Shown here piece after piece: positions 1 to 64,000 of a stretch of DNA of 64,000 nt. Under the pieces are notes generated by a model, which made no database searches, was not told where the DNA came from, and saw only the letters and a list, made by a program, of their open reading frames with translations. The first letter of the stretch is position 1. Each line of letters opens with the position of its first letter. A program made the translations under genes and the position numbers. Source of the stretch: Ferrimonas lipolytica (GTDB lineage: Bacteria > Pseudomonadota > Gammaproteobacteria > Enterobacterales > Shewanellaceae). The stretch lies in the NCBI RefSeq assembly GCF_012295575.1, contig NZ_CP051180.1, forward strand, positions 3,906,001 to 3,970,000. The letters run 5' to 3'.

Positions 1-1
1 A

Positions 2-2050
2 GGGGTAGCGCTATCGTGGTACAACGAGAATCGTTTAGCGGATTTCACCACCGTCATTATTGATGAGTTTCATGAGCGGCGCTGGGATACTGATCTGCTG
101 TTGGCATTGCTGCAAAAGGGGGCTGGGCATCGTTTGGTACTGACGTCAGCCACGGTCGATGGTGAGCGCTTGGCGAACTATCTTGGTGGCGAGCGCTTAT
201 ACGCCGAGGGGCGTCGTTTCGATGTAGATATTAGCTATCAGGCTAAAGATAGCCAAAGCCTGCCAAGTGACCGCGACTTAGTATCACGGTTGAAGTCTGC
301 GCTGCTCAGTCACATCGATAACGACCACGGTGATGTGTTGGTGTTTCTGCCGGGGCGCAAAGAGATAACCCAAGCCCAAGCAAGTTTAACGTCGGCCCTA
401 CCTAATTGTTTGTTGTTGGCACTGCATGCAGGTGTAACTAAGGCCGAACAGCAGCTGGCGCTCGCGCCAAACAAACAACGGCGAATCGTATTGGCGACCA
501 ACGTGGCGGAGACTTCACTAACCATCCCTGGAGTGACCTTAGTGATTGATTCCGGTTTGGAGCGTCGTACCAGCCAGCGCAATGGCCGCACCGTGCTCGG
601 GTTGACTCGTATCTCCAAAGCGTCGGCTCAGCAGCGCGCGGGTCGTGCTGGCCGTATTGCCGCCGGACGTTGTGTGCGACTGTGGGGCCAATTTGCGCCG
701 CTTGAGGCGTTAACGCCACCGGAGTTACAGCGAGAAGAGTTGGTTGAGCCGATGCTAGCTGCTGCCTGCGCTGAGCAAGCGCTCGGCCAGCTTACCTTTG
801 TCGACACCCTGCCGCCCAAATCGCTGCAGCTGGCGGCAGCAAAGCTGCAGCAGATGCAGGCAATCGATGTTGATGGCAAGGTAACGGCGCATGGTCGTCG
901 GCTCTATCGGTTGCCTATAGATACTCAGTTTGCCCATCTTATTAGCGCGATGGAGAACAAAACCAACCAAGAGGCGATGGTTGATTTGGTGGCGGCGTTA
1001 TCTATTGGTCAGCGCTTATGGCAGGCGCCCAAAGGTGAAGAAGCAATGAAGGCGTTGCAGCAATGGCAACCAATACCTTGCGATGCCACCACCTTGGTTA
1101 AGATCGTCCGCGAATCGGCACCAGAGGCATTAACGGTTGATGCTAATATGCGCGCCGAAGCGCGGCAGATGGCGCAGCAGATCCGCTCCACATTAAATTT
1201 GCCGCAATTGCAGGCGGCATCCTATTTAGATAGGCCGTCATGGTTGGCCGCGATCCTTGCGGCGATGCCTGAGTTGGCCTTTGTTCGCCGTACTAAAAGG
1301 CGGGAGGCATTGGGTAATGGCAGCGTTGAGGTTAGCCCCAGTCGCGATACCCGCTTTAATGACGAGGCTGAAGCGGCGTTGGTGCTGGACCAATTCGCAT
1401 TGCCCGGTCGGGGCGTACGCCAAACCCTTAATTTAGCCACCTGTATGATGCCAATTTCGTTAGCACAATTATGCGAAGCTCAACTTGGACATGAACAACT
1501 AAGTGAGCGCCGTGCCGATGAACAGGGGCAGCGATTGCATGAGCGCATCTACGCTGGCCGGGTTATTGGCTCGCAGTGGCGAACGGTCGAGGGCGAGCTT
1601 GGTATTGAGTTACTGGTGGAGCAAATCCTGACCGGTAAAAAGATGACTCCGGTTGGAGCACGACTACAGGCCGATGCTCAGGCGTGGGCGCTCTATCTTG
1701 CATTAGGCGAGGCTGATGGTGAGCCGATCGAGCCACAGCAATGGTTACTGCAGCAGCTGCAAGACTTAGGGGTAGAAAGCGCGGAAGATCTGTTGCTGTT
1801 GGAGGTGGACGATCTCAAATTTGACGGAGTGCCTGAGTGGCAGCGAGCGGAGTTTGAGCAGCGTTTTCCGCAGCAACTCACTTTGGCAGAGTTAAAGCTG
1901 ACGGTGGAGTATCAACCTCGAGGCAAGCTGGTAACCGTGGTATACGCGAGTGGCCGACGCAAAATGGATCCAAAGCGATGGGAGCTACCCAAATGGAGCG
2001 GCTGGCGGGTGAAATACCGTAAAGCTAGCCGCGTGGTAGACGTTCGTTAG
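2..2050 (+). CDS. HrpB-like DEAH-box helicase, 5' end cut by window edge
   Basis: The frame is open from the left edge, so the N terminus with Walker A lies outside; 682 residues are visible. DEFHER at visible residues 21-26 is the DEAH-type Walker B, followed by the SAT motif (LTSATVDG), a FLPGRKEI segment, the helicase C motifs ATNVAETSLTIPGV and QRAGRAGR, and a helicase-associated region. This order is that of HrpA/HrpB-type RNA helicases. The last ~50 residues (ending RVKYRKASRVVDVR) do not look like the usual HrpB C-terminal block, so it may be a distinct HrpB-related subfamily. The substrate is unknown. Its stop codon overlaps the stop of the convergent lipoprotein gene. Confidence 0.85.
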   Translation, partial: GVALSWYNENRLADFTTVIIDEFHERRWDTDLLLALLQKGAGHRLVLTSATVDGERLANYLGGERLYAEGRRFDVDISYQAKDSQSLPSDRDLVSRLKSALLSHIDNDHGDVLVFLPGRKEITQAQASLTSALPNCLLLALHAGVTKAEQQLALAPNKQRRIVLATNVAETSLTIPGVTLVIDSGLERRTSQRNGRTVLGLTRISKASAQQRAGRAGRIAAGRCVRLWGQFAPLEALTPPELQREELVEPMLAAACAEQALGQLTFVDTLPPKSLQLAAAKLQQMQAIDVDGKVTAHGRRLYRLPIDTQFAHLISAMENKTNQEAMVDLVAALSIGQRLWQAPKGEEAMKALQQWQPIPCDATTLVKIVRESAPEALTVDANMRAEARQMAQQIRSTLNLPQLQAASYLDRPSWLAAILAAMPELAFVRRTKRREALGNGSVEVSPSRDTRFNDEAEAALVLDQFALPGRGVRQTLNLATCMMPISLAQLCEAQLGHEQLSERRADEQGQRLHERIYAGRVIGSQWRTVEGELGIELLVEQILTGKKMTPVGARLQADAQAWALYLALGEADGEPIEPQQWLLQQLQDLGVESAEDLLLLEVDDLKFDGVPEWQRAEFEQRFPQQLTLAELKLTVEYQPRGKLVTVVYASGRRKMDPKRWELPKWSGWRVKYRKASRVVDVR

Positions 2051-2592
2051 TTGACTGGCTGCGGCGGAAACTGACCAAGTAGCTGCTCGACCAGTGTGGT
2101 TAGTTTGCTATTGCGCTTCTGTGGTGAGTCATTACCTCTTAGCCGCATCTCGTTGTTACCACGCCAGAGCAATTCTCCCTGTTGAACGAGGTCCAGACGG
2201 AGCAGTAAAATCTGCTCTTCACTGGCGCCAATGGGGATGTTTACGCCACCGCTGACTCCGCCACTACTGCCAAAACTGCCGCCGCCAACACCAATCTTCA
2301 TATCCGGATCTTTAGCGCGTAACTCTTTGTTGGTACTGATGTAGACGGTAACGCCATTACTTTGTTCGCTGTCGGTTTGTTGCCAACCGCGGTTCGCCAA
2401 GTTAGCAGTAGCAGCTTCAATCAACCGCGCCATCATTAATGGTTCTTGAGCGTCACCGCTGGAGGCAACGACAAAGCTGTTAAGTTGATTGAAGTCGACA
2501 TCGGTTTGATAGTCGATGTCGATCTTATTGCTGCTGCAACCAGCAATAATAAGTGGGGCGAGCAACAGGGCCAACCGTGTAATGTGATTCAT
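2047..2592 (-). CDS. DUF4136-like outer-membrane lipoprotein
   Basis: A 181-residue protein with a short hydrophobic signal and lipobox (IIAGC, lipidated Cys about residue 19), followed by serine, which favours outer-membrane sorting. The body (DIDYQTDVDFNQLNSFVV near the start, then a mixed alpha/beta region) fits the DUF4136 family, whose function is unknown. A glycine/serine-rich insert at about residues 103-120 (GVGGGSFGSSGGVSGG) is a low-complexity loop. It converges on the helicase gene with overlapping stop codons (2047-2050) and is divergent from the DUF1684 lipoprotein, so the ~165-bp gap to the right probably holds both promoters. Confidence 0.75.
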   Translation of the reverse strand: MNHITRLALLLAPLIIAGCSSNKIDIDYQTDVDFNQLNSFVVASSGDAQEPLMMARLIEAATANLANRGWQQTDSEQSNGVTVYISTNKELRAKDPDMKIGVGGGSFGSSGGVSGGVNIPIGASEEQILLLRLDLVQQGELLWRGNNEMRLRGNDSPQKRNSKLTTLVEQLLGQFPPQPVN

Positions 2593-2757
2593 ATAATCTC
2601 CTCGGCGTCAGCGTTAAGTCGCTGGATACGGTTCAGGGATAGAGTGCGTACCAATACAGTAGCGCGGCTTAGTCGGTTTAGGCTAGAGTGGATGTTAATA
2701 TCAATAGCAGCAGACACTTAGTGCCGTTGGTAGCAATCATCGTTGAGGGAGAACATG

Positions 2758-3624
2758 ATGCGAGTAGCAGGGATAGTGGCGTCAGTGCTGTTGCTAGGTG
2801 GTTGCCTAGGCGGTTTAAGTGAAAGCCAACAACAAGATAAACAACAGTGGCTAGATTGGCGTGCTGATAACGATCAGCATGCGCGAGATCCGCACAAATC
2901 GTTTTTGAATATTCGAGATGCCAAATATCTAGCTGTTGGCGAATCGACTTGGTTGCAGAGTCAACAAAGCCCCGAGGAGATCCGCTGGCGTGACAAGATG
3001 GTTGGTTTGGATTTTGGTTTAACCCACAGTGGTGATCATGCCGAGATTGTCTGGAACCATAGCAGTCACACCCTCAACCCCGGTGGAGAGTTAGCGCTGA
3101 GTGAGCGCTTATCGGTTACCGTTGGTGAGTTGTACCAAGGCGGCATGCGCGCCTTTATTCGAGATAATCAGCACCCCAAGGTAGCCAGTTTTGATGGCTA
3201 TGATTTCTTCCCTTACAACCCAGACGCTAAGGTCGATGCCAACTTTACCGCGGCGACACCAGAAGCGGTGATGTTTCAAACCGTGCAAGGGCTGAAGAAT
3301 CGCTTCTATCGTATTGGTCAGGTCAGTTTCAAATGGCAAGGGACGCAGGTGTCGATGCCGGCTTATCATAGTGAAGCTGAGCCGCCGTACCAATCACTGA
3401 TGCTATTCTTTAAAGATCAAACCAATGGCGAACAAACCTATGGTGGTGGGCGAGAGCTTTATGTTGAGGTACCCCAAGGGCTAGATAAACCGTTTGCGTT
3501 GGACTTTAACTACAGTGGCAATTTCTATTGCGCCCGTTCGACCTTTTGGAATTGCCCAATACTACGAGACCCCACCCTAACGGTGGCCATCACTGCTGGC
3601 GAAACCTATGAGAAACATCAATAA
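2758..3624 (+). CDS. DUF1684 family lipoprotein
   Basis: The C-terminal half carries the DUF1684 signature: LMLFFKDQTNGEQTYGGGRE, then LDFNYSGNFYCA, a Cys pair, and a terminal ITAGET. The N terminus is a lipoprotein signal ending LLLGGC. Start choice: GGAG at 2748-2751 lies 6 nt before the ATG at 2758; an in-frame ATG at 2755 and a TTG at 2743 are less well spaced. DUF1684 proteins have no settled function. The protein is monocistronic as far as can be seen and would sit in the envelope. Confidence 0.8.
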   Translation: MRVAGIVASVLLLGGCLGGLSESQQQDKQQWLDWRADNDQHARDPHKSFLNIRDAKYLAVGESTWLQSQQSPEEIRWRDKMVGLDFGLTHSGDHAEIVWNHSSHTLNPGGELALSERLSVTVGELYQGGMRAFIRDNQHPKVASFDGYDFFPYNPDAKVDANFTAATPEAVMFQTVQGLKNRFYRIGQVSFKWQGTQVSMPAYHSEAEPPYQSLMLFFKDQTNGEQTYGGGRELYVEVPQGLDKPFALDFNYSGNFYCARSTFWNCPILRDPTLTVAITAGETYEKHQ

Positions 3625-3698
3625 CGTGATCTCAACTAAGGTTTGTCGCTACTACTGCTGGCAAGCTCAGTATTGGCTCTCGTGTTGAAGGAAGAAAC

Positions 3699-3860
3699 AT
3701 GACCAGTTCGTCACTCGCGTTCCCGTTATTGATCATTATCGGCTTAGCCGTGATCGCCTATCTATTGTTTTCGAACAAACCATCCACGGTTAAACGGCAC
3801 GCCAACAGTGCGACCAAAACGCGGCATAAGCGTAAGCGCCACAAAAAAGCACACCACTGA
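3699..3860 (+). CDS. Small single-pass membrane protein, 53 aa, basic tail
   Basis: A short open frame preceded by a good ribosome site (GAAGGAAG, about 7 nt upstream). It encodes a hydrophobic N-terminal helix (about residues 7-25, PLLIIIGLAVIAYLLF) and then a tail very rich in Lys, Arg and His (ending KRKRHKKAHH). The layout suggests one membrane span with a positively charged cytoplasmic tail. I do not recognise a family. It fills the gap between the DUF1684 lipoprotein and the convergent DUF2960-like gene. Good SD, spacing and amphipathic design support a real gene, but there is no homology evidence. Confidence 0.5.
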   Translation: MTSSSLAFPLLIIIGLAVIAYLLFSNKPSTVKRHANSATKTRHKRKRHKKAHH

Positions 3861-3875
3861 GCCGCGCCATAGCGG

Positions 3876-4121
3876 TTAGTCTTCTTCGCGGACTACTTTA
3901 ACTTCGCTGAAGCCAAGATTTTTAAAATAGTTGTCACGAAAATCGCGATGGGACTTTTTATCGCGGGTGCTCATCTGTACTTGGTGTTCCATCTCTTGAT
4001 ACTGACGAATATCAAAGCCTTCAGCCTTGGCGGCAGCCTCAAACATGCTGAAGTGTTTGTCGTTGGCATAGCCGGTGGTTTTGGTTTCACCCTTAAAGGT
4101 GTATTGCAGTTTCAGTGCCAC
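3876..4121 (-). CDS. DUF2960-like small conserved protein
   Basis: The open frame extends upstream to 4190, but the likely start is the GTG at 4121, because a strong SD (CCGGAGG) lies 5 nt upstream of it. This gives 81 residues beginning MALKLQYTFKGETK. The sequence, with EAAAKAEGFDIRQYQEMEHQ in the middle and SHRDFRDNYFKNLGF near the end, resembles my memory of the short DUF2960 proteins of Vibrio and Shewanella; no function is known. The N-terminal extension seen from the far start looks unlike the rest, supporting the internal start. Confidence 0.6.
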   Translation of the reverse strand: MALKLQYTFKGETKTTGYANDKHFSMFEAAAKAEGFDIRQYQEMEHQVQMSTRDKKSHRDFRDNYFKNLGFSEVKVVREED

Positions 4122-4580
4122 GAAGGCCTCCGGTGGATCCAAGGGAACAAAAGGTGGTGCTATCTTTATAGCGGCGGCGAATGATGCCATAAAAATCGAC
4201 AGGCCTCATCAACCGCTTAGCGTTTGCTGTACCACAATATTAGCGGGCAGTTGGTGAATTGGTTGCCAGCTAGCAGCAATGGCTGTTTTTTTTCAATTGA
4301 TTGAAATAAATTCGGTTAATTCACTTTTTTGTGAGCAATCACAATTGTAAGGGGTTCTGTCGATGACGACTCCGGTGGTATAAACTGAAAGTGTGACAAT
4401 GACGCAGGCTCCAGCGGCGATAATGATCTCTGCCTACCTTGGAACTTAGCGCTAAAAACTAACTCGAATGGAACAGGGTATTGAAGCGCGAGCCGGTAGC
4501 ACTGGCCGCCGCTGTCGTCGCAGTTATGATCTGCTGGTGGCAGTAACATCTGTTTTTACACTGTGGATGTGGAGTGTGAT
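4122..4580. other. Intergenic region, no supported gene
   Basis: About 460 bp between two divergent genes. It contains an AT-rich run at about 4286-4330 that could hold promoters. A 77-codon minus-strand frame (4316-4549) has no ribosome site that I trust and no recognisable content. Confidence 0.5.
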
Positions 4581-5108
4581 ATGAATAAGCCGGCTGGTCG
4601 TCAGGACCATTCGTTTGATCGTTTTGCTGGGGTTGCACTGTTGGTGCTCGGCGGCATTTCTATGTTATTCCCGCTGTTTAGTAGCATGCTGCTGGAAAAG
4701 GCATTTGCGCTTGGGTTGATGGGGGGCGGCGTTTACTTGATGACCACCTCTAGCGGTGCTTTGAAGGTCATTGGCGGGATTCTGCTAGCGCTAGCAGGTG
4801 GTAACTTGCTGGTTAACGGCGGCGCTGGCATGGCGATCTTAACCTTGGCGTTGGGCTTGTACTTTGCTTACTCTGGCTTTACCGCTTACAAGAAGAGCGA
4901 AGGCAACGAAGAGAGCGCTTGGTTGCGCTTTAACGGCATCTGTACATTGCTCCTAGGTGTGGTGGCGCTGTGGCAATGGGGCGAAGCAACACCTACCGTT
5001 GTTGGTGTGATTGTTGGTATTAAACTGCTGCTAATTGGTTTGTACCACAACAGCAAAGCCAACCTGATTGTGAAACAAAATGCTGAGTTAAACCACGCGT
5101 CGGCATAA
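4581..5108 (+). CDS. HdeD-like DUF308 multi-pass membrane protein
   Basis: The ATG at 4581 is chosen because GGAG (4571-4574) lies 6 nt upstream; the frame is open back to 4563. The 175-residue product has about six short hydrophobic segments in pairs with glycine-rich turns (VALLVLGGISMLFPLF, LKVIGGILLALAGGN, ICTLLLGVVALWQWG), the pattern of HdeD/DUF308 proteins, where a three-helix unit is repeated. In enteric bacteria HdeD is linked to acid resistance, but nothing here shows that role. A bidirectional terminator follows at 5133-5158. Confidence 0.7.
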   Translation: MNKPAGRQDHSFDRFAGVALLVLGGISMLFPLFSSMLLEKAFALGLMGGGVYLMTTSSGALKVIGGILLALAGGNLLVNGGAGMAILTLALGLYFAYSGFTAYKKSEGNEESAWLRFNGICTLLLGVVALWQWGEATPTVVGVIVGIKLLLIGLYHNSKANLIVKQNAELNHASA

Positions 5109-5132
5109 CTCGTTGGGTTTAAACCGCTAAAG

Positions 5133-5158
5133 AAAAACGGGCCGATTGGCCCGTTTTT
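5133..5158. terminator. Bidirectional terminator between DUF308 gene and purD
   Basis: An 11-bp stem AAAAACGGGCC / GGCCCGTTTTT with a GATT loop, flanked by A and T runs, sits between two convergent genes and can stop transcription from both sides. Confidence 0.85.
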
Positions 5159-5181
5159 GCTATCTGAGGTGTGCAACAACG

Positions 5182-6462
5182 TTAACTTTGCTCTCGGGCG
5201 ATAGCGCGGTAAGCGATATCACGGCGGGTGAACATGCCATTCCAGCTGATCTCATCAGCCAATAGGTACGCCCGTTGCTGGGCTGCGGTTACGCTGCTAC
5301 CTAATGCGGTTGCACACAGTACCCGACCACCAACGTTAACGATGGTGTCATCTTGTGTGGCGGTTCCAGCGTGGAACACCTTTTCACCTTCAACATAGTT
5401 GCTCCGCAAACCGGAAATGGCAAAGCCTTTGTCGTAACTTGCTGGGTAACCGCCGGAAGCCAATACCACCCCAACCGCTGCGCGGGGGTCAAACTTGGCC
5501 TCTTTGCCAGCCAGCTCACCGTTAGCACCAGCGAGGCACAGCTCAACTAAGTCTGATTGCATCCGTAACATGATTGGCTGGGTCTCAGGGTCACCAAAGC
5601 GACAGTTGTATTCAATTACCTTCGGGGTGCCATCGGCAGCAATCATTAAGCCCGCGTAGAGGAAGCCGGTGTAGGCGTGACCTTCCGCTTTCATGCCTGT
5701 TACGGTTGGGCGAATCACTTCGGCCATAATACGGTTGTGGATCGCGCTGGTTACCACTGGAGCTGGGGAGTAGGCCCCCATGCCACCGGTGTTTGGGCCG
5801 GTATCGCCGTCGCCGACACGTTTGTGATCCTGGCTGGTGGCCATCGGCACAATGTTGTCGCCATCTACCATGACGATAAAGGAGGCTTCTTCGCCTTCAA
5901 GAAACTCTTCAATCACAACACGGTGGCCAGCATCGCCAAAGGCATTACCAGCTAGCATGTCGCGCACGGCCGCTTCCGCTTCAGCCAAGGTCATCGCCAC
6001 GATCACCCCTTTGCCTGCCGCTAAGCCATCGGCTTTAACTACAATAGGTGCGCCCATTTGCTGGAGATAAGCCAGTGCCGGTTCGATTTCGGTAAAGTTC
6101 TGGTAAGCGCCAGTTGGGATCTGATGACGAGCTAAGAAGTCTTTGGTAAAGGCCTTTGAACCCTCCAGTTGCGCTGCTGCCGCCGTCGGGCCAAAGATAG
6201 TTAATCCCGCTGCTTGAAAGGCATCTACTACGCCATCAACCAGCGGCTGCTCTGGGCCGACAATAGTCAGCTCAATGTTGTTCTGTTGGGCAAACGCAAC
6301 CAAGGCATCATTGCCGCTTAGTGCGACATTTTTAAGCTTTGGCTCAGTTGCTGTACCGGCGTTACCCGGGGCGATAAACACGGTTTCAACCGCTGGATTC
6401 TGCGCCGCTTTCCAGCCCAGTGCGTGCTCACGACCGCCACTGCCAATAATTAACACGTTCAT
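5182..6462 (-). CDS. purD: Phosphoribosylamine-glycine ligase
   Basis: PurD joins glycine to 5-phosphoribosylamine using ATP (second step of purine synthesis, cytoplasm). The 426 residues match family length. The N terminus MNVLIIGSGGREHALGWK is the diagnostic GSGGREHA motif; an ATP-grasp core follows (VVKADGLAAGKGVIVA, HRVVIEEFLEGEEASF, GGMGAYSPAPV, VIEYNCRFGDPETQ). An AAAGGA site lies upstream of the ATG. It is the second gene of a purH-purD pair, with 266 bp between them that carry an unusual tandem repeat. Confidence 0.97.
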   Translation of the reverse strand: MNVLIIGSGGREHALGWKAAQNPAVETVFIAPGNAGTATEPKLKNVALSGNDALVAFAQQNNIELTIVGPEQPLVDGVVDAFQAAGLTIFGPTAAAAQLEGSKAFTKDFLARHQIPTGAYQNFTEIEPALAYLQQMGAPIVVKADGLAAGKGVIVAMTLAEAEAAVRDMLAGNAFGDAGHRVVIEEFLEGEEASFIVMVDGDNIVPMATSQDHKRVGDGDTGPNTGGMGAYSPAPVVTSAIHNRIMAEVIRPTVTGMKAEGHAYTGFLYAGLMIAADGTPKVIEYNCRFGDPETQPIMLRMQSDLVELCLAGANGELAGKEAKFDPRAAVGVVLASGGYPASYDKGFAISGLRSNYVEGEKVFHAGTATQDDTIVNVGGRVLCATALGSSVTAAQQRAYLLADEISWNGMFTRRDIAYRAIAREQS

Positions 6463-6510
6463 GTTCGATATCCTTTAAATCGCGGCATCATGCCGTGAAG
6501 TTTTCTGTTT

Positions 6511-6677
6511 GTAGGGGCACTCATGAGTGACCTTCGCCAATGTTGCAATAAACGTCGCCACAACCGGTCGGACGTGTCGCTCACAATCGGTCGGACGTGT
6601 CGCTCATAATCGGTCGGACGTGTTGCCACAACCGGTCGGACGTGTCGCCATAATCGGTCGGACGTGTCCGCCCCTAC
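6511..6677. repeat. Five-unit 22/23-bp tandem repeat bracketed by inverted GTAGGGGC
   Basis: The 13-mer CGGTCGGACGTGT occurs five times at 6565-6577, 6588-6600, 6611-6623, 6633-6645 and 6655-6667, with periods of 23, 23, 22 and 22 bp. The 9-10 bp spacers alternate between CACAAC-like and CATAAT-like forms. The block is bracketed by GTAGGGGC (6511-6518) and its inverse GCCCCTAC (6670-6677). The period shift breaks any reading frame, so it is non-coding. It sits in the purH-purD intergenic region and would be transcribed with the operon. Confidence 0.85.
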
Positions 6678-6728
6678 GCGAAGCCAATTATTTATCTGAG
6701 CACAGCGTCCAATCGACTAGCCAAGGCC

Positions 6729-8321
6729 TTAGTGTTTAAAGTGGCGCATGCCAGTGAACACCATAACCATGTCATGTTCATCCGCTGCCGCAATCACTTC
6801 TTCGTCGCGCATTGAACCACCAGGCTGAATCACGCAGCTAATGCCGGCCTCAGCGGCCGCATCAATGCCATCACGGAATGGGAAGAAGGCGTCCGATGCC
6901 ATTACTGAACCCGGTACAGTCAGGCCTTCGTCGGCAGCTTTAATGCCAGCGATCTTAGCGGAGTAAACGCGGCTCATTTGGCCGGCACCAACACCGACGG
7001 TCATGCCACCTTTGGCGTAGACGATGGCATTTGATTTAACGTATTTAGCAACCTTCCAGCAGAACATCAGATCGGTTAGTTGTTCGGCGGTTGGTTGGCG
7101 CTTGGATACAACCTTAACGTCATCCAGTTCAACCATACCTTGGTCGCGGTCTTGCACCAGCAAGCCACCGTTAACGCGCTTGATATCAAATTCGGTGGTT
7201 CTGTTGTCCCACTGGCCACACTCAAGCAAACGCACGTTTTTCTTCTCGGCGACAATGGCTTTGGCTTCGTCAGCGATGCTTGGGGCGATAATCACCTCGA
7301 CAAATTGACGTGCAACAATGGCGCTGGCGGTTGCTGCATCAAGCTCGCGGTTAAAGGCGATGATGCCTCCGAAGGCTGAGGTTGGATCGGTCTTAAAGGC
7401 ACGGTCGTAGGCTTCAAGCAGGTTTTCGCCTAAGGCAACGCCACAAGGATTGGCATGCTTAACGATAACGCAAGCTGGGGCGGTGAACTCTTTTACGCAC
7501 TCAAGGGCGGCATCAGTATCGGCGATGTTATTGTAAGACAGCGCTTTACCTTGCAGCTGGATCGCGGTTGCTACCGATGCTTCCTGTACATTGTTTTCGA
7601 CATAGAAAGCAGCACGTTGGTGGCTGTTTTCACCGTAACGCATATCCTGCTTCTTTTCGAACTGCATGTTAACGGTGCGCGGGAATACCGACTCAGCGTC
7701 GCCCTCTTTATTATCGCCGTAACTTGGCACCATGGTACCAAAGTAGTTGGCTATCATGCCGTCGTAGCCAGAGGTATGTTCAAAGGCTGCGATAGCCAGA
7801 TCGAAACGGGTGTTGTAGCTCAGCGAGCCTTCGCCAGCGTCCATCTCTGCAATAACGCGGTCGTAATCGTTAGCATTAACTACGATGGCAACGTCTTTAT
7901 GGTTTTTGGCAGCGGAGCGCACCATGGTTGGACCGCCGATATCGATATTTTCGATGGCGTCTTCGCGGCTGCAATCAGGCTTAGCAACGGTTTGGGCAAA
8001 CGGATAGAGGTTAACTACGACCATATCGATAGGCTTGATGCCGTGCTCTGCCATGATGGCATCGTCTTGGTCACGACGGCCTAAAATGCCACCATGAACT
8101 TTTGGGTGCAGGGTTTTAACGCGGCCATCCATCATCTCTGGGAAACCGGTGTAGTCAGAGACTTCGGTGACAGGCAGGCCTGCATCAGCCAGCAGGCGGG
8201 CGGTACCACCAGTGGAAAGCAGTTCAACGCCACGTGCGCTTAGCGCTTGGGCAAACTCTTTGATGCCAGTTTTATCAGACACGCTCAGCAGGGCGCGGCG
8301 GATTGGACGAGGTGCGTTCAT
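6729..8321 (-). CDS. purH: Bifunctional AICAR transformylase / IMP cyclohydrolase
   Basis: PurH carries out the last two steps of IMP synthesis. The 530 residues match the family. The N-terminal cyclohydrolase (MGS-like) domain shows [25 protein letters not shown] and [15 protein letters not shown]; the C-terminal transformylase domain shows [47 protein letters not shown] and [12 protein letters not shown]. It is the first gene of the purH-purD unit. A 12-bp palindrome about 80 bp upstream may be an operator. Confidence 0.97.
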
Positions 8322-8401
8322 AGGGGTACAGAATCCTTGTTAAAGGTGGTGCTCATTACGGCGCTCTTAGTGACGCTTTATGAGCAAGGAAGACATTTCG
8401 G

Positions 8402-8413
8402 CAACGGCCGTTG
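8402..8413. promoter_or_regulatory. 12-bp perfect palindrome upstream of purH
   Basis: CAACGGCCGTTG lies about 80 bp before the purH start. Its place suggests an operator or a hairpin in the leader. It does not closely match the enterobacterial PurR box, so the factor is unknown. Confidence 0.3.
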
Positions 8414-8550
8414 TTACAAGCGGCGTTTGGCGAAATACCCTCACAAAATCTCCCTGTGCTGATGCGCGCGTATTCTACTCAATAGCGTCACCAAAATCTG
8501 GGCTAAATCATTTATAAAACAGTTTGTTCTAGTTATTGGCGCAATGGCTA

Positions 8551-8582
8551 TTGACCTTAGACCTAACTCTAAGGTTTATAAT
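8551..8582 (+). promoter_or_regulatory. MerR-type promoter/operator of the zinc regulator operon
   Basis: The -35 box TTGACC (8551-8556) and -10 box TATAAT (8577-8582) are 20 bp apart, the overlong spacer typical of ZntR-controlled promoters. The spacer is filled by a perfect 8-bp inverted repeat, ACCTTAGA (8554-8561) and TCTAAGGT (8568-8575), with a 6-bp centre. This is the layout on which MerR-family activators untwist the promoter when metal binds. It faces the regulator gene 30 bp downstream, implying autoregulation. Confidence 0.85.
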
Positions 8583-8611
8583 TCAGCCATTACTAGAGTT
8601 GAGAGTCGGTT

Positions 8612-9016
8612 ATGTATCGAATTGGCGAGTTAGCGAAGCAGTACCAGATCAACACCGATACGCTTCGTTACTACGAAAAAAATGGTTTGCTGGTGCCGAG
8701 CAGTCGCAGCGACAGTGGTTATCGTTCTTACAATGAAGAGGACGCTAAACAGCTGCGTTTTATCCTTCGTGCTAAGTCGGTCGGATTTTCTTTAACCGAG
8801 ATCCAAGAATTGATAAATATTGACCACAACCGCTCGCAGTGGGCTTGTCAGGATGTGAAAGGGATGGTCGAATTGAAGGCCGATGTTATTCAATCCAAGA
8901 TTGATGAATTGATTCAATTTAGAGACTCGCTGCAGGGATTAGCTAAGGCTTGTTGTGGTGGTTCAGAGAGTGCTGAGCACTGCTCTATTCTTGATGCCTT
9001 GGAGGCAAACGTATGA
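8612..9016 (+). CDS. zntR: ZntR-like MerR-family zinc-responsive regulator
   Basis: The 134-residue protein starts MYRIGELAKQYQI, the MerR winged-helix DNA-binding domain, followed by a dimerisation helix and a metal loop. The ZntR metal ligands Cys79, Cys114, Cys115 and Cys124 are present at the same numbers as in E. coli ZntR; the fifth ligand His119 is Glu here, with a His at 123. The tail CSILDALE is ZntR-like. Its TGA overlaps the ATG of the exporter gene (ATGA), so the two are translationally coupled. The 20-bp-spacer promoter upstream is its probable target. Zn(II) is the most likely inducer; Cd or Pb is possible. Confidence 0.85.
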   Translation: MYRIGELAKQYQINTDTLRYYEKNGLLVPSSRSDSGYRSYNEEDAKQLRFILRAKSVGFSLTEIQELINIDHNRSQWACQDVKGMVELKADVIQSKIDELIQFRDSLQGLAKACCGGSESAEHCSILDALEANV

Positions 9017-10332
9017 ACACCCTCTTGGCATTAGCCAGTAACTTCCTTGATCTGTTTCTAGACTCAGCCCCTTGGTTGCTGCTGGGTCTGTTTATGGCCG
9101 GCATGATCAAGATGTTCGTACCGATGAGTTGGATGGAAAAACAGCTTGGTGGTAACGGCTTTAAGCCAACCATTAAAGCAGCGCTGTTTGGTGCGCCATT
9201 GCCATTGTGCTCCTGTGGCGTTATCCCAGCCGCTGTTGGATTACGTCGCTCCGGCGCATCCAAAAGTGCCACCACCTCGTTCTTAGTGGCCACCCCGGAA
9301 ACCGGCGTTGATTCGGTGTCGGTTTCATACGTACTGCTTGGGCCTTTTATGGCAGTAGTACGGCCAGTTGCAGCGGTGACCTCTGCGATTGTGGCAGGAC
9401 TGCTGGTTGGTCGTGACGACGAACCACCAAAATCTGGACCGGCTCCTAAAAGCTGCTGTTCGAGTAAAACCGAAGCGGCAACGGTTGAAAAATCAAGTGG
9501 CTGCTGCGCGAGCAAAGCTGAAGCCTCAAAGCCTGAACAAAGCAGCTGTTGCTCCAGCAAAGCTAAGCCTACGTTTACGCCGATGGCGGCGAAGGAGCCA
9601 TCATTAGCGCCAATGGCTATGGTGGCACCAGCACCAGCACCAGCACCATCACCAAAACCAACTAAAGCTAAAACCAGCAGTTGCTGCGCAAGTACGGCTG
9701 CCGATACGAAGGTAAAGAAAGCCGGTGGCTGCTGTGGCAGTAAGAAAGAGGTTCCAAAGGGATTAAACGTGGTGCAAAAATTGGTGGCGGGCATTAAGTA
9801 CGCTGCTGATGATCTGGTTAAAGATACAACCCTCTGGTTGATGGTTGGCCTGTTCTTCGCCGCTCTGGTGAATACCTTTGTGCCGGCGACTTTTTTGGCC
9901 CAATGGGGTACTGGCATCGTAGCGATGTTGGTGATGGTGTTGGTTTCTATTCCGATGTATATCTGTGCCACCGCATCAACCCCAATTGCAGCGGGCCTGC
10001 TGCTCGCTGGTGTGTCTCCAGGGGCGGTGCTGGTGTTTATGATGGCGGGTCCTGCTACTAATATCGCAACCTTGGGTGTTGTTCGCAACGAGTTAGGTAA
10101 ACGTGCTCTGTGGGCTTATCTTGGTGGTGTTATCGGTACCGCCATGGTGTTTGGTTTTGCCGTTGACTGGGCAGTACTGCAATTTGGCTTCGAAGTCATG
10201 CCGATGGTGGGTGAAGAGCACCGTATGTTGCCTGGCCCGCTGGTATACGGTAGCGGAATGTTACTGGCCGTGTTGATGATCAAAGGGATGCTTACTAAGC
10301 TTCCTGCGCGGTTAGGCGCAACCGCACATTAA
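9013..10332 (+). CDS. SO_0444-family Cu/Zn efflux permease
   Basis: A 439-residue membrane protein of the permease family that includes the Shewanella SO_0444 Cu/Zn exporter. Two hydrophobic halves flank a long hydrophilic loop (about residues 133-255). The first half has GAPLPLCSCGVIPAAVGLRRSG, the second VSIPMYICATASTPIAAGLL and GPATNIATL, both typical of the family and likely metal-path motifs. The loop holds five double-cysteine motifs (CCSS, CCAS, CCSS, CCAS, CCGS) separated by Ala/Pro/Lys-rich linkers, probably cytoplasmic metal-capture sites. The start overlaps the regulator stop by 4 bp with GGAGG upstream. Confidence 0.85.
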   Translation: MNTLLALASNFLDLFLDSAPWLLLGLFMAGMIKMFVPMSWMEKQLGGNGFKPTIKAALFGAPLPLCSCGVIPAAVGLRRSGASKSATTSFLVATPETGVDSVSVSYVLLGPFMAVVRPVAAVTSAIVAGLLVGRDDEPPKSGPAPKSCCSSKTEAATVEKSSGCCASKAEASKPEQSSCCSSKAKPTFTPMAAKEPSLAPMAMVAPAPAPAPSPKPTKAKTSSCCASTAADTKVKKAGGCCGSKKEVPKGLNVVQKLVAGIKYAADDLVKDTTLWLMVGLFFAALVNTFVPATFLAQWGTGIVAMLVMVLVSIPMYICATASTPIAAGLLLAGVSPGAVLVFMMAGPATNIATLGVVRNELGKRALWAYLGGVIGTAMVFGFAVDWAVLQFGFEVMPMVGEEHRMLPGPLVYGSGMLLAVLMIKGMLTKLPARLGATAH

Positions 10333-10348
10333 TCGAGATAGGAATAAT

Positions 10349-10374
10349 AAGGCGGCCGTGGGTCGCCTTTTTTA
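10349..10374 (+). terminator. Intrinsic terminator of the metal-efflux operon
   Basis: AAGGCGGCC / GGTCGCCTT stem (one G-U pair) followed by six T. The U-tract and following AT are duplicated on the far side of repeat element copy 1, showing that the element inserted into the terminator tail. Confidence 0.8.
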
Positions 10375-10375
10375 T

Positions 10376-10636
10376 GGCTGTGTAGCAACTAAGTGTTGTT
10401 CTCTCCAATGCTGTTAAAGCACCGGCTAGGTGAGTCCCAATACTAGGGGCAAAGCACTACCGCCGTTGATCTTCTGCCGCATTGGAGCAGTCCAGCGAAG
10501 CGTTTTGGACTGCGACCTAAGGCAAGGGAGCTCCCCCTTTGGGGGCCGTCGCCACCGCGACATCCTCCCCTAAAGCACCGAAATCGGTTAAGCCGAAGGC
10601 TTGATATAAACCTCGACACTTAACTACGACACAGCC
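10376..10636. mobile_element. MITE-like element, copy 1 (B end left), 261 bp
   Basis: It begins GGCTGTGT and ends ACACAGCC. Flanks are a perfect 8-bp direct repeat, TTTTTTAT, on both sides. The left end (called B) faces the efflux gene. Internally it has the GCAGTCC / GGACTGC stem seen in copy 2. Insertion is in the terminator T-run, and only 20 bp separate its right end from the ATG of the next gene. Confidence 0.85.
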
Positions 10637-10656
10637 TTTTTTATATGGAGTAGATA

Positions 10657-10971
10657 ATGAAATCGATAATCGCGTTATTGGCACTTACGGCAACCGCTGC
10701 AGTGGCGGTTGAGCCCGACACCTTTGTTTGCAGCAAAGGTGGTGAAGAGCGACGGATTGAGGTGCAATACCCCAGTGGTGAGAGCTTGCCTTGTGAAGTG
10801 AGTTATCAAAAGTATGGCGGTGTTGAAACCCTATGGACCGCTCACAATACTGAGGGTTATTGTTTTGTGCGGGCGTTAGAGTTGGTTGAGAAGCACCGAG
10901 GCTGGGGGTGGCAGTGCGAACAGCAAGCTGCTGAGGTTGAGATCAAAGCGGCTCATTCGGTGACCCAATAG
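10657..10971 (+). CDS. Small secreted cysteine-containing protein of unknown function
   Basis: A 104-residue protein with a clear Sec signal peptide (cleavage probably after about residue 17), then a mature domain with four cysteines (VCSKGG, LPCEV, GYCFV, WQCEQ) that could form two disulfides in the periplasm. The motif EKHRGWGWQCE recalls unnamed small exported proteins in Shewanella relatives, from memory. GGAG lies 6 nt before the ATG. MITE copy 1 ends only 20 bp upstream, so any promoter must lie in the element or upstream beyond the terminator. Confidence 0.6.
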   Translation: MKSIIALLALTATAAVAVEPDTFVCSKGGEERRIEVQYPSGESLPCEVSYQKYGGVETLWTAHNTEGYCFVRALELVEKHRGWGWQCEQQAAEVEIKAAHSVTQ

Positions 10972-10995
10972 TCACCGAACGCAGTTACAACGACT

Positions 10996-11889
10996 CTACC
11001 AGTTTAAGAACAGTGGAATTAAAATTGGCCCCGCCAGAGACAATAAAAAGCCTGCAACAATGGCTACTGGCACAGTGTTTGGGCCACCACTGCGCTGGAT
11101 TACGGGTAGGGTAAAGTCCATAGCAGTGGCGCCGCCGTAACCAATGGCGCTGGCAGGACTGCGTTGCATCAGCACCGGAATTAAAATAATTGCTATCAGC
11201 TCTCGAGCCAGATCCGACAGGAAGGCAATTGAGCCCATTATTGGCCCAAGCTCCTGACTTATCATGGCACCAGAAAGCGAGTACCAACCCACTCCGGCGG
11301 CTAGCGCCAAACCGTGGTGGATCGGCATCGAATAGCATAGCGCGGTTATGGCACCGGCGAGCAAACTGGTCAGCAGCACAATGGCAGCAATGGCTAAGCC
11401 TCGAGGGTTAAGTAGGATTTGCCGCCAGCTCATGCCGCTGGCGCGCATTTGAATACCGATCAACAGCAGTAACAGCATCAAGATACTCATGGCGATTTGG
11501 TCGAGGTGGGTAGGACTCATCTTAACGAACAACCCCAAGACGAAGCCTGCCAGCACAACTAATGCTAACTGCAATGATTCCGCCGCCATTTTAAGCGGGT
11601 GGCCTACAGTGTTGTTGGTCTTAATTGGCAGCGGCCAGATTCTGTCAATTAATGGCAATAGGGCGAGGTTCGCAACGAGAGTTAGACCAACTAAGGTCGC
11701 GACCACGGCAGTGATGGTGTTAAGTTCATCACTGAGGTTGTCTATCCCCGCTAAGTTCATGCCCATTATGGCTAAAATAAGATAAACCAAAGCGGTTAAA
11801 CTGCGGTCAATCTGCTGTAACCATTGAGGTTTCGACAGTTTTATCAGATAGCCGACGGCTAATGGCGACAGAATTATCAGGGTGTCCAA
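10996..11889 (-). CDS. lysO: LysO-family lysine exporter
   Basis: About ten hydrophobic segments and strong LysO (YbjE) motifs: LIILSPLAVGYLI at the start, ESLQLALVVLAGFVLGL, IGIQMRASGM, ILLNPRGL, GVGWYSLSGAMISQELGPIMGSIAFLSDLARELIAI, and GGATAMDFTLPVIQRSGG. E. coli LysO exports L-lysine and thialysine at the inner membrane. The TTG at 11889 is chosen over 11901 because GGAG lies 6 nt upstream and the family starts about here. It converges on the secreted-protein gene with about 24 bp between stops. Confidence 0.85.
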   Translation of the reverse strand: MDTLIILSPLAVGYLIKLSKPQWLQQIDRSLTALVYLILAIMGMNLAGIDNLSDELNTITAVVATLVGLTLVANLALLPLIDRIWPLPIKTNNTVGHPLKMAAESLQLALVVLAGFVLGLFVKMSPTHLDQIAMSILMLLLLLIGIQMRASGMSWRQILLNPRGLAIAAIVLLTSLLAGAITALCYSMPIHHGLALAAGVGWYSLSGAMISQELGPIMGSIAFLSDLARELIAIILIPVLMQRSPASAIGYGGATAMDFTLPVIQRSGGPNTVPVAIVAGFLLSLAGPILIPLFLNW

Positions 11890-11971
11890 GCGGCGCTCCA
11901 ACGGACTAGGCTAAAATCTAGGTTGGACAGGCTAACAGTCGCTATAGCTAGCAACAAGTAGGAGTTAATAA

Positions 11972-12322
11972 TTGAATAAGCGAGTTAAGTGGTCGGTGTT
12001 TGCGGTGGTGGTGGTGTTATTTGGCTTTGCTGGTTATCAGTTGTCGGCAGCGGGGCGCTACGCTAACCAGATGCAAGCCAAATACGACTCCGAAGTGTTG
12101 TTATATAGCGCTAGCTGGTGTTCGGTCTGTGCCTCCGCTCGACGATACTTTGCGCGTAACGACATCGATTACGTTGAGATCGATGTGGAAACGGATACCA
12201 GCAATAATGATGAGTTTCGTCAACTCGGTGGCTTGGGCGTGCCACTTATTGTGGTTAAAGGCAAAGTAATGCGAGGGTTTGAACCCAATCGAATTAGCGA
12301 GTGGGTGTCGGAGCCGAATTAA
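11972..12322 (+). CDS. Membrane-anchored glutaredoxin/thioredoxin-fold protein
   Basis: A 116-residue protein with an N-terminal hydrophobic helix (about residues 8-24, uncleaved anchor or signal) and a short redox domain. LLYSASWCSVCASARRYF contains a CSVC active site, then IDYVEIDVETD and GVPLIVVKGKVMRGF with the cis-proline of the fold. The site would face the periplasm, suggesting a thiol-disulfide role. The start is TTG with TAGGAG about 7 nt upstream. It is divergent from lysO. The physiological partner is not evident. Confidence 0.75.
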   Translation: MNKRVKWSVFAVVVVLFGFAGYQLSAAGRYANQMQAKYDSEVLLYSASWCSVCASARRYFARNDIDYVEIDVETDTSNNDEFRQLGGLGVPLIVVKGKVMRGFEPNRISEWVSEPN

Positions 12323-12341
12323 GCCGGCCCTTACTGCGGTG

Positions 12342-12539
12342 TTAAGCCTGACGTTCACCAACCAGATTGAGTACATCGACGTCACCGCCAAGTACCGCAA
12401 TGATCGACTTACCACGCCGAAATGCATTGGGAATAGAGACTCGTCCTGATGGTCCCATGGCTAAGTCTTTCAGCAGCGCTTTCTCCATAACTAGGGAGTT
12501 TTCGTTGTAATACAGCACACTTACATCAACTGAATTCAT
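12342..12539 (-). CDS. TIGR02922-family small protein
   Basis: The frame is open back to 12674, but the ATG at 12539 has GGAG 9 nt upstream and gives 65 residues, the size of the TIGR02922 family of Shewanella/Colwellia. It starts MNSVDVSVLYYNENSLVMEK and has GRVSIPNAFRRGKSIIAVLGG, a small beta-rich fold. No function is known. It is followed by the tail of the glutaredoxin-like gene on the other strand. Confidence 0.65.
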   Translation of the reverse strand: MNSVDVSVLYYNENSLVMEKALLKDLAMGPSGRVSIPNAFRRGKSIIAVLGGDVDVLNLVGERQA

Positions 12540-12764
12540 ATTGTTGCACTCCATTACTTCGGGCTTCAGCTTTAGCTGGTCGTACTCGTTACTGTTTTTT
12601 TCTCTTAACGTATTGTTTTCGCTTAAAACATTAACCAGCTTTGTTAAAGTGAAGTCTAGCACCCTTTTTGTCAAAATATTGACGCACTTTAATCGAACTT
12701 ATCGATGCCTTGAAACGATCTTTTCGAGGTATAATTGTTTTTTATTCCCGCATTGGAGCCTGCC

Positions 12765-14105
12765 TTGCACTTTTCTGAGCTGGCGTTAGACAAACGCCTG
12801 TTAACTACCGTTGAGCACTTGGGTTTTACTCAGGCGACTGAAATTCAGCAAAAAGCCATTCCTGCCGCTGTTGCAGGTAAAGATCTGCTGGCCTCATCTC
12901 GTACCGGCTCCGGTAAAACGTTGGCGTACTTACTGCCGGCGTTGCAACGGGTTATTAAGTCCAGAGCGCTATCAAAGAAAGACCCGCGAGTGTTGATCCT
13001 CGCGCCGACGCGAGAGCTGGCGAAGCAGGTTTATGGTCAGTTGCGCTTGGTGGTGTCGAACACCCCGTACAAATCTGAGCTCATCCTTGGCGGTGAGGAT
13101 TTCAACCTGCAGAGCAAAGCGTTAGCTCGAGACCCTCACTTTGTGGTAGCGACTCCTGGCCGTTTAGCTGATCACCTTGAGCACGGTCACCTGTACCTAA
13201 AAGGACTCGAACTGCTGATTCTCGATGAAGCAGATCGAATGCTGGACCTGGGTTTTGACAAGCAGCTTAAAGCGATTAGCAAAGCCGCTGATCACCGTAA
13301 GCGCCAAACCTTGTTGTTTTCAGCGACCTTGGATCATGCCCAAGTAAACAACTTCGCCGCTGATATGCTTGATTCGCCGCTGCGGATCCGTATTGATAAC
13401 GAAGCGCAGGTGCACGCAGACATCAACCATCGCTTTATCTTCTCCGATCACCTCGATCATAAAGAAGCGCAGTTAAAAGCGTTGTTTGAGCGGCAAGACT
13501 TCACTCAGTTGATCGTATTTACTGCCACACGCGGTGATACCGATCGCTTGGCAACCAAAATTGCGGAGTGGGGTTACACTACCTTAGCGCTTTCAGGTGA
13601 TCTGAATCAGGGCCAACGTAACGGTATCATGCAGGACTTTGCTGCTGGTAAAGCCCAGATCCTGATCACCACTGATGTTGCTAGTCGTGGTTTAGATATC
13701 GCGCGGGTATCGCATGTCATTAACTTTGATTTGCCAAAGCACTCTGAAGAGTACGTTCACCGTGTTGGTCGTACCGGTCGTGCCGGTGCTAAAGGTGACG
13801 CGCTGTCTTTGGTGGGCCCAAAAGATTGGCTTAACTTTAAGGCATTGGAAGGCTTCTTGAGCCAAACCTTAGCATTTGAAGCTATCCCAGATCTGCAGGC
13901 CAAGTTTAAAGGCTTTAAGATCAAAAAAGAGAAAGCGGCTCCGAAAGCAAAGGCTGCACCAAAAGCAAAAGCGATGGCGAAAGTGAAGACTGGGCCGAAG
14001 AAGGTGCAGAAGAAGATCTTGAAAGAGGTGGGGGATGCGCCAATGATGGTACGCAAACGCCCAATGAAGCCAGATCTGGATACCAGTAAAGATCTCGACG
14101 ATTAA
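12765..14105 (+). CDS. DEAD-box ATP-dependent RNA helicase
   Basis: Contains all main DEAD-box motifs: Q motif (GFTQATEIQQKAIP), ASSRTGSGKT (motif I), PTRELA (Ia), TPGRLADHL (Ib), DEAD (II), SAT (III), TTDVASRGLDI and HRVGRTGRAG (V, VI). A C-terminal Lys/Ala/Pro-rich tail (KKEKAAPKAKAAPKAKAMAK and on) likely binds RNA. This fits the SrmB/RhlE group involved in ribosome assembly; the exact orthologue is not clear. The start is TTG at 12765 with GGAG 6 nt upstream, giving 446 residues. A TATAAT at 12730-12735 may be its -10 box. Confidence 0.9.
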   Translation: MHFSELALDKRLLTTVEHLGFTQATEIQQKAIPAAVAGKDLLASSRTGSGKTLAYLLPALQRVIKSRALSKKDPRVLILAPTRELAKQVYGQLRLVVSNTPYKSELILGGEDFNLQSKALARDPHFVVATPGRLADHLEHGHLYLKGLELLILDEADRMLDLGFDKQLKAISKAADHRKRQTLLFSATLDHAQVNNFAADMLDSPLRIRIDNEAQVHADINHRFIFSDHLDHKEAQLKALFERQDFTQLIVFTATRGDTDRLATKIAEWGYTTLALSGDLNQGQRNGIMQDFAAGKAQILITTDVASRGLDIARVSHVINFDLPKHSEEYVHRVGRTGRAGAKGDALSLVGPKDWLNFKALEGFLSQTLAFEAIPDLQAKFKGFKIKKEKAAPKAKAAPKAKAMAKVKTGPKKVQKKILKEVGDAPMMVRKRPMKPDLDTSKDLDD

Positions 14106-14180
14106 GCTTATGGCTGACGATTGTGGTTAACGAAGCGTAAGCCGATAGCGAACAATGATGTTCGCAACAGCGATAAAGAC

Positions 14181-14206
14181 AACGCCACCGCGAGGTGGCG
14201 TTTTTG
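14181..14206 (+). terminator. Terminator after DEAD-box helicase gene
   Basis: AACGCCACC / GGTGGCGTT stem with a GCGA loop and a following T-run. Confidence 0.8.
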
Positions 14207-14236
14207 TAGCTGCAATTTACCTAGAACAGAGACAGC

Positions 14237-14261
14237 AAAGGCGAGCCTTAGCTCGCCTTTT
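14237..14261 (-). terminator. Terminator-like hairpin after the OmpA-like gene
   Basis: AAAGGCGAG / CTCGCCTTT stem with a short loop, between two convergent genes; the T-run is weak on the minus strand. Confidence 0.55.
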
Positions 14262-14279
14262 GGGTTTCGCTAAAAGCGA

Positions 14280-14936
14280 TTATGGCGTTGGGATCAACAG
14301 GATCTCAACACGACGGTTAGCAGCGCGACCGGCTGTAGTGTCATTAGTTGCTACTGGGCGTAGTGGGCCGTAACCAGCAGTGCTTACACGATAGCTTGCA
14401 ACGCCTTGGCGAGTGAGCTCAGCAGCGACTGATTCAGCGCGTGCGATAGACAACCGCTGGTTTAGATCGGCGCCACCGGTGCTGTCGGTGTGACCAGAGA
14501 TCTCTAAACGAGTCTTGTCGTATTCCGCCAGTACCATAGCAACCCCAGACAGAGTGTTAACTGCGGCGTACTGTAGATCCGATTGGCCAGAAGCGAAGGT
14601 GAGGGTGTTTGGCAGCACCAACTGGATGTTGTCACCGGTACGCTTAACGCTTACACCAGTGCCTGCCAGCTTATTCCGTAGCTCGGTTTCTTGCTTATCC
14701 ATGTAATTGCCGACACCGCCACCAATAGCGCCACCGGCTACTGCACCAATCAAAGCGCCTTTACCACGGTCGCTTTTAGATGAGGTTGCCATGCCAATTA
14801 CCGCACCGGCCAGAGCGCCACCAACGGCTCCTTTAGTGGTATTCGATGTTTTCTGTTCGCCAGTGTATGGATCGGTAGTGGCACAACCGGCCAGCATCGC
14901 CACACATAACATGGCTGCAGTAGTACGTAACTTCAT
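14280..14936 (-). CDS. yiaD: YiaD-like OmpA-family lipoprotein
   Basis: A 218-residue lipoprotein: signal and lipobox (MLAGC, Cys at about 18), then a glycine-zipper region (about residues 36-77, GAVGGALAGAVIGMATSS and GALIGAVAGGAIGGGVGNYMD), then a C-terminal OmpA peptidoglycan-binding domain (residues ~110-215, LEISGHTDSTGGADLNQRLS and RRVEILL). The Asp and Arg residues that bind diaminopimelate are in those last two motifs. It matches YiaD-type proteins that tether the outer membrane to the wall. No partner genes are next to it. Confidence 0.8.
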   Translation of the reverse strand: MKLRTTAAMLCVAMLAGCATTDPYTGEQKTSNTTKGAVGGALAGAVIGMATSSKSDRGKGALIGAVAGGAIGGGVGNYMDKQETELRNKLAGTGVSVKRTGDNIQLVLPNTLTFASGQSDLQYAAVNTLSGVAMVLAEYDKTRLEISGHTDSTGGADLNQRLSIARAESVAAELTRQGVASYRVSTAGYGPLRPVATNDTTAGRAANRRVEILLIPTP

Positions 14937-15277
14937 TGGTAGGTAACCCTAATTGAACAAAAATGCATTGTGCCAGCGAACACAAAAAATGCCAGTCGTC
15001 TGCGCGCAGGTCAACTTGGTGTTGCTGATCGGTTATTCACTACTTAGTTTGCACGAATGGGTGCTAATAACAATGGCTTAACGACGTGATGCTGGGGGAT
15101 TATAGGGCGTTTTTGTTGGGGGGAAATTGCCTTGCCGTACAGCTGCTGTTAAGTCGAAACTGTCTTTAGCAAGTGGATTTGATACGAAAATGGGGGGATA
15201 TGAGTAAGTACCTTGGCACAGGAGCAAGCGAGCAACTCTGTCCTGCAGATAGCAGTAAAGAGTTGCCCAGACGACGG
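14937..15277. other. Intergenic region, nothing clear
   Basis: About 340 bp. A plus-strand frame from 15173 (with ATG at 15200 after a GGGGGGA run) runs into the antisense of rraB and has no recognisable content. I see no RNA gene. Confidence 0.4.
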
Positions 15278-15634
15278 TTAGTCGTCGAGATCATCTTCCA
15301 TCTCATCTTCTGGCTCGAGCATGCCCCAGCCGTCGGTTTTGCCCTTAAACTGCTTGCACAGTTTGTTTAGCAGCTCTTCAATTGCGGTGATCTTAGCGTG
15401 CTCTGGTACCATCTCGGTTTGCAAACGCAGTTCCCACATTTGTGCTTCATCAGAGAAGTTTACAAACAGCCCTGCGCCATCAAACTCTCGGCCGACACGT
15501 TCAGCACCGGCTTGTGCTTGCTCTTCTGAAGCAAACACTACGTAAAAATCGAGCATGTAGCTTTCGCTTAGATCGATCCCTTCGTCTTGCATCAATTCAA
15601 GCAGTTCGCCATTGGCATCGTTTGGAAAAGACAT
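15278..15634 (-). CDS. rraB: Ribonuclease E inhibitor RraB
   Basis: The 118-residue acidic protein matches RraB: LDFYVVFASEEQAQAGAERV, LQTEMVPEHAKITAIEELLN, GKTDGWGMLEPED and an acidic tail (EDEMEDDLDD). RraB binds the C-terminal scaffold of RNase E and alters which mRNAs are degraded. The S4-domain gene ends 12 bp upstream on the same strand, so both are probably co-transcribed. Confidence 0.9.
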   Translation of the reverse strand: MSFPNDANGELLELMQDEGIDLSESYMLDFYVVFASEEQAQAGAERVGREFDGAGLFVNFSDEAQMWELRLQTEMVPEHAKITAIEELLNKLCKQFKGKTDGWGMLEPEDEMEDDLDD

Positions 15635-15646
15635 GTTTGGATCCTA

Positions 15647-15952
15647 TTAAAACTTGATAGAAGGGCGACCTTTCGGCTTCGCCGGTTTTGGTGCTTTAAC
15701 CGGTTTTACCCGTTCAGTAGCTGGGCGTGTACTTGCTGCGATAATCAGTGACTCTTCACCAAAAATGACATTGTCACCAACCACTAGCTTGCGACGCTTA
15801 CGGGTCTCGACCTCATGGTTGACTAATACGTGGCCTTCACCGATTAAGATTTTGGCTTCACCGCCACCGCCAACCCAGCCTTGGATTTTAAGCACTTTAT
15901 ACAGCTCAACAAACTCATCGCCCGGATGCAGTTCTAATACCTGTGTAGTCAC
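15647..15952 (-). CDS. YbcJ-like S4-domain RNA-binding protein
   Basis: Residues 10-75 form an S4 domain: FVELYKVLKIQGWVGGGGEAKILIGEGHVLVNHEVETRKRRKL split across two strands and helices, very close to E. coli YbcJ. A basic Lys/Pro tail (VKPVKAPKPAKPKGRPSIKF) is extra and probably adds RNA affinity. It lies directly upstream of rraB, a pairing that links two RNA-metabolism proteins. Confidence 0.8.
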   Translation of the reverse strand: MTTQVLELHPGDEFVELYKVLKIQGWVGGGGEAKILIGEGHVLVNHEVETRKRRKLVVGDNVIFGEESLIIAASTRPATERVKPVKAPKPAKPKGRPSIKF

Positions 15953-16408
15953 AGCGCCCTCAATATCTAGATATGGTCAGTAATGGCCGCATTATAGCGA
16001 TTTCCAGCGCTAAACGGGGACAATTCCATATTAAATGACGGCCATTGTTGGCAGATATATACCGGTTTGGGCACGGTTAATTGATAACTTTAGTTAAGGC
16101 GCAGGGAGATGGATCGCCAGCTCTGACAAAGTGTGAATTGAGCCAGTGAAAGTTTGTTCCAATAGCGGGATTCAATTTAGCATTATTGGTCAAATGGTAT
16201 GACTAAAGCTGCCCCTTCTGACTGAGTCTCATTCAGATTTAACCATTCTATGATCTGGGACAGGTTTGGTTGACATTCGTCGAAAAATCACTCTACTCAG
16301 TGAATAAAGCAGTGTGGTTTAATCCGCTCTTCATGGTTACCACTTGAATTTCGGTTCAAGGGTAATCGTTACCAAAGGACCGCTTTTTAATCGATAAAGG
16401 ACATCATT
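15953..16408. other. Divergent regulatory region between S4 gene and SLC13 gene
   Basis: About 455 bp without a credible gene. ATTATAGCG at about 15990 could be a -10 region for the S4-rraB pair. A strong leader hairpin is described separately. Nothing else is clear. Confidence 0.4.
16335..16373 (+). promoter_or_regulatory. Leader hairpin and palindrome before SLC13 gene
   Basis: GGTTACC-A-CTTGAA pairs with TTCAAG-GGTAATC around a TTTCGG loop (16335-16367; 13 pairs, one bulge, one G-U). The 3' arm overlaps a second perfect repeat GGTAA-TCG-TTACC (16361-16373). The two structures are mutually exclusive in RNA, and the site is 35 bp before the start codon. It could be an attenuator or an operator. 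Confidence 0.4.
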
Positions 16409-17800
16409 ATGCCGCCATCCGCGACACCTGATCTGGTTGCTGCTATACGCATCGACAACAATCGATTTGATCGCCAAGGAGTGATCTTCATTTTCGCAGT
16501 GTTGCTACTGGCAGCGATGGTAGCGTGGCTACCATATGAGCCAAGCATCAATAAGGGCCTAGGACTGCTAGTGTTTGCTGCTATCTTGTGGCTCAGCCAA
16601 GCAATCCACATCACCACCACCGCGTTATTGGTGCCAGTTTTGGCGATTCTGATGGGGGTTACCGATACCACCGCAGCCTTAGCCAACTTCTCTAACCCGA
16701 TTATCTTCTTATTCTTTGGAGGCTTTGCATTAGCCGCCGCTTTGCATGCGCAAGGTATTGATAAACGCATGGCGGCTAAGGTCGTCAACCTTTCCGGGGG
16801 TAAAACCCTAAATGCCTGTGTGCTGATGTTTGGCGTAACTGGGGTGTTGTCGATGTGGATAAGCAATACCGCAACTGCAGCCATTATGTTACCGCTTGCG
16901 TTGGGGATGCTAAGTCAGCTGGACCCTAAAGAGCATGCTCGCACCTATCTGTTTGTGTTATTGGGATGTGCTTACAGTGCCAATATTGGTGGAATCGGTA
17001 CGCTAGTAGGCAGCCCACCCAACGCTATCGCCGCAGCTCAAGTTGGGCTCGACTTTGTTGGTTGGATGAAGTTTGGTTTGGTCGCGATGGTGTTGTTGTG
17101 GCCGCTGGTCATTAGTGCCATGTATTTCTTGATTCGGCCAGATCTCTCCACTCGATTTGAGTTTCGAGCGGACACGGCACCGATGTCATCCAGCGCCAAG
17201 CTCACCCTGTTGGTGTTTTTGGTTACCGTTTGCCTGTGGGTATTCTCCAAGCCATTAAACACTGCCCTAGGTGGCATTGCTAAGTTCGATACCATTGTGG
17301 CCTTGGCAGCGGCGGTGGCACTTGGGGTGTTACGCTTAGTTAGTTGGAAACAGATCGAGGGTCGAACCGATTGGGGGGTGTTGCTGTTATTCGGTGGGGG
17401 GCTGACTCTCTCTGGAGTGCTCAAGGGCACTGGAACCTCAGTGTTCTTGGCTAATCAACTGTTTGAGATATTCGGCAGCAGCCACATGGCGTTGCTGACA
17501 TTGGTTATCATCCTGTTTGTGGTTATGTTGACTGAGTTTGCTAGTAATACCGCCAGTGCGGCGTTGTTGGTGCCAGTGTTTGCTTCTATCGCGGAAGTAT
17601 TGGGGGTATCGCCGGTGATCTTGGCGGTATTGATTGGCATCTCAGCCTCTTGTGCGTTTATGCTGCCGGTGGCAACGCCGCCCAACGCCATCATGTATGG
17701 CTCTGGCTATATCGAGCAGAAACAGATGATGCGCATTGGCTTAGTGCTCAACCTGATCTGCGTAGTCGTACTGTACTTGCTCAGTCAGTTGTATTGGTAA
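16409..17800 (+). CDS. SLC13/DASS-family anion (dicarboxylate) symporter
   Basis: A 463-residue inner-membrane carrier with about 11 spans. It has two inverted-repeat signature motifs, SNTATAAIMLP (about residues 151-161) and SNTASAALLVP (about 376-386), each preceded by a glycine-rich hairpin, and two proline-asparagine motifs GSPPNAIA and ATPPNAIMYGSGY. These bind sodium and carboxylate in the VcINDY/DASS family. Succinate, malate or fumarate is the likely substrate class; the exact one cannot be read. AAAGGA is 8 nt before the ATG. Confidence 0.88.
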   Translation: MPPSATPDLVAAIRIDNNRFDRQGVIFIFAVLLLAAMVAWLPYEPSINKGLGLLVFAAILWLSQAIHITTTALLVPVLAILMGVTDTTAALANFSNPIIFLFFGGFALAAALHAQGIDKRMAAKVVNLSGGKTLNACVLMFGVTGVLSMWISNTATAAIMLPLALGMLSQLDPKEHARTYLFVLLGCAYSANIGGIGTLVGSPPNAIAAAQVGLDFVGWMKFGLVAMVLLWPLVISAMYFLIRPDLSTRFEFRADTAPMSSSAKLTLLVFLVTVCLWVFSKPLNTALGGIAKFDTIVALAAAVALGVLRLVSWKQIEGRTDWGVLLLFGGGLTLSGVLKGTGTSVFLANQLFEIFGSSHMALLTLVIILFVVMLTEFASNTASAALLVPVFASIAEVLGVSPVILAVLIGISASCAFMLPVATPPNAIMYGSGYIEQKQMMRIGLVLNLICVVVLYLLSQLYW

Positions 17801-17908
17801 TAAACCAATATGCAGTGGTGCCGGCGGCAAAGTGTTCGCCAGCACCACAGGCCAAGCTAGAGATTAAAGGCAGCGAGCAGCAGCCAAAGTGAGGCTTGCT
17901 GTAATTGG

Positions 17909-18361
17909 TTATTGGCTTTGGATATCGCTTTTAGACATCGGTTTCAGTGGGCTAATTAGCACACGCAGGATTAATAACGCCAGCATCAGCAGCTGGTAAC
18001 CGATCCAGCCAGCTGCCAGCATTGGCGTCCACTGGCCATCGAGTAATACTGTTGCCAGCAGCAGAATGATGGTAAACGCCAGAGTGTTCAACCAAGCTGC
18101 ACCATCTGACATTTTCTGTTGCAGTTGCGATTCAATTAGAGCCAATAGCTGGCTGCCGATATTACCGCCAAGTGCCAAAGAGATAACCACAAACTCAAAC
18201 ATCGACGGGCTGCCGTGATACAGAATGCTGATCACGCAACCAACCATTGCTGGAGCAACCAATTTATTCATCAATAGGGTGATCTTGGAATAGCTGTCTG
18301 CGACCAAGCCGAAGCCTGGAAAGAGTCGACACAGCAGCAGTAAGGGAAAGATCAGAGGCAT
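17909..18361 (-). CDS. Multi-pass membrane protein of unknown function
   Basis: The ATG at 18361 has AAGGA 7 nt upstream and yields 150 residues; the longer frame from 18412 would run through the pmpR terminator. The protein has about four hydrophobic stretches (LIFPLLLLCRLFPGFGLVA, VISILYHG region, AWLNTLAFTIILLLATVLL, MLAAGWIGYQLLMLALLILRVLI). I do not recognise a family. It follows the YebC-type gene on the same strand but has a terminator between. Confidence 0.6.
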   Translation of the reverse strand: MPLIFPLLLLCRLFPGFGLVADSYSKITLLMNKLVAPAMVGCVISILYHGSPSMFEFVVISLALGGNIGSQLLALIESQLQQKMSDGAAWLNTLAFTIILLLATVLLDGQWTPMLAAGWIGYQLLMLALLILRVLISPLKPMSKSDIQSQ

Positions 18362-18380
18362 TGGGTAATCCTTAGGTATC

Positions 18381-18405
18381 AAAAAGGGAGAGCTAAGCTC
18401 TCCCT
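18381..18405 (-). terminator. Terminator of the YebC-family gene
   Basis: GGGAGAGC / GCTCTCCC with a 3-nt loop, followed on the minus strand by TTTTT. Confidence 0.85.
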
Positions 18406-18445
18406 CTAACAATCAACCTTCGACTGCGACAGTCGAAGCGAACAC

Positions 18446-19162
18446 TTACATTTCAGCGTTGTGATAAACGTTCTGGACGTCGTCGCAATCTTCTAACACG
18501 GCCAAGAACTTCTCAAAGGCTGCCACATCTTCGCCTTCAATCTTGGTGTAGGTTTGCGGTGCGAAGGTGATCTCTTCCATCTCAAACTTAATCTCAGGCA
18601 TGGCGTTGGTCAGTGAGGTTTTCACTTTGAAGTACTCGGTATGTGGTGCGAATACAGACGTCATGCCGTCTTCAACTTCCACATCGGTTACGTCAACATC
18701 GTCCATCATCAGGATCTCAAGGATCCCATCTTCATCGTCGCCGGCGAAGGCGAAGATGGCTTGATGATCGAACATGTGTGCCACAGTACCTGGGCCGCCT
18801 AGTTTAGCGTCGTTCTTAACGAACGCTTGGCGAACTTCGGTGAAGGTACGTTTGTTGTTGTCGGTTAAGCAATCAACGATAACCATGATGTTACCTGGGC
18901 CGAAACCTTCGTAACGCATCGCTTCGTAATCTTCACCGGCACCGCCAACAGCTTTAGCGATGGCCTTGTCGATCACGTGTGAAGGAACCTGTTCCTTCTT
19001 CGCGCGTTCAATCAAGCTGCGCAACGACATGTTGGCTTCTGGATCTGGGCTGCCGTTTTTGGCAACAACGTAGATCTCTTTAGAGTACTTGGAGTAGACC
19101 TTGGTTTTTGCACCAGCGGTCTTGGCCATAGAGGCCTTACGAACTTCGAAACTGCGTCCCAT
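18446..19162 (-). CDS. YebC/PmpR-family transcriptional regulator (YeeN type)
   Basis: The conserved start [15 protein letters not shown] lies at 19162, nine codons inside the open frame, giving 238 residues. It has the three-domain YebC fold: [59 protein letters not shown] and the C-terminal [11 protein letters not shown]. This variant matches the second YebC paralogue of Vibrio. YebC proteins act in transcription regulation and, more recently, in relief of ribosome stalling at prolines. The ribosome site is weak. Confidence 0.85.
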
Positions 19163-19596
19163 CGGAAAATCGCTCTTAAGTTGGTTCAAACAATGCTGGT
19201 GGGAGAGTTTAACAGCTGAGCAGAGAAGGGCAAAATTCGACAGCTGAAAACGCCGTATTGACCGGCGCTAACGGCTGCCGCAGTGACCGTTGAGTCAATT
19301 ACTACTGCCGTTATTGTGCCATTTTGATTTTGGTTGGTTAGTTACAATTATTTGATTTATAGCAACAATAATTATTTTTAAGGTTCACGGTTAGCATTCG
19401 TGTTCGCTATTTAGCTGATGTGAGTGGCTCGTAAAATCGCTGCTTAACTATTTGGCCATGGCCGCGACAACGCAGCCCAGTAGAATTGATATAAGCGAAG
19501 ATTGTTGAGCTTAAGCAAGCGATCTGAGCAGCGAATTTCAGCTAGATTACACTTTGCGTAACCCATAATCCGATGGCTTACGGTGGCCGTTAGGGT
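19163..19596. other. Intergenic region, nothing clear
   Basis: About 430 bp, with an AT-rich stretch at about 19340-19382 that could hold a promoter for the YebC-type gene. No coding frame or RNA recognised. Confidence 0.4.
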
Positions 19597-21327
19597 TTAC
19601 CACTCTCCTATCATCAAGCGACTTTTAACCCCTTGTATCTGTAAGCTCATCGCATCAAAGACAGCACCGAACTCCGTGCATTCAATGGCAAGATTTGGCA
19701 GTGATAATACGGCTTGCTGGAAAAAACATCGCTGCAAACCCTCATCGGAATAAGCCAGTTGCCACCAATTGAGAATACGGTCTTGGCTGGCATTGAGGCG
19801 ATATTGAGTTGGTACGCGGGCTGATTTAGTGCTGTTCTCTTGGTCGCTGCTAGGTAATAAGTTCCAAAAATCGTTATTTGGCCAGTAAGCAAAAGGTAAG
19901 CAGTGATCGATATGACGCTGCTTGGGTGTCAGTGGTTTACCGCTCCAAACACTGTGGATGAGTTGGCCTTGCTGTTCGAGTTTGGTTACTCGTTTTCGAA
20001 CCTCATTGGTATTGTGGTGGGCATCAAGCCAAGCCAGGTGGCGATAGTAAAACTCTAAATTAATCTGTTGTCGTTGTTCGCGTTCACGATTGCGTTGATA
20101 GCCGCGCATCTCATTAATCCATTGGTTCACCACCAATGGTTCTATCCAGCTATGGTATAGGCGCATACAGTCCCACAGCGATTCTGGCAGCACAAAGTAG
20201 CCAAAGCTGGCCAGAAACGGTTGGTCAATTACCGTGGTGGTTGAACGTGAGCGTCGATGGCGCTCAACTTGGAAGTAGGTGTTGGCTTTGTTGTTGCCGT
20301 CGTACGTATAGGCGACAGGACCAGCCTTGATGGTGCTGATGATGTCGCCTAATGCTTGTTGAAGCGCGAGAGCTTGCTCGTCAAAAAACAGCGCCCCAAT
20401 TGCAAAATCATCGGCTTTAAGGTGCTGTAGCTTTTGCCAGCCGGACTTAACAAACCCCAAACTGGTATTGGGGTTACTGTGTTGTTGCAATTGACCATCA
20501 TCAACCAAACGTTTGAACTGCTTTAACCAATACAGTGCAATCAGTCCCAGTGGCAACACTACCTTATTGTCATGACGCTCAATTACTGCGCCGGAATGAG
20601 CATCTGCAACTCGTAATAAGGTGCGTAACAGCGCCAATTTATAAGTAGCGGATTTACTGTCATTGACGATGATATGGCGGACACGGGTGAGATCACCGCT
20701 GCCATCGTCAGGCAAGCTCAATACCACGGTTTGCCACTGCACTTCACTGCGTCCAAGCGTATCTTGAGATAGTTCGCTCTTGTGGTTTACCCGCAGAGCT
20801 TGGTCTTTCGCTAGGCGCTCAATTTGAGCAACGGAGACCGGATAGGCAACCCGACCATCGGTAAACTCGCCATGGCGCAGGGTGATAACCAATTTACCGT
20901 TAGCTGCTAGGAGTTTGGCCAATTTTCGAAACGCCCGTTCGCGACTGCTATCGGCAAGGTGCATCCACACCGCGCTGACTAAAATAAGATCGAACTGCAT
21001 CCCTAACGCAATTGCTTTGCTGAGCTCAGGAAGACGATCGTCCAACCATTGCACTGAGCCGTGCTCAAGTTGTTTAGTGTTACGCTGGCCGTGTTGGCGC
21101 ATTGCTGTATTAGGCTCAAGCGCAATAACACTGCAATCTTGGCTTGCCATCCACTGCGCATCGCGGCCATTGCCTGCGCCGACATCTAAGATCCTCATGC
21201 CTGAACGTGGCCAGTGTCCTTGCCAATTGCTATGCGCTTTTTCAAAGGGGACGCTGCCATATTGACTGTTGAGGGTATCGGCGTTGGTCTGATAGAAGGA
21301 ATCGGTACTATTCAATTCAAGGCTCAC
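19597..21327 (-). CDS. SAM methyltransferase - HNH nuclease fusion
   Basis: The frame is open to 21423, but that start (TTG) lies inside a terminator hairpin. I prefer the GTG at 21327, just before the family-like TDSFYQTNADTLNSQY; 576 residues. Residues ~1-210 are a class I methyltransferase (motif I ILDVGAGNGRD at 46-56; LVSAVWMHLADSSRERAF), UbiE/Methyltransf_25-like, with no DNA-methylase NPPY motif. A middle domain starts at about 218 (VNDSKSATYKLALLRTLLRVAD). Near the C terminus is an HNH-type site: SGKPLTPKQRHIDHCLPF (462-479), NDFWNLLPSS (485-494), NSTKSARVP. It could be a nucleic-acid defence or repair protein. Confidence 0.7.
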   Translation of the reverse strand: MSLELNSTDSFYQTNADTLNSQYGSVPFEKAHSNWQGHWPRSGMRILDVGAGNGRDAQWMASQDCSVIALEPNTAMRQHGQRNTKQLEHGSVQWLDDRLPELSKAIALGMQFDLILVSAVWMHLADSSRERAFRKLAKLLAANGKLVITLRHGEFTDGRVAYPVSVAQIERLAKDQALRVNHKSELSQDTLGRSEVQWQTVVLSLPDDGSGDLTRVRHIIVNDSKSATYKLALLRTLLRVADAHSGAVIERHDNKVVLPLGLIALYWLKQFKRLVDDGQLQQHSNPNTSLGFVKSGWQKLQHLKADDFAIGALFFDEQALALQQALGDIISTIKAGPVAYTYDGNNKANTYFQVERHRRSRSTTTVIDQPFLASFGYFVLPESLWDCMRLYHSWIEPLVVNQWINEMRGYQRNREREQRQQINLEFYYRHLAWLDAHHNTNEVRKRVTKLEQQGQLIHSVWSGKPLTPKQRHIDHCLPFAYWPNNDFWNLLPSSDQENSTKSARVPTQYRLNASQDRILNWWQLAYSDEGLQRCFFQQAVLSLPNLAIECTEFGAVFDAMSLQIQGVKSRLMIGEW

Positions 21328-21420
21328 GGGGATTGGGGCAACGGAATTGAGTGTACTTAGATTGGCATCGCAATGGGATGGTCGAAACGGGAAATACGAT
21401 TGTTTATTGTGCCAAAACAA

Positions 21421-21446
21421 CAAAGCCCTTCAGTTGAAGGGCTTTG
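21421..21446 (-). terminator. Palindromic terminator, probably that of pepF
   Basis: CAAAGCCCTT / AAGGGCTTTG is a perfect 10-bp stem with a 6-nt loop; on the minus strand it runs into TTGTTTT. It is now separated from the pepF stop by MITE copy 2. Confidence 0.8.
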
Positions 21447-21449
21447 ATT

Positions 21450-21648
21450 GGCTGTGTCGACGGCACATTCTAGTATGCATTAGGGAGGAGCTTCGCCCCC
21501 TTTGCCTTAGGTCGCAGTCCAAAACGCTTCGCTGGACTGCTCCAATGCGGCAGAAGATCAACGGCGGTAGTGCTTTCCCTTGTACCAAAACTAGCCTAGC
21601 CGGTGCTTTAACAGTATTGGAAGAACAACACTTAGTTGGTACACAGCC
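21450..21648. mobile_element. MITE-like element, copy 2 (B end right), deletion derivative, 199 bp
   Basis: Ends GGCTGTGT and ACACAGCC are intact, but about 80 bp next to the left (A) end are missing: GGCTGTGT is joined directly to CGACGGCACATT. Flanks are CTTTGATT and GTTTGATT (7 of 8 match). The GCAGTCC / GGACTGC stem is complete. It lies between the pepF stop codon and the palindromic terminator. Confidence 0.85.
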
Positions 21649-21675
21649 GTTTGATTTGGCCAAGCAAAGGGAAGC

Positions 21676-23526
21676 TTACTTACCCTGCTTCTTCAAGATG
21701 GCTTCCATCTCATCCATGATGTCATTCATTTTGCGCATCAAGGCTTCGTATGGTTCTGGGCTGGCCAGATCTACGCCAGCGGTTTTAACGATGTCGTGTG
21801 GGTAAGCATTACCACCAGATTTTAGCATGGTTAGGTACTTGTCGTAGGCTGGCTTACTCTCAAGTACGTCTTCAGCAAACTGAGCCGATGCAGCGATGCT
21901 GGTGGCATACTGGTAGACGTAGAAGTTGTAATAGAAGTGCGGCACGTAGGCCCATTCGATGGCGTAGGCTTCGTCGATCTTCATGATGCCTTCATCGTGG
22001 CCGTGGTAGCGGCGCAGCAAATCTAGGTAGATCTCGTTGATGCGTGTATCAGACAGTGGCTTACCGGCTTCAACGGACTCGTGAATAGCCAGTTCAAACT
22101 CAGCAAACATGGTTTGACGGAAGAAGGTACCGCGAATCCCTTCCAGCGTTTGGCCTAAATAGTACAGGCGTGCATCGTCGTCGGTGGTGGTTTCTTTTAC
22201 GTACTTCGCTAACAAGTGCTCTTGGAAGGTTGAGGCAATTTCAGCGACGTAGATAGAGTAGCCAGAGGTCTGCCATGGCTGCGCTTCGTTGCTGTATACC
22301 GAGTGAATGGCATGGCCCCATTCATGCGTTAGGGTTCGTACTTCTGAGTAGTTGTCGTTGTAGTTCATCAAGACATAAGGATGCACATCGTAAGTGCTGC
22401 CGCTCATGTAGGCGCCCAAACGCTTACCGGTGGTTGGGTAGGTGTCCATCCAGCCATCTTCCAAACCCTTGGCAATGCGGCTGGTGTAGTCTTCGCCCAT
22501 CGGTGCCAGCGAGTCCATCATCATTTGCACGCCTTTGTCGATAGGAAACTCCATCGAGCTGTCACCCAACGGCGCATAGATGTCGTAATAACTCTGTTCT
22601 TCCAGTCCCAACATACGTTGGCGCAGTTTCAGATAACGGTGGAAGGTAGGCAGGTTGTCGTTGGTGGTTTTTACCAGCTGGCGGTACACATCTTCTGGGA
22701 TGTTGTCGTCGGCAACAGAAGCGGCGAGGGCGTTCGGGTAATTACGCGCTTTAGCGTAGAACACATCGTTGTTTACTTGGCTGTTTAAGGTAGATGCCAA
22801 GGTGCGACGGTAGTTGTTTAGGCTGCCGAAGAAGGTATCGAATGCTTGCTGCCGAGTAGCGCGATCTTCACTTACTCGCAACTTGCCGTACAACGATGGG
22901 TTAAGTGGTTGCTCCTTGCCATCAACCTCAATGGTTTGCCACGGTAATTCGGCGTTAACAAAGGTTCCAAAGGTAGTGGAAGCACCATTGGCCATGGTAC
23001 CCATAGACGCCAGTAACTGCTCTGACTCAGCACTCAAGGTATGTGCTGCGCCGTCAAGTATGCGTTGCAGTGGGAAACGGTACGCTGCCAGCGCCGGTTG
23101 CTCCGCAATCATCGCATCCACTTTGGCTTGGCCAATAGCAATAAGCTCAGGGTTGATGAAGCTGGCGTTCTGGCTGAACTGGTTGTATATCATGCGGATT
23201 TCAGCACGACGACCGGTGTTGTCGGAGTTACGAAGATCGGTATCGGCATTCAAACTGGTGTAGTTATTAAGGCGAGTTAGCTGCTTGGTCATCTCAAAGT
23301 AATGAGTGATGGCAGCCAACAACTGCTCGCTGTTGTCCAGTTTGCCTTGAAATTGCTTGATGTCACCCAGCTGGTTGTTGATCTCAGCTTTATGCTGTTG
23401 CCATGCATTCCAGTTTTGGTAAATCGGGATCAGATTCCAATTTGGGCTTTCTGGCAAGGTTACCTGTGCTTGAGCGTTGCCAAATATGGCTAAGGTTGCT
23501 GATAGGGCGATGAGCGTTTTTTTCAT
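21676..23526 (-). CDS. pepF: Periplasmic M3-family oligoendopeptidase F
   Basis: A 616-residue zinc peptidase with a Sec signal peptide (MKKTLIALSATLAIFGNAQA), so it acts in the periplasm, unlike the usual cytoplasmic PepF. The catalytic motif HEWGH is in TLTHEWGHAIHSVYS (about residue 400), with the downstream glutamate in VAEIASTFQEHLL; the substrate-binding HFYYNFYVYQYATS is also typical. It likely degrades short peptides. The terminator has been displaced by MITE copy 2. It is divergent from the SNF2 gene. Confidence 0.9.
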   Translation of the reverse strand: MKKTLIALSATLAIFGNAQAQVTLPESPNWNLIPIYQNWNAWQQHKAEINNQLGDIKQFQGKLDNSEQLLAAITHYFEMTKQLTRLNNYTSLNADTDLRNSDNTGRRAEIRMIYNQFSQNASFINPELIAIGQAKVDAMIAEQPALAAYRFPLQRILDGAAHTLSAESEQLLASMGTMANGASTTFGTFVNAELPWQTIEVDGKEQPLNPSLYGKLRVSEDRATRQQAFDTFFGSLNNYRRTLASTLNSQVNNDVFYAKARNYPNALAASVADDNIPEDVYRQLVKTTNDNLPTFHRYLKLRQRMLGLEEQSYYDIYAPLGDSSMEFPIDKGVQMMMDSLAPMGEDYTSRIAKGLEDGWMDTYPTTGKRLGAYMSGSTYDVHPYVLMNYNDNYSEVRTLTHEWGHAIHSVYSNEAQPWQTSGYSIYVAEIASTFQEHLLAKYVKETTTDDDARLYYLGQTLEGIRGTFFRQTMFAEFELAIHESVEAGKPLSDTRINEIYLDLLRRYHGHDEGIMKIDEAYAIEWAYVPHFYYNFYVYQYATSIAASAQFAEDVLESKPAYDKYLTMLKSGGNAYPHDIVKTAGVDLASPEPYEALMRKMNDIMDEMEAILKKQGK

Positions 23527-23853
23527 GTTAACAATCCAATGTCGAACTTATTATTGCGGCACAATTTATCACTGAGGCGGAAACACTCGTACTCGCGGGT
23601 GTAACTATTATTTGAGACTTATGCAGTCGCTACCGCAACTTGGTGGCGAGGCGCCGCGTAATGCCTTCAAGTGGCGTGTTTGCTGGTTGCATCAACTGAA
23701 TATTCCAATCAACTTGGTTTAAATGGCTTGGTTTCAAAGTGTGTTTTTAGCTATCAATAACAACGGTTGAAAAATATTACTGTGGGTTGAGCCCGCTAAT
23801 AGCCAATGCAGTGATACACTGGCTGGATCTGTGCTTAGACCCGTATCGATATT
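23527..23853. other. Divergent promoter region of pepF and the SNF2 gene
   Basis: About 327 bp with no credible frame. No operator is clear. Confidence 0.4.
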
Positions 23854-26800
23854 GTGACGCTAATTTTTGATGACGCTAGAGTGCGTCGTTTATTTGAAAA
23901 GAATACCTTTGCTCGCGGAGAAGCGCTGTTTGAGCGAGGCAAGGTTATCTACTGCGAAGTAGAACAAGAGGGTCGCCGGGTTTTCGGTGAAGTCGCCGGT
24001 ACCTATAGCCGCGACTACGAAGTGACGGTGGCCTTCAGTAAAACCGGCTTAACCAGCGAATGTTCCTGCCCTGTGGCCAATCGTTGTAAGCACGCAGCGG
24101 CGTTATTATTGGCAGCATTAGAGCAACAAGGCAGTAGCGATACCCTCTACCAAATGTGGTTAAACCGAGTTGAACAGGTGCTAAACCCACCTAAATGGGC
24201 AGCCAGCGATGGCCCTGAGCTTGAAAAGCTACTAGCAGTGAGACTGCTGCATCAAAACAGTGAGCGCAGCCATCAAGCGGTTGTGGTTAAAACCGGTTAC
24301 CGCCGTCGTCTAAAAAACGGCGGTTTAAGCAAGGTTGTCGATCGCTCCCCCCGAGAGATGCTAGCGACCTACCGTGACGATATGGCACTGAACGCTTTTG
24401 ATCGGGAAACCCTGCAGCTATTAGAAACCGGCACCGAGCCATACAGTCACGGCCCACGTTTCTTCCATTCTGGTCTTCACCAATTGGCGCTCAAACGTTT
24501 GTGTGAACGAAAACAGCTGTATTGGGATCAATCACTCACGCCGTTGTCGTTGGCTGGGGTGCGCAAGCTGAATTTTCATTGGCAGCAAGAGGAAGCCAAT
24601 CAAACCCTTGAGCTGCAACTTGATGGTTGTCGTAATTGGCAGGTGCTGCCTTTTCGCCACCCTTGGTATGTGGATTGTGAAAATAACCAAACGGGGCCGA
24701 TCGACACGCCTCTATCCAGCGAGCTGCTGTATCAATTATTTAGCCTTCCTGGACTATCTGCCGACTCCGCTAAGCATTTCTCTGCCAATGTGTTGGGGCA
24801 ATTCAGTACCCAGCAGATAGAGCTGCCAGGGGAGCGCGCCGAGCAGGAGTTGATTGCGCCACTCAAACCACAATTACACTTGTGGCGACGGGATGGCAGC
24901 TATGTTGCTGCGTTTTCGTTTGGTTACGATGACGTTCGCATTAGCCCAATTGTACTGCGTAAGCCAGAGCTGCGCTTGTTCGAAACCGATCGTGGCACCT
25001 TATGGGTTCAACGCGATACCTTTAACGAGCAAGAAGCTTTTGTGCAGTTAGAGCAGTTCGGCTTAGCGGTATGCCCAGGAGCTGAAGATCTGGTGGCGTT
25101 GTTGTTGCAAGCGGAGGTAGAGAATCCGCGGGCCTTTTGGCAGCAGTGGTTAGGTCAATGGCGCGATGTATTAGAGCAACAAGGTTGGGACATCACCTTA
25201 GCTGATGATCTTCACCTTGAGCCGGTTAAGATCGCCGGTTTCGCGCTTAATATCGAACAGCATGATCGTTGGTTTGACCTCGGCTTGAGCATCGAGCTGG
25301 AAGGTGAAGCCGTGTCGCTGGTACCGCTCCTATTGAAGTGGCTGGCCAGCAATAGTGACTGGCGTGAACCGCGGCAAGATCTGTTGCTGGAGCGCACCGA
25401 TGGCGCGCCATTGCAGATTGGTTACCAAGCGTTACGACCAATTATTGCAGTGTTAGCTGAGCTGGCAGACACCACCCCGCGGGAAACGGTTAAGCTCAAT
25501 CAACATCAAATTACGCTGTTACCAGAAGATGGCCCCAATAGCCGTTGGCATGGTGGCGAAGAGCTGCAACAGTTGGCTGAGTGCCTGCACGATTTCGATG
25601 GCATTGAGGCCGTTACTCCGCCAGCGGGGTTGCAAGCTACCCTGCGTGATTATCAGCAACAAGGGCTTAACTGGCTCAGCTTCCTCCATCAGTATGGTTT
25701 TGGTGGCGTGCTGGCGGATGACATGGGCTTGGGTAAAACTATTCAAACTTTGGCGCACCTGCAACGACTTAAAGAACACGGTAAGTTGAGCAAGCCAAGC
25801 TTATTGATCTGTCCAACCAGTCTCGTTGGTAATTGGCGTCGCGAGTGTGCCAAATTTACCCCAGAGCTAAATGTGTTGGTGTTGCATGGTAGTCGTCGTC
25901 AAGATGATTTCAATCGAATCGAACAAGCGGACTTGGTTATCACCACCTATCCACTGATCCATCGCGATATCGACACCATGGTAATGCACGACTTCTCGTT
26001 AATTGTGCTTGATGAGGCACAATCGATTAAGAACCCCAGTGCAAAAGCAACTCTGGCAATTAAGGATTTGAAGGGTGAGCAATGCATTGGCTTAACCGGT
26101 ACACCGATGGAAAACCACCTCGGTGAGCTGTGGTCGTTGTTTGATTTCGCCTTGCCGGGGTTCCTTGGCAGCCAAGGCCATTTCAATCGCCACTATCGTA
26201 AACCGATTGAACAGTGTGGTGATGAAGTGATGCAGCAGTGGTTGCTGCGTAAGATTGGTCCATTTCTGTTGCGCCGTACCAAGGATCAAGTTGCCACTGA
26301 ACTGCCGCCAAAGACAGAAATTATTAAGCGGGTAATGTTGCCACCGGCACAGCGAACCTTGTACGAATCGGTGCGGGCAACCATGGAAGCTAAGGTGCGT
26401 AAGCTGATAGAGCAAAAAGGCTTGGCCAAAAGCCGCATGGAGTTCCTCGATGCGTTGCTGAAACTGCGCCAGATCTGCTGCGATCCTAAACTGACCAAGC
26501 TGGATGAGGCCGAGAATGTGGAGGAAGCCGCTAAGCTGGATTACCTAATGGAGCAATTGCCGAAGATGCTGGCGGAAGGGCGTCGCGTGTTGTTGTTTTC
26601 ACAGTTTACGCAGATGCTCAGCCGAATTGAGCAACGGCTGTTGGATGAGGGCATCGACTACAGCATTCTTACTGGGCAAACCCGCAATCGTGAAGCCGCT
26701 GTTGATGCGTTCCAATCCGGTGATGTGCCACTGTTCTTAATCTCACTTAAAGCGGGTGGAGTTGGCCTAAACCTGACCGCTGCAGATACGGTGATCCACT

Positions 26801-27063
26801 TTGACCCGTGGTGGAACCCAGCGGCGGAACAGCAAGCGACGGACCGCGCTTATCGCATTGGCCAAGACAAACCGGTGTTTGTGTACAAATTGATTTGTGA
26901 GCACACGGTAGAGGAGCGGGTACTGGAGCTGCAACAAAGCAAACAAGCGCTGGCCGATAGCGTGTATGGCAAAGAGGTGGAGCTGGCAACCTTAGACGAT
27001 GGCGAACAGCTGTTGGCGCTGTTTCGTGACGACCCCCACCAAGAAACACGACAAAGTGTTTAA
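23854..27063 (+). CDS. SWIM zinc-finger SNF2-family ATPase/helicase
   Basis: A 1069-residue protein. A SWIM finger near the N terminus (Cys70-x-Cys72 ... Cys78-x-His80, in CSCPVANRCKHA) is followed by a long middle region and a SNF2 motor: DDMGLGKTIQ (motif I, about 622-631), DEAQ (II, about 720), LTGTPMEN (III), LFSQFTQML, LKAGGVGLNLT and QATDRAYRIGQ (V, VI). The architecture matches stand-alone bacterial SNF2 proteins that remodel protein-DNA complexes or RNA polymerase; no target is shown. The start is GTG with a poor SD. A strong terminator follows. Confidence 0.88.
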   Translation: MTLIFDDARVRRLFEKNTFARGEALFERGKVIYCEVEQEGRRVFGEVAGTYSRDYEVTVAFSKTGLTSECSCPVANRCKHAAALLLAALEQQGSSDTLYQMWLNRVEQVLNPPKWAASDGPELEKLLAVRLLHQNSERSHQAVVVKTGYRRRLKNGGLSKVVDRSPREMLATYRDDMALNAFDRETLQLLETGTEPYSHGPRFFHSGLHQLALKRLCERKQLYWDQSLTPLSLAGVRKLNFHWQQEEANQTLELQLDGCRNWQVLPFRHPWYVDCENNQTGPIDTPLSSELLYQLFSLPGLSADSAKHFSANVLGQFSTQQIELPGERAEQELIAPLKPQLHLWRRDGSYVAAFSFGYDDVRISPIVLRKPELRLFETDRGTLWVQRDTFNEQEAFVQLEQFGLAVCPGAEDLVALLLQAEVENPRAFWQQWLGQWRDVLEQQGWDITLADDLHLEPVKIAGFALNIEQHDRWFDLGLSIELEGEAVSLVPLLLKWLASNSDWREPRQDLLLERTDGAPLQIGYQALRPIIAVLAELADTTPRETVKLNQHQITLLPEDGPNSRWHGGEELQQLAECLHDFDGIEAVTPPAGLQATLRDYQQQGLNWLSFLHQYGFGGVLADDMGLGKTIQTLAHLQRLKEHGKLSKPSLLICPTSLVGNWRRECAKFTPELNVLVLHGSRRQDDFNRIEQADLVITTYPLIHRDIDTMVMHDFSLIVLDEAQSIKNPSAKATLAIKDLKGEQCIGLTGTPMENHLGELWSLFDFALPGFLGSQGHFNRHYRKPIEQCGDEVMQQWLLRKIGPFLLRRTKDQVATELPPKTEIIKRVMLPPAQRTLYESVRATMEAKVRKLIEQKGLAKSRMEFLDALLKLRQICCDPKLTKLDEAENVEEAAKLDYLMEQLPKMLAEGRRVLLFSQFTQMLSRIEQRLLDEGIDYSILTGQTRNREAAVDAFQSGDVPLFLISLKAGGVGLNLTAADTVIHFDPWWNPAAEQQATDRAYRIGQDKPVFVYKLICEHTVEERVLELQQSKQALADSVYGKEVELATLDDGEQLLALFRDDPHQETRQSV

Positions 27064-27066
27064 CTG

Positions 27067-27110
27067 AAAACAGCGCAAGCAGGATACTCCTACTTGCGCT
27101 GTTTTGTTTT
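27067..27110 (+). terminator. Terminator of the SNF2 gene
   Basis: A 17-bp stem with one mismatch (27067-27083 with 27089-27105) followed by GTTTT. MITE copy 3 begins 12 bp after it. Confidence 0.9.
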
Positions 27111-27122
27111 GAGCCTTAGTAA

Positions 27123-27413
27123 GGCTGTGTACCAACTAAGTGTTGTTCTTTCTAATACAGTTAAAGCACTGGCTAGGCGAGTCGCGATACCAAGGGTAAA
27201 GCACTACCGCTATTGATCTGCTGCCGCATTGGAGCAGTTCAGCGAAGCGTTTTGAAGGGGGATTCCAAAGGGGGCGGAGCTCCCCCCACTAATGCATACA
27301 AGAATTGCATACTAGAATGTGCCGTCGCCACTGCGACATAGTCCCCTTAAAGCACCGAAATTGGTGAAGCCGAAGGCTTAAGATAAGCTTCAACAGCTAA
27401 CTATGACACAGCC
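27123..27413. mobile_element. MITE-like element, copy 3 (B end left), 291 bp
   Basis: GGCTGTGT to ACACAGCC with flanks CTTAGTAA and TTTAGTAA (7 of 8). It belongs to the subfamily with GCAGTTC instead of GCAGTCC, but the right arm of that stem is cut by a small deletion. It lies between the convergent SNF2 and FidL-like genes. Confidence 0.85.
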
Positions 27414-27440
27414 TTTAGTAACGGTGCGTTGTTATGGTGT

Positions 27441-27968
27441 TTAGAAGCCGACGTTGTCGGTAACGGTGCAGCTGCAAACTGCGTTTGAGGTCGCGAAATA
27501 GACCGAAGCAAAGTTTCGCTCCTGATCTAGCTCCAATAACTTGATGCTGACGTTATGGCTGCCGCTGGTGGAGATGTTCAAACCGCTGCTGTACGCAAGG
27601 TATTTGAGGTGTTCTGGCAACGGTTGTTGCTCATCCTCAATCTTCACCTTTTGTTGGTGCATGCTGATCTGGTACAGCGGTAATGCGCCGCTGTGCGACA
27701 ACACCTCACCGGTCATGGCGATATGGCCAACTGGTTTGCCGTCTTGAGTAAAGTAGCGATAGTAGATCCGCGCATGGGGCTCAATAAGGACAAAATCGGC
27801 CTGCATGTAAAATTGGCGATCGTGGTTGTTATCTACTGGCATATCTATCAGTTCGTTGCGGCAGCTCAAGATCCGATTGGCGTGGCTATTTTGTTTGGTT
27901 GCATAGGTAACTGCAGCGGTACCTATAAGCAGCAAAAGCGCTATGGCAGCAAGGTAATACTTATTCAC
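27441..27968 (-). CDS. FidL/ToxS-like single-pass membrane protein
   Basis: A 175-residue protein with one N-terminal transmembrane helix (about residues 5-22) and a periplasmic domain that ends in a Cys pair (CSC). It overlaps the 3' end of the upstream membrane-bound regulator by 8 bp, so they are translationally coupled. This arrangement is that of ToxR/ToxS and of CadC-type regulators with FidL-like partners, in which the small protein shapes or protects the regulator's periplasmic part. The assignment rests on architecture more than sequence. Confidence 0.6.
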   Translation of the reverse strand: MNKYYLAAIALLLLIGTAAVTYATKQNSHANRILSCRNELIDMPVDNNHDRQFYMQADFVLIEPHARIYYRYFTQDGKPVGHIAMTGEVLSHSGALPLYQISMHQQKVKIEDEQQPLPEHLKYLAYSSGLNISTSGSHNVSIKLLELDQERNFASVYFATSNAVCSCTVTDNVGF

Positions 27969-28728
27969 AGAGATTAGCCTCCGTTACCCATTGAGACGGC
28001 AGAAAGTCGGTGTTCAGTCGAAAGTCACTGATCTTAATATTGCGCCGCTTTACTGTTTTCTCTGAATCGGCAAGTAGGGTGATGTTCAGCACCATACCAT
28101 CGTGTGATAAGGCCATGTAGGCCCGCTGCCAGCTGGTTGATTTACAACCGGCGAGCTGTTGTGCCAGCTTATTGCGATTAGCGGCTAAATCGATGCGATT
28201 GGCATTAGAGTTAGCGACCGAGATAACCTTAATTTGCTGGCCATTGTCGAGGATGAACTGGCTCTCTTCGCGAAGTTCGACTGCTGCAGCTGGCTGCGCT
28301 GACTGCGGCACGAGCAAGTAAGCTAATATCACTAGGCAACTCAGCAGTGCAGCGCCAATGGCAACACGCTTTGAGTGTTGACTGATAGTGCTAAGTGTTG
28401 ATGGCAGTATGGTTGTTGATGGAGCGGTCAACGCGAGGCTATAGCCCTTGGTTGCGATGGTTTGAATGACATCGTGGCTGTCATCATCAATAAAGTGGCG
28501 CAGGGTAAAAATAGCTTTCACCGCGGCTGAGTCACTAAACGCCAACTGGTTGTCCCCGTCGCGCCTAAGTTGTTGTTTGCTTAACGCACTACCTTGCGCT
28601 GCAATCAGGTGCTCAAGTACCTGCTTTTCTACTCGAGGAAGATGCCAAAACTTATCGATCTCTGGGTGAAAAAGTTCCCCCCGGCCGATGTCGTAGCAAT
28701 ACTGTCCCAACCGATAAATTGAACTCAT
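27961..28728 (-). CDS. ToxR/CadC-like membrane-bound transcription regulator
   Basis: The likely start is the ATG at 28728 (MSSIYRLGQYCYDIGRGELF); the frame is open to 28821 but that extension is unlike the family. The 255 residues comprise a winged-helix OmpR-type domain (about 1-100, ending VIQTIATKGYSLAL), a linker, one membrane span (about 120-140, AIGAALLSCLVILAYLLVP) and a periplasmic domain. Such one-component regulators sense envelope signals directly. Its divergent neighbour is the split-Soret-like cytochrome, the most probable target. Confidence 0.75.
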   Translation of the reverse strand: MSSIYRLGQYCYDIGRGELFHPEIDKFWHLPRVEKQVLEHLIAAQGSALSKQQLRRDGDNQLAFSDSAAVKAIFTLRHFIDDDSHDVIQTIATKGYSLALTAPSTTILPSTLSTISQHSKRVAIGAALLSCLVILAYLLVPQSAQPAAAVELREESQFILDNGQQIKVISVANSNANRIDLAANRNKLAQQLAGCKSTSWQRAYMALSHDGMVLNITLLADSEKTVKRRNIKISDFRLNTDFLPSQWVTEANLCE

Positions 28729-28862
28729 AGTCGTGCAGCCTAATCCGTTTGCTTGATGATAAACGGTGCCGTTGGCAAAAAACGCGAGGGCAATGGTGGC
28801 GCCAATTCGGTTATTTGTCACTCTCAGTAAAATGATTATATTAGCGTTTTCGCAACTAATGT

Positions 28863-28876
28863 TTGATGTAGATCGC
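28863..28876. promoter_or_regulatory. FNR/CRP-like site in the cytochrome promoter region
   Basis: TTGAT-GTAG-ATCGC resembles the FNR box (TTGAT-N4-ATCAA) with two mismatches on the right. It lies between the ToxR-like gene and the cytochrome gene, where oxygen control would be expected. The rest of the ~415-bp gap (28729-29143) shows nothing clear. Confidence 0.35.
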
Positions 28877-29143
28877 GTTTGGTAATCGAAGTGATGGAGC
28901 GAGTAATTTTAGTAATCTGAAGTAATAATCCAAAAATCATGTAAATCATGGATAAAGTCACTGCTTTACGGTTGCTTCGCGTGTTCTAGTGAGTGTGGCA
29001 AAGATGATTAGGACTAACGATGAGGGAACACAATTACCCTAGGGGAATCACACCAATACTACTCTGGCAAACCTACTGTGAAGACAAGTGGCAACGGCCA
29101 CGTTACTAATCAAATAAAACAAAAGTAACAGTAGGTGAGTATT

Positions 29144-29962
29144 ATGAGCATGAATCGTCGTCAAGCATTAGGGCAGATCATTAAACTAACTGGTGCAGCA
29201 GCCGGTGGCATGGCAGTTAGTTCGAATGTATTTGCTGAAGAAACAACAATGACACCGTGGGATGGCACCCCGTTAGAGTACGTTAAGCTCGACCCTGCGT
29301 CGGTGGCTAACAAGGCTTTTAATGCAGGTAAAGGTTGTATGAATGAAGTATTTACTTCGATTGTTGAATCATTAGCTGAAACCGCCGGAACAGACCAAGA
29401 GAAGTGGGCCAATATCCCAACCGCAATGGCGCGTTATGGTTGGGCTGGGATCTTGGGTGAAGGCTCAACCTGCGGCAACATTAACGCCACCGGTATGCTG
29501 TTCAATATGGTTAAGGTGCCAGGCTTTAATGAGGATAAAGCGGTTACTGGGTTAATGACCTATGTGTGTCGCTTCTACGAGCAAACCTCGCTACCAAGCA
29601 ATGATGAAACCTTCCTTAAAGCCGCTTTAGGTGATGAATACACCGAGACTTGGTTTGCCGAGAATGTAGTTGAATCGACCACTGCAGAATCGCTGATGTG
29701 TCATGCTTCAATCACCACATGGGCGAAACACAACGGTAAGGTAATGTCGGAGAAAGGGCCTCGTTGTACCTTGCTATCTGCCAACATGGCTTACTACATC
29801 ACGACGTTATTGAACCAAGCGTTAGCCGGCGAATTAGATACCGCTGAGTTGACCCAGCCGACCGCTGAAACCACAGCCTGTAAGAGCTGTCACAGCACTT
29901 CATTCCGCCCAGCAATGGTGAAAACCAATCAGGCATGTGAAACCTGCCACGGCTCACACTAA
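29144..29962 (+). CDS. Tat-exported split-Soret-like diheme cytochrome c
   Basis: The ATG at 29144 follows AGGTGAG; upstream GTG at 29135 is possible. The N terminus MSMNRRQALGQIIKLTGAAAGG is a twin-arginine signal. The body carries Cys-rich motifs of the C_GCAxxG_C_C redox family (AGKGCMNEVF, GSTCGNINATG, YVCRFYE, RCTLLSANMAYYI). Two CxxCH heme sites stand at the C terminus (CKSCHS, CETCHG). This combination is that of split-Soret cytochrome c of Desulfovibrio and Shewanella (SO_0939 type), a periplasmic electron carrier of uncertain role. The next gene, a lipoprotein, is 17 bp downstream, so they probably form an operon. Confidence 0.8.
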   Translation: MSMNRRQALGQIIKLTGAAAGGMAVSSNVFAEETTMTPWDGTPLEYVKLDPASVANKAFNAGKGCMNEVFTSIVESLAETAGTDQEKWANIPTAMARYGWAGILGEGSTCGNINATGMLFNMVKVPGFNEDKAVTGLMTYVCRFYEQTSLPSNDETFLKAALGDEYTETWFAENVVESTTAESLMCHASITTWAKHNGKVMSEKGPRCTLLSANMAYYITTLLNQALAGELDTAELTQPTAETTACKSCHSTSFRPAMVKTNQACETCHGSH

Positions 29963-29979
29963 CTGAAGGAGGGCGAATT

Positions 29980-30471
29980 ATGAAAATTTGGAAGGTTGCG
30001 CTTTTAGCGCTCGCGGTAGCGATTACCGGCTGTAGTGACGACGATGATGACAATGATGTTGTCGCGCCACCGGTAGTTCCGGTTGGTGTCACTGCTGATG
30101 AAGCAACAACGATGACAGCAGCGGTATCTAGCGTTGATGCCATTACCGGCACCATTAGCTTTAGCTTGGCAACTGATGAACAAGACCCGATTGAGCAGTT
30201 AGCGAATATTGAGGTGATGTATCTGGGTTACCCACCGGCAGATTGGCAAGCGCCAGCGTCTGAAAGTAACTTTAAGCTGCGCTGGCACCAGTCACACCTG
30301 ATCACTTGTACGATTGATAGCTGTGATGGCGCTTTGGTTGAGGTAACTCCAGGTAACTACACCTTTACACCAGACGCCTATGACTGGAATCATGAGATCG
30401 ACACCTTTAAGTATCAAGTTGTTGTATCAGGTGCGTTGGCTGAAACCACGATAGATCTGACTGCAATGTAA
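29980..30471 (+). CDS. Lipoprotein co-transcribed with the split-Soret-like cytochrome
   Basis: A 163-residue lipoprotein (lipobox AITGC, then SDDDDDND). The mature part looks beta-rich: ISFSLATDEQDPIEQLANIEVMYLG and VEVTPGNYTFTPDAYDWNHEID. These features faintly resemble the non-heme beta domains of OmcA/MtrC-type outer-membrane cytochromes, but it has no CxxCH itself. The serine after the lipid Cys favours the outer membrane. AGGAGG lies just before its ATG, 17 bp after the cytochrome stop. It may dock the cytochrome at the outer membrane; this is inference. Confidence 0.65.
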   Translation: MKIWKVALLALAVAITGCSDDDDDNDVVAPPVVPVGVTADEATTMTAAVSSVDAITGTISFSLATDEQDPIEQLANIEVMYLGYPPADWQAPASESNFKLRWHQSHLITCTIDSCDGALVEVTPGNYTFTPDAYDWNHEIDTFKYQVVVSGALAETTIDLTAM

Positions 30472-30488
30472 CGTCAGGCCAGAGGAAT

Positions 30489-30516
30489 AAAAAGTCCGAG
30501 CATGCTCGGACTTTTT
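30489..30516 (+). terminator. Terminator of the cytochrome-lipoprotein operon
   Basis: AAAAAGTCCGAG / CTCGGACTTTTT, 12-bp perfect stem with a CATG loop; convergent with the hydrolase gene and usable in both directions. Confidence 0.9.
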
Positions 30517-30538
30517 GTGTTTTTAAACCGGTATCGCG

Positions 30539-31561
30539 TTACAGCAACGACTTGAGCTGTTCGGCAATCAACAAGTTCGCTTTTTTGGCTTCGTTGATGC
30601 CGCCAGCCATTGAGGTAAAGCCGTGGGCTAAGCCGCTTATCTCTATTTGCGTTACCGCCACTCCGGCATTGCTGAGTTTGTTGCCGTAGGCGATCCCTTG
30701 GTCGCGCAGCGGATCAAAACCGGCGGTAACCATAATAGCCGGAGCTAACTGTTGCAGGTTTTGGCTGTTCATTGGTGCTGAATAGGGGTGGTTGAGATCA
30801 TCTGGGCTGGCGTAGAAATGTTGCTGAAACCAAGCCATTTCGGCCATGGTTAGTGGGTAACAGTTGCCGCAAGCCTCAAAGGAGCTGCCCACTTCTGTTG
30901 AGCTGGTTCCCGGATAAACCATCAATTGTACCTTGGGTTGAGGCAGTGACTCGGCCTGTAAGCGTTGACACAAAATGGCAGTTAAGGCACCGCCGGCGCT
31001 GTCGCCGGCTATGGCGATACGGTTAGGATCGACCTGTTGTTGCGTGGCGTTGCGCATTAGCCACTGGTGGGCGGCAAAGGCATCGTCAATTGGAGCAGGA
31101 AACGGATGCTCTGGCGCTTTGCGATACAACACAGAGTAAACCTTGGCGCCGCAGGTTTTGGCTAGGGTCACGCAGAAGTCATGGTTGGTATCGAGATCGC
31201 CAACCACAAAGCCGCCCATATGAAAGTACAGAATAGCGGGCGCATCGGTATCAAGCTGCTGTGGTTGATACACACGTACTGTTAATGCTGATTCTGGTCC
31301 TTCAATACTGATATCGTGGCTAGCGACGGTTGAATCAGGTTTGCTCGCCAGCATAGCAATGCCAGTGCGCACCGCTGCTCGAGCGTGCTCGACAGATAAC
31401 TTATCTAAGGAGGGTTTGGTGCGTGCCAGTTTAGAAAGCAGTTGCATCTGTAGATCCATGATGCGGCCTTCGATCTGCAGCGGCGGCTCCCCAAGTACCA
31501 TCTTTTGAACGACGGTTGGTGCGGCCAACAGGGCTCTGACTATCCACTTTTCTGCACTCAT
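30539..31561 (-). CDS. HSL-type alpha/beta hydrolase (esterase/lipase)
   Basis: A 340-residue enzyme of the hormone-sensitive lipase family. The oxyanion-hole motif is YFHMGGFVVGD (HGGG with Met in the second place), the nucleophile elbow is AGDSAGGALTA, and the acid and base are in GFDPLRDQG and LAHGF. An N-terminal cap of about 70 residues is present. It should cleave short-chain esters in the cytoplasm. AAGGA lies 6 nt before the ATG. MITE copy 4 begins 28 bp upstream and separates it from the ancestral promoter region. Confidence 0.88.
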   Translation of the reverse strand: MSAEKWIVRALLAAPTVVQKMVLGEPPLQIEGRIMDLQMQLLSKLARTKPSLDKLSVEHARAAVRTGIAMLASKPDSTVASHDISIEGPESALTVRVYQPQQLDTDAPAILYFHMGGFVVGDLDTNHDFCVTLAKTCGAKVYSVLYRKAPEHPFPAPIDDAFAAHQWLMRNATQQQVDPNRIAIAGDSAGGALTAILCQRLQAESLPQPKVQLMVYPGTSSTEVGSSFEACGNCYPLTMAEMAWFQQHFYASPDDLNHPYSAPMNSQNLQQLAPAIMVTAGFDPLRDQGIAYGNKLSNAGVAVTQIEISGLAHGFTSMAGGINEAKKANLLIAEQLKSLL

Positions 31562-31588
31562 CTCGATTCCTTAGTTGTCTAACCAATA

Positions 31589-31852
31589 GGCTGTGTCACA
31601 GTTAAGTGTTGAGGTTTATATCAAGCCCTCGGCTCTACCTATTGCAGTACTCTTAAGGGGTTATGTCGCGGTGGCGACAGCACGCAAAGGGGAGCTTCGC
31701 CCCTTTAGAATCCCCCCTTGCCTTAGGTCGCTGTCCCAAACACTTCGCTGGACTGCTCCAATGCGGCAGTAGTGCTTTCCGCTTGTATCAGAATTCGCCT
31801 AGTCGGTGCTTTAACAGCATTGGAAAGAACAACACTTAGTGGGTACACAGCC
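31589..31852. mobile_element. MITE-like element, copy 4 (A end left), 264 bp
   Basis: GGCTGTGT to ACACAGCC with a perfect 8-bp duplication AACCAATA on both sides. This is one of the clearest proofs of transposition. It is not near a terminator; it sits upstream of the hydrolase gene. The internal stem is GCTGTCC / GGACTGC with one mismatch. Confidence 0.9.
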
Positions 31853-32295
31853 AACCAATAGGTACAAGATCTTGGATTTAAGTAGGTTTTGTCAAATCCT
31901 ATTAGCTAATCGTTGTGGCTGATAACTGGAACAGGTGTCGGAGTTGTAGTCGCAGTAGTATTGTTGCCGTCGCTGGGTTAATACTTGGTTTGCTCAGTTT
32001 GTTGTTGGGATTGATGCTGTCTGAGTTTATTCGCGGTATCAACAGCCAGGTACGATCGATGGTTTGCTTTCTCGCGGTTGGCAGTGGAAGCGGCGGTGAT
32101 AACGGGTAGGAGCAGTGTCAGTAAGGTTAAATCGATGCCAAACGACGTGACGATAACGGATTAGTCTATGGTTGATAGAGCCCCGTAGGAGTGTTTTTGA
32201 GCTTGGTACTGTTACGACTGTAATAGTCCTTGCCGTAACTTTCTCGATGACGGTGCTGCTGAGCCGATTTTTCGATAGTAAGGAGATTGTTGATA
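31853..32295. other. Upstream region of sodN with weak small frames
   Basis: About 440 bp. A GTG-started frame 31915-32109 has one hydrophobic helix (IVAVAGLILGLLSLLLGLML) but no ribosome site. A TTG-started frame 32172-32366 overlaps the start of sodN and also has a hydrophobic segment. Neither is convincing; either could be a decayed gene. Confidence 0.3.
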
Positions 32296-32748
32296 ATGAA
32301 GAAACAACTACAGGCTGCCGTATTTGCTGCGGTCACGTTTTTTGCCATGGTTCCAAGCGCATTTAGCCATTGCCAGATCCCGTGCGGGATCTACGACGAC
32401 CACGCTAAGGTGCAAGAGATGCTGCAAGACGTGGCAACCACCCGCAAAGCGGTGGCACAGGTTGGTCAGCTCGCTGGCAAAAAAGATGCCCAGTCCAGCA
32501 ACCAACTGGTTCGTTGGGTGATGAATAAGGAGCAGCACGCTCAAAATGTGATTGCCACTATCAGCGATTACTTTCTTACTCAGCGCGTGAAGGCCGATCA
32601 AAAAGATTACGCGGAACGCTTGCAGAAGCACCACGCGGTGATTGTAGCTGCGATGAAGGTGAAGCAAAACGCCGACAGCAAGTATGTTGACGACCTAGAG
32701 AATAAGGTTAAGGCGCTACTGCCATACTACCCAGAGCACAAACACTGA
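32296..32748 (+). CDS. sodN: Nickel superoxide dismutase with Sec signal peptide
   Basis: Ni-SOD converts superoxide to oxygen and peroxide. The nickel hook HCQIPCGIYDD (family HCxxPCGxY) starts at residue 25 of a 150-residue precursor. Residues 1-24 form a typical Sec signal (MKKQ, hydrophobic core, ending MVPSAFS). Cleavage after Ser24 would leave His25 as the mature N terminus, needed for nickel ligation by the His amine and imidazole. The rest (NKEQHAQ, ISDYFLTQR, ENKVKALLP) fits the four-helix Ni-SOD fold. No sodX-like maturation protease is adjacent. AGGAG lies 10 nt before the ATG. Confidence 0.9.
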   Translation: MKKQLQAAVFAAVTFFAMVPSAFSHCQIPCGIYDDHAKVQEMLQDVATTRKAVAQVGQLAGKKDAQSSNQLVRWVMNKEQHAQNVIATISDYFLTQRVKADQKDYAERLQKHHAVIVAAMKVKQNADSKYVDDLENKVKALLPYYPEHKH

Positions 32749-32773
32749 TACTTTCAGCTTTTACAGACAATAA

Positions 32774-32808
32774 AAAAGGGCCTACAAATTAATGTAAGCC
32801 CTTTTTAA
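32774..32808 (+). terminator. Terminator of sodN
   Basis: A 14-bp stem (one mismatch) with a 6-nt loop: AAAAAGGGCCTACA / TGTAAGCCCTTTTT. Confidence 0.85.
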
Positions 32809-32832
32809 ATCAAACCTTATTGGTTTGATTTT
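32809..32832 (-). terminator. Terminator of the dusB-fis operon
   Basis: AAATCAAACC / GGTTTGATTT, a 10-bp perfect stem with a very short loop, at the fis stop codon and followed on the minus strand by a run ending in T residues. Confidence 0.7.
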
Positions 32833-33139
32833 AGTTCATGCCGTACTTCTTCAGCTTCTTGCGCAGCGTACCGCGGTTGATGCCTAGAATGTTAGCAGCG
32901 CGGGTTTGGTTTCCGCGAGTGTATTGCATAACGATGTCCAGCAACGGCTGTTCAACTTCACACAGTACCATTTCGTAAACTTCAGAGGCTTCTTGGCCAT
33001 CCAGTTGGGCAAAGTAGTTGCTTACTGCACGTTTTACAGAATCACGTAACAGCTGTGGCTTTACAGTGCCGTTTGGGGTCTCGATTTGGCCAACGGTCAG
33101 TTGGTGCGCTTCAGAAAAGGAGTTCTGCTGATCAAACAT
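32831..33139 (-). CDS. fis: DNA-bending nucleoid protein Fis
   Basis: The 102-residue protein has the Fis C-terminal helix-turn-helix almost unchanged ([20 protein letters not shown] then [20 protein letters not shown]) and the N-terminal beta-hairpin arm. Fis bends DNA, activates rRNA promoters and shapes the nucleoid. It follows dusB by about 20 bp in the classic dusB-fis operon, where fis expression is growth-phase controlled. Confidence 0.97.
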
Positions 33140-33158
33140 ACTGTCTTCGCTCTGTCTC

Positions 33159-34130
33159 TTAAATATTGTTTACTTCGAAAAAGCTGGCTAAGGCTTCTCG
33201 CTGTGCCGTTGCCGATTCAAGTTGATTGAATTGGCGTCTTAAATCCGGTTGTTGTTGGTTATCGAGATACCAACCCACGTGTTTACGAGCGATGCGCATA
33301 CCGCGCTCGTCCCCGTAAAACTCGTGTAACTGCTGCAGGTGTTCCTGCATCAGCTGCCAGCGCTCTTGCAACGAGGGCTCTGGCAGATGTTCTCCGGTCG
33401 CTAAGTAGTGGGCTATTTCGCGGAAAATCCACGGTCGACCCTGCGCAGGGCGGCCTATCATAAGGCCGTCTACGCCAGTCATATCCAATACTTGGCGCGC
33501 CTTCTCAGGACTGTCGATGTCGCCATTGGCAACAACGGGTATCGAGATGGCATTCTTAATGGCCGCAATGGTGTCGTACTCAGCTTCGCCTTTGTACATG
33601 CATTGTCGTGTTCGACCATGCACGGCGAGAGCAGCGATGCCACTTTGCTCGGCAATACGAGCGATGTCGACACCATTACGGTTTTCCGGATCCCAACCGG
33701 TTCGGATCTTGAGGGTAACCGGCACATCAACCGCGTTAGCGACTGCTGTACAGATTTGGCCCACCAGTTCCGGGTGGCGAAGCAAGGCAGAACCTGCCAA
33801 CTTCTTATTAACTTTTTTTGCTGGGCAACCCATATTGATGTCGATGATTTGGGCGCCACGCTCCACATTGAAACGAGCAGCTTGAGCCATCAACTCCGGT
33901 TCACAACCAGCGATTTGAACGGATCGGATCCCACTTTCATTAGTGTGGTCCATGCGTGACATCGATTTCTCGGTCTTCCATACCTCAGGGTTAGAAGAGA
34001 GCATCTCACTCACGGCCAGTCCAGCCCCTAAGCGGCGGCATAACTGACGAAAAGGTAAGTCCGTAACACCAGCCATTGGTGCCACGATCAGCTGATTTTC
34101 CAGTTGATAGGGTCCAATTTGCATAGTCAC
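33159..34130 (-). CDS. dusB: tRNA-dihydrouridine synthase B
   Basis: Flavin enzyme that reduces uridines in tRNA D-loops. The 323 residues match DusB. Signature motifs: [12 protein letters not shown] at the N terminus, [21 protein letters not shown] with the catalytic Cys, [30 protein letters not shown] and [16 protein letters not shown] for FMN binding. It is the first gene of the dusB-fis operon. Confidence 0.97.
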
Positions 34131-34255
34131 TTTTTAACCAGGTCCGAAACGAGGGAGCGAATATTACTCTTTTTTTGCGGTGGTGGGAAGGTTAGAAAAT
34201 GAACTCAGCGCAAATTAATACACTTGACTTTCTTTTGCACAATGCTGATTGGCTC

Positions 34256-34297
34256 TGCAAAACCACGTTAGCGGTTACTCACTTCCGTGGTTTTGCA
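34256..34297. other. 12-bp perfect stem with 18-nt loop between prmA and dusB
   Basis: TGCAAAACCACG (34256-34267) and CGTGGTTTTGCA (34286-34297) pair perfectly. There is no T-run next to it on either strand, so it is not a standard terminator. It lies after the prmA stop and before dusB, so it could be an RNA processing or protein-binding structure. Confidence 0.6.
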
Positions 34298-34332
34298 TAA
34301 ATTGCTGGTTTTTTATACTTACCAGTGAGTTG

Positions 34333-35214
34333 TTAGCGTTTGCGGCCGTCTAAACGACACCAATCGCCTTCTACTGCAGTCGGGTTCAAATCGAACCATT
34401 GGCCGTAGATTTCACGCAGCTCTTCCGCTTGCTCTTGCAGCAAACCGGACAAAGCCAACTCACCACCGGTTTTTACCAAGGCACTGATAACTGGCGCCAA
34501 CTCACGCAGTGGCCCAGCCAAGATGTTGGCAACCACAACATCAACTTGCAGATCTGTCGGCTGATCCTTTGGTAGGTACACAGTGAGCTTATCTTTAATG
34601 CCATTACGGTTGGCGTTATCCATCGAGGCGGTTAGCGCCTGAGGATCGATATCCAAGCCGATAACGTCTTTGGCGCCAAGCTTGATCGCCGCAATCGCTA
34701 GGATCCCAGAGCCGCAACCGAAATCAACAACCTGCTTGTCTGATAGATCTTGGCCGTCCAACCAAGTTAAACAAAGGGCGGTGGTTGGATGAGTACCGGT
34801 GCCGAACGCTAGGCCAGGATCAAGCAGTACATTTACCGCGTTAGGTTCAGGAGCTTCGCGCCAGCTCGGACAAATCCACAGACGATTACCGAACTTCATC
34901 GGATGGAAGTTGTCCATCCATTCGCGTTCCCAATCTTTGTCTTCCAGCGCTTCAACCTTAAACACCAGTTGATTAGCAAGTTCCGGTAGTTGCTTCAGCT
35001 TGGCTACTACAGGCTCCATGTCGGTAATGGCGTCGTACAAGCCAACTACGTCGGTATCACCCCACAAGCGGGTTTCGCCCGGCAGTGGCTCAAACACCGG
35101 TGTGTCTTGGGAGTCGAGGAAGGTGACCGATACCGCACCGGTTTCCACTAGATGATCACCGATGATCTCAGCGGTTTCAGAAGTGGCGTTTAGTCGAATT
35201 TGGATCCAGGCCAT
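34333..35214 (-). CDS. prmA: Ribosomal protein L11 methyltransferase
   Basis: PrmA trimethylates several amino groups of ribosomal protein L11. The 293 residues match the family: an N-terminal L11-recognition domain ([20 protein letters not shown]), then a SAM domain with [40 protein letters not shown] (motif I), GLDIDPQAL and [12 protein letters not shown]. Its neighbourhood with dusB-fis and accBC is conserved in gammaproteobacteria. Confidence 0.97.
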
Positions 35215-35290
35215 GGGAGTCTCATTGGAATTGCTTAAGGAATTGCCGAATTGTAAACGTAAATGGCTGCAGTCGCAGCGGCTTTTTCGG

Positions 35291-35306
35291 TGTGATTATC
35301 GTCACG
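35291..35306. promoter_or_regulatory. CRP-binding site upstream of frdCAB
   Basis: TGTGA-TTATCG-TCACG is a near-perfect CRP box (TGTGA-N6-TCACA), about 109 bp before frdC. CRP control of anaerobic respiration is established in Shewanella. A repeated ATGATCATGATCAT palindrome at 35342-35355 lies closer to the start. Confidence 0.7.
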
Positions 35307-35414
35307 TGGTGTGATTACCGTACCGTTTTATGGTTGGCAGCATGATCATGATCATATTTGGCTTAAACTTTGTTACGTAGAATTTACTTCAACTCAATTT
35401 CGGATGTGGAAAAG

Positions 35415-36086
35415 ATGCAGCCAAGCGTTCAACCCGATCGTCGCGCCGCTAAGAGAGAGGTGGCTCAAGGTGTCACCGGCGCTATTTTGACTCTATTTTT
35501 ACTACTGCACCTTCACCTCGAAGCCAGTATTCTGTTTGGTAAAGAGGCGTTTGATGCGATGGCGTCATTTTTGCACGCTGGCTGGGCCGATCCAACTGGG
35601 CACGGTTACAGTTTTTTGGTGGTGATTGCAGCGGCGATATTGATGTTTATTGTATTGCTACATGTCTATGCTGTAAGCCGCAAAATCCCGGTTAAACTGG
35701 CGCAATATCGTAAGCTGCGTGAGCATGGCCTGGTGGTGAACCACGGCGGTACCCGCTTGTGGCGTTGGCAGCTCTACAGTGGTTTAGCAATGCTGCTACT
35801 TATTCCTATCCACCTCATCACCATGATGGTGATCCCCGAGCAGATCGGCTCTGAGCAATCTGCCGCGCGCATTGTTTATGACGGCGGTTGGTTACTGTAT
35901 GGCTTATTAATGCCGTTATCGATTATCCATGCTACCGCAGGCATTACTCGGCTGTGGTTAAAGTGGTGTCCTATTTCAGAACCGCGCTTTTTCGGCCGCA
36001 GTATTACTCGCGGCGTAACTGTTTATTTGATTGTGTTAGGCACCGCTAGCCTATTGATGCACATCTACAACGGCTTGCAGGCTTGA
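35415..36086 (+). CDS. frdC: Fumarate reductase diheme cytochrome b subunit
   Basis: The ATG at 35415 (after a GGAAAAG site) gives 223 residues; the frame is open to 35370. There are five hydrophobic helices with histidines placed as heme b ligands (LLLHLHLEAS, FIVLLHVYAV, LLIPIHLITM, SIIHATAGITR). This is the Wolinella/Shewanella type C subunit that takes electrons from menaquinol, unlike the two small subunits of E. coli. The motif IPEQIGSEQSA is typical. It starts the frdCAB operon. Confidence 0.88.
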   Translation: MQPSVQPDRRAAKREVAQGVTGAILTLFLLLHLHLEASILFGKEAFDAMASFLHAGWADPTGHGYSFLVVIAAAILMFIVLLHVYAVSRKIPVKLAQYRKLREHGLVVNHGGTRLWRWQLYSGLAMLLLIPIHLITMMVIPEQIGSEQSAARIVYDGGWLLYGLLMPLSIIHATAGITRLWLKWCPISEPRFFGRSITRGVTVYLIVLGTASLLMHIYNGLQA

Positions 36087-36100
36087 ACGGAGTCCTATAA

Positions 36101-38056
36101 ATGAAAACCATAACCACGGACGCGTTGATCATCGGCGCTGGCCTCGCTGGGCTTAGGGTTGCACTGGCGTGCCAAGCGCAAGGGCAGCAAGCCACGGTAC
36201 TCTCTTTGGTACCTGCTAAGCGCTCACATTCGTCGGCTGCCCAAGGGGGGATGCAGGCCAGCTTGGGAAACAGCGTTAAGAGCCAAGGTGATGACGAAAC
36301 CGCTCACTTTATCGATACCGTTAAAGGCTCAGACTGGGGCTGCGATCAAACCGTTGCACGCATGTTTGCTCATGTCGCTCCGAAAGCGGTACGGCAGTCA
36401 GCGGAGTGGGGCGTGCCTTGGAGCCGTATTAAAGCGGGCCCTCGGCAAGCGGTGATTAACGGCAAAACCACCACCATTAAAGAGGCGGTGCAGACCCATG
36501 GTTTGATTCACGCTCGCGATTTTGGCGGCACCAAGCATTGGCGTACTTGTTACACCTCTGACGGAACCGGCCACTCGTTGTTGTACGCGATGGACAACAA
36601 GGCCATTGCCGCCGGCATTGAGGTGCATGAGCGGGTTGAAGCACTGCAGTTGATCCACGATGGTCAGCGTTGTCAGGGGGCTATTGTCCGCGACTTAGTG
36701 AGCGGCGAGTTGATTGCCTATCTAGCCAAAACCACCACCATCTGCAGCGGCGGTTATGGGCGGCTCTGGTCGGCCTCAACCAATGCTCTGATTTGCGAAG
36801 GCACTGGTACCAGTATGGCTCTGGAAACCGGCTTAGTACCGATTGGTAATCCGGAGGCGGTACAGTTTCACCCAACTGCGATTGTCCCTGCTGGGATCTT
36901 GGTTACCGAAGGCTGCCGAGGTGATGGCGGCGTGCTACGCGATGTCGATGGGCATCGCTTTATGCCGGACTATGAACCGGAAAAGAAAGAGCTTGCCTCC
37001 CGCGATGTAGTGTCACGCCGTATGACCGAGCACATGCGCACCGGCAAAGGGGTTAAAAGCCCTTACGGTGAACACCTATGGCTGGACATCACCCAGCTGG
37101 GCGCCGCGCATATCGATAAGAACCTGCGGGAAGTAAAAGACATCTGTAATAACTTCCTCGGTATAGATCCTGCCAAAGATTGGATCCCAGTTCGCCCAAC
37201 TCAACACTATTCCATGGGCGGAATTCGCACCAACGAGAAGGGCGAAGCCTATGGTTTAGCTGGCCTGTTTGCCGTGGGTGAAGCGGCCTGTTGGGATCTG
37301 CACGGTTTTAATCGCTTAGGCGGTAACTCATTAGCCGAAACTGTGGTTGGTGGCATGATCATTGGCGAGCACGTTGCAGCCGCGGCTAAGCAAACCGATG
37401 CACCAGAGGAAGCGGTAGCTGTACCTCATTGGCATGCAGTAGCCGCTGAAATTGATGCCTTGTTGCAAGCTGAGCAGGGCAATGACCCGTATGATTTGCG
37501 CGAGCAGATGGAACAGATCATGATGGACAAGGTGGGGATCTTCCGCACCGGCACCGAGCTTGAACAAGCTGTCGTCGAGTTAGAGCAATTGCAGCGCCAA
37601 GCCAGTGAATTGAAATTGCATAACCGCACCCGACACAGCAACCCAGAATTAGTGGAAGCACTGCGCGTTCGCAAGATGCTGAAGTTGGCGGTTGCTGTGG
37701 CCAAAGGTGCCCTTGCCCGAACCGAATCTCGTGGTGCTCACGCGCGCGAAGATTACCCACAACGTAACGACAATGAGTGGCTTAAGCGCACCATGGTGCA
37801 CTGGCGTAATGATGCTGCCGAGTTGAGCTACGAAGCCATTGATATCAGTAAAATGGAGCTGCCGCCGGGGTTCCGCGGTTATGGTGAAGACAATACCATT
37901 GCTCACCCAGACAGCGCGGTCCGTTTAGCGCAAGTAGAGCAGTGGCAACAGCAATACCCTGATGCAACTGAGCAAGAGCGGCAACAAGCGCTGATGCCTT
38001 ATGAGTTACCAACGCTGCTGAGCCAGCCCAACCAACGTCGAGGAGTGGGCAAATGA
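36101..38056 (+). CDS. frdA: Fumarate reductase flavoprotein subunit
   Basis: The 651-residue catalytic subunit reduces fumarate to succinate in anaerobic respiration. The N-terminal dinucleotide fold is DALIIGAGLAGLRVAL; SHSSAAQGGMQASLGN carries the histidine that binds FAD covalently. Substrate-site motifs are GTGTSMALETGL, QFHPTAIVPAGILVTEGCRGDGG, PTQHYSMGGIRTNEKG and RLGGNSLAETVVGG. It is 14 bp after frdC and overlaps frdB by 4 bp. The enzyme would work with the cytochrome b and Fe-S subunits at the inner membrane. Confidence 0.95.
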   Translation: MKTITTDALIIGAGLAGLRVALACQAQGQQATVLSLVPAKRSHSSAAQGGMQASLGNSVKSQGDDETAHFIDTVKGSDWGCDQTVARMFAHVAPKAVRQSAEWGVPWSRIKAGPRQAVINGKTTTIKEAVQTHGLIHARDFGGTKHWRTCYTSDGTGHSLLYAMDNKAIAAGIEVHERVEALQLIHDGQRCQGAIVRDLVSGELIAYLAKTTTICSGGYGRLWSASTNALICEGTGTSMALETGLVPIGNPEAVQFHPTAIVPAGILVTEGCRGDGGVLRDVDGHRFMPDYEPEKKELASRDVVSRRMTEHMRTGKGVKSPYGEHLWLDITQLGAAHIDKNLREVKDICNNFLGIDPAKDWIPVRPTQHYSMGGIRTNEKGEAYGLAGLFAVGEAACWDLHGFNRLGGNSLAETVVGGMIIGEHVAAAAKQTDAPEEAVAVPHWHAVAAEIDALLQAEQGNDPYDLREQMEQIMMDKVGIFRTGTELEQAVVELEQLQRQASELKLHNRTRHSNPELVEALRVRKMLKLAVAVAKGALARTESRGAHAREDYPQRNDNEWLKRTMVHWRNDAAELSYEAIDISKMELPPGFRGYGEDNTIAHPDSAVRLAQVEQWQQQYPDATEQERQQALMPYELPTLLSQPNQRRGVGK

Positions 38057-38790
38057 CCGGCCGTACTATTACCTTTGAGATCTTCCGCTGCGATCCACAA
38101 CATCCCAATGACAGTGCGCGGATGCAAACCTTCGAGTTAACTGAAGCTCCGGGAATGACGGTATTTATTGCCCTCAACCAGCTGCGCAAAGAGCAGGATC
38201 GGTCGTTGCAGTTCGATTTTGTTTGTCGTGCTGGGGTTTGCGGTAGTTGCGCCATGGTGATTAATGGCATGCCGACGTTGGCGTGTAAGACCCTAACCAG
38301 CCAGTTCAAATCTGGCAAGATCAAGCTGATGCCACTGCCAGGGTTTGAGTTGATCGGCGATCTGTCGGTCAATACCGGTAAGTTTATGCGCTCCCTTAGC
38401 GAGCGTTTACAAGGCTGGTTAGTTCCTGCTGGGGCAGAGCGTAGCTTCGATGCAGTTGAGGCCACTATGGAGCCGCAAACTGCCGAGATGATCTACGAGT
38501 CTGAGCGTTGTATTGAATGCGGTTGCTGTGTTTCTGCTTGCGCCACGGCGCAGATGCGCGACACCTTCATCGGTGCTGTGGGACTGAATAAGATCGCCCG
38601 ATTCACCTTGGATGAGCGCGACGGCCGCGGCCCAGATGATTTCTATCATGTGCTTGGTGGCGACGATGGTGTGTTTGGCTGTATGACCCTGCTCGGTTGT
38701 GCTGATGCCTGTCCGAAAGGGCTAAACCTGCAGATGCAGATCAGCTATCTGCGCCGTAAGTTGGCGTTGAATCCAGATCGGATCATCTAG
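38053..38790 (+). CDS. frdB: Fumarate reductase iron-sulfur subunit
   Basis: The 245-residue Fe-S subunit carries electrons between heme b and FAD. The [2Fe-2S] motif is CRAGVCGSCAMVINGMPTLAC (spread at about residues 59-79); the [4Fe-4S] and [3Fe-4S] motifs are CIECGCCVSACA and GCMTLLGCADACPKGL. The ATG overlaps the frdA stop (ATGA). A terminator follows at 38810. Confidence 0.95.
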   Translation: MTGRTITFEIFRCDPQHPNDSARMQTFELTEAPGMTVFIALNQLRKEQDRSLQFDFVCRAGVCGSCAMVINGMPTLACKTLTSQFKSGKIKLMPLPGFELIGDLSVNTGKFMRSLSERLQGWLVPAGAERSFDAVEATMEPQTAEMIYESERCIECGCCVSACATAQMRDTFIGAVGLNKIARFTLDERDGRGPDDFYHVLGGDDGVFGCMTLLGCADACPKGLNLQMQISYLRRKLALNPDRII

Positions 38791-38809
38791 CCCCGCGATG
38801 GGGTAAGTG

Positions 38810-38835
38810 AACGCCACCGCAAGGTGGCGTTTTTG
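38810..38835 (+). terminator. Terminator of frdCAB
   Basis: AACGCCACC / GGTGGCGTT with a GCAA loop and T-run. Confidence 0.85.
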
Positions 38836-38896
38836 TTGCTGCTACTGTTGTTCACCTGTGCGTGATCTCGGTGGTTGGCTGAAGCTGCGGCAGCGA

Positions 38897-39409
38897 TTAA
38901 TAGCTGCCAGCAAACGCTACCGCTACACGGGCAATATTATCTTCAACAGCACGGGAGGTGCTAGCGCTGATCTGGCTGGTCATAAATGGGTGGATGTTAG
39001 TGCCAACCCCTGTAATGGCTTGGTCGATAAAGGTGGTGGAAGTGTGCGAATCGGTAAGGGTGTAATGTACCTTAGCGATGGCAACATTGCCCCATACCGT
39101 GCTGTGTGGTTGTTGGAACTGCGCTCGTAACTCATAGCGGCCGTAGGGGTTGAGCAGCAGCTGCTGCGCCAACATCTGCTCAATCTGCTGAGCAAACAGT
39201 GCTTCGGCTTGGTCGTCACTGTTGGAGCTTGGCCGCGGCATCGGCACCAGCTCTAACCGTACGTTTTGATAGAGGTCGGCACGGTAAACGTTAGGCAGTT
39301 CGAACTGTTGAGTTGTAAGCGTTGGCTCCGGCATTACTGCACCAATACAGCCACTTAAGCCGATAGTGCATGCCAAAGTGGTAACGACCTTCCCTGTGGT
39401 GATAGCCAT
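38897..39409 (-). CDS. Lipoprotein of unknown function
   Basis: The ATG at 39409 has an excellent AGGAGGTG ribosome site 5 nt upstream; the frame is open to 39436. The 170-residue product has a signal with a lipobox (GLSGC, Cys at about 21). The mature domain (NVYRADLYQNVRLELVPMPR, ALFAQQIEQMLAQQLLLNPY, TSTTFIDQAITGVGT) is unrecognised. It lies between the convergent frd operon and accC. MITE copy 5 and the accC terminator lie upstream. Confidence 0.65.
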   Translation of the reverse strand: MAITTGKVVTTLACTIGLSGCIGAVMPEPTLTTQQFELPNVYRADLYQNVRLELVPMPRPSSNSDDQAEALFAQQIEQMLAQQLLLNPYGRYELRAQFQQPHSTVWGNVAIAKVHYTLTDSHTSTTFIDQAITGVGTNIHPFMTSQISASTSRAVEDNIARVAVAFAGSY

Positions 39410-39520
39410 AGTTACACCTCCTGCTAGTATCCGCACTTAAATCGGCAGCAAGTTCTATTTAACTTACTGTTTACACTTTTAAACTATAGGAAATGGCTAG
39501 TGTCTTGCAATGGCTTTGTA

Positions 39521-39685
39521 GGCTGTTAGGGCGGTGGCAGCTACAGGGCAATAAAAAACGCTTCGCTGAACTGCTCCAATGCGGCAGAAGATCAATAGCG
39601 GTAGTGCTTTACCCTTGGTATCGCGACTCGCCTAGCCAGTGCTTTAACAGCCTTGGAAAGAACAACACTTAGTTGGTACACAGCC
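39521..39685. mobile_element. MITE-like element, copy 5 (B end right), degenerate, 165 bp
   Basis: The right 131 bp (39555-39685, ending ACACAGCC) match the subfamily of copies 3 and 7, including the GAACTGC stem arm. The left side is rearranged: GGCTGTT at 39521 followed by scrambled sequence. No duplication of the flank is visible. It lies about 50 bp downstream of the accC terminator with the B end facing accC. Confidence 0.75.
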
Positions 39686-39732
39686 CAAATTAGCCCAAAG
39701 TCACTGATGTTGATTAAAAAGTATCAGAGCAT

Positions 39733-39772
39733 AAAAAAACCGCAAACCCTTGTTTATTAAGGTTTGCGGTTT
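39733..39772 (-). terminator. Terminator of the aroQ-accB-accC unit
   Basis: AAACCGCAAACC / GGTTTGCGGTTT, 12-bp stem with a longer loop, followed on the minus strand by a run of seven T. Confidence 0.85.
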
Positions 39773-39796
39773 AGGTATCAGAATCTAAAAGTCTGC

Positions 39797-41143
39797 TTAA
39801 GATTCGGCGTCTAGCTTCTTCTCCAAGTAGTGGATATTGGTGCCACCGTTTTGGAAATTCTCGTCGTCCATAATACGACCTTGCAGTTTGGTATTAGTCT
39901 TAATGCCGCTAACAACCAATTCGCTTAGGGCGTTACGCATACGCGCAATGGCGATCCCACGGTTTTCACCGAAGGTGATCAGCTTGCCAATCATCGAGTC
40001 GTAGTGAGGTGGTACGCTGTAGCCAGCATAGATGTGGCTGTCCCAGCGAATACCCATGCCACCTGGTGGATGGAAGTGCTCGATCTTACCCGGGCTTGGC
40101 ATAAAGGTATCGGAGTCTTCAGCGTTGATACGACACTCAATGGCGTGGCCATTGATCTTCACATCATCTTGGGTCATCGATAACGGCTGACCAGCGGCAA
40201 TGCGCAGCTGCTCTTTGATCAGATCGACGCCGGTGACCATCTCGGTTACTGGGTGCTCTACCTGAATGCGGGTGTTCATCTCAATAAAGTAGAACTCGCC
40301 GTTTTCGAATAGGAATTCAAAGGTGCCAGCACCGCGATAACCAATCTCGATACAGGCACGGGAGCAGCGCTCGCCGATGAACTTGCGCATCTGCTCGGTG
40401 ATCCCCGGTGCCGGAGCTTCTTCAACGACCTTCTGGTGGCGACGCTGCATGGAGCAATCGCGCTCGCCTAAGTGAATGGCGTTGCCTTGACCATCAGCCA
40501 ATACCTGCACTTCGATGTGACGTGGGTTCTCTAGGAATTTCTCCATGTAGACCACATCGTTACCAAAGAAGCTGCCCGCTTCAGACTTGGTAATGGCGAT
40601 GGCTTCAATCAGCTCTGACTCTTTACGAACCACGCGCATACCACGACCACCACCGCCACCAGCGGCCTTGATGATAACCGGGTAGCCAATGCGTTTGGCG
40701 CACTGTAGGTTGAAGTCATTGTCGTCGCCTAGCGGGCCGTCCGAACCTGGAACACAAGGTACACCGGCTTTTTTCATCGCATCGATAGCTGCGACTTTAT
40801 CGCCCATGATGCGGATGGTCTCGGCCTTTGGACCAATAAAGATGAAACCACTTTTCTCTACCTGATCGGCAAAGTCCGCGTTTTCAGACAAGAAGCCGTA
40901 GCCGGGATGGATGGCGATAGCATCGGTCACTTCCGCAGCGGCGATCAATGCCGGTACGTTTAGGTAGCTCTCGGTCGCCGGAGCTTTACCGATACAGATG
41001 GTTTCATCGGCTAGCAGTACGTGCTTGAGATCGCGATCAGCAGTGGAGTGCACTGCGACGGTTTTGATCCCCAACTCGCGGCAAGCGCGCAGAATTCGAA
41101 GGGCAATTTCGCCACGGTTGGCGATGACCACTTTATCCAACAT
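39797..41143 (-). CDS. accC: Biotin carboxylase subunit of acetyl-CoA carboxylase
   Basis: The ATG at 41143 (AAGGA 7 nt upstream) gives 448 residues, the family length. AccC carboxylates the biotin of AccB with ATP and bicarbonate. It has the ATP-grasp motifs [52 protein letters not shown] and the catalytic [20 protein letters not shown]. The N terminus [21 protein letters not shown] is diagnostic. It follows accB by about 10 bp. Confidence 0.97.
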
Positions 41144-41153
41144 GGTCGATTCC

Positions 41154-41609
41154 TTATTCGATGATGAACAGTGGTTCATCAAACTCAATTGGGTCACCGT
41201 TATCGGCTAAGATGGCTTTTACTACGCCAGCTTTATCCGCTTCGATTTGGTTCATCATCTTCATCGCTTCGATGATGCACAGGGTATCGCCAACATTGAC
41301 GGTATCGCCTACTTCAACAAATGGCGTTGCGCCTGGAGTTGCGGCGCGGTAGAAGCTACCTACCATTGGTGAACGAACCTGATGTCCCGTTGGAGCAGCT
41401 GCTTCTGCTGGCTCGGTTGTAGCAGTAGGTGCTGCGGCAACGGGAGCTGCGGCAACAGGAGTTGCTGCGGCAGGTGCAACGTAGGTTGCTGCTGCAACTG
41501 CCGTTGGGGCGGAGATACGTACGCTCTCTTCGCCTTCGGTGATCTCCAGCTCGGCAATGCCAGATTCTTGTACTAGTTCGATGAGTTTCTTGATCTTACG
41601 AATGTCCAT
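41154..41609 (-). CDS. accB: Biotin carboxyl carrier protein
   Basis: A 151-residue carrier. An N-terminal helix region ([18 protein letters not shown]), an Ala/Pro/Thr-rich linker (about residues 38-72) and a C-terminal biotinyl domain with EAMKMMN, where the lysine carries biotin. The fatty-acid synthesis operon order aroQ-accB-accC is typical of gammaproteobacteria. Confidence 0.97.
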
Positions 41610-41615
41610 CGGAGC

Positions 41616-42071
41616 TTAATCCTGTAGTTCAATGTTCTTTAAGTAACGGCACGCGGAGGCGAGGGCATAGCTATAGCCTTCGCTGCCAAGACCGCAAATC
41701 ACGCCCACAGCCACATCGGATAGATACGAGTGGTGTCGAAAAGGTTCTCGGGCATGCACGTTCGATAGATGAATTTCAATAAATGGAATGGCGACGCCCA
41801 GTAGCGCATCTCGCAGTGCTACGCTGGTGTGTGTCAATGCGGCGGGATTGATAACGATAAAGCTAGCATCGGTTTGATGAATCGTATCAATCAACTCTGC
41901 TTCGCTATTGCTCTGCACGTGCGATAACCGAACCCCGTGTTGTTGTGCCTCTATTTCGAGTGCATCCACGATGTCTGCTAAGGTCTGTGAGCCATAAACT
42001 TCCGGTTCACGACGGCCAAGCAGATTCAGATTAGGTCCATTGATAACTAAAACGTGTGCATTTGACGACAT
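41616..42071 (-). CDS. aroQ: 3-dehydroquinate dehydratase, type II
   Basis: The 151 residues from the ATG at 42071 match AroQ (shikimate pathway, dehydroquinate to dehydroshikimate). Motifs: [21 protein letters not shown] (catalytic Arg and Tyr), [30 protein letters not shown] and [20 protein letters not shown]. The frame is open to 42143 but the family starts here; GAGGA is 10 nt upstream. It leads the aroQ-accB-accC unit. Confidence 0.97.
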
Positions 42072-42235
42072 CTTGCGGCAATCCTCAGCAAAAAATAGGC
42101 TAAGTGTCGCAAAGTTCAAATTGCATTCACTTTTTAGAGCCATTCCAGTTAAGTCGAATCATTATAACGACAAGTTCGGATTTAGCAGCACTTTACTGGT
42201 CTAATCTCCCCATTATCCCCGCAGAATTAGGAAAT

Positions 42236-42652
42236 TCAGTCGAATTTCTTGGTTCGCAGTGCTTTGGTTTGGCCATGCTTCTTTTTACTGTCTACTCGGC
42301 GCCGTTGTGACGACCGGGTAGGTTTGGTGGCGTAACGTTTGCGTTGTTCCACCATTGCTTCCAATAAAATGATTTTTAGTCGCTCTAGTGCGTCTTGTCG
42401 ATTCATCTCTTGGCTACGGTATTGTTGTGCCTTGATGATCAGCTTACCACTAGCACTCAGGTTCGGGTGGCCCTTACTTAGCAGCTTCTCTTTGTAGGCT
42501 TCTGGCAGCGCTTTCGAGGCATTTACATCGAAGATAAGTTGGATGGCGGTACTGGTTTTATTTACGTGCTGACCACCCGGGCCAGAAGCACGGATCATCT
42601 GCATCTCTATTTCATGAGCAGGGAGGGTAACGCGAGCAGAAAGTTGCAGCAT
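42236..42652 (-). CDS. arfB: Alternative ribosome-rescue factor ArfB
   Basis: The 138-residue protein has the release-factor GGQ motif (RASGPGGQHVNKTSTAIQL) and the long basic C-terminal tail (KPTRSSQRRRVDSKKKHGQTK and on) that enters the empty mRNA channel. ArfB frees stalled ribosomes by hydrolysing peptidyl-tRNA. It is separated from aroQ by 160 bp. Confidence 0.93.
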   Translation of the reverse strand: MLQLSARVTLPAHEIEMQMIRASGPGGQHVNKTSTAIQLIFDVNASKALPEAYKEKLLSKGHPNLSASGKLIIKAQQYRSQEMNRQDALERLKIILLEAMVEQRKRYATKPTRSSQRRRVDSKKKHGQTKALRTKKFD

Positions 42653-42713
42653 GGCCTGATGGTGATATGGAGTAAGAGTTGAATTGTCGCTGCTGAGGAA
42701 ACAACAGGCAATA

Positions 42714-42739
42714 AAAAGCGATGCCGAGGCATCGCTTTT
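42714..42739. terminator. Terminator of the DUF2057-like gene
   Basis: AAAAAGCGATGCC / GGCATCGCTTTTT with a short loop, flanked by A and T runs. Confidence 0.85.
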
Positions 42740-42758
42740 TGGGTACAGGCTAAGCCGA

Positions 42759-43142
42759 TTACATGCTTAATGAATTGTGTACCGCTTGCTCGCCATTGTA
42801 GATCTTAGCGTTGACAGAGCCGCTGCTGCTGGTCAGCTGGAACTTGTCGCCGTTCTTGACGATTTGATAGTTCGCTGAATCGTTAGCATCAAAGACAACG
42901 TACATTGGGCCAGTGACGGTGTAATCGTTACGCTCGCTGCTATGAATGATGTTTTCTTCATAGCGAACGGTAACCACTTGCTTGCCGCTAGTTAGCTTAT
43001 GTGAATCTGCTGTTACAGAAACCTCATTGCCATTTACTGCTGTAGCAAAGAAACCGTCACCCAGTTGCAGCTGAGCTGCAGATACGCCGGTGCTTAACAA
43101 TAGAGCTGTGGCTGCAGTAGCCAATAGAGTCTTAGTGCGCAT
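42759..43142 (-). CDS. DUF2057/YccT-like periplasmic protein
   Basis: The ATG at 43142 has AAGGAG 8 nt upstream; the frame is open to 43193. The 127-residue product has a signal peptide (cleavage about residue 22, after VSA). The mature part (LQLGDGFFATAVNGNEV, LTSGKQVVTVRYEENI, MYVVFDANDSANYQI) resembles the DUF2057 (YccT) family of unknown function. The ~500-bp region upstream carries a CRP-like site and an 18-bp palindrome. Confidence 0.6.
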   Translation of the reverse strand: MRTKTLLATAATALLLSTGVSAAQLQLGDGFFATAVNGNEVSVTADSHKLTSGKQVVTVRYEENIIHSSERNDYTVTGPMYVVFDANDSANYQIVKNGDKFQLTSSSGSVNAKIYNGEQAVHNSLSM

Positions 43143-43413
43143 TGATGATTCTCCTTCCTCGTACAGCGCCAGAAGGTACATCGTCGGCGTCAAAACCGGG
43201 ATGAACCCTATTCCCCCGTGACTTTTGTTAATCCAATTACAGTCACTTTATTGAGCAAGCCAATACCGCTTTTGCTCAGGGTTGTATATGTTTTACCATC
43301 ATGAGCTACCGAAGTGAACACATTGGTGAGTATAGTTCGTGAGTTGAACCTTGCTCATTGTCAATATCCTGCCAATCACTTATTGACCAGTTTAATTGAT
43401 TGTTTTGTAGTGT

Positions 43414-43429
43414 CGTGATGTATATCACT
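43414..43429. promoter_or_regulatory. CRP-like site in the DUF2057-patatin intergenic region
   Basis: CGTGA-TGTATA-TCACT has a perfect GTGA-N6-TCAC core. It lies 270 bp from the DUF2057-like start and 220 bp from the patatin start. The whole gap 43143-43647 has no credible gene. Confidence 0.55.
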
Positions 43430-43495
43430 TTTTGATTTAATGGGTGAAAAAGTGGTAATCCAACCAAACCTTAACATCTTGAGTTTGTTTTTTAT

Positions 43496-43513
43496 CCAAA
43501 TGTTAACGTTTGG
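43496..43513. promoter_or_regulatory. 18-bp near-perfect palindrome
   Basis: CCAAATGTTAACGTTTGG differs from a perfect palindrome in one symmetric pair. It looks like an operator of an unknown dimeric repressor. Confidence 0.4.
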
Positions 43514-43647
43514 TGTGGCATTTTTAATGGGGAATAGGGAACAAAAATTACTACCTAGAATATGGCTACTACGTTAGTTTATCGACAAATTTTAACAAAT
43601 GGCCGCTGCTGTAGTGGGGCCTTAAACACCATGTCGAGGTTGTTGCT

Positions 43648-44697
43648 GTGTCGTTGTTGCAGTTGATTGTCGGGCCGGAAGCGGGCTATCAGATAGAACA
43701 GAACGGATTGGAAGCGGCGCTGTTTGATAAGTGGATTGCAGCTAGCGGCGGCCCCAAATGGTTACCACTGGCACCACTGGAGCGTCACCTTATCCAGTCG
43801 TTTATGCCGCAGCAACATTCAGTTACGTTTTTAGGCACCTCATCCGGTGCTTGGCGTTGTGCTGCTTTATGTCATCCGCAACCAGCTGCGGCGCATCAAC
43901 GTTTAGAGCACGGCTATATCAACCAGTGGTATGACGCGAAGCCAAACCAAACTGAAGTAGAGCAGCAGTGCCGTGGCATTCTCTCCACTGCATTCGACGG
44001 TGGCCAACGACAAGCTCTGCTTGATAACCCGCATCGACATCTAAATCTGATTGTTTGTCATGGCCGCAGTCTAGTTGCCAGCGAACACCGAACCGTAGCC
44101 GCAGTTGGGGCTGGAATCGGCGCGCTAGCCAACGTGCTATCACGCAAAACCTTGAGCTTGTTTTGGCGTCGTTGGGTGTTGCACGCCAAATTACTAAGCC
44201 CTTTTAGTGCTTTGGATGATTTACCAACTCAGAGCGCTCGCCTTACCGAAACTGGTTTAATCGATGCTTTAGTGGCTACCGGCAGCATTCCGCTGGTGTT
44301 GCGTGGAGTACCAAACCTAGAAGGCACGGCGCCGGGCTATTACTACGACGGCGGCGTTACTGATTATCATCTGGATCTGCCCGCTCTGCAGCAGGGAGGG
44401 TTAACACTCTATCCGCACTTTTATCCTCATGCCGCACCCGGTTGGTTTGATAAATCGCTGCCTTGGCGTCGGGCCAACAGTAACTTCCGCAAGGTGGCGA
44501 TGCTCGTGCCTTCAGCTCAATTTATTGCTCGCTTGCCTGAGGGGAAACTACCGGATCGCAATGATTTTGCTAAATGGGGTAATCAGCAGCGAATCGATAA
44601 TTGGAACCGCTCGGTTGAACTGGGGCATGAGCTGGTTGAAGCATTTAAACAGCTGCAGGACGATCCCCAACGGGGCCTAATGCGCTTAGGCGATTAA
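43648..44697 (+). CDS. Patatin-like phospholipase
   Basis: The 349-residue enzyme has the serine-aspartate dyad of patatins: the nucleophile motif GTSSGAWR (about residues 63-70) and the DGG motif in YYYDGGVTDYH (about 229-239). The oxyanion region is ASGGPKWLPL near residue 33. It is expected to hydrolyse membrane lipids or acyl esters; there is no signal peptide, so it is cytoplasmic. The start is GTG with GAGG upstream. Confidence 0.8.
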   Translation: MSLLQLIVGPEAGYQIEQNGLEAALFDKWIAASGGPKWLPLAPLERHLIQSFMPQQHSVTFLGTSSGAWRCAALCHPQPAAAHQRLEHGYINQWYDAKPNQTEVEQQCRGILSTAFDGGQRQALLDNPHRHLNLIVCHGRSLVASEHRTVAAVGAGIGALANVLSRKTLSLFWRRWVLHAKLLSPFSALDDLPTQSARLTETGLIDALVATGSIPLVLRGVPNLEGTAPGYYYDGGVTDYHLDLPALQQGGLTLYPHFYPHAAPGWFDKSLPWRRANSNFRKVAMLVPSAQFIARLPEGKLPDRNDFAKWGNQQRIDNWNRSVELGHELVEAFKQLQDDPQRGLMRLGD

Positions 44698-44733
44698 AGC
44701 ATTCGGTTAAATCGTGAACAAAAGGGTTTACAT

Positions 44734-44758
44734 GCAAATGATAATTGTTATCATTTGC
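44734..44758. promoter_or_regulatory. Fur box upstream of the DUF2061 gene
   Basis: A perfect 11-bp inverted repeat GCAAATGATAA / TTATCATTTGC around a TTG centre. It contains the classic Fur core AATGATAAT and lies 29 bp before the DUF2061 start codon. Confidence 0.8.
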
Positions 44759-44786
44759 TCATAGTCATTTTGTTACTGAGGTTCCC

Positions 44787-44984
44787 ATGCTGAAGACCAT
44801 CACTTTTGCCGTTATGCACTTTTCAATTGCCTTTGCGTTGGCCTATTTGATTACCGGAAGTTTGGTTGTTGGTGGTCTACTGGCTATTATCGAACCAGCG
44901 GTCAACACTGTGGGTTACTCGATTCATGAGCGGGTCTGGAAACGGATTGAAAATCGTCAGGAGTCATCGCTGCAACTTGCCTAG
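44787..44984 (+). CDS. DUF2061 small membrane protein
   Basis: The 65-residue protein from the ATG at 44787 (GAGG upstream) has two hydrophobic helices and the DUF2061 motifs TFAVMHFSIAFALAYLITGS and EPAVNTVGYSIHERVWKRI. Family function is unknown. The strong Fur box just upstream points to iron control. Confidence 0.8.
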   Translation: MLKTITFAVMHFSIAFALAYLITGSLVVGGLLAIIEPAVNTVGYSIHERVWKRIENRQESSLQLA

Positions 44985-45080
44985 CGTTAGTGCAATAGTT
45001 GACTTAATTAGTTGGTTTTGCACCAAACCTAGGAACCCTGTCTACACTTTCAGAGTACCGATACCAAAGTAGGAGGCGCT

Positions 45081-45671
45081 ATGAAACGCATAGATGCCAC
45101 GCTGCTGCCAATCGATACGCCGGTGTTGCCTCAGGGACGAAAGGAGTTGCGCTTGGCCACGCCGGGTCAGTTGCGAATGTTGGCACAGTGTCTTAAAGAC
45201 CCCAACCAATGGTTGGTGGTATGCATGAATCGGGAAGAAGAGGGCGATCTACCCTGTTACCCGGTAGCTACTCAGGTACGAGTAGTCGATTTTTCCAGCT
45301 TGGATGATGGCACCCTTTCCGTCGTTGTGGAAGGGCAACAAAAAGTTCGTATCTCAGAGGTCTGGGCCGAAGCCGATGGCGTTTGGATGGGCAAGGTTTT
45401 GCCTATGCTTAATTGGCCTTCAAGACCTATCGAACAACCATTCTCTATGGTTGTGGCCGCATTAGAGCGTCTCTATCAACAAGAGCCCTCGCTCGGGCAA
45501 ATGTACCCAGAGCGAGAACTTAGCGATGCCTGTTGGGTTTGCCAGCGCTGGTTGGAGATCCTGCCATTAGTTGAGCAAGACAAACAGATGCTAATGGACC
45601 AGCCAGACTGCAGTAAAACCATGCACTATGTGTTACAGCTCATTTTAAATCACCAATCTGGCGCCAACTAA
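45081..45671 (+). CDS. LON substrate-binding-domain protein
   Basis: A 196-residue stand-alone LON N-terminal domain: LLPIDTPVLPQGRKELRL, LVVCMNREEEG, ATQVRVVDFSSLDDGTLSVVVEGQQKVRI and a helical second half. No ATPase or protease follows, so it is not a Lon protease. Such proteins are common in Shewanella and Vibrio with unknown role. AGGAGG lies just upstream of the ATG. Confidence 0.8.
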   Translation: MKRIDATLLPIDTPVLPQGRKELRLATPGQLRMLAQCLKDPNQWLVVCMNREEEGDLPCYPVATQVRVVDFSSLDDGTLSVVVEGQQKVRISEVWAEADGVWMGKVLPMLNWPSRPIEQPFSMVVAALERLYQQEPSLGQMYPERELSDACWVCQRWLEILPLVEQDKQMLMDQPDCSKTMHYVLQLILNHQSGAN

Positions 45672-45705
45672 GAGTTGTGGCGCCACCTAGTGCCTCGGCG
45701 CTTGC

Positions 45706-46932
45706 CTACTCGTAACGCAACGCTTCAATGGGGTCGAGCTGCGATGCTTGGTAGGCTGGATAGAATCCAAAACCAATGCCAATAATGGCGGTCCCCCCCA
45801 CACTTATCAGCATAATTGGTAGCGATAGCGCCAATTCCCAATCCAGCCCATAACGGCCAATCATCAGTGCCAGTAACGACAGTGCTAAGCCCAACAGTGC
45901 GCCGATAACGCACAGCACTACACTTTCGATCAGAAACTGCAGCAAGATAGCGCGCGGCGTGGCACCCACCGCCATGCGTAGGCCAATCTCACGGGTACGT
46001 TCGGTTACACTGACCAGCATGATGTTCATTACGCCGATGCCGCCAACCAGCAACGACACCCCTGCTACCCCTGCTAACAAAGAGTTAAACACTTGGCTCG
46101 CTTGAGCTCGAGTCTGCATCATGGCAGATAGGTTCATCACCGAAAATGGGGAGCTGTCGCTGGCGCTAATGCGGTGACGTTGACTAAGTAAACGTTCAAT
46201 CTCTTCGCTGACGTAATCCATGTTTTTAGCATCATCAACCGAGACCGTCAGTCGTTTTACTCGGTTGATGTCGGTACCGCTGAAGCCGATGACACGACGG
46301 TTGGCGGTGCTCAGTGGCATGATAAGAATGTCGTCCTGATCGGAACCACGCATATCTTGGCCCTTTTCTCCAAGTAAGCCGATGATGGTTAATGGCACCT
46401 TGTTGACGCGAATGGTTTCGCCAATGGCGCTGCTGGGATCATCAAATAGTTCTGTAGCGGCGGTGTTGCCAATCAAGGTGACTTTAGCGCCGTTACGCAC
46501 CTCTGCGTTGCTGAAAGCGCGGCCTAGCACAATGCGCCAGTTCTGCGCCACCAGCTGGTCGGTATTGCTGCCCTCGATTTCGGTATTCCAGTTTTGGTTG
46601 CCCCAAACCACCTGAGCTTGGCCTTTTACGTGGGCACCAACGGCAACGACTTCAGGGATCTCGCGTTTGATGGCGTCGGCATCGCTGATAGTAAGTTTAT
46701 TAACGTTGCCGGCTGCCCCTTTGGAGCCGCCGCTGGAGATGGCCCCAGTGTGCACCATCAGTAGGTTGGTACCTAAGCTTTGGATCTGTTTGTCGACTTG
46801 GCGTTGGGCGCCTTCGCCTAAGGCAAACATGATTATCACTGCACTGATACCGATGATAATCCCAAGGGTAGTTAATACCGATCGCATCAGATTACGTCGC
46901 AATGAGGTGAGCGCGGTTGATACTAAGGTCAT
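45706..46932 (-). CDS. MacB-like ABC exporter permease
   Basis: The 408-residue protein has one N-terminal helix (RSVLTTLGIIIGISAVIIMFALGEGAQ), a ~240-residue periplasmic MacB-type domain and three C-terminal helices with FtsX motifs (VGGIGVMNIMLVSVTERTREIGLRMAVGATPRAI, and the tail PIEALRYE). It forms a tripartite exporter with the ATPase and adaptor encoded upstream; the ATPase gene overlaps its start by one base. Confidence 0.9.
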   Translation of the reverse strand: MTLVSTALTSLRRNLMRSVLTTLGIIIGISAVIIMFALGEGAQRQVDKQIQSLGTNLLMVHTGAISSGGSKGAAGNVNKLTISDADAIKREIPEVVAVGAHVKGQAQVVWGNQNWNTEIEGSNTDQLVAQNWRIVLGRAFSNAEVRNGAKVTLIGNTAATELFDDPSSAIGETIRVNKVPLTIIGLLGEKGQDMRGSDQDDILIMPLSTANRRVIGFSGTDINRVKRLTVSVDDAKNMDYVSEEIERLLSQRHRISASDSSPFSVMNLSAMMQTRAQASQVFNSLLAGVAGVSLLVGGIGVMNIMLVSVTERTREIGLRMAVGATPRAILLQFLIESVVLCVIGALLGLALSLLALMIGRYGLDWELALSLPIMLISVGGTAIIGIGFGFYPAYQASQLDPIEALRYE

Positions 46933-47612
46933 TACGCTGTCTCCTGCTGAATTTTGCCATCGCGTACGGTGATAATACGATCTGCTTGTTCGGCGATCTC
47001 AGGTTCATGAGTCACCAGCACCACGGTATGCCCCTGTTTATTGAGCTGTCGGAACAGCGCCATGATTTCGCTGCTGGTTTTGGTATCCAAGGCACCCGTT
47101 GGTTCGTCCGCCAATAATATGTCTGGCTGATTGATCAACGCTCGTGCAATGGCAACTCGTTGTTGTTGCCCGCCAGACAGCTGGCTGGGGTGATTATCAA
47201 GCTTGTCGCCTAAGCCAACCAGTTCAAGGCAACGGCGAGCGCGGTCACTGCCATCTTTGACCACCTCATCTTGGTACATCAGCGGCATCATCACGTTTTC
47301 GAGGGCGCTGGTGCGGCTGAGCAGGTTGAACTGTTGGAATACAAAGCCAATGTGGTCCCGTCGAAGATGTGCCAGTTGTGGCTTAGTCATCGCCGCGGTC
47401 GACTTGCCAAGTAGTACCAGCTCACCCTGTTCTGGGGTCATTAAGGCACCAATGAGGTTCATTAAGGTGGATTTACCTGAGCCAGAGGGACCGATAATGG
47501 CCACCATCTCGCCTTTCGCTATGCTTAGGTTAATGCCATCGAGAACGGTAAAGCGGGTATCTGCCATCGGAAAGCTGTGGCTAACTTGACGACACTCAAT
47601 GGCACTGCTCAT
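46932..47612 (-). CDS. MacB-like ABC exporter ATPase
   Basis: The 226-residue ATPase (LolD/MacB group) has Walker A GPSGSGKST, the Q-loop FVFQQFNLL, signature LSGGQQQRVAIARAL, Walker B ILLADEPTG and the H-loop VTHEPE. In E. coli MacB the ATPase and permease are fused; here they are separate genes with a 1-bp overlap. The adaptor gene overlaps its start by 4 bp. Confidence 0.95.
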   Translation of the reverse strand: MSSAIECRQVSHSFPMADTRFTVLDGINLSIAKGEMVAIIGPSGSGKSTLMNLIGALMTPEQGELVLLGKSTAAMTKPQLAHLRRDHIGFVFQQFNLLSRTSALENVMMPLMYQDEVVKDGSDRARRCLELVGLGDKLDNHPSQLSGGQQQRVAIARALINQPDILLADEPTGALDTKTSSEIMALFRQLNKQGHTVVLVTHEPEIAEQADRIITVRDGKIQQETA

Positions 47613-48973
47613 CGTTGAACCTTTATCTGGGTGATCACTTCCAACCCGGTTAAGTCAGGGCTGATGATCTGGGTGTACTGATCGTCGCTTAGGCCAATAT
47701 CTACCTGTAGCGGCTCGGCTTCGCCGTCACGAAGGATCAGCACTTGTCCACGTTTGATTTTTCCCGATTGCAGTTGGTCGCGCAGGGCTAGCTGCTCTGG
47801 GGTAAGGATCTCATTAAGGATCTTATCCATCCGCTGTTTTTGCTGCTCTGCAACACCCCGGCCCGGCCCCATGCTGGCGTCGCGTTTGGGCATCTTGTCG
47901 CGCAAAAGCTGGCGCTGAGCTTCGGTTAGGTTGAGTTGTCCCAACATGCCTCGTTGCTTAGGTTGTTCATCGTTATTGTTGAAACGGCTGGCAACTCGAA
48001 TAGCAGCGTTGCTGATCCGCTGGGCTTTAGGCACTGCATCGATACTGATCTCTAGATTGGCGGTCATGCCTGGCAGCAGCAGATTTTGTTGGTTATTGGC
48101 GTTAATCACTACGGTGTAGCTGATCACTCCAGAGCTGGTTTGTGGTGCCTTTTGGATCTGATCTACTTTACCTCGGAACTGTCGTTCTGGGTAAGCGTCG
48201 ACATTAAACTGGGCTCGTTGCCCTAAGCTTATTTGGCCGATATCGGACTCATCGATGTAAGCCTCAATCTCCATCTGGGTTAGATCTTTGGCGAGGGTGA
48301 ATAGCTCTGGGGTGTTGTAGCTGGAGGCAACCGTTTGGCCGGGTTCAATGGTTCTGTCGATGACAAAACCGGTGATAGGTGCGCGGATCTCAGTGCGATC
48401 TAATTGGATTTGTGCTTGCGCCAGCGATGCTTGATTGGAGGCTAGGGTTGCCGCTAATACCTGTAATTGGGTGTTACTGCGCTCAACGTTGATCTGCTGG
48501 GTGGTAACCAATGTTTCGGCGTCATCCAGTTCGTCGGCGGAGATGCTGCGCTGCTTGGCTAACTCTTGTGCTCGAACCAAGTCGCGCTGCGCCTGTTCTA
48601 GATCGACAATAGCTTGGCGAACGGTCAACTGCTGCAGCGCAATATCCGCCGTGGTTTTATCTACATTGGCTTGGGCCTGCGCCACTTGCGCCGCGAAGGT
48701 GCGCGGATCTAATTGAGCCAATAATTGGTTCTCGCTCACGCTGTCGTTGAAGTCGACATACACTTCGGTGATCTGGCCAGAGAGTTGGGCGCCCACCACC
48801 ACATCATCCACCGCGGCTAAGGTTCCGGTAGCGCTGACGGTATTGCTGATCTCACCGATGCTCATCGATTCGGTTTTGAATGTAGAGGTTGGTGGGGTTT
48901 GACTGGTGGCAAGCGCCCCCCAGATAGCAACCGAGATAATAAGAGCAATTAATGCAATAACTACTTTCTTCAT
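47609..48973 (-). CDS. MacA-like periplasmic adaptor with an internal insertion
   Basis: The 454-residue adaptor begins with a membrane anchor (VVIALIALIISVAIWGAL), then a barrel-sandwich half, a coiled-coil hairpin (QANVDKTTADIALQQL to LAQAQIQLDRTEIRAPITGFV) and a beta-barrel. Between the barrel and the membrane-proximal part there is an unusual ~80-residue charged helical insert (LTEAQRQLLRDKMPKR to LALRDQLQSGKIKRGQ). It should link the ABC pair to an outer-membrane channel, which is not encoded here. First gene of a three-gene operon. Confidence 0.85.
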   Translation of the reverse strand: MKKVVIALIALIISVAIWGALATSQTPPTSTFKTESMSIGEISNTVSATGTLAAVDDVVVGAQLSGQITEVYVDFNDSVSENQLLAQLDPRTFAAQVAQAQANVDKTTADIALQQLTVRQAIVDLEQAQRDLVRAQELAKQRSISADELDDAETLVTTQQINVERSNTQLQVLAATLASNQASLAQAQIQLDRTEIRAPITGFVIDRTIEPGQTVASSYNTPELFTLAKDLTQMEIEAYIDESDIGQISLGQRAQFNVDAYPERQFRGKVDQIQKAPQTSSGVISYTVVINANNQQNLLLPGMTANLEISIDAVPKAQRISNAAIRVASRFNNNDEQPKQRGMLGQLNLTEAQRQLLRDKMPKRDASMGPGRGVAEQQKQRMDKILNEILTPEQLALRDQLQSGKIKRGQVLILRDGEAEPLQVDIGLSDDQYTQIISPDLTGLEVITQIKVQR

Positions 48974-49129
48974 AACAACTTAGGTAAATGACGATATTGA
49001 TATGGGTAGCGTACTGCTGCAGGAGATGAGGGTTAATTGAATTTGCTTAGCTTTACATTAAGTTGTGCGACCCTCTTTGGACCAAGCCCTATCATTGTGG
49101 TTACCAACAAAAATCGCGGTCGTGAGACT

Positions 49130-49158
49130 AAAAAGCCCGCGAATCATGCGGGCTTTTA
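49130..49158 (-). terminator. Terminator of cutA-dsbD
   Basis: AAAAAGCCCGC / GCGGGCTTTT stem with a GAATCAT loop. Confidence 0.85.
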
Positions 49159-49189
49159 ATGTTATCGACAATCTATATTGGTTGGCGGT

Positions 49190-50956
49190 TTAGTTCGCTA
49201 ACACCTTATCTAGATGTTCAGAGAACTTAGTCGCGTTCATAAAGCCGGTAACGCGCAGAGTGCTGATCTCTTCGCTATCAGTGCCGAAGAACAACAAGGT
49301 TGGCAGGCCGAGCACGTCGTAACGTTCCATAATGACCTGATCGATCTCATCCATTTCGGTTAAGTCCGCTTGCAGCATCACCATGGTGTCGGTGCGCTGG
49401 CGCACCTTAGGATCTGGGAAGGTCAGGTGCTCAAACTCTTTACAGGAGACACACCAATCAGCATAAAGATCCAGCATGACGGCTTTGCCTTGTGCATTGG
49501 CTTTAGCGATTTCAGTGTTGAGATCATCAATCGACTTGATCGGCACAAACGCTAGCTGATGATGCTGCTCTTCTGGGTCTGCCATTACAGAGGACAGGCC
49601 GTAGGAGATGCTGCCCAGTAGCGCCATGCACAACAACACGAAGCGTGCGCCTTTAGCAATGCTGTGGTTGGTTTTGCTGTTTTTCCATAGCAGGTAACCA
49701 AACATCGCCACACCGAGAGTCATCCAGGCTAGGTCGAGGTAAACCCCAGACCAGATCCGGCTTAGCATCATCAAACTCACTGAAAGCAGCAAGAAGCCAA
49801 ATACGTGTTTGATGGTTTCCATCCAAGCGCCAGCACGAGGCAACAACTTACCGCCAGAGGTACCGATAAGGATAAGCGGCAAACCCATACCCAATGACAG
49901 TGCATACAGGGCAGAACCACCAACAATTAGATCGCCGGATTGGGCCACATAGATAAGCACGCCAGACAGTGGTGCGGTAGTACACGGTGAGGCAACTAGG
50001 CCGGAGATCAGGCCCATGATGAATACGCCGATGAACGAGCCGCCTTTTTGCTTATTAGAAGCGGTGTTGAGTTTATTCTGCATGCCTGACGGCAACTGCA
50101 GTTCATAAACGCCAAACATCGATAGCGACAACACCACAAACAAGATGGCTAAACCAATCAATACCGATGGGCTTTGAAGTACCGCTTGATATTTGGCCCC
50201 AGCAGATGCGACAACCAAACCTAGAGCAGTGTAGGTTAATGCCATCCCTTGCACATAGGTCATCGACAATGCGAACGCTTTGCCGCTGGAGAGCTTAGAG
50301 CCATGGCCAGCAATGATGCCAGTTAGGATTGGGTACATCGGGAACACGCATGGGGTGAACGCCAGTAAAATGCCCAAGCCAAATAGGGTTGCTAGTACCA
50401 CCCACAAGTTGCCACCGGCAAGCATCGCCGCCAAGCCATCTTGTTCAGTTTGTGGTGCATTAGTCTTAGGGGCGATGTCGTCAAACGACGCGGCTGCCGC
50501 CGCGAAGTTGCCATCGTTGGCGGCAACGGCAGTCAGCGGTATCTTTATTTTGGTTGGCGGGTAGCACAACACCTTATCCAAACACCCTTGGTAGGTGATG
50601 GTTAGCTCGGCGTCTTTACCAGCTTCCAAAATTGGTAGCACCAAGTTAGCGCTGTTGAAATACACCGGCAGATCACCGAAGAAATCGTCGGTGTGAATGG
50701 TTGGCTCAGGATAGACAATCTCACCATACTCAGCAGTGTTGCTGGTTACCTTGAGCTTGAACTTCTCTTGGTAGAGATAGTAGTCATCACCTGCCATGGT
50801 GAAGTTCATCATCAGCTTGTTGCCTTGCTGATCGAAGTCGAATAAATACGCCTGATCTACTGGAAGAACCTGCGGTTCATCCTTAATAAAGTCGAAGCTT
50901 GCAACGGCGCTGAAGCTGGTAAATGCCAGCAACAAATAGGTAAACACTCTTTTCAT
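49190..50956 (-). CDS. dsbD: Thiol:disulfide interchange protein DsbD
   Basis: The ATG at 50956 lies 2 bp after the cutA stop; 588 residues. The N-terminal alpha domain has the Cys pair GCLDKVLCYPP; the eight-helix beta domain has TPCVFPMYP and ASPCTTAPLSG; the C-terminal thioredoxin domain has WCVSCKE. It passes electrons from cytoplasmic thioredoxin to periplasmic DsbC, DsbG and cytochrome c maturation, which matters for the c-type cytochromes in this window. The order cutA-dsbD is conserved. Confidence 0.96.
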   Translation of the reverse strand: MKRVFTYLLLAFTSFSAVASFDFIKDEPQVLPVDQAYLFDFDQQGNKLMMNFTMAGDDYYLYQEKFKLKVTSNTAEYGEIVYPEPTIHTDDFFGDLPVYFNSANLVLPILEAGKDAELTITYQGCLDKVLCYPPTKIKIPLTAVAANDGNFAAAAASFDDIAPKTNAPQTEQDGLAAMLAGGNLWVVLATLFGLGILLAFTPCVFPMYPILTGIIAGHGSKLSSGKAFALSMTYVQGMALTYTALGLVVASAGAKYQAVLQSPSVLIGLAILFVVLSLSMFGVYELQLPSGMQNKLNTASNKQKGGSFIGVFIMGLISGLVASPCTTAPLSGVLIYVAQSGDLIVGGSALYALSLGMGLPLILIGTSGGKLLPRAGAWMETIKHVFGFLLLSVSLMMLSRIWSGVYLDLAWMTLGVAMFGYLLWKNSKTNHSIAKGARFVLLCMALLGSISYGLSSVMADPEEQHHQLAFVPIKSIDDLNTEIAKANAQGKAVMLDLYADWCVSCKEFEHLTFPDPKVRQRTDTMVMLQADLTEMDEIDQVIMERYDVLGLPTLLFFGTDSEEISTLRVTGFMNATKFSEHLDKVLAN

Positions 50957-50958
50957 AA

Positions 50959-51303
50959 TCAGCAGTTTTGTTTTATCCAGTCCAGATATGGCTGATGGCC
51001 CCACTGTATCGGCATCGCAATGATCTCCGGTACATCGTAAGGGTGTTGTTGACGGATCACCGCCTCCAACTCAGTTAATTGGCTACTTTGGGTTTTAATC
51101 ACTAGCTGCGCTTCAGTGTCTTTGCACAGCTCTCCTTGCCAACGATACATTGAGGTGATTCCCGGGAGAATGTTTACGCAAGCGACTAAACTTTGGTTTA
51201 GTAGTGCTGCGGCAACACGCTCAGCGGTGTCAACATTGGGGCAGGTGCATAACACCACACAAGGTTGGTCAATCACGGTTTCCGTCTCAATTGTCGTCGG
51301 CAT
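50959..51303 (-). CDS. cutA: Divalent-cation tolerance protein CutA
   Basis: The ATG at 51303 gives 114 residues; the frame is open to 51336. Family motifs: VVLCTCPNVDTAERVAAALL, VACVNILPGITSMYRWQGE and HPYDVPEIIAMPIQWGHQPYLDWI. CutA forms a very stable trimer; links to copper tolerance are indirect. The stop codon is 2 bp before dsbD, so both are co-translated. Confidence 0.93.
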   Translation of the reverse strand: MPTTIETETVIDQPCVVLCTCPNVDTAERVAAALLNQSLVACVNILPGITSMYRWQGELCKDTEAQLVIKTQSSQLTELEAVIRQQHPYDVPEIIAMPIQWGHQPYLDWIKQNC

Positions 51304-51439
51304 ATTGTGCCCGCCACTGTACTGCAGATATTGCACGACTGCACAGGATCGGATCGCATATCAGTAAACTGACTTGAAATCAGACCATGCTTGCCCCATT
51401 TATGTTGCATAACCGACAAAAAATTAAGAGGTCGATATA

Positions 51440-52003
51440 GTGTTTCCACTATTTGTGTTGTTTGCCGTAATGCCGATCGTAGAGATCTATGTGCTGATGG
51501 AAGTTGGCTCGGCGTTGGGTGTGGGTGTCACTATTGGTATCGTTTTGCTTACCGCCGCATTGGGTGCGTCGTTGGTGCGAAGCCAAGGGCTGAGCACGCT
51601 GATGAGTGTGCAAAGTCGCTTAAACCAAGGTGAGATCCCTGGACTGCAGATCATGGAAGGTGTGCTATTGGCCGTAGCTGGCGTCTTGCTGGTTACCCCA
51701 GGGTTTGTTACCGATTTCTTCGGTCTACTTATTCTGACTCCGTTTACTCGTAAGATTATTGCTGGCGCGCTGCTCAAACGAGTAAAGCTGCAATCGGTTG
51801 GTGCTGGTCAAGCCGGTTTTGGGGCTCAGTTTGGCCAGAGCCCATTTGGTCAACAAGGGCCATTTGGTGGTCAGGGCCCATTTGATGGTCAAGATGGCAA
51901 TACCTTCGATCATGAAGGCGATAGCCACACCCCATATGGGCGTGACAAACAGCTGGAAAAAGACAGCAAGATTATTGACGCCGATTACCAACGCAAAGAT
52001 TAA
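51440..52003 (+). CDS. fxsA: FxsA family membrane protein
   Basis: A GTG start (AGAGG 7 nt upstream) gives 187 residues with 2-3 hydrophobic segments: FPLFVLFAVMPIVEIYVLMEVG, GLGVGVTIGIVLLTAALGASLVR and GVLLAVAGVLLVTPGFVTDFFG. The hydrophilic tail has PFGQQGPFGGQGPFDGQD repeats. E. coli FxsA reduces phage T7 exclusion by F plasmids. It is upstream of groES in many gammaproteobacteria, as here, apart from the MATE gene in between. Stop codon overlaps that of the MATE gene. Confidence 0.85.
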   Translation: MFPLFVLFAVMPIVEIYVLMEVGSALGVGVTIGIVLLTAALGASLVRSQGLSTLMSVQSRLNQGEIPGLQIMEGVLLAVAGVLLVTPGFVTDFFGLLILTPFTRKIIAGALLKRVKLQSVGAGQAGFGAQFGQSPFGQQGPFGGQGPFDGQDGNTFDHEGDSHTPYGRDKQLEKDSKIIDADYQRKD

Positions 52004-53358
52004 TTGTTGTTAGCCTGCGCCGTGTTGGTTTCGAGAGTGAGCGAAACCGCGCGGCGTTTTGCTAAAAACCAGCAAATCGAACCCATCAGCGCATTCGCGC
52101 TGGTCATCGCGATAAATATCCCTTCTGCACCAGCAACTTGCTTACCTACCCACGCCGCTGGCAACAGCAACCCTAGCCTCGCCATATTGAGAATGAGTGC
52201 AGATACCGGCTTATGCAGGCTATTGAGTGTTACCGAGTACAGGATCACGATAGCCAACAGGCCGTAGCTCGCAGGCAGCCATAGCAAGAAGCTGCTGATG
52301 TAGTGCTGGGTTTTCGCTTCAAGCGCAAATATCGCCGCGATGTTGTCAGACTGCAGCCATACCAACAGATACAGCCCCAGTTGCAACGCCAACACCATCT
52401 TTAAACAGGTAAATAGTGCATCAAAGGCGCGTTGGAGCTGCCCGGCGCCAATATTCTGCGCTAAGAAGGGCGTTAGGGTGCCGGAGAGCGCGGTAACCAC
52501 CAACAGCAGCAACGACTCGATCCGCATGCCAACCCCAAAAGCGGCCACCGCGTGGGTATCAATCCGCGCCAGCATTCCGATCAAAATGGCCCCACTCATT
52601 GGATTGAGTAGATTGGACAGGGTGCTAGGGCGAGCGATATGCAGCAGCTCTTGCCAATGACGCTTGAGGGTTTTACGGCAAGGAAATGCCGGTGGCTGGT
52701 GCATCAACAGTAGATAGATGGCTAAGCTCAGCGCAACTACCCAACCAATAACCGTTGCCACCGCCGCGCCGTAGAAACCCAACTCAGGAAACGGACCTAT
52801 GCCAAAGATCAACAGTGGATCGAGGATGGCGTTGGTAATGGCTACGGTGGCAGTAACGATGGCCGGTGCCATGGTATAGCCGCTGGCGCGCAACGCTTGG
52901 TTAATCATTATCTGCACAATCAACATCGACACGCCCAGGTACCAAGTGATCATGTAGGACTCGAAGTAAGGCAGTAACGTTGCTTTTGCTCCTAATAGGG
53001 CAAATAACGGATCGATGGTTAATACGCCAATCACTGCGGTGCCTATACCAAAGGTAATCGCTAGCACCAAGCCATTAGCAATGAATTGCCGTGCTTCGAT
53101 TATGTTTTTTTGGCCGAGGATGCGCCCAAGGTTAACCGACATCGCACTACCTAACCCTAGCGCAATGGAAATAGTCATTAAGGTTGGTGCCAGAGTTAAG
53201 CCAAAGGCAGCCAAGGCATCGCTGCCTAAACGAGAGATAAAAAAGGCATCGGTAAGCTGGTAAGCCAATAGACTTAATACTGCCAACAGGTTTGAAGCGG
53301 TCATGCGGCCGAGGGTTGGCAGCATTGGACCGTGGAGCATGTCCAACTTTTTACTCAT
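52000..53358 (-). CDS. MATE-family multidrug/Na+ efflux pump
   Basis: The 452-residue carrier has 12 hydrophobic helices in two homologous halves (TASNLLAVLSLLAYQLTDAFFISRLGSDALAAFGL and RPSTLSNLLNPMSGAILIGMLARIDTHAVAAFGVGMRIES at matching positions), typical of MATE proteins of the DinF/NorM type. Substrate not identifiable. It converges on fxsA with overlapping stops, and is divergent from groES. Confidence 0.88.
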   Translation of the reverse strand: MSKKLDMLHGPMLPTLGRMTASNLLAVLSLLAYQLTDAFFISRLGSDALAAFGLTLAPTLMTISIALGLGSAMSVNLGRILGQKNIIEARQFIANGLVLAITFGIGTAVIGVLTIDPLFALLGAKATLLPYFESYMITWYLGVSMLIVQIMINQALRASGYTMAPAIVTATVAITNAILDPLLIFGIGPFPELGFYGAAVATVIGWVVALSLAIYLLLMHQPPAFPCRKTLKRHWQELLHIARPSTLSNLLNPMSGAILIGMLARIDTHAVAAFGVGMRIESLLLLVVTALSGTLTPFLAQNIGAGQLQRAFDALFTCLKMVLALQLGLYLLVWLQSDNIAAIFALEAKTQHYISSFLLWLPASYGLLAIVILYSVTLNSLHKPVSALILNMARLGLLLPAAWVGKQVAGAEGIFIAMTSANALMGSICWFLAKRRAVSLTLETNTAQANNN

Positions 53359-53509
53359 GCAATAGACTTACGCTTCATGCTCTGGAAAAACCTCAAATCG
53401 AAACCTTAGGGAAGTGGCTGACAAGTCTAACAAGATAGGTGCTTTCACAGCAAAGTAGAGCGATTGAATTGCGTGCGGTCGCATCATGATAATTTTTTTA
53501 ACAACAGCC

Positions 53510-53537
53510 CTTGTTTTCCTTTGTGCTAACCCCATAT
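53510..53537 (+). promoter_or_regulatory. Sigma-32 heat-shock promoter of groES-groEL
   Basis: CTTGTTT (53510-53516) and CCCCATAT (53530-53537) are 13 bp apart, matching the sigma-32 consensus (CTTGAAA, N13-14, CCCCATNT). It lies about 70 bp before groES. Confidence 0.8.
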
Positions 53538-53607
53538 TTCACATCAGTTGATAGCAACGCTATCTATAACAATCATACTCACGGAATCGTTTTAGGAGAG
53601 ATAACAG

Positions 53608-53898
53608 ATGACTATCCGTCCGTTGCACGACCGCGTAATCGTTAAGCGCACCGAAGTAGAATCTAAGTCCGCTGGCGGCATCGTATTGACCGGCAGTGCT
53701 GCTGAAAAATCCACCCGTGGCGAAATTGTTGCAGTAGGCAACGGTCGCGTATTGGAAAATGGCGAAGTTAAGGCGCTTGACGTAAAGGTTGGCGACACTG
53801 TGATTTTCAACGAAGGTTACGGCGTTAAAGCTGAGAAGATCGACGGCGAAGAAGTGTTGATCATGTCTGAGTCCGACATCCTCGCGATCGTCGAATAA
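53608..53898 (+). CDS. groES: Co-chaperonin GroES
   Basis: 96 residues beginning [20 protein letters not shown], with the mobile loop [21 protein letters not shown] and [11 protein letters not shown]. It caps the GroEL cavity during folding. AGGAGA precedes the ATG. groEL follows 35 bp downstream. Confidence 0.99.
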
Positions 53899-53921
53899 AT
53901 CTATCTGTATCCAATTCTTAG

Positions 53922-55574
<1,653 letters not shown>

Positions 55575-55617
55575 TTCGCCGCTAGCCTTTCGGGGGTTAC
55601 TCCGAGCTGCTAACAAA

Positions 55618-55653
55618 ACGCCGATTGAGGAAACTCAATCGGCGTTTTTTGTT
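55618..55653 (+). terminator. Terminator of groES-groEL
   Basis: ACGCCGATTGAG / CTCAATCGGCGT stem with a GAAA loop and TTTTTTGTT. TTTTTGTT reappears on the far side of MITE copy 6, so the element inserted into this tail. Confidence 0.9.
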
Positions 55654-55920
55654 GGCTGCGTACTAACTAAGTGTTGTTCTTGCCAATGTTGTTAAAGCAC
55701 CGACTAGGCGAGTGTTGATATATGGGGAAAGCACTACCGCCGTTGATCTTCTGCCGCTTTTGACTGTGACCTAAGACAAAGGGGATTCCAAAGGGGGCGA
55801 AGCTCCCCCTTAATGTATACAAAAATGTGCCGTCGCCACCGCGACATAACTCCTTAAGAGTATTGCACTGCTAGAGTCGCAGGCTTGATATAAACCTCAA
55901 CACTTAACAGTGACACAGCG
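55654..55920. mobile_element. MITE-like element, copy 6 (B end left), 267 bp
   Basis: Both ends carry one change (GGCTGCGT, ACACAGCG). The target duplication TTTTTGTT is perfect on both sides. The hairpin carrying GCAGTCC / GGACTGC is deleted in this copy. The B end faces groEL. Confidence 0.85.
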
Positions 55921-55953
55921 TTTTTGTTTACTATTAACGCCAACGATTAGCGA

Positions 55954-57078
55954 TTAAAAGTAATAGCCAAAGTTAATATTGATGCGTTCGTCCCAGCCGT
56001 CGCCCGCTTCAGCTAAGCCGATGTGATCATCCTTTTCGGTTGAGAAGGTCATATTCTTGCCCAAGATAAGATCCGCCATTATGTAGACCGGACCAGCGGA
56101 AAAAGCGGCGCCTGTAACGTTTTGTGCGCTGTTATCAAAGCTGCTGTCGTCGACATCTGGGGTCATGTAACCAAAGTCGTTATAAACCTTGATGCTGCCC
56201 CACGAGGTTGGGAAGGTTTTAGCTAGGTTGAAGCTATAAACTTGGCCTTTGGCAGCAACCTCATATTGCCAGCTCACCACCGATACGCCGATCTTGTTGT
56301 TATCAACGCCAGCCTGATTCTCGGCGTCGAACTCATACTGCAACGCTTGTAGCTGCACATTCCAACCATTAAAGCTGCTATCTACATGGGCTGCGATGGC
56401 GTAACGATCGCCGTTGTCGTCGGTTTCGCTATTGTAGATCTGGCCCCACATCAGTGATCCACCAAGGGTAGTACTGCCACCACCGTATTGCATGGTGTAG
56501 GTTTGGCGCAGGTTGAGCTGGTTGGTCTCTTCGTTGTAATAATCGGTACCGTTAATGGTGCCGGTATAGAGATCGGTAGCGTAGCGTTTGTTTTCTTCTG
56601 GGCCGTACTCGGGGTTTTTGAAGAAGCCGAGGTCGGTATTCCAGTTTCCGTTAGTAAATAGGGCTTTAATGCCCACGTCGCTGTCGTCTTCGAAGCCAAG
56701 GTAGTAAGGCAAACCAAACCAAAAGCTGTTGGAGATAAAGCCACGGTTGCCAAAGGGCACTTGAGTAATGCCCAATTGAATCTGGATGTCGTCGTTAATG
56801 TCGTAGTAGCCGTAACCAGTTTTGATGTAATCGGTATCACTGGTAAAGCGATATTCTGCTGATAATCCAAAATCGTCTAGTTTGCCGTTGAACTTGATAG
56901 CAGCGATGTCGAAATCGAAATCACCGCCTTTGTCTTTTGATTCATCGTCGTAGAATTTGATGCCGTAGTTGACGCGAACTGTGCCACCAATATTAATGCC
57001 ATTTGGTTGGGCTTCTTGCGCATGGGCCGAGCCAGCCAATGCCGCGATAGCAACCGCTAATATCGTTGTCTTAGTCAT
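55954..57078 (-). CDS. Outer-membrane beta-barrel porin
   Basis: The 374-residue protein has a Sec signal (cleavage after about residue 20, AHA), then amphipathic strands with many Tyr, Asp and Gly residues, and ends in phenylalanine (INFGYYF), the outer-membrane barrel signature. The beginning (GINIGGTVRVNYGIKFYDDES, FDFDIAAIKFNGKLDDFGLSAEYRF) suggests a general or anion porin of the Gram-negative type. Substrate unknown. Stop is 34 bp from MITE copy 6. Confidence 0.8.
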   Translation of the reverse strand: MTKTTILAVAIAALAGSAHAQEAQPNGINIGGTVRVNYGIKFYDDESKDKGGDFDFDIAAIKFNGKLDDFGLSAEYRFTSDTDYIKTGYGYYDINDDIQIQLGITQVPFGNRGFISNSFWFGLPYYLGFEDDSDVGIKALFTNGNWNTDLGFFKNPEYGPEENKRYATDLYTGTINGTDYYNEETNQLNLRQTYTMQYGGGSTTLGGSLMWGQIYNSETDDNGDRYAIAAHVDSSFNGWNVQLQALQYEFDAENQAGVDNNKIGVSVVSWQYEVAAKGQVYSFNLAKTFPTSWGSIKVYNDFGYMTPDVDDSSFDNSAQNVTGAAFSAGPVYIMADLILGKNMTFSTEKDDHIGLAEAGDGWDERININFGYYF

Positions 57079-57320
57079 TTCATCCTCTGAATTGGTTAGG
57101 GCAATACATTGCCCCTAAGGGTAGGTGTTAAAGTGATCTAACCCTGTGCTTCCTTTGTTGGTACTGCAAAGCGTATGCATTCAACGCTGCTGAAACCTTT
57201 CTTGCTAACGGTTGTCACGCCGAATTAACTGCAGCTTAACAGGTTGACGGCTGTGGTAATTTTAACCAGATCGGGTTCTGGTGATTTTTACTTTATTTCA
57301 GATGGTTAATGGCTTTTTGG

Positions 57321-57938
57321 TCAGTGCACAACGCCGTTGTGGTTACTGCGAGCAAAGTTTGGATTACTTTGCGGTAGGGGTTCTTGGTTCTCTATTTTGT
57401 TGGTAACGTCTTGCAGCATCGACCCCATCACCTCTGCAGTTTCGTCAGCAAGAGGCTGTACTTCGGTCGGTAACGGAAGGTATTCAGTGGGCCAGAAACG
57501 ACCGCGATTGTGAGGCAGTTTGAGTGGATTACTGTCGAGTAAGGTTAGGCTTTGCTGCTGTTTTTCGTAGCGGTGTATATAAGCGCTGCGTTGACCAGAT
57601 TTGGCTTCGCACATGATTGTCATCTGGTTGCCCATTAACAATGAGAAGCCAATTTGCTGTACGTCCCAGTGTCGCAATGCGTGGGCGTAGATGGCGATTT
57701 GAGTATTGAGCAGCAGGTTCGGATCCTGCTCTGTAGTGAGTAAATTACTCAGACGTTCAAACAGGTGTGACACCACGTTATTAACCAATAAAGGGCGATC
57801 AACGCCGCGGCAATATAGATAAAGCAAGCCGTGGCCAATGTCGCTCTCCTCTAGCGCACATAACAGCGTTTGTTCACGCAATAAGTTGGCGGCATCTTCA
57901 ACAGTAATGCTTTCCAATGCGCGTTGTTGTTCGGTCAT
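57321..57938 (-). CDS. Conserved cytoplasmic protein of unknown function
   Basis: A 205-residue protein without signal or membrane segment. The middle (LLNTQIAIYAHALRHWDVQQIGFSLLMGNQMTIM) looks helical and beta mixed; the C terminus is Asn/Pro-rich and probably disordered. I do not recognise a family. It is flanked by 240-250-bp gaps on both sides, so it is likely monocistronic. Confidence 0.6.
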   Translation of the reverse strand: MTEQQRALESITVEDAANLLREQTLLCALEESDIGHGLLYLYCRGVDRPLLVNNVVSHLFERLSNLLTTEQDPNLLLNTQIAIYAHALRHWDVQQIGFSLLMGNQMTIMCEAKSGQRSAYIHRYEKQQQSLTLLDSNPLKLPHNRGRFWPTEYLPLPTEVQPLADETAEVMGSMLQDVTNKIENQEPLPQSNPNFARSNHNGVVH

Positions 57939-58133
57939 CGACGTATCCCTTGGCGATAAATTATTGAATAGGTTGGCTGCGGTCTCAATCCGTTGGCGCC
58001 ATTGCTATACAGCCCCCTTCCTTTTTATCACTGATAACCATTTGCACAAGCTTTTGTAGTGCAGTTGCCCGAGTAGAATTGTAAACGAGGGGCCATGGAG
58101 CCATTTTCGTACCGTTACTTAAGTAAACTGGGG

Positions 58134-58163
58134 TAACAAAAACGGCGGCCGATGGCCGCCGTT
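58134..58163 (-). terminator. Terminator of the double OYE gene
   Basis: AACGGCGGCC / GGCCGCCGTT stem with a 3-nt loop, followed on the minus strand by TTTGTT. Confidence 0.85.
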
Positions 58164-58190
58164 GGTTGATTCCTTACTGGAGTTATTATC

Positions 58191-60416
58191 TCAATCTGCG
58201 CTCACGGCGGTTGGATAATCGGTATAGCCAACTGCACCGCCACCGTAGAAGGTGCTGTGAGCGTCGTAACCAACTTCAGCTAGGGAAATGCCGTGCTTTA
58301 CTCGATAGGTGAAGTCGGGATTAACGATAAACGGTTGACCAAAAGCAACCAGATCCGCATAGCCGGCGTTGATAATGGCTTCACCTTTTTCTGGGGTGTA
58401 TTTACCGGCAACCATAATCGGATTGGGGTAGATATCGCGTATCTGTTGACGGTAGCTGTCTGGCATGGCGGTAAAGTTAGCGATGTTTTCGGAGAAATGG
58501 ATAAAGGCTAAATCCATCGGTGCCAATTTCGCCACTAGCTTAAGTACCGTTTCCGGCAGATCACTTTCGCCCGACGCTATCCCTTCGGAAATGAACGGTG
58601 ATAATCTTATCGCTACCTTATCGCTGCCGATAGCAGCACAGATCCCTTGCATTATCTCAACGGTAAATCGAATACGGTTGTCGCTGCTGCCACCGTAGCA
58701 ATCGTCACGTTGGTTAACGCGCTTTTGCATAAACTGCTCCAGCAGATAGCCGTGGGCACCGTGCACTTCCACCCCATCAAATCCAGCGGCAACCGCATTT
58801 TTAGCTGCTTGCACAAAGTCCGCGATGGTTTGTGCAATGTCTGTTGCGGTCATTGCACGTGGTGCTTGGGTTTCGACCATGCCGAAACCGCCCTCAGCCA
58901 GCGGCCCAAATACCTGATCAGGATCCTTTACTGCTGAAGCAGACAGCGGCTGCTCGCCAGCGATGCTGGAGTGGGAGCGGCGACCAACATGCCAAAGCTG
59001 CGCAAAGATCTTACCGTCTTTGGCGTGCACCGCATCGGTAACCAGCTTCCAACCGGCCAGTTGCTCAGGACTGTATATGCCCGGCGTCATCGAGTAGCCA
59101 CGGCCAACTGGTGAGATAGGCGTTCCCTCAGAGATCAACAACCCAGCCGCCGCGCGTTGGCCGTAATATTCCGCCATGAGCGCGTTTGGCACATCGCCAC
59201 TGGAGGTGCGCGAACGGGTCATTGGCGCCATTGCGATGCGGTTCTCTAAGCTGATGTTGCCGACGTTCATTGGCTTAAACAACACCGTATCACCGTAGCC
59301 TTTGCAGGATGATGGAGCATTGGCATGCGCCGCCGTTGGATAGTCGCTAAGCCCGCGCTCGTCACCACCAAATAGGGTGTCACGGTCGTGTTCGGCCCAT
59401 GGAATGTTATGTTTGATTCGCTCTGGTAGATCGGGGTTAGCAACAAATGGACGACCAAAGGCAATCATGTCAGCCCAACCGGCCGATAGCGCCTGTTGGG
59501 CTCGCTCTGGTGAGTACTTACCAGCGTAGATGGTAACGCCGCTAAAGGCTGCACGTATGGCCTGTTTGAACTCAACCGACATTACCGGTGCGTCATCCCA
59601 ATCCGCTTCGGCGATGTGCAGGTAGGCGATGTTGTGTTTGTTTAATAGTGTGGCTGCAGCGGTGTAGGTCTGTTCTGGGTTGTCGTCGACAGTGCCGTTC
59701 AATGTAGTCAATGGTGCCAAGCGAACTCCAACGCGTTCAGCGCCAATGGCCGCTGACATTGCTGTTACCACTTCATCTAAGAAACGTAATCGATTCTCAA
59801 GGCTGCCACCGTATTGATCGCTACGCGCGTTGGATTGTGAGTCGATAAACTGATTGATCAGATAGCCGTTGGCACCGTGCAGTTCAATACCATCAAATCC
59901 CGCAGCAATTGCATTGCGAGCCGCTTGGGCGAACTGCTCTACTACTTGGCCGATCTCCTCAACGCTCAAGGCTCGAGGTTCTACACAGTCGACAAACCCA
60001 GGGGCACCATCGCTATCGACAAACACCTGCACCCCTTCGGCTTTGAGATTTGAAGCCGATAGCGGTTGCTGGCCACCGATGTTATCCGGGTGAGTCACGC
60101 GCCCAACGTGCCATAGCTGCGCAAAGATAACCCCTTGTTGCTCATGCACCGCATCGGTGGTGAGCTGCCAACCGGCAATCTGTTGATCCGAGTAGATCCC
60201 TGGGGTCCAAGCGTAACCTTGGCCTTGAGGCGAGATCTGCGTTCCCTCAGCGACAATCAAGCCGGCACTGGCGCGTTGGCCGTAGTATTTGGCCATCATC
60301 GCATTGGCAACATTGCCCGGTTGGCTAGCGCGAGAACGCGTCATCGGTGGCATCACAATACGGTTGGCTAGGGTGTGTTGCCCCAGTTGGATAGGGGTAA
60401 ACAGATTGGTGCTCAT
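58191..60416 (-). CDS. Tandem fusion of two Old Yellow Enzyme domains
   Basis: One uninterrupted 741-residue frame holds two complete NemA-type ene-reductases. Domain 1 (about 1-362) starts LFTPIQLGQHTLANRIVMPP and has HGANGYLINQF with His180, Asn183 and Tyr185. Domain 2 (about 378-741) starts LFKPMNVGNISLENRIAMAP and has HGAHGYLLEQF with His552, His555 and Tyr557. The substrate-binding pair thus differs (His/Asn and His/His). Both have the FMN motifs near the C terminus (IAFGRPFVANPDL, VAFGQPFIVNPDF) and end in DYPTA. Usual OYEs are single-domain, about 365 residues. FMN-dependent reduction of enones or nitro compounds is expected. Confidence 0.88.
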   Translation of the reverse strand: MSTNLFTPIQLGQHTLANRIVMPPMTRSRASQPGNVANAMMAKYYGQRASAGLIVAEGTQISPQGQGYAWTPGIYSDQQIAGWQLTTDAVHEQQGVIFAQLWHVGRVTHPDNIGGQQPLSASNLKAEGVQVFVDSDGAPGFVDCVEPRALSVEEIGQVVEQFAQAARNAIAAGFDGIELHGANGYLINQFIDSQSNARSDQYGGSLENRLRFLDEVVTAMSAAIGAERVGVRLAPLTTLNGTVDDNPEQTYTAAATLLNKHNIAYLHIAEADWDDAPVMSVEFKQAIRAAFSGVTIYAGKYSPERAQQALSAGWADMIAFGRPFVANPDLPERIKHNIPWAEHDRDTLFGGDERGLSDYPTAAHANAPSSCKGYGDTVLFKPMNVGNISLENRIAMAPMTRSRTSSGDVPNALMAEYYGQRAAAGLLISEGTPISPVGRGYSMTPGIYSPEQLAGWKLVTDAVHAKDGKIFAQLWHVGRRSHSSIAGEQPLSASAVKDPDQVFGPLAEGGFGMVETQAPRAMTATDIAQTIADFVQAAKNAVAAGFDGVEVHGAHGYLLEQFMQKRVNQRDDCYGGSSDNRIRFTVEIMQGICAAIGSDKVAIRLSPFISEGIASGESDLPETVLKLVAKLAPMDLAFIHFSENIANFTAMPDSYRQQIRDIYPNPIMVAGKYTPEKGEAIINAGYADLVAFGQPFIVNPDFTYRVKHGISLAEVGYDAHSTFYGGGAVGYTDYPTAVSAD

Positions 60417-60592
60417 GGAGGATCTCCTGCTGCCAGCTGCGGACGTGATTGCGACAGAATGCAGACGTTTGCGGTGGCTCGATAAGTGTGGGACACACTA
60501 TAGCGCCTTATTTTTTTGCTATTAACAACATCAACCGCAAAATATATTTGTTTTTTTAGCAATAGTGTTAAGTCTGATTAGCGACAAAAAAT

Positions 60593-60872
60593 GGCTGTGT
60601 CGTAGTTAGCTGTTGCAGTTTATCTTAAGCCTTCGGCTTCACCGATTTCGGTGCTTTTAGGGGGCTATGTCGCGGTGGCGACGGCACATTGTTGTATGCA
60701 TTAGGGGGGAGCTTCGCCCCCCTTTGCCTTAGGTCGCAGTTCAAAACGCTTCGCTGAACTGCTCCAATGCGGCAGAAGATCAATAGCGGTAGTGCTTTAC
60801 CCTTGTATCGCGACTCAACTAGCCAGTGCTTTAACAGCCTTGGAAAGAGCAACACTTAATTGGTACACAGCC
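60593..60872. mobile_element. MITE-like element, copy 7 (B end right), 280 bp
   Basis: GGCTGTGT to ACACAGCC. Flanks CAAAAAAT and CCAAAAAT (7 of 8 match). The complete stem is GCAGTTC / GAACTGC, a compensated change from copies 1 and 2. The right end is in the U-tract of the ndh terminator, facing ndh. Confidence 0.85.
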
Positions 60873-60875
60873 CCA

Positions 60876-60909
60876 AAAATGCCAGCGAGTGTTGGCTCGC
60901 TGGCATTTT
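60876..60909 (-). terminator. Terminator of ndh
   Basis: AAAATGCCAGCGAG / CTCGCTGGCATTTT with a 6-nt loop. On the minus strand it runs into ATTTTTGG, which is interrupted by MITE copy 7. Confidence 0.9.
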
Positions 60910-60953
60910 AGTTGGTGCAGTTTGGCATCAGTGAATGATGTTTAATGCTAGCG

Positions 60954-62243
60954 TTACCAAAGTTTTAGCTGCGGTCGTAGCAGCGAGTGCAGGCCGTTAA
61001 TCAAGAGCAATAAGCTGCCTTTGAATGGACCGTGCATGGTCAACAAGTGGCGCCGATATAGCGATGCATAGACAAAGCGCGCTGGCGCACCCGCAAGCTG
61101 CAACCCACCACGCCAGTGGGAGAAGAGATTGCCAACGGTATTAAAGCGAGCGAGGTTAACGAAGCTACCAAGATCCTTATAGACATAGTGCTTCAGCTCT
61201 GCGTCTGGGTTGTTGAGGCGGCGCATCAAATTATCACCCACCACTAACGCCAGCTGGCGTGCGGTTTGTCCTCGCGGAGGCAGGAATACCCCGTTCTCTT
61301 GGGGGACGCAGGCACAATCACCAAATGAGAAAATACGCTCATCGCTGACGCTTAGGCCGGTGTCGTCGGTTACTACTTGGTTGCTGTTGTTGGTCTCTAA
61401 CCCGAGCGTGGACAAAACCTCTGGTGCCTTAACACCAGCCGCCCAGATGATCAGATCAGCCTCAATGAACTCTGCACATTTAGTGTGTAGGCCAGTAGCT
61501 TCAATCGAGGTAACCATGGTCTCGGTGCGGACATCGACACCCAGTTCCAACAACTTATCGTTCACCAATTGGCGCAGCTTCGATTTTGGTAACGCAGGCA
61601 TGACCGACTCAGATGCTTCTATCAGGGTCAGTTGTAATAGATCGTCATCGATGTGATAGCCATAGCCTCGCAGCGCGTGAGCCATGTGGTGTAGCTCTGC
61701 TGACATCTCAACCCCGGTGGCACCGGCACCAACAATAGCAACCTTTAACTTACCTTGGCGTTGGCCGTTGGCGTGTTGCATAAAGAGGTGTTGAATGCGT
61801 TCGCGCAGGGTCATGGCCTGCTCGGTTAGGTCGAGGGTGTAAGCGTGCTCTTTAACACCACGGATGCCAAAGTCATTACTGACGGCACCGATCCCCAATA
61901 CCAAATAGTCGTAATCTAGACGACGTTCGTCTAGCACCATCTCACCGTTGTTGTTGTGCAGTGGGGCTAGAATCACCTGACGGTTGTCACGGTCGATGCC
62001 GCTTAAGGCGCCTTGCTGGTATAGATAACCGTTGTGCGCGCCGTGCACCTGATAGTCGATGGCGTTGGTGCCCTCATCTAAACTGCCGGTGGCAAGTTCG
62101 TGCAACAATGGTTTCCAGATATGGTGATTACAGATGTCGACTAAGGTGATTTCGGCTTTGTGTTGCTTGCCTAGCTTTGAGCCGATTTTTTTAACCAATT
62201 CCATCCCGCCGGCACCACCGCCGACTACTACGATCTTCTTCAT
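60954..62243 (-). CDS. ndh: Type II NADH:quinone oxidoreductase
   Basis: A 429-residue non-proton-pumping NADH dehydrogenase. It has the FAD motif VVVGGGAGGMELV, the NADH-binding VAIVGAGATGVEMSAEL, the quinone-site AQTARQLALVV equivalent (GQTARQLALVVGDN), SFGDCACVP and a C-terminal amphipathic helix (LLLLINGLHSLLRPQLKLW) that anchors it to the inner membrane. It feeds electrons from NADH to the quinone pool and so to frdCAB and other chains. Confidence 0.95.
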   Translation of the reverse strand: MKKIVVVGGGAGGMELVKKIGSKLGKQHKAEITLVDICNHHIWKPLLHELATGSLDEGTNAIDYQVHGAHNGYLYQQGALSGIDRDNRQVILAPLHNNNGEMVLDERRLDYDYLVLGIGAVSNDFGIRGVKEHAYTLDLTEQAMTLRERIQHLFMQHANGQRQGKLKVAIVGAGATGVEMSAELHHMAHALRGYGYHIDDDLLQLTLIEASESVMPALPKSKLRQLVNDKLLELGVDVRTETMVTSIEATGLHTKCAEFIEADLIIWAAGVKAPEVLSTLGLETNNSNQVVTDDTGLSVSDERIFSFGDCACVPQENGVFLPPRGQTARQLALVVGDNLMRRLNNPDAELKHYVYKDLGSFVNLARFNTVGNLFSHWRGGLQLAGAPARFVYASLYRRHLLTMHGPFKGSLLLLINGLHSLLRPQLKLW

Positions 62244-62561
62244 GTGTCACTCCAATGTAGGGTCGTTTGGCTTGGCGTCACGTACCAGGCATTACTCAAA
62301 CCTAGTTGAGTTTTTTGGTGTTACCGTGACCGCCCAATGCCATATGCTATTTTTGTTGTTATGGGCTGAGCAGCGGCCCTGAGTCGAAGTTCGACTACCG
62401 CAGAGACAACAAACTAGCGGTATAACCTTAATTTTTAAAGAGCAACCCTATGAATTGGCTTAGTTTTAATCGAAATTGCGGTACCTGTCGCTAACACATT
62501 AGGTTTGCTAGTGCGATGAACTGGGATCGAAATAGTATCGCCTCATCTAAGGGCTTATTTT
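62244..62561. other. Upstream region of ndh
   Basis: About 318 bp between ndh and MITE copy 8. It should hold the ndh promoter; no operator recognised. Confidence 0.4.
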
Positions 62562-62851
62562 GGCTGTGTCACAGTTAAGTGTTGAGGTTAATATCAAGCC
62601 TTCGGCTCTACCGGTTGCAGACTCTTAAGGGGTTATGTCGCGGTGGCGACGGTACATTCTTGTATGTATTAGGGGGAGCTTCGCCCCTTTGGAATCCCCT
62701 TTGCCTTAGGTCGCCGTCCAAAACGCTTCGCTGGATTGCTCCAATGCGGCAGAAGAACAACGGCGCTATAGTGCCTTGCCCTTGTATCAACACTCGCCAT
62801 GCCGGTGCTTTAACAGCCTTGGAAAGAGCAACACTTAGTTGGTACACCGCC
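62562..62851. mobile_element. MITE-like element, copy 8 (A end left), 290 bp
   Basis: GGCTGTGT to ACACCGCC (one change at the right end). Flanks CTTATTTT and TTTATTTT (7 of 8 match). It is one of the longest copies. It sits 136 bp upstream of the DUF3016 start, not after a gene. Its GCCGTCC / GGATTGC stem is partly decayed. Confidence 0.85.
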
Positions 62852-62987
62852 TTTATTTTTGCAGCTGAGTTGATTTAAATCTGAACAATTTCTGTCGTTA
62901 ACGTACCTATCTTGGACAAAATTGAATCTTTTCTAATCCTTCTGCTCTAATGTTTTGAGCGCATATTAAATGAATGAGGTACGGCAG

Positions 62988-63518
62988 ATGAATAAACTGG
63001 TTTGGTTGATGGTTGCAATGACCAGTGGTGTTGCTGTTGCAGCAGAAACTGAGTCTTGGCCACAACAAGACGGAGATGTGACTGTGGTATGGCAAGAGCC
63101 CGAAAACTACCGTGATGTTGATGCTACCAGTGGCGTTCAATCTCGTTATCAAAATCACGTGTTTGCTAAGCTTGGTAAGCATATGCAGGAGCAGATAACC
63201 CCGAAGCTGCAAACCGGTGAGAAGATTACTGTCACTGTGACGGATCTCGATTTAGCTGGCGATGTGCGACCAACCTTCGGCGCTACGACTAACGATATCC
63301 GGGTGGTGAAATCGGTGTATCCACCGATGATCCATTTCACCTACCAGCTTAATAATGGCGATGGTGAGGTGCTGCAACAGCAGAAGGTTGAGTTACGTGA
63401 TATGAGCTTTGACAGTGGTGGGTTACAGCGTAACCGTCATGAATCGCTGCATTATGAGATGAATATGCTCGACGATTGGGTCAAAAAGATATTAGAACCC
63501 CAGTTGGCTAATCGTTAA
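62988..63518 (+). CDS. DUF3016 periplasmic protein
   Basis: The ATG at 62988 follows GAGG by 8 nt; the frame is open to 62970. The 176-residue product has a Sec signal (cleavage after about VAVAA), then EDVTVVWQEP-like start (DGDVTVVWQEPENYRDVDAT), VTVTDLDLAGDV and a C-terminal LDDWVKKIL, matching DUF3016. Function unknown. A terminator follows. Confidence 0.8.
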   Translation: MNKLVWLMVAMTSGVAVAAETESWPQQDGDVTVVWQEPENYRDVDATSGVQSRYQNHVFAKLGKHMQEQITPKLQTGEKITVTVTDLDLAGDVRPTFGATTNDIRVVKSVYPPMIHFTYQLNNGDGEVLQQQKVELRDMSFDSGGLQRNRHESLHYEMNMLDDWVKKILEPQLANR

Positions 63519-63556
63519 TCTGCACTAACTGTAGATGTCACAACGTAGCTACAGAT

Positions 63557-63583
63557 ACGCCGCCTAATTAGGCGGCGTTTTTG
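63557..63583. terminator. Terminator after DUF3016 gene
   Basis: ACGCCGCC / GGCGGCGT with a TAATTA loop and T-run; convergent with the small unknown gene. Confidence 0.85.
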
Positions 63584-63601
63584 GTTCTCAATGAACAGCA
63601 C

Positions 63602-63916
63602 CTATTTGGTTGCTTTTACCTGCTGTCTAAATTGCGCCAAGGTAGTGAGTAACAACTCTAACTGTTTAACTAATGTCGCCAACTGATCGTTACTTGGGTT
63701 GGCTTCAAAGTCGATAAGGGATTGACCCATCTCTTTGACATAAGGGCCAAAGCGGTTGGAATCGGTGCTAAATCCCGCTTCGCTGGTGAAGATTGCGGCG
63801 AATTTACCTTGGCCATCTTTCTGGATTTGATCCAAAACGGCGTCGGCGTCGATCCCCTGACGGTAAGCTGTTTGTAAGCTGTTACGGATCTGATCAATGA
63901 TGGTTTGGTAAGACAC
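63602..63916 (-). CDS. Small helical protein of unknown function
   Basis: A 104-residue soluble protein. It appears to be all helix: IIDQIRNSLQTAYRQGIDADAVLDQIQ at the start and DQLATLVKQLELLLTTLAQFRQQV at the end. I do not recognise the family. AGGGGA lies just upstream of its ATG. It ends 19 bp from the DUF3016 terminator on the other strand. Confidence 0.6.
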   Translation of the reverse strand: MSYQTIIDQIRNSLQTAYRQGIDADAVLDQIQKDGQGKFAAIFTSEAGFSTDSNRFGPYVKEMGQSLIDFEANPSNDQLATLVKQLELLLTTLAQFRQQVKATK

Positions 63917-64000
63917 GATGATTCCCCTTTGCTGATTGGGGATAATTATAGAGAGCCGTTAGGATTGACTCAATATGAGCGCCAAGATGAAATATCTTTT

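Follow-up and report, generated by a model that had tools for sequence, protein, structure and literature searches.

Here, we describe a protein of Ferrimonas lipolytica in which an intact-looking SAM methyltransferase (MT) and an intact-looking HNH nuclease, both shown by computation, are joined in one chain by a middle region that we call TYK. Judged by sequence comparison, this fusion is a real protein family, and gene pairs in which its halves occur separately are the most informative evidence on its role. The initial annotation had listed defence as one possibility; defence, rather than metabolism, becomes the probable role given that the MT pairs with several unrelated restriction nucleases. 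We propose, at roughly even chances, that the fusion is a compact restriction-type module for targeting DNA as self or non-self within a single chain, with a putative substrate, mark, and anti-phage effect that we infer.

The gene lies in a window of 64,000 nucleotides, the whole stretch of DNA that was analysed (Table 1). The initial coordinates of the reading frame stand, with the strand specified as minus: translation of the same interval on the plus strand contains 25 stops, and the ORF is real on the minus strand. The motifs quoted at that time are present in the protein (LDVGAGNGRD 47-56, VNDSKSATYKLALLRTLLRVAD 221-242, IDHCLPF 473-479, NDFWNLLP 485-492, and NSTKS 498-502). The longest frame opens with a TTG at 21423 and comprises 608 aa. 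In the alignment, homologues begin at about residues 5-11 of the shorter form (576 aa), which favours the GTG at 21327 as the start.

Table 1. Features of the fusion gene and its surroundings, in window coordinates.
Feature	Coordinates	Strand	Evidence
Methyltransferase-TYK-HNH fusion gene, 576 aa	19597..21327	-	GTG start; stop codon 19597-19599
Class I SAM methyltransferase domain, residues 1-205	20713..21327	-	Pfam, invariants, model; LDVGAGNGRD, E71-P72, VWMH 120-123, LRHG 150-153
Middle TYK region, residues 206-300	20428..20712	-	NDxKxxTYKLALLR ... LPxGLxALYW; homologous to N-terminal part of separate TYK-HNH proteins
Mostly helical connector, residues 301-430	20038..20427	-	AlphaFold2 model and alignment
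C-terminal HNH region, residues 431-576	19600..20037	-	Pfam HNH_4 469-506, invariants, beta-beta-alpha in model; D474-H475, N489, N498, K501
YebC/PmpR gene	18446-19189		NF009044, 327 bits (cut-off 196)
pepF	21676-23526		TIGR00181, 573 bits (cut-off 490.55)
Copy of ~200-bp interspersed repeat, between fusion and pepF	21440..21670	+	At least 46 genomic matches, with 40 of 322 candidate stretches scored
Terminator-like hairpin, downstream of pepF	21421..21446	-	Consensus match only

The fusion is flanked by pepF and a YebC-type gene, as first annotated, and both neighbours score over their NCBIfam cut-offs. The description of the gene as standing alone is accurate for the window locus only; its split relatives are tightly paired with nuclease genes. 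The hairpin downstream of pepF, a consensus match only, suggests that the fusion may be transcribed on its own. yebC is present in all 14 genus genomes searched. At one of these loci (G010), a gene for an SNF2-type helicase begins 276 bases after yebC, with neither fusion nor pepF there; at another (G013), the fusion lies between yebC and the SNF2-type helicase, together with other genes. No fusion was seen at five further yebC loci fetched from the genus, and their neighbours differ. This variation across the genus indicates that the fusion is an accessory gene in a variable spot.

Two further observations concern the surroundings. An SNF2-type helicase adjoins pepF in the window (23854-27063), with strong PADLOC matches to DpdE and ZorD and NCBIfam helicase models below cut-off only; it was the sole match in a PADLOC scan of the six neighbours of the fusion. 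The genome also holds a second, decayed fragment of the C-terminal half (G000:C1:2811862-2812101; loci L002 and L070; 46% identity, two TAG stops), and a copy of the ~200-bp repeat lies about 1.6 kb from it.

The N-terminal part carries motif I and a Rossmann-like fold, which identify a class I SAM methyltransferase by Pfam, invariant residues, and predicted structure. Pfam families over cut-off on the fusion are Methyltransf_25, 12, 23, 11, and 31 (PF13649 on the MT end at 46.7 bits, cut-off 27) and HNH_4. The MT part of the AlphaFold2 model (whole fusion, mean pLDDT 86.9, pTM 0.79) matches solved class I MTs with Z scores of about 19-22, the alignments spanning approximately residues 1-208. 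These are mostly small-molecule MTs, and the matches include ChlM, NodS, UbiG, the phosphonate enzyme DhpI, the tRNA enzyme METTL6, and protein N-terminal methyltransferases. When the whole fusion was used in a structure search (VIA), the matches were taken up by the MT domain and were uninformative on the remainder. In NCBIfam, the methyltransferase matches fell far short of cut-off and Cas9 reached 13 bits; PADLOC gave partial matches only (mad2 52 bits, PtuB 17.2 bits, and Cas9 11 bits).

As initially noted, the domain lacks an NPPY motif: no [NDS]PP[YFW] follows strand 4, where the sequence reads FDLILVSAVWMHL. The step from this absence to a small-molecule or RNA substrate fails, since the fold matches span tRNA, protein, phosphonate, and small-molecule enzymes. 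Thus, the fold and the absent NPPY do not settle the substrate, and lack of the motif does not exclude a nucleic acid. Net charge is 0 for the MT and HNH segments and +4 for the TYK region, which is no strong DNA-binding signature.

At the C-terminal end, PF13395 (HNH_4) scores 24.9 bits (cut-off 22), and this profile match coincides with the active-site pattern D-H ... N ... N..K. The beta-beta-alpha fold of HNH nucleases is present in the prediction, with strands at 471-475 and 490-494 and a helix at 495-500 (block pLDDT 69-82 over 471-510). The initial annotation had made its HNH assignment depend on such a fold around the IDH motif and on homologues that keep the DH and N residues. The model has this layout, and D/E-H...N...N..K is retained in 33 of 34 long fusion frames. 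The sole exception (L123) stops before the motif; this MT-TYK frame lies downstream of Zac-type genes and adjoins a frame that is presumably transposase-like. The proposed union of MT and HNH in one chain is likewise borne out, by Pfam matches over cut-off at both ends and by 16 further fusions with the motifs.

These 16 other full-length fusions keep the motifs at 42-69% identity to the window protein. Across the 17 aligned fusions, the invariant residues are D48, G50, G52, G54, R55, D56, E71, P72, W121, H123, R151, and G153 in the MT; N222, D223, K225, and K230 in the middle part; and D474, H475, N489, N498, and K501 in the HNH domain. The strict form of MT motif I, D.GAG.GRD, occurs in 31 of the 34 long frames.

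The middle part had been called unique, a description that agrees with its lack of any match in Pfam and NCBIfam and of an informative match in the PDB, where a profile search (E 10) found nothing below E 0.68 and listed one unrelated chain and no sulfur-binding domain (SBD). We considered TYK as an SBD because of a look-alike motif, ATYK versus the SPHK of SBD (THK in 7 of 34 motif-bearing fusion segments); the SBD motif uses H-R/K (PMC6224610). This candidate gained no support: hhalign probabilities were 0.1-0.5, and the reversed control (0.3) was higher in the last test. The model of a separate TYK-HNH protein was poor (pLDDT 60.9), with a best Foldseek match of E 0.28, and was set aside.

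Fusions are patchily distributed. Of 152 genomes of the same family, counting that of the window, 68 give a match at E 0.001, a figure that includes distant methyltransferases and HNH-only matches. Full-length fusions are found in 16 of these genomes, as 17 copies; a truncated fusion occurs in one (G134), and broken copies in three more (G024, G039, and G139). At E 1e-20, and with the window genome counted, matches were found in 17 of 369 genomes of the class sample and 34 of 398 of the phylum sample. Plasmids also carry the family. Of 72,556 records, 50 give a match, and most of the protein is present in nine, which come from Pseudoalteromonas, Azospirillum, Roseomonas, Sinorhizobium, and Sphingobium; it is annotated as a methyltransferase in eight of these and is without annotation in one. 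A single phage record of 50,697 matches, with an MT-like gene near an integrase. One genome has two full fusions about 40 kb apart and an MT-only copy (G095:C1:2151619, 2191502, and 2220906).

Many genomes encode the MT as a separate gene of about 200-260 aa. For 24 rows of our MT tree, the gene after the MT, overlapping it or at most 61 bases off, encodes a ~350-aa TYK-HNH protein, with the TYK motif close to its N-terminus and an HNH domain at the C-terminal end; both of the proteins scanned with Pfam exceed the cut-offs for HNH_4 and HNH. A profile of the separate TYK-HNH proteins matches fusion residues 208-497 (hhalign prob 97.3, E 2.2e-11). Thus, the fusion is the joined form of an MT/TYK-HNH gene pair.

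The MT also pairs with other nucleases. Of the 92 MT rows, 36 are fusions, including four that are broken or cut short. Another 35 are followed by a nuclease or helicase gene of the same orientation: 24 + 2 TYK-HNH, three SBD-HNH, three PLD/helicase, two SF2 helicase, and one dndFGH. The partner is the third gene downstream in one case (L152). Altogether, 71 rows are fused or have a downstream partner, and 21 have no same-direction nuclease neighbour. Profiles for the partners were built from the partners themselves; independent checks cover all three SBD-HNH proteins and, by PADLOC or Pfam, the PLD/helicase proteins of L126, L129, and L150. The SBD-HNH partners (L149, L062, and L151, respectively) match the sulfur-binding domain 8h0l at E 3.5e-28, 2.2e-24, and 1.2e-29 and the HNH 6yex at about E 8e-31, 1e-28, and 2e-29; NF045808 gives 52-72 bits, below cut-off. 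Partners with PLD and ResIII-helicase domains are found at L126, L127, and L150, and a convergent gene of that kind at L129. Those of L126 and L150 match PADLOC mREase_IV (E 2e-96 and 2e-89) and are presumably of SauUSI type; that of L127 has helicase-type NCBIfam matches only, below cut-off. In the window's own genus, one MT (L055) is separated by 15 bases from dndF downstream, after which come dndG and dndH (697, 549, and 2558 bits for DndF, DndG, and DndH).

Incomplete sets also occur. Three MT-only copies have no detected nuclease half (L147, L044, and L061), and the truncated copy of G134 (L050) lacks the SAM-binding half while its TYK-HNH half is intact. A second, divergent MT type (DAGCGSxRD) is seen directly upstream of a PLD/helicase gene (L150:6215-6811) and upstream of a TYK-HNH gene (L247:8366-8965).

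We find that partner types change across the MT phylogeny. The maximum-likelihood tree holds 92 of 96 MT domains, short segments having been dropped (L050, L069, and two of L072). The window MT groups with that of G013 (support 100/99), and the dndFGH-linked MT shares a clade with four fused ones (100/90). Two SBD-HNH-linked MTs and one TYK-HNH-linked MT group together (97/99) within a 15-row clade that contains 11 fused MTs, the window's included (99/86). Partner labels require 20 changes on the tree, compared with 47.6 when labels are shuffled, and the fusion label changes at least seven times on starred branches. These changes across supported clades indicate that partners were exchanged, and that fusion or fission took place, several times. 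Eleven of the 21 partnerless MTs fall together in a clade (95/94) that may have another role. Conservation of five residues (Y23, H32, R159, D189, and R193) is 98-100% among the 79 nearer rows and far lower among the 12 distant ones.

Five MT loci lie within dnd clusters. One has the MT before dndFGH, dndBCDE about 12 kb off, and a distant second MT domain after dndE (G006). Another has the MT, a 203-aa gene, a TIGR04096 putative methyltransferase, and TYK-HNH in two frames, then dndBCDE (G773). A third has the MT and then TYK-HNH, convergent with dndBCDE (G439), and a fourth has dndBCDE, a 180-aa gene, TYK-HNH, an opposite gene, and then the MT (G759). The fifth is on a Rhizobium phaseoli plasmid with DndC and DndD annotated. 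DndC was named by profile search and the DndE of G439 by PADLOC/profile match; we presume the remaining dnd gene names. DndC exceeded its cut-off in six of all 48 genomes searched and, among the 32 with a fusion, in one, a survey without an MT-free control set in which some genomes had been picked for nearby dnd genes and one (G060) had no MT match. Three further fusion genomes have DndC below cut-off (G007, G134, and G790), and the window genome has no TIGR03183 (DndC) match. DndC being rare in fusion genomes and unmatched in the window's, the fusion does not seem to need phosphorothioation by its own host. A comparative paper on dnd clusters mentions, in the portion available, cytosine methylases and other nucleases, and not the MT/TYK-HNH pair (PMC10853773).

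Two kinds of enlarged MT were seen at dnd loci: a 465-aa protein with a distant C-terminal MT domain overlaps dndE in a dndBCDE operon (L187:14148-15545), and two dnd-linked MTs (L183:5557-6576 and L189:11209-12255) have an N-terminal extension of ~145-150 aa with a hydrophobic stretch.

TYK-HNH is closely tied to the MT. Its profile matches 18 of 349 sampled genomes at E 1e-10, and all 18 also hold the MT, a result that leans towards linkage because MT-linked loci supplied four of the seven rows of the profile; the sample overlaps the phylum sample. The 18 comprise 13 intact fusions, one broken fusion (G741), two genomes with an MT directly upstream (G728 and G645, the latter MT a distant relative only, at 49 bits), and two with both at the same dnd locus (G759 and G773). 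On plasmids of Tolypothrix, Leptolyngbya, and Hymenobacter, TYK-HNH has no MT listed adjacent; the Tolypothrix plasmid has a methyltransferase gene about 5 kb away, and the Hymenobacter record ends close to the TYK-HNH gene. A small gene of about 80-95 aa lies directly upstream of TYK-HNH at three loci without an adjoining MT (L175, L176, and L177).

The surrounding genes were scanned for defence-island enrichment. PADLOC matched 60 families among 121 proteins beside fusions, and type I R-M, Zac, DdmD, and PLD/helicase models were among them (121 of 126, five omitted for size; four fusion loci unsampled). In a control of 70 frames at yebC loci (of 80, with ten omitted), 34 families were matched, drawn from models of helicases and methylases; the fusion scan is not separated from its control. 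These counts are of families rather than of proteins matched, and they come from a simple ORF caller that took some frames on the wrong strand, at least four control frames being antisense to yebC.

We suggest the following mechanism for the restriction-type module. One MT family serves several unrelated nucleases; thus, DNA, the common substrate, is the likeliest target of the MT, or, at the least, the status of the DNA is controlled by the pair. The MT would act on DNA and write a mark, and the TYK-HNH part would bind DNA through the middle region and cut according to that mark. In the simplest form, marked self DNA would be spared; the polarity may be that the mark protects or that it licenses cutting. 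No target-recognition domain is visible in the MT, so it would be the nuclease half that selects the target, in the manner of single-chain type IIG enzymes. Several observations count against the module: the net charges of the segments, the 21 MT rows lacking a nuclease neighbour, the plasmid TYK-HNH genes with no MT listed adjacent, the defence scan that did not separate from its control, the single PADLOC match among the six neighbours, and the lean of the 18-genome count towards linkage. In addition, TYK-HNH lies upstream of the MT in G759, with an opposite gene between, and L050 retains its nuclease half without the SAM-binding half, which would be odd if the MT protects the cell and argues against a strict protector role.

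L050 also weighs against an unlikely alternative in which the MT is a guard or brake on the nuclease, by binding it, by methylating it, or through a small molecule, so that SAM depletion or an MT block frees the nuclease for abortive infection. The MT lying fused to or just upstream of a nuclease in 71 of 92 rows would suit such a guard, as would the missing target-recognition domain, a fold closest to small-molecule MTs, and the MT-only copies L147, L044, and L061. However, the partners (HNH_4, SBD-HNH, PLD/helicase, and DndFGH) are unrelated, and a common protein target for them is harder to envisage than DNA or a shared signal. The SBD-HNH partners, the PLD/helicase enzymes of the PADLOC type IV class, and the five dnd loci also lend themselves to a type IV-like scheme, to which we assign a distinctly small chance. 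The nuclease would attack modified foreign DNA, and the MT would edit or cap the modification on self or invading DNA (for phosphorothioate, by S-methylation). Such a scheme sits poorly with DndC over cut-off in only one of 32 fusion genomes, no match in the window genome, and a TYK region without profile kinship to SBD.

A role outside defence, in RNA metabolism or repair, is improbable to a similar degree. In that case, structured nucleic acid would be the substrate of the HNH and RNA that of the MT, as the tRNA enzyme METTL6 among the fold matches might suggest; patchy occurrence fits many roles. Yet the MT pairs with DndFGH, SBD-HNH, and PLD/helicase restriction enzymes, and the same patchiness, with presence on plasmids, speaks against such a role. 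A chance joining of an ordinary small-molecule MT to an HNH, with no joint function, has the top folds on its side, as these are mostly small-molecule MTs. We regard it as highly improbable, given the 71 of 92 rows that are fused or paired, the HNH pattern in 33 and strict motif I in 31 of 34 long frames, and the recurrence of MT pairs with other nucleases. There is also a slim chance that the mark written by the MT is none of the known base methylations but lies, for example, on the phosphate backbone or the phosphorothioate sulfur. The MT would then be a plug-in writer for DndFGH, SBD-HNH, PLD/helicase, and TYK-HNH, replacing phosphorothioation or acting alongside it.

Type IIG restriction-modification enzymes combine a nuclease and a SAM methyltransferase in a single chain. 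The fusion shares this arrangement and possibly the mode of target choice, but its MT is not an amino-MT (no [NDS]PP[YFW]), it has no recognised target-recognition domain, and its nuclease is a C-terminal HNH. Dnd systems are connected through the MTs in five dnd clusters, one of them directly upstream of dndFGH, and through TYK-HNH in three (G439, G759, and G773), whereas the window fusion stands alone in a genome without a DndC match. The best PADLOC match of the MT domain is mad2 of MADS (E 9.3e-15, residues 40-176), but it covers only positions 289-416 of 492, and no mad match occurs among the six neighbours. Septu (PtuAB) differs in that the PtuB match reaches only 17.2 bits and no PtuA appears among the six neighbours (for the helicase, among the best 25 families listed). 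EcoWI and SprMcrA, SBD-HNH phosphorothioate-dependent endonucleases, likewise use an HNH effector, and SBD-HNH takes the place of TYK-HNH beside the MT at three loci, but no profile kinship was found between TYK and SBD; the excerpts available of the papers on these endonucleases mention no such MT partner (PMC7461809 and PMC6224610).

None of the curated families in Pfam, NCBIfam, and PADLOC names the fusion or the TYK region, and no description of the fusion was found in open PMC text. MT and nuclease systems are known as a kind; what is new is the class of MT, its TYK-HNH partner, and its plug-in behaviour. If our reading is right, a widespread restriction module lies hidden in databases, with plasmid members annotated only as methyltransferases. 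The MT beside dndFGH and other nucleases would then point to a writer that has gone unnoticed in phosphorothioation and related systems, and its mark could conveniently be sought through the single-chain fusion.
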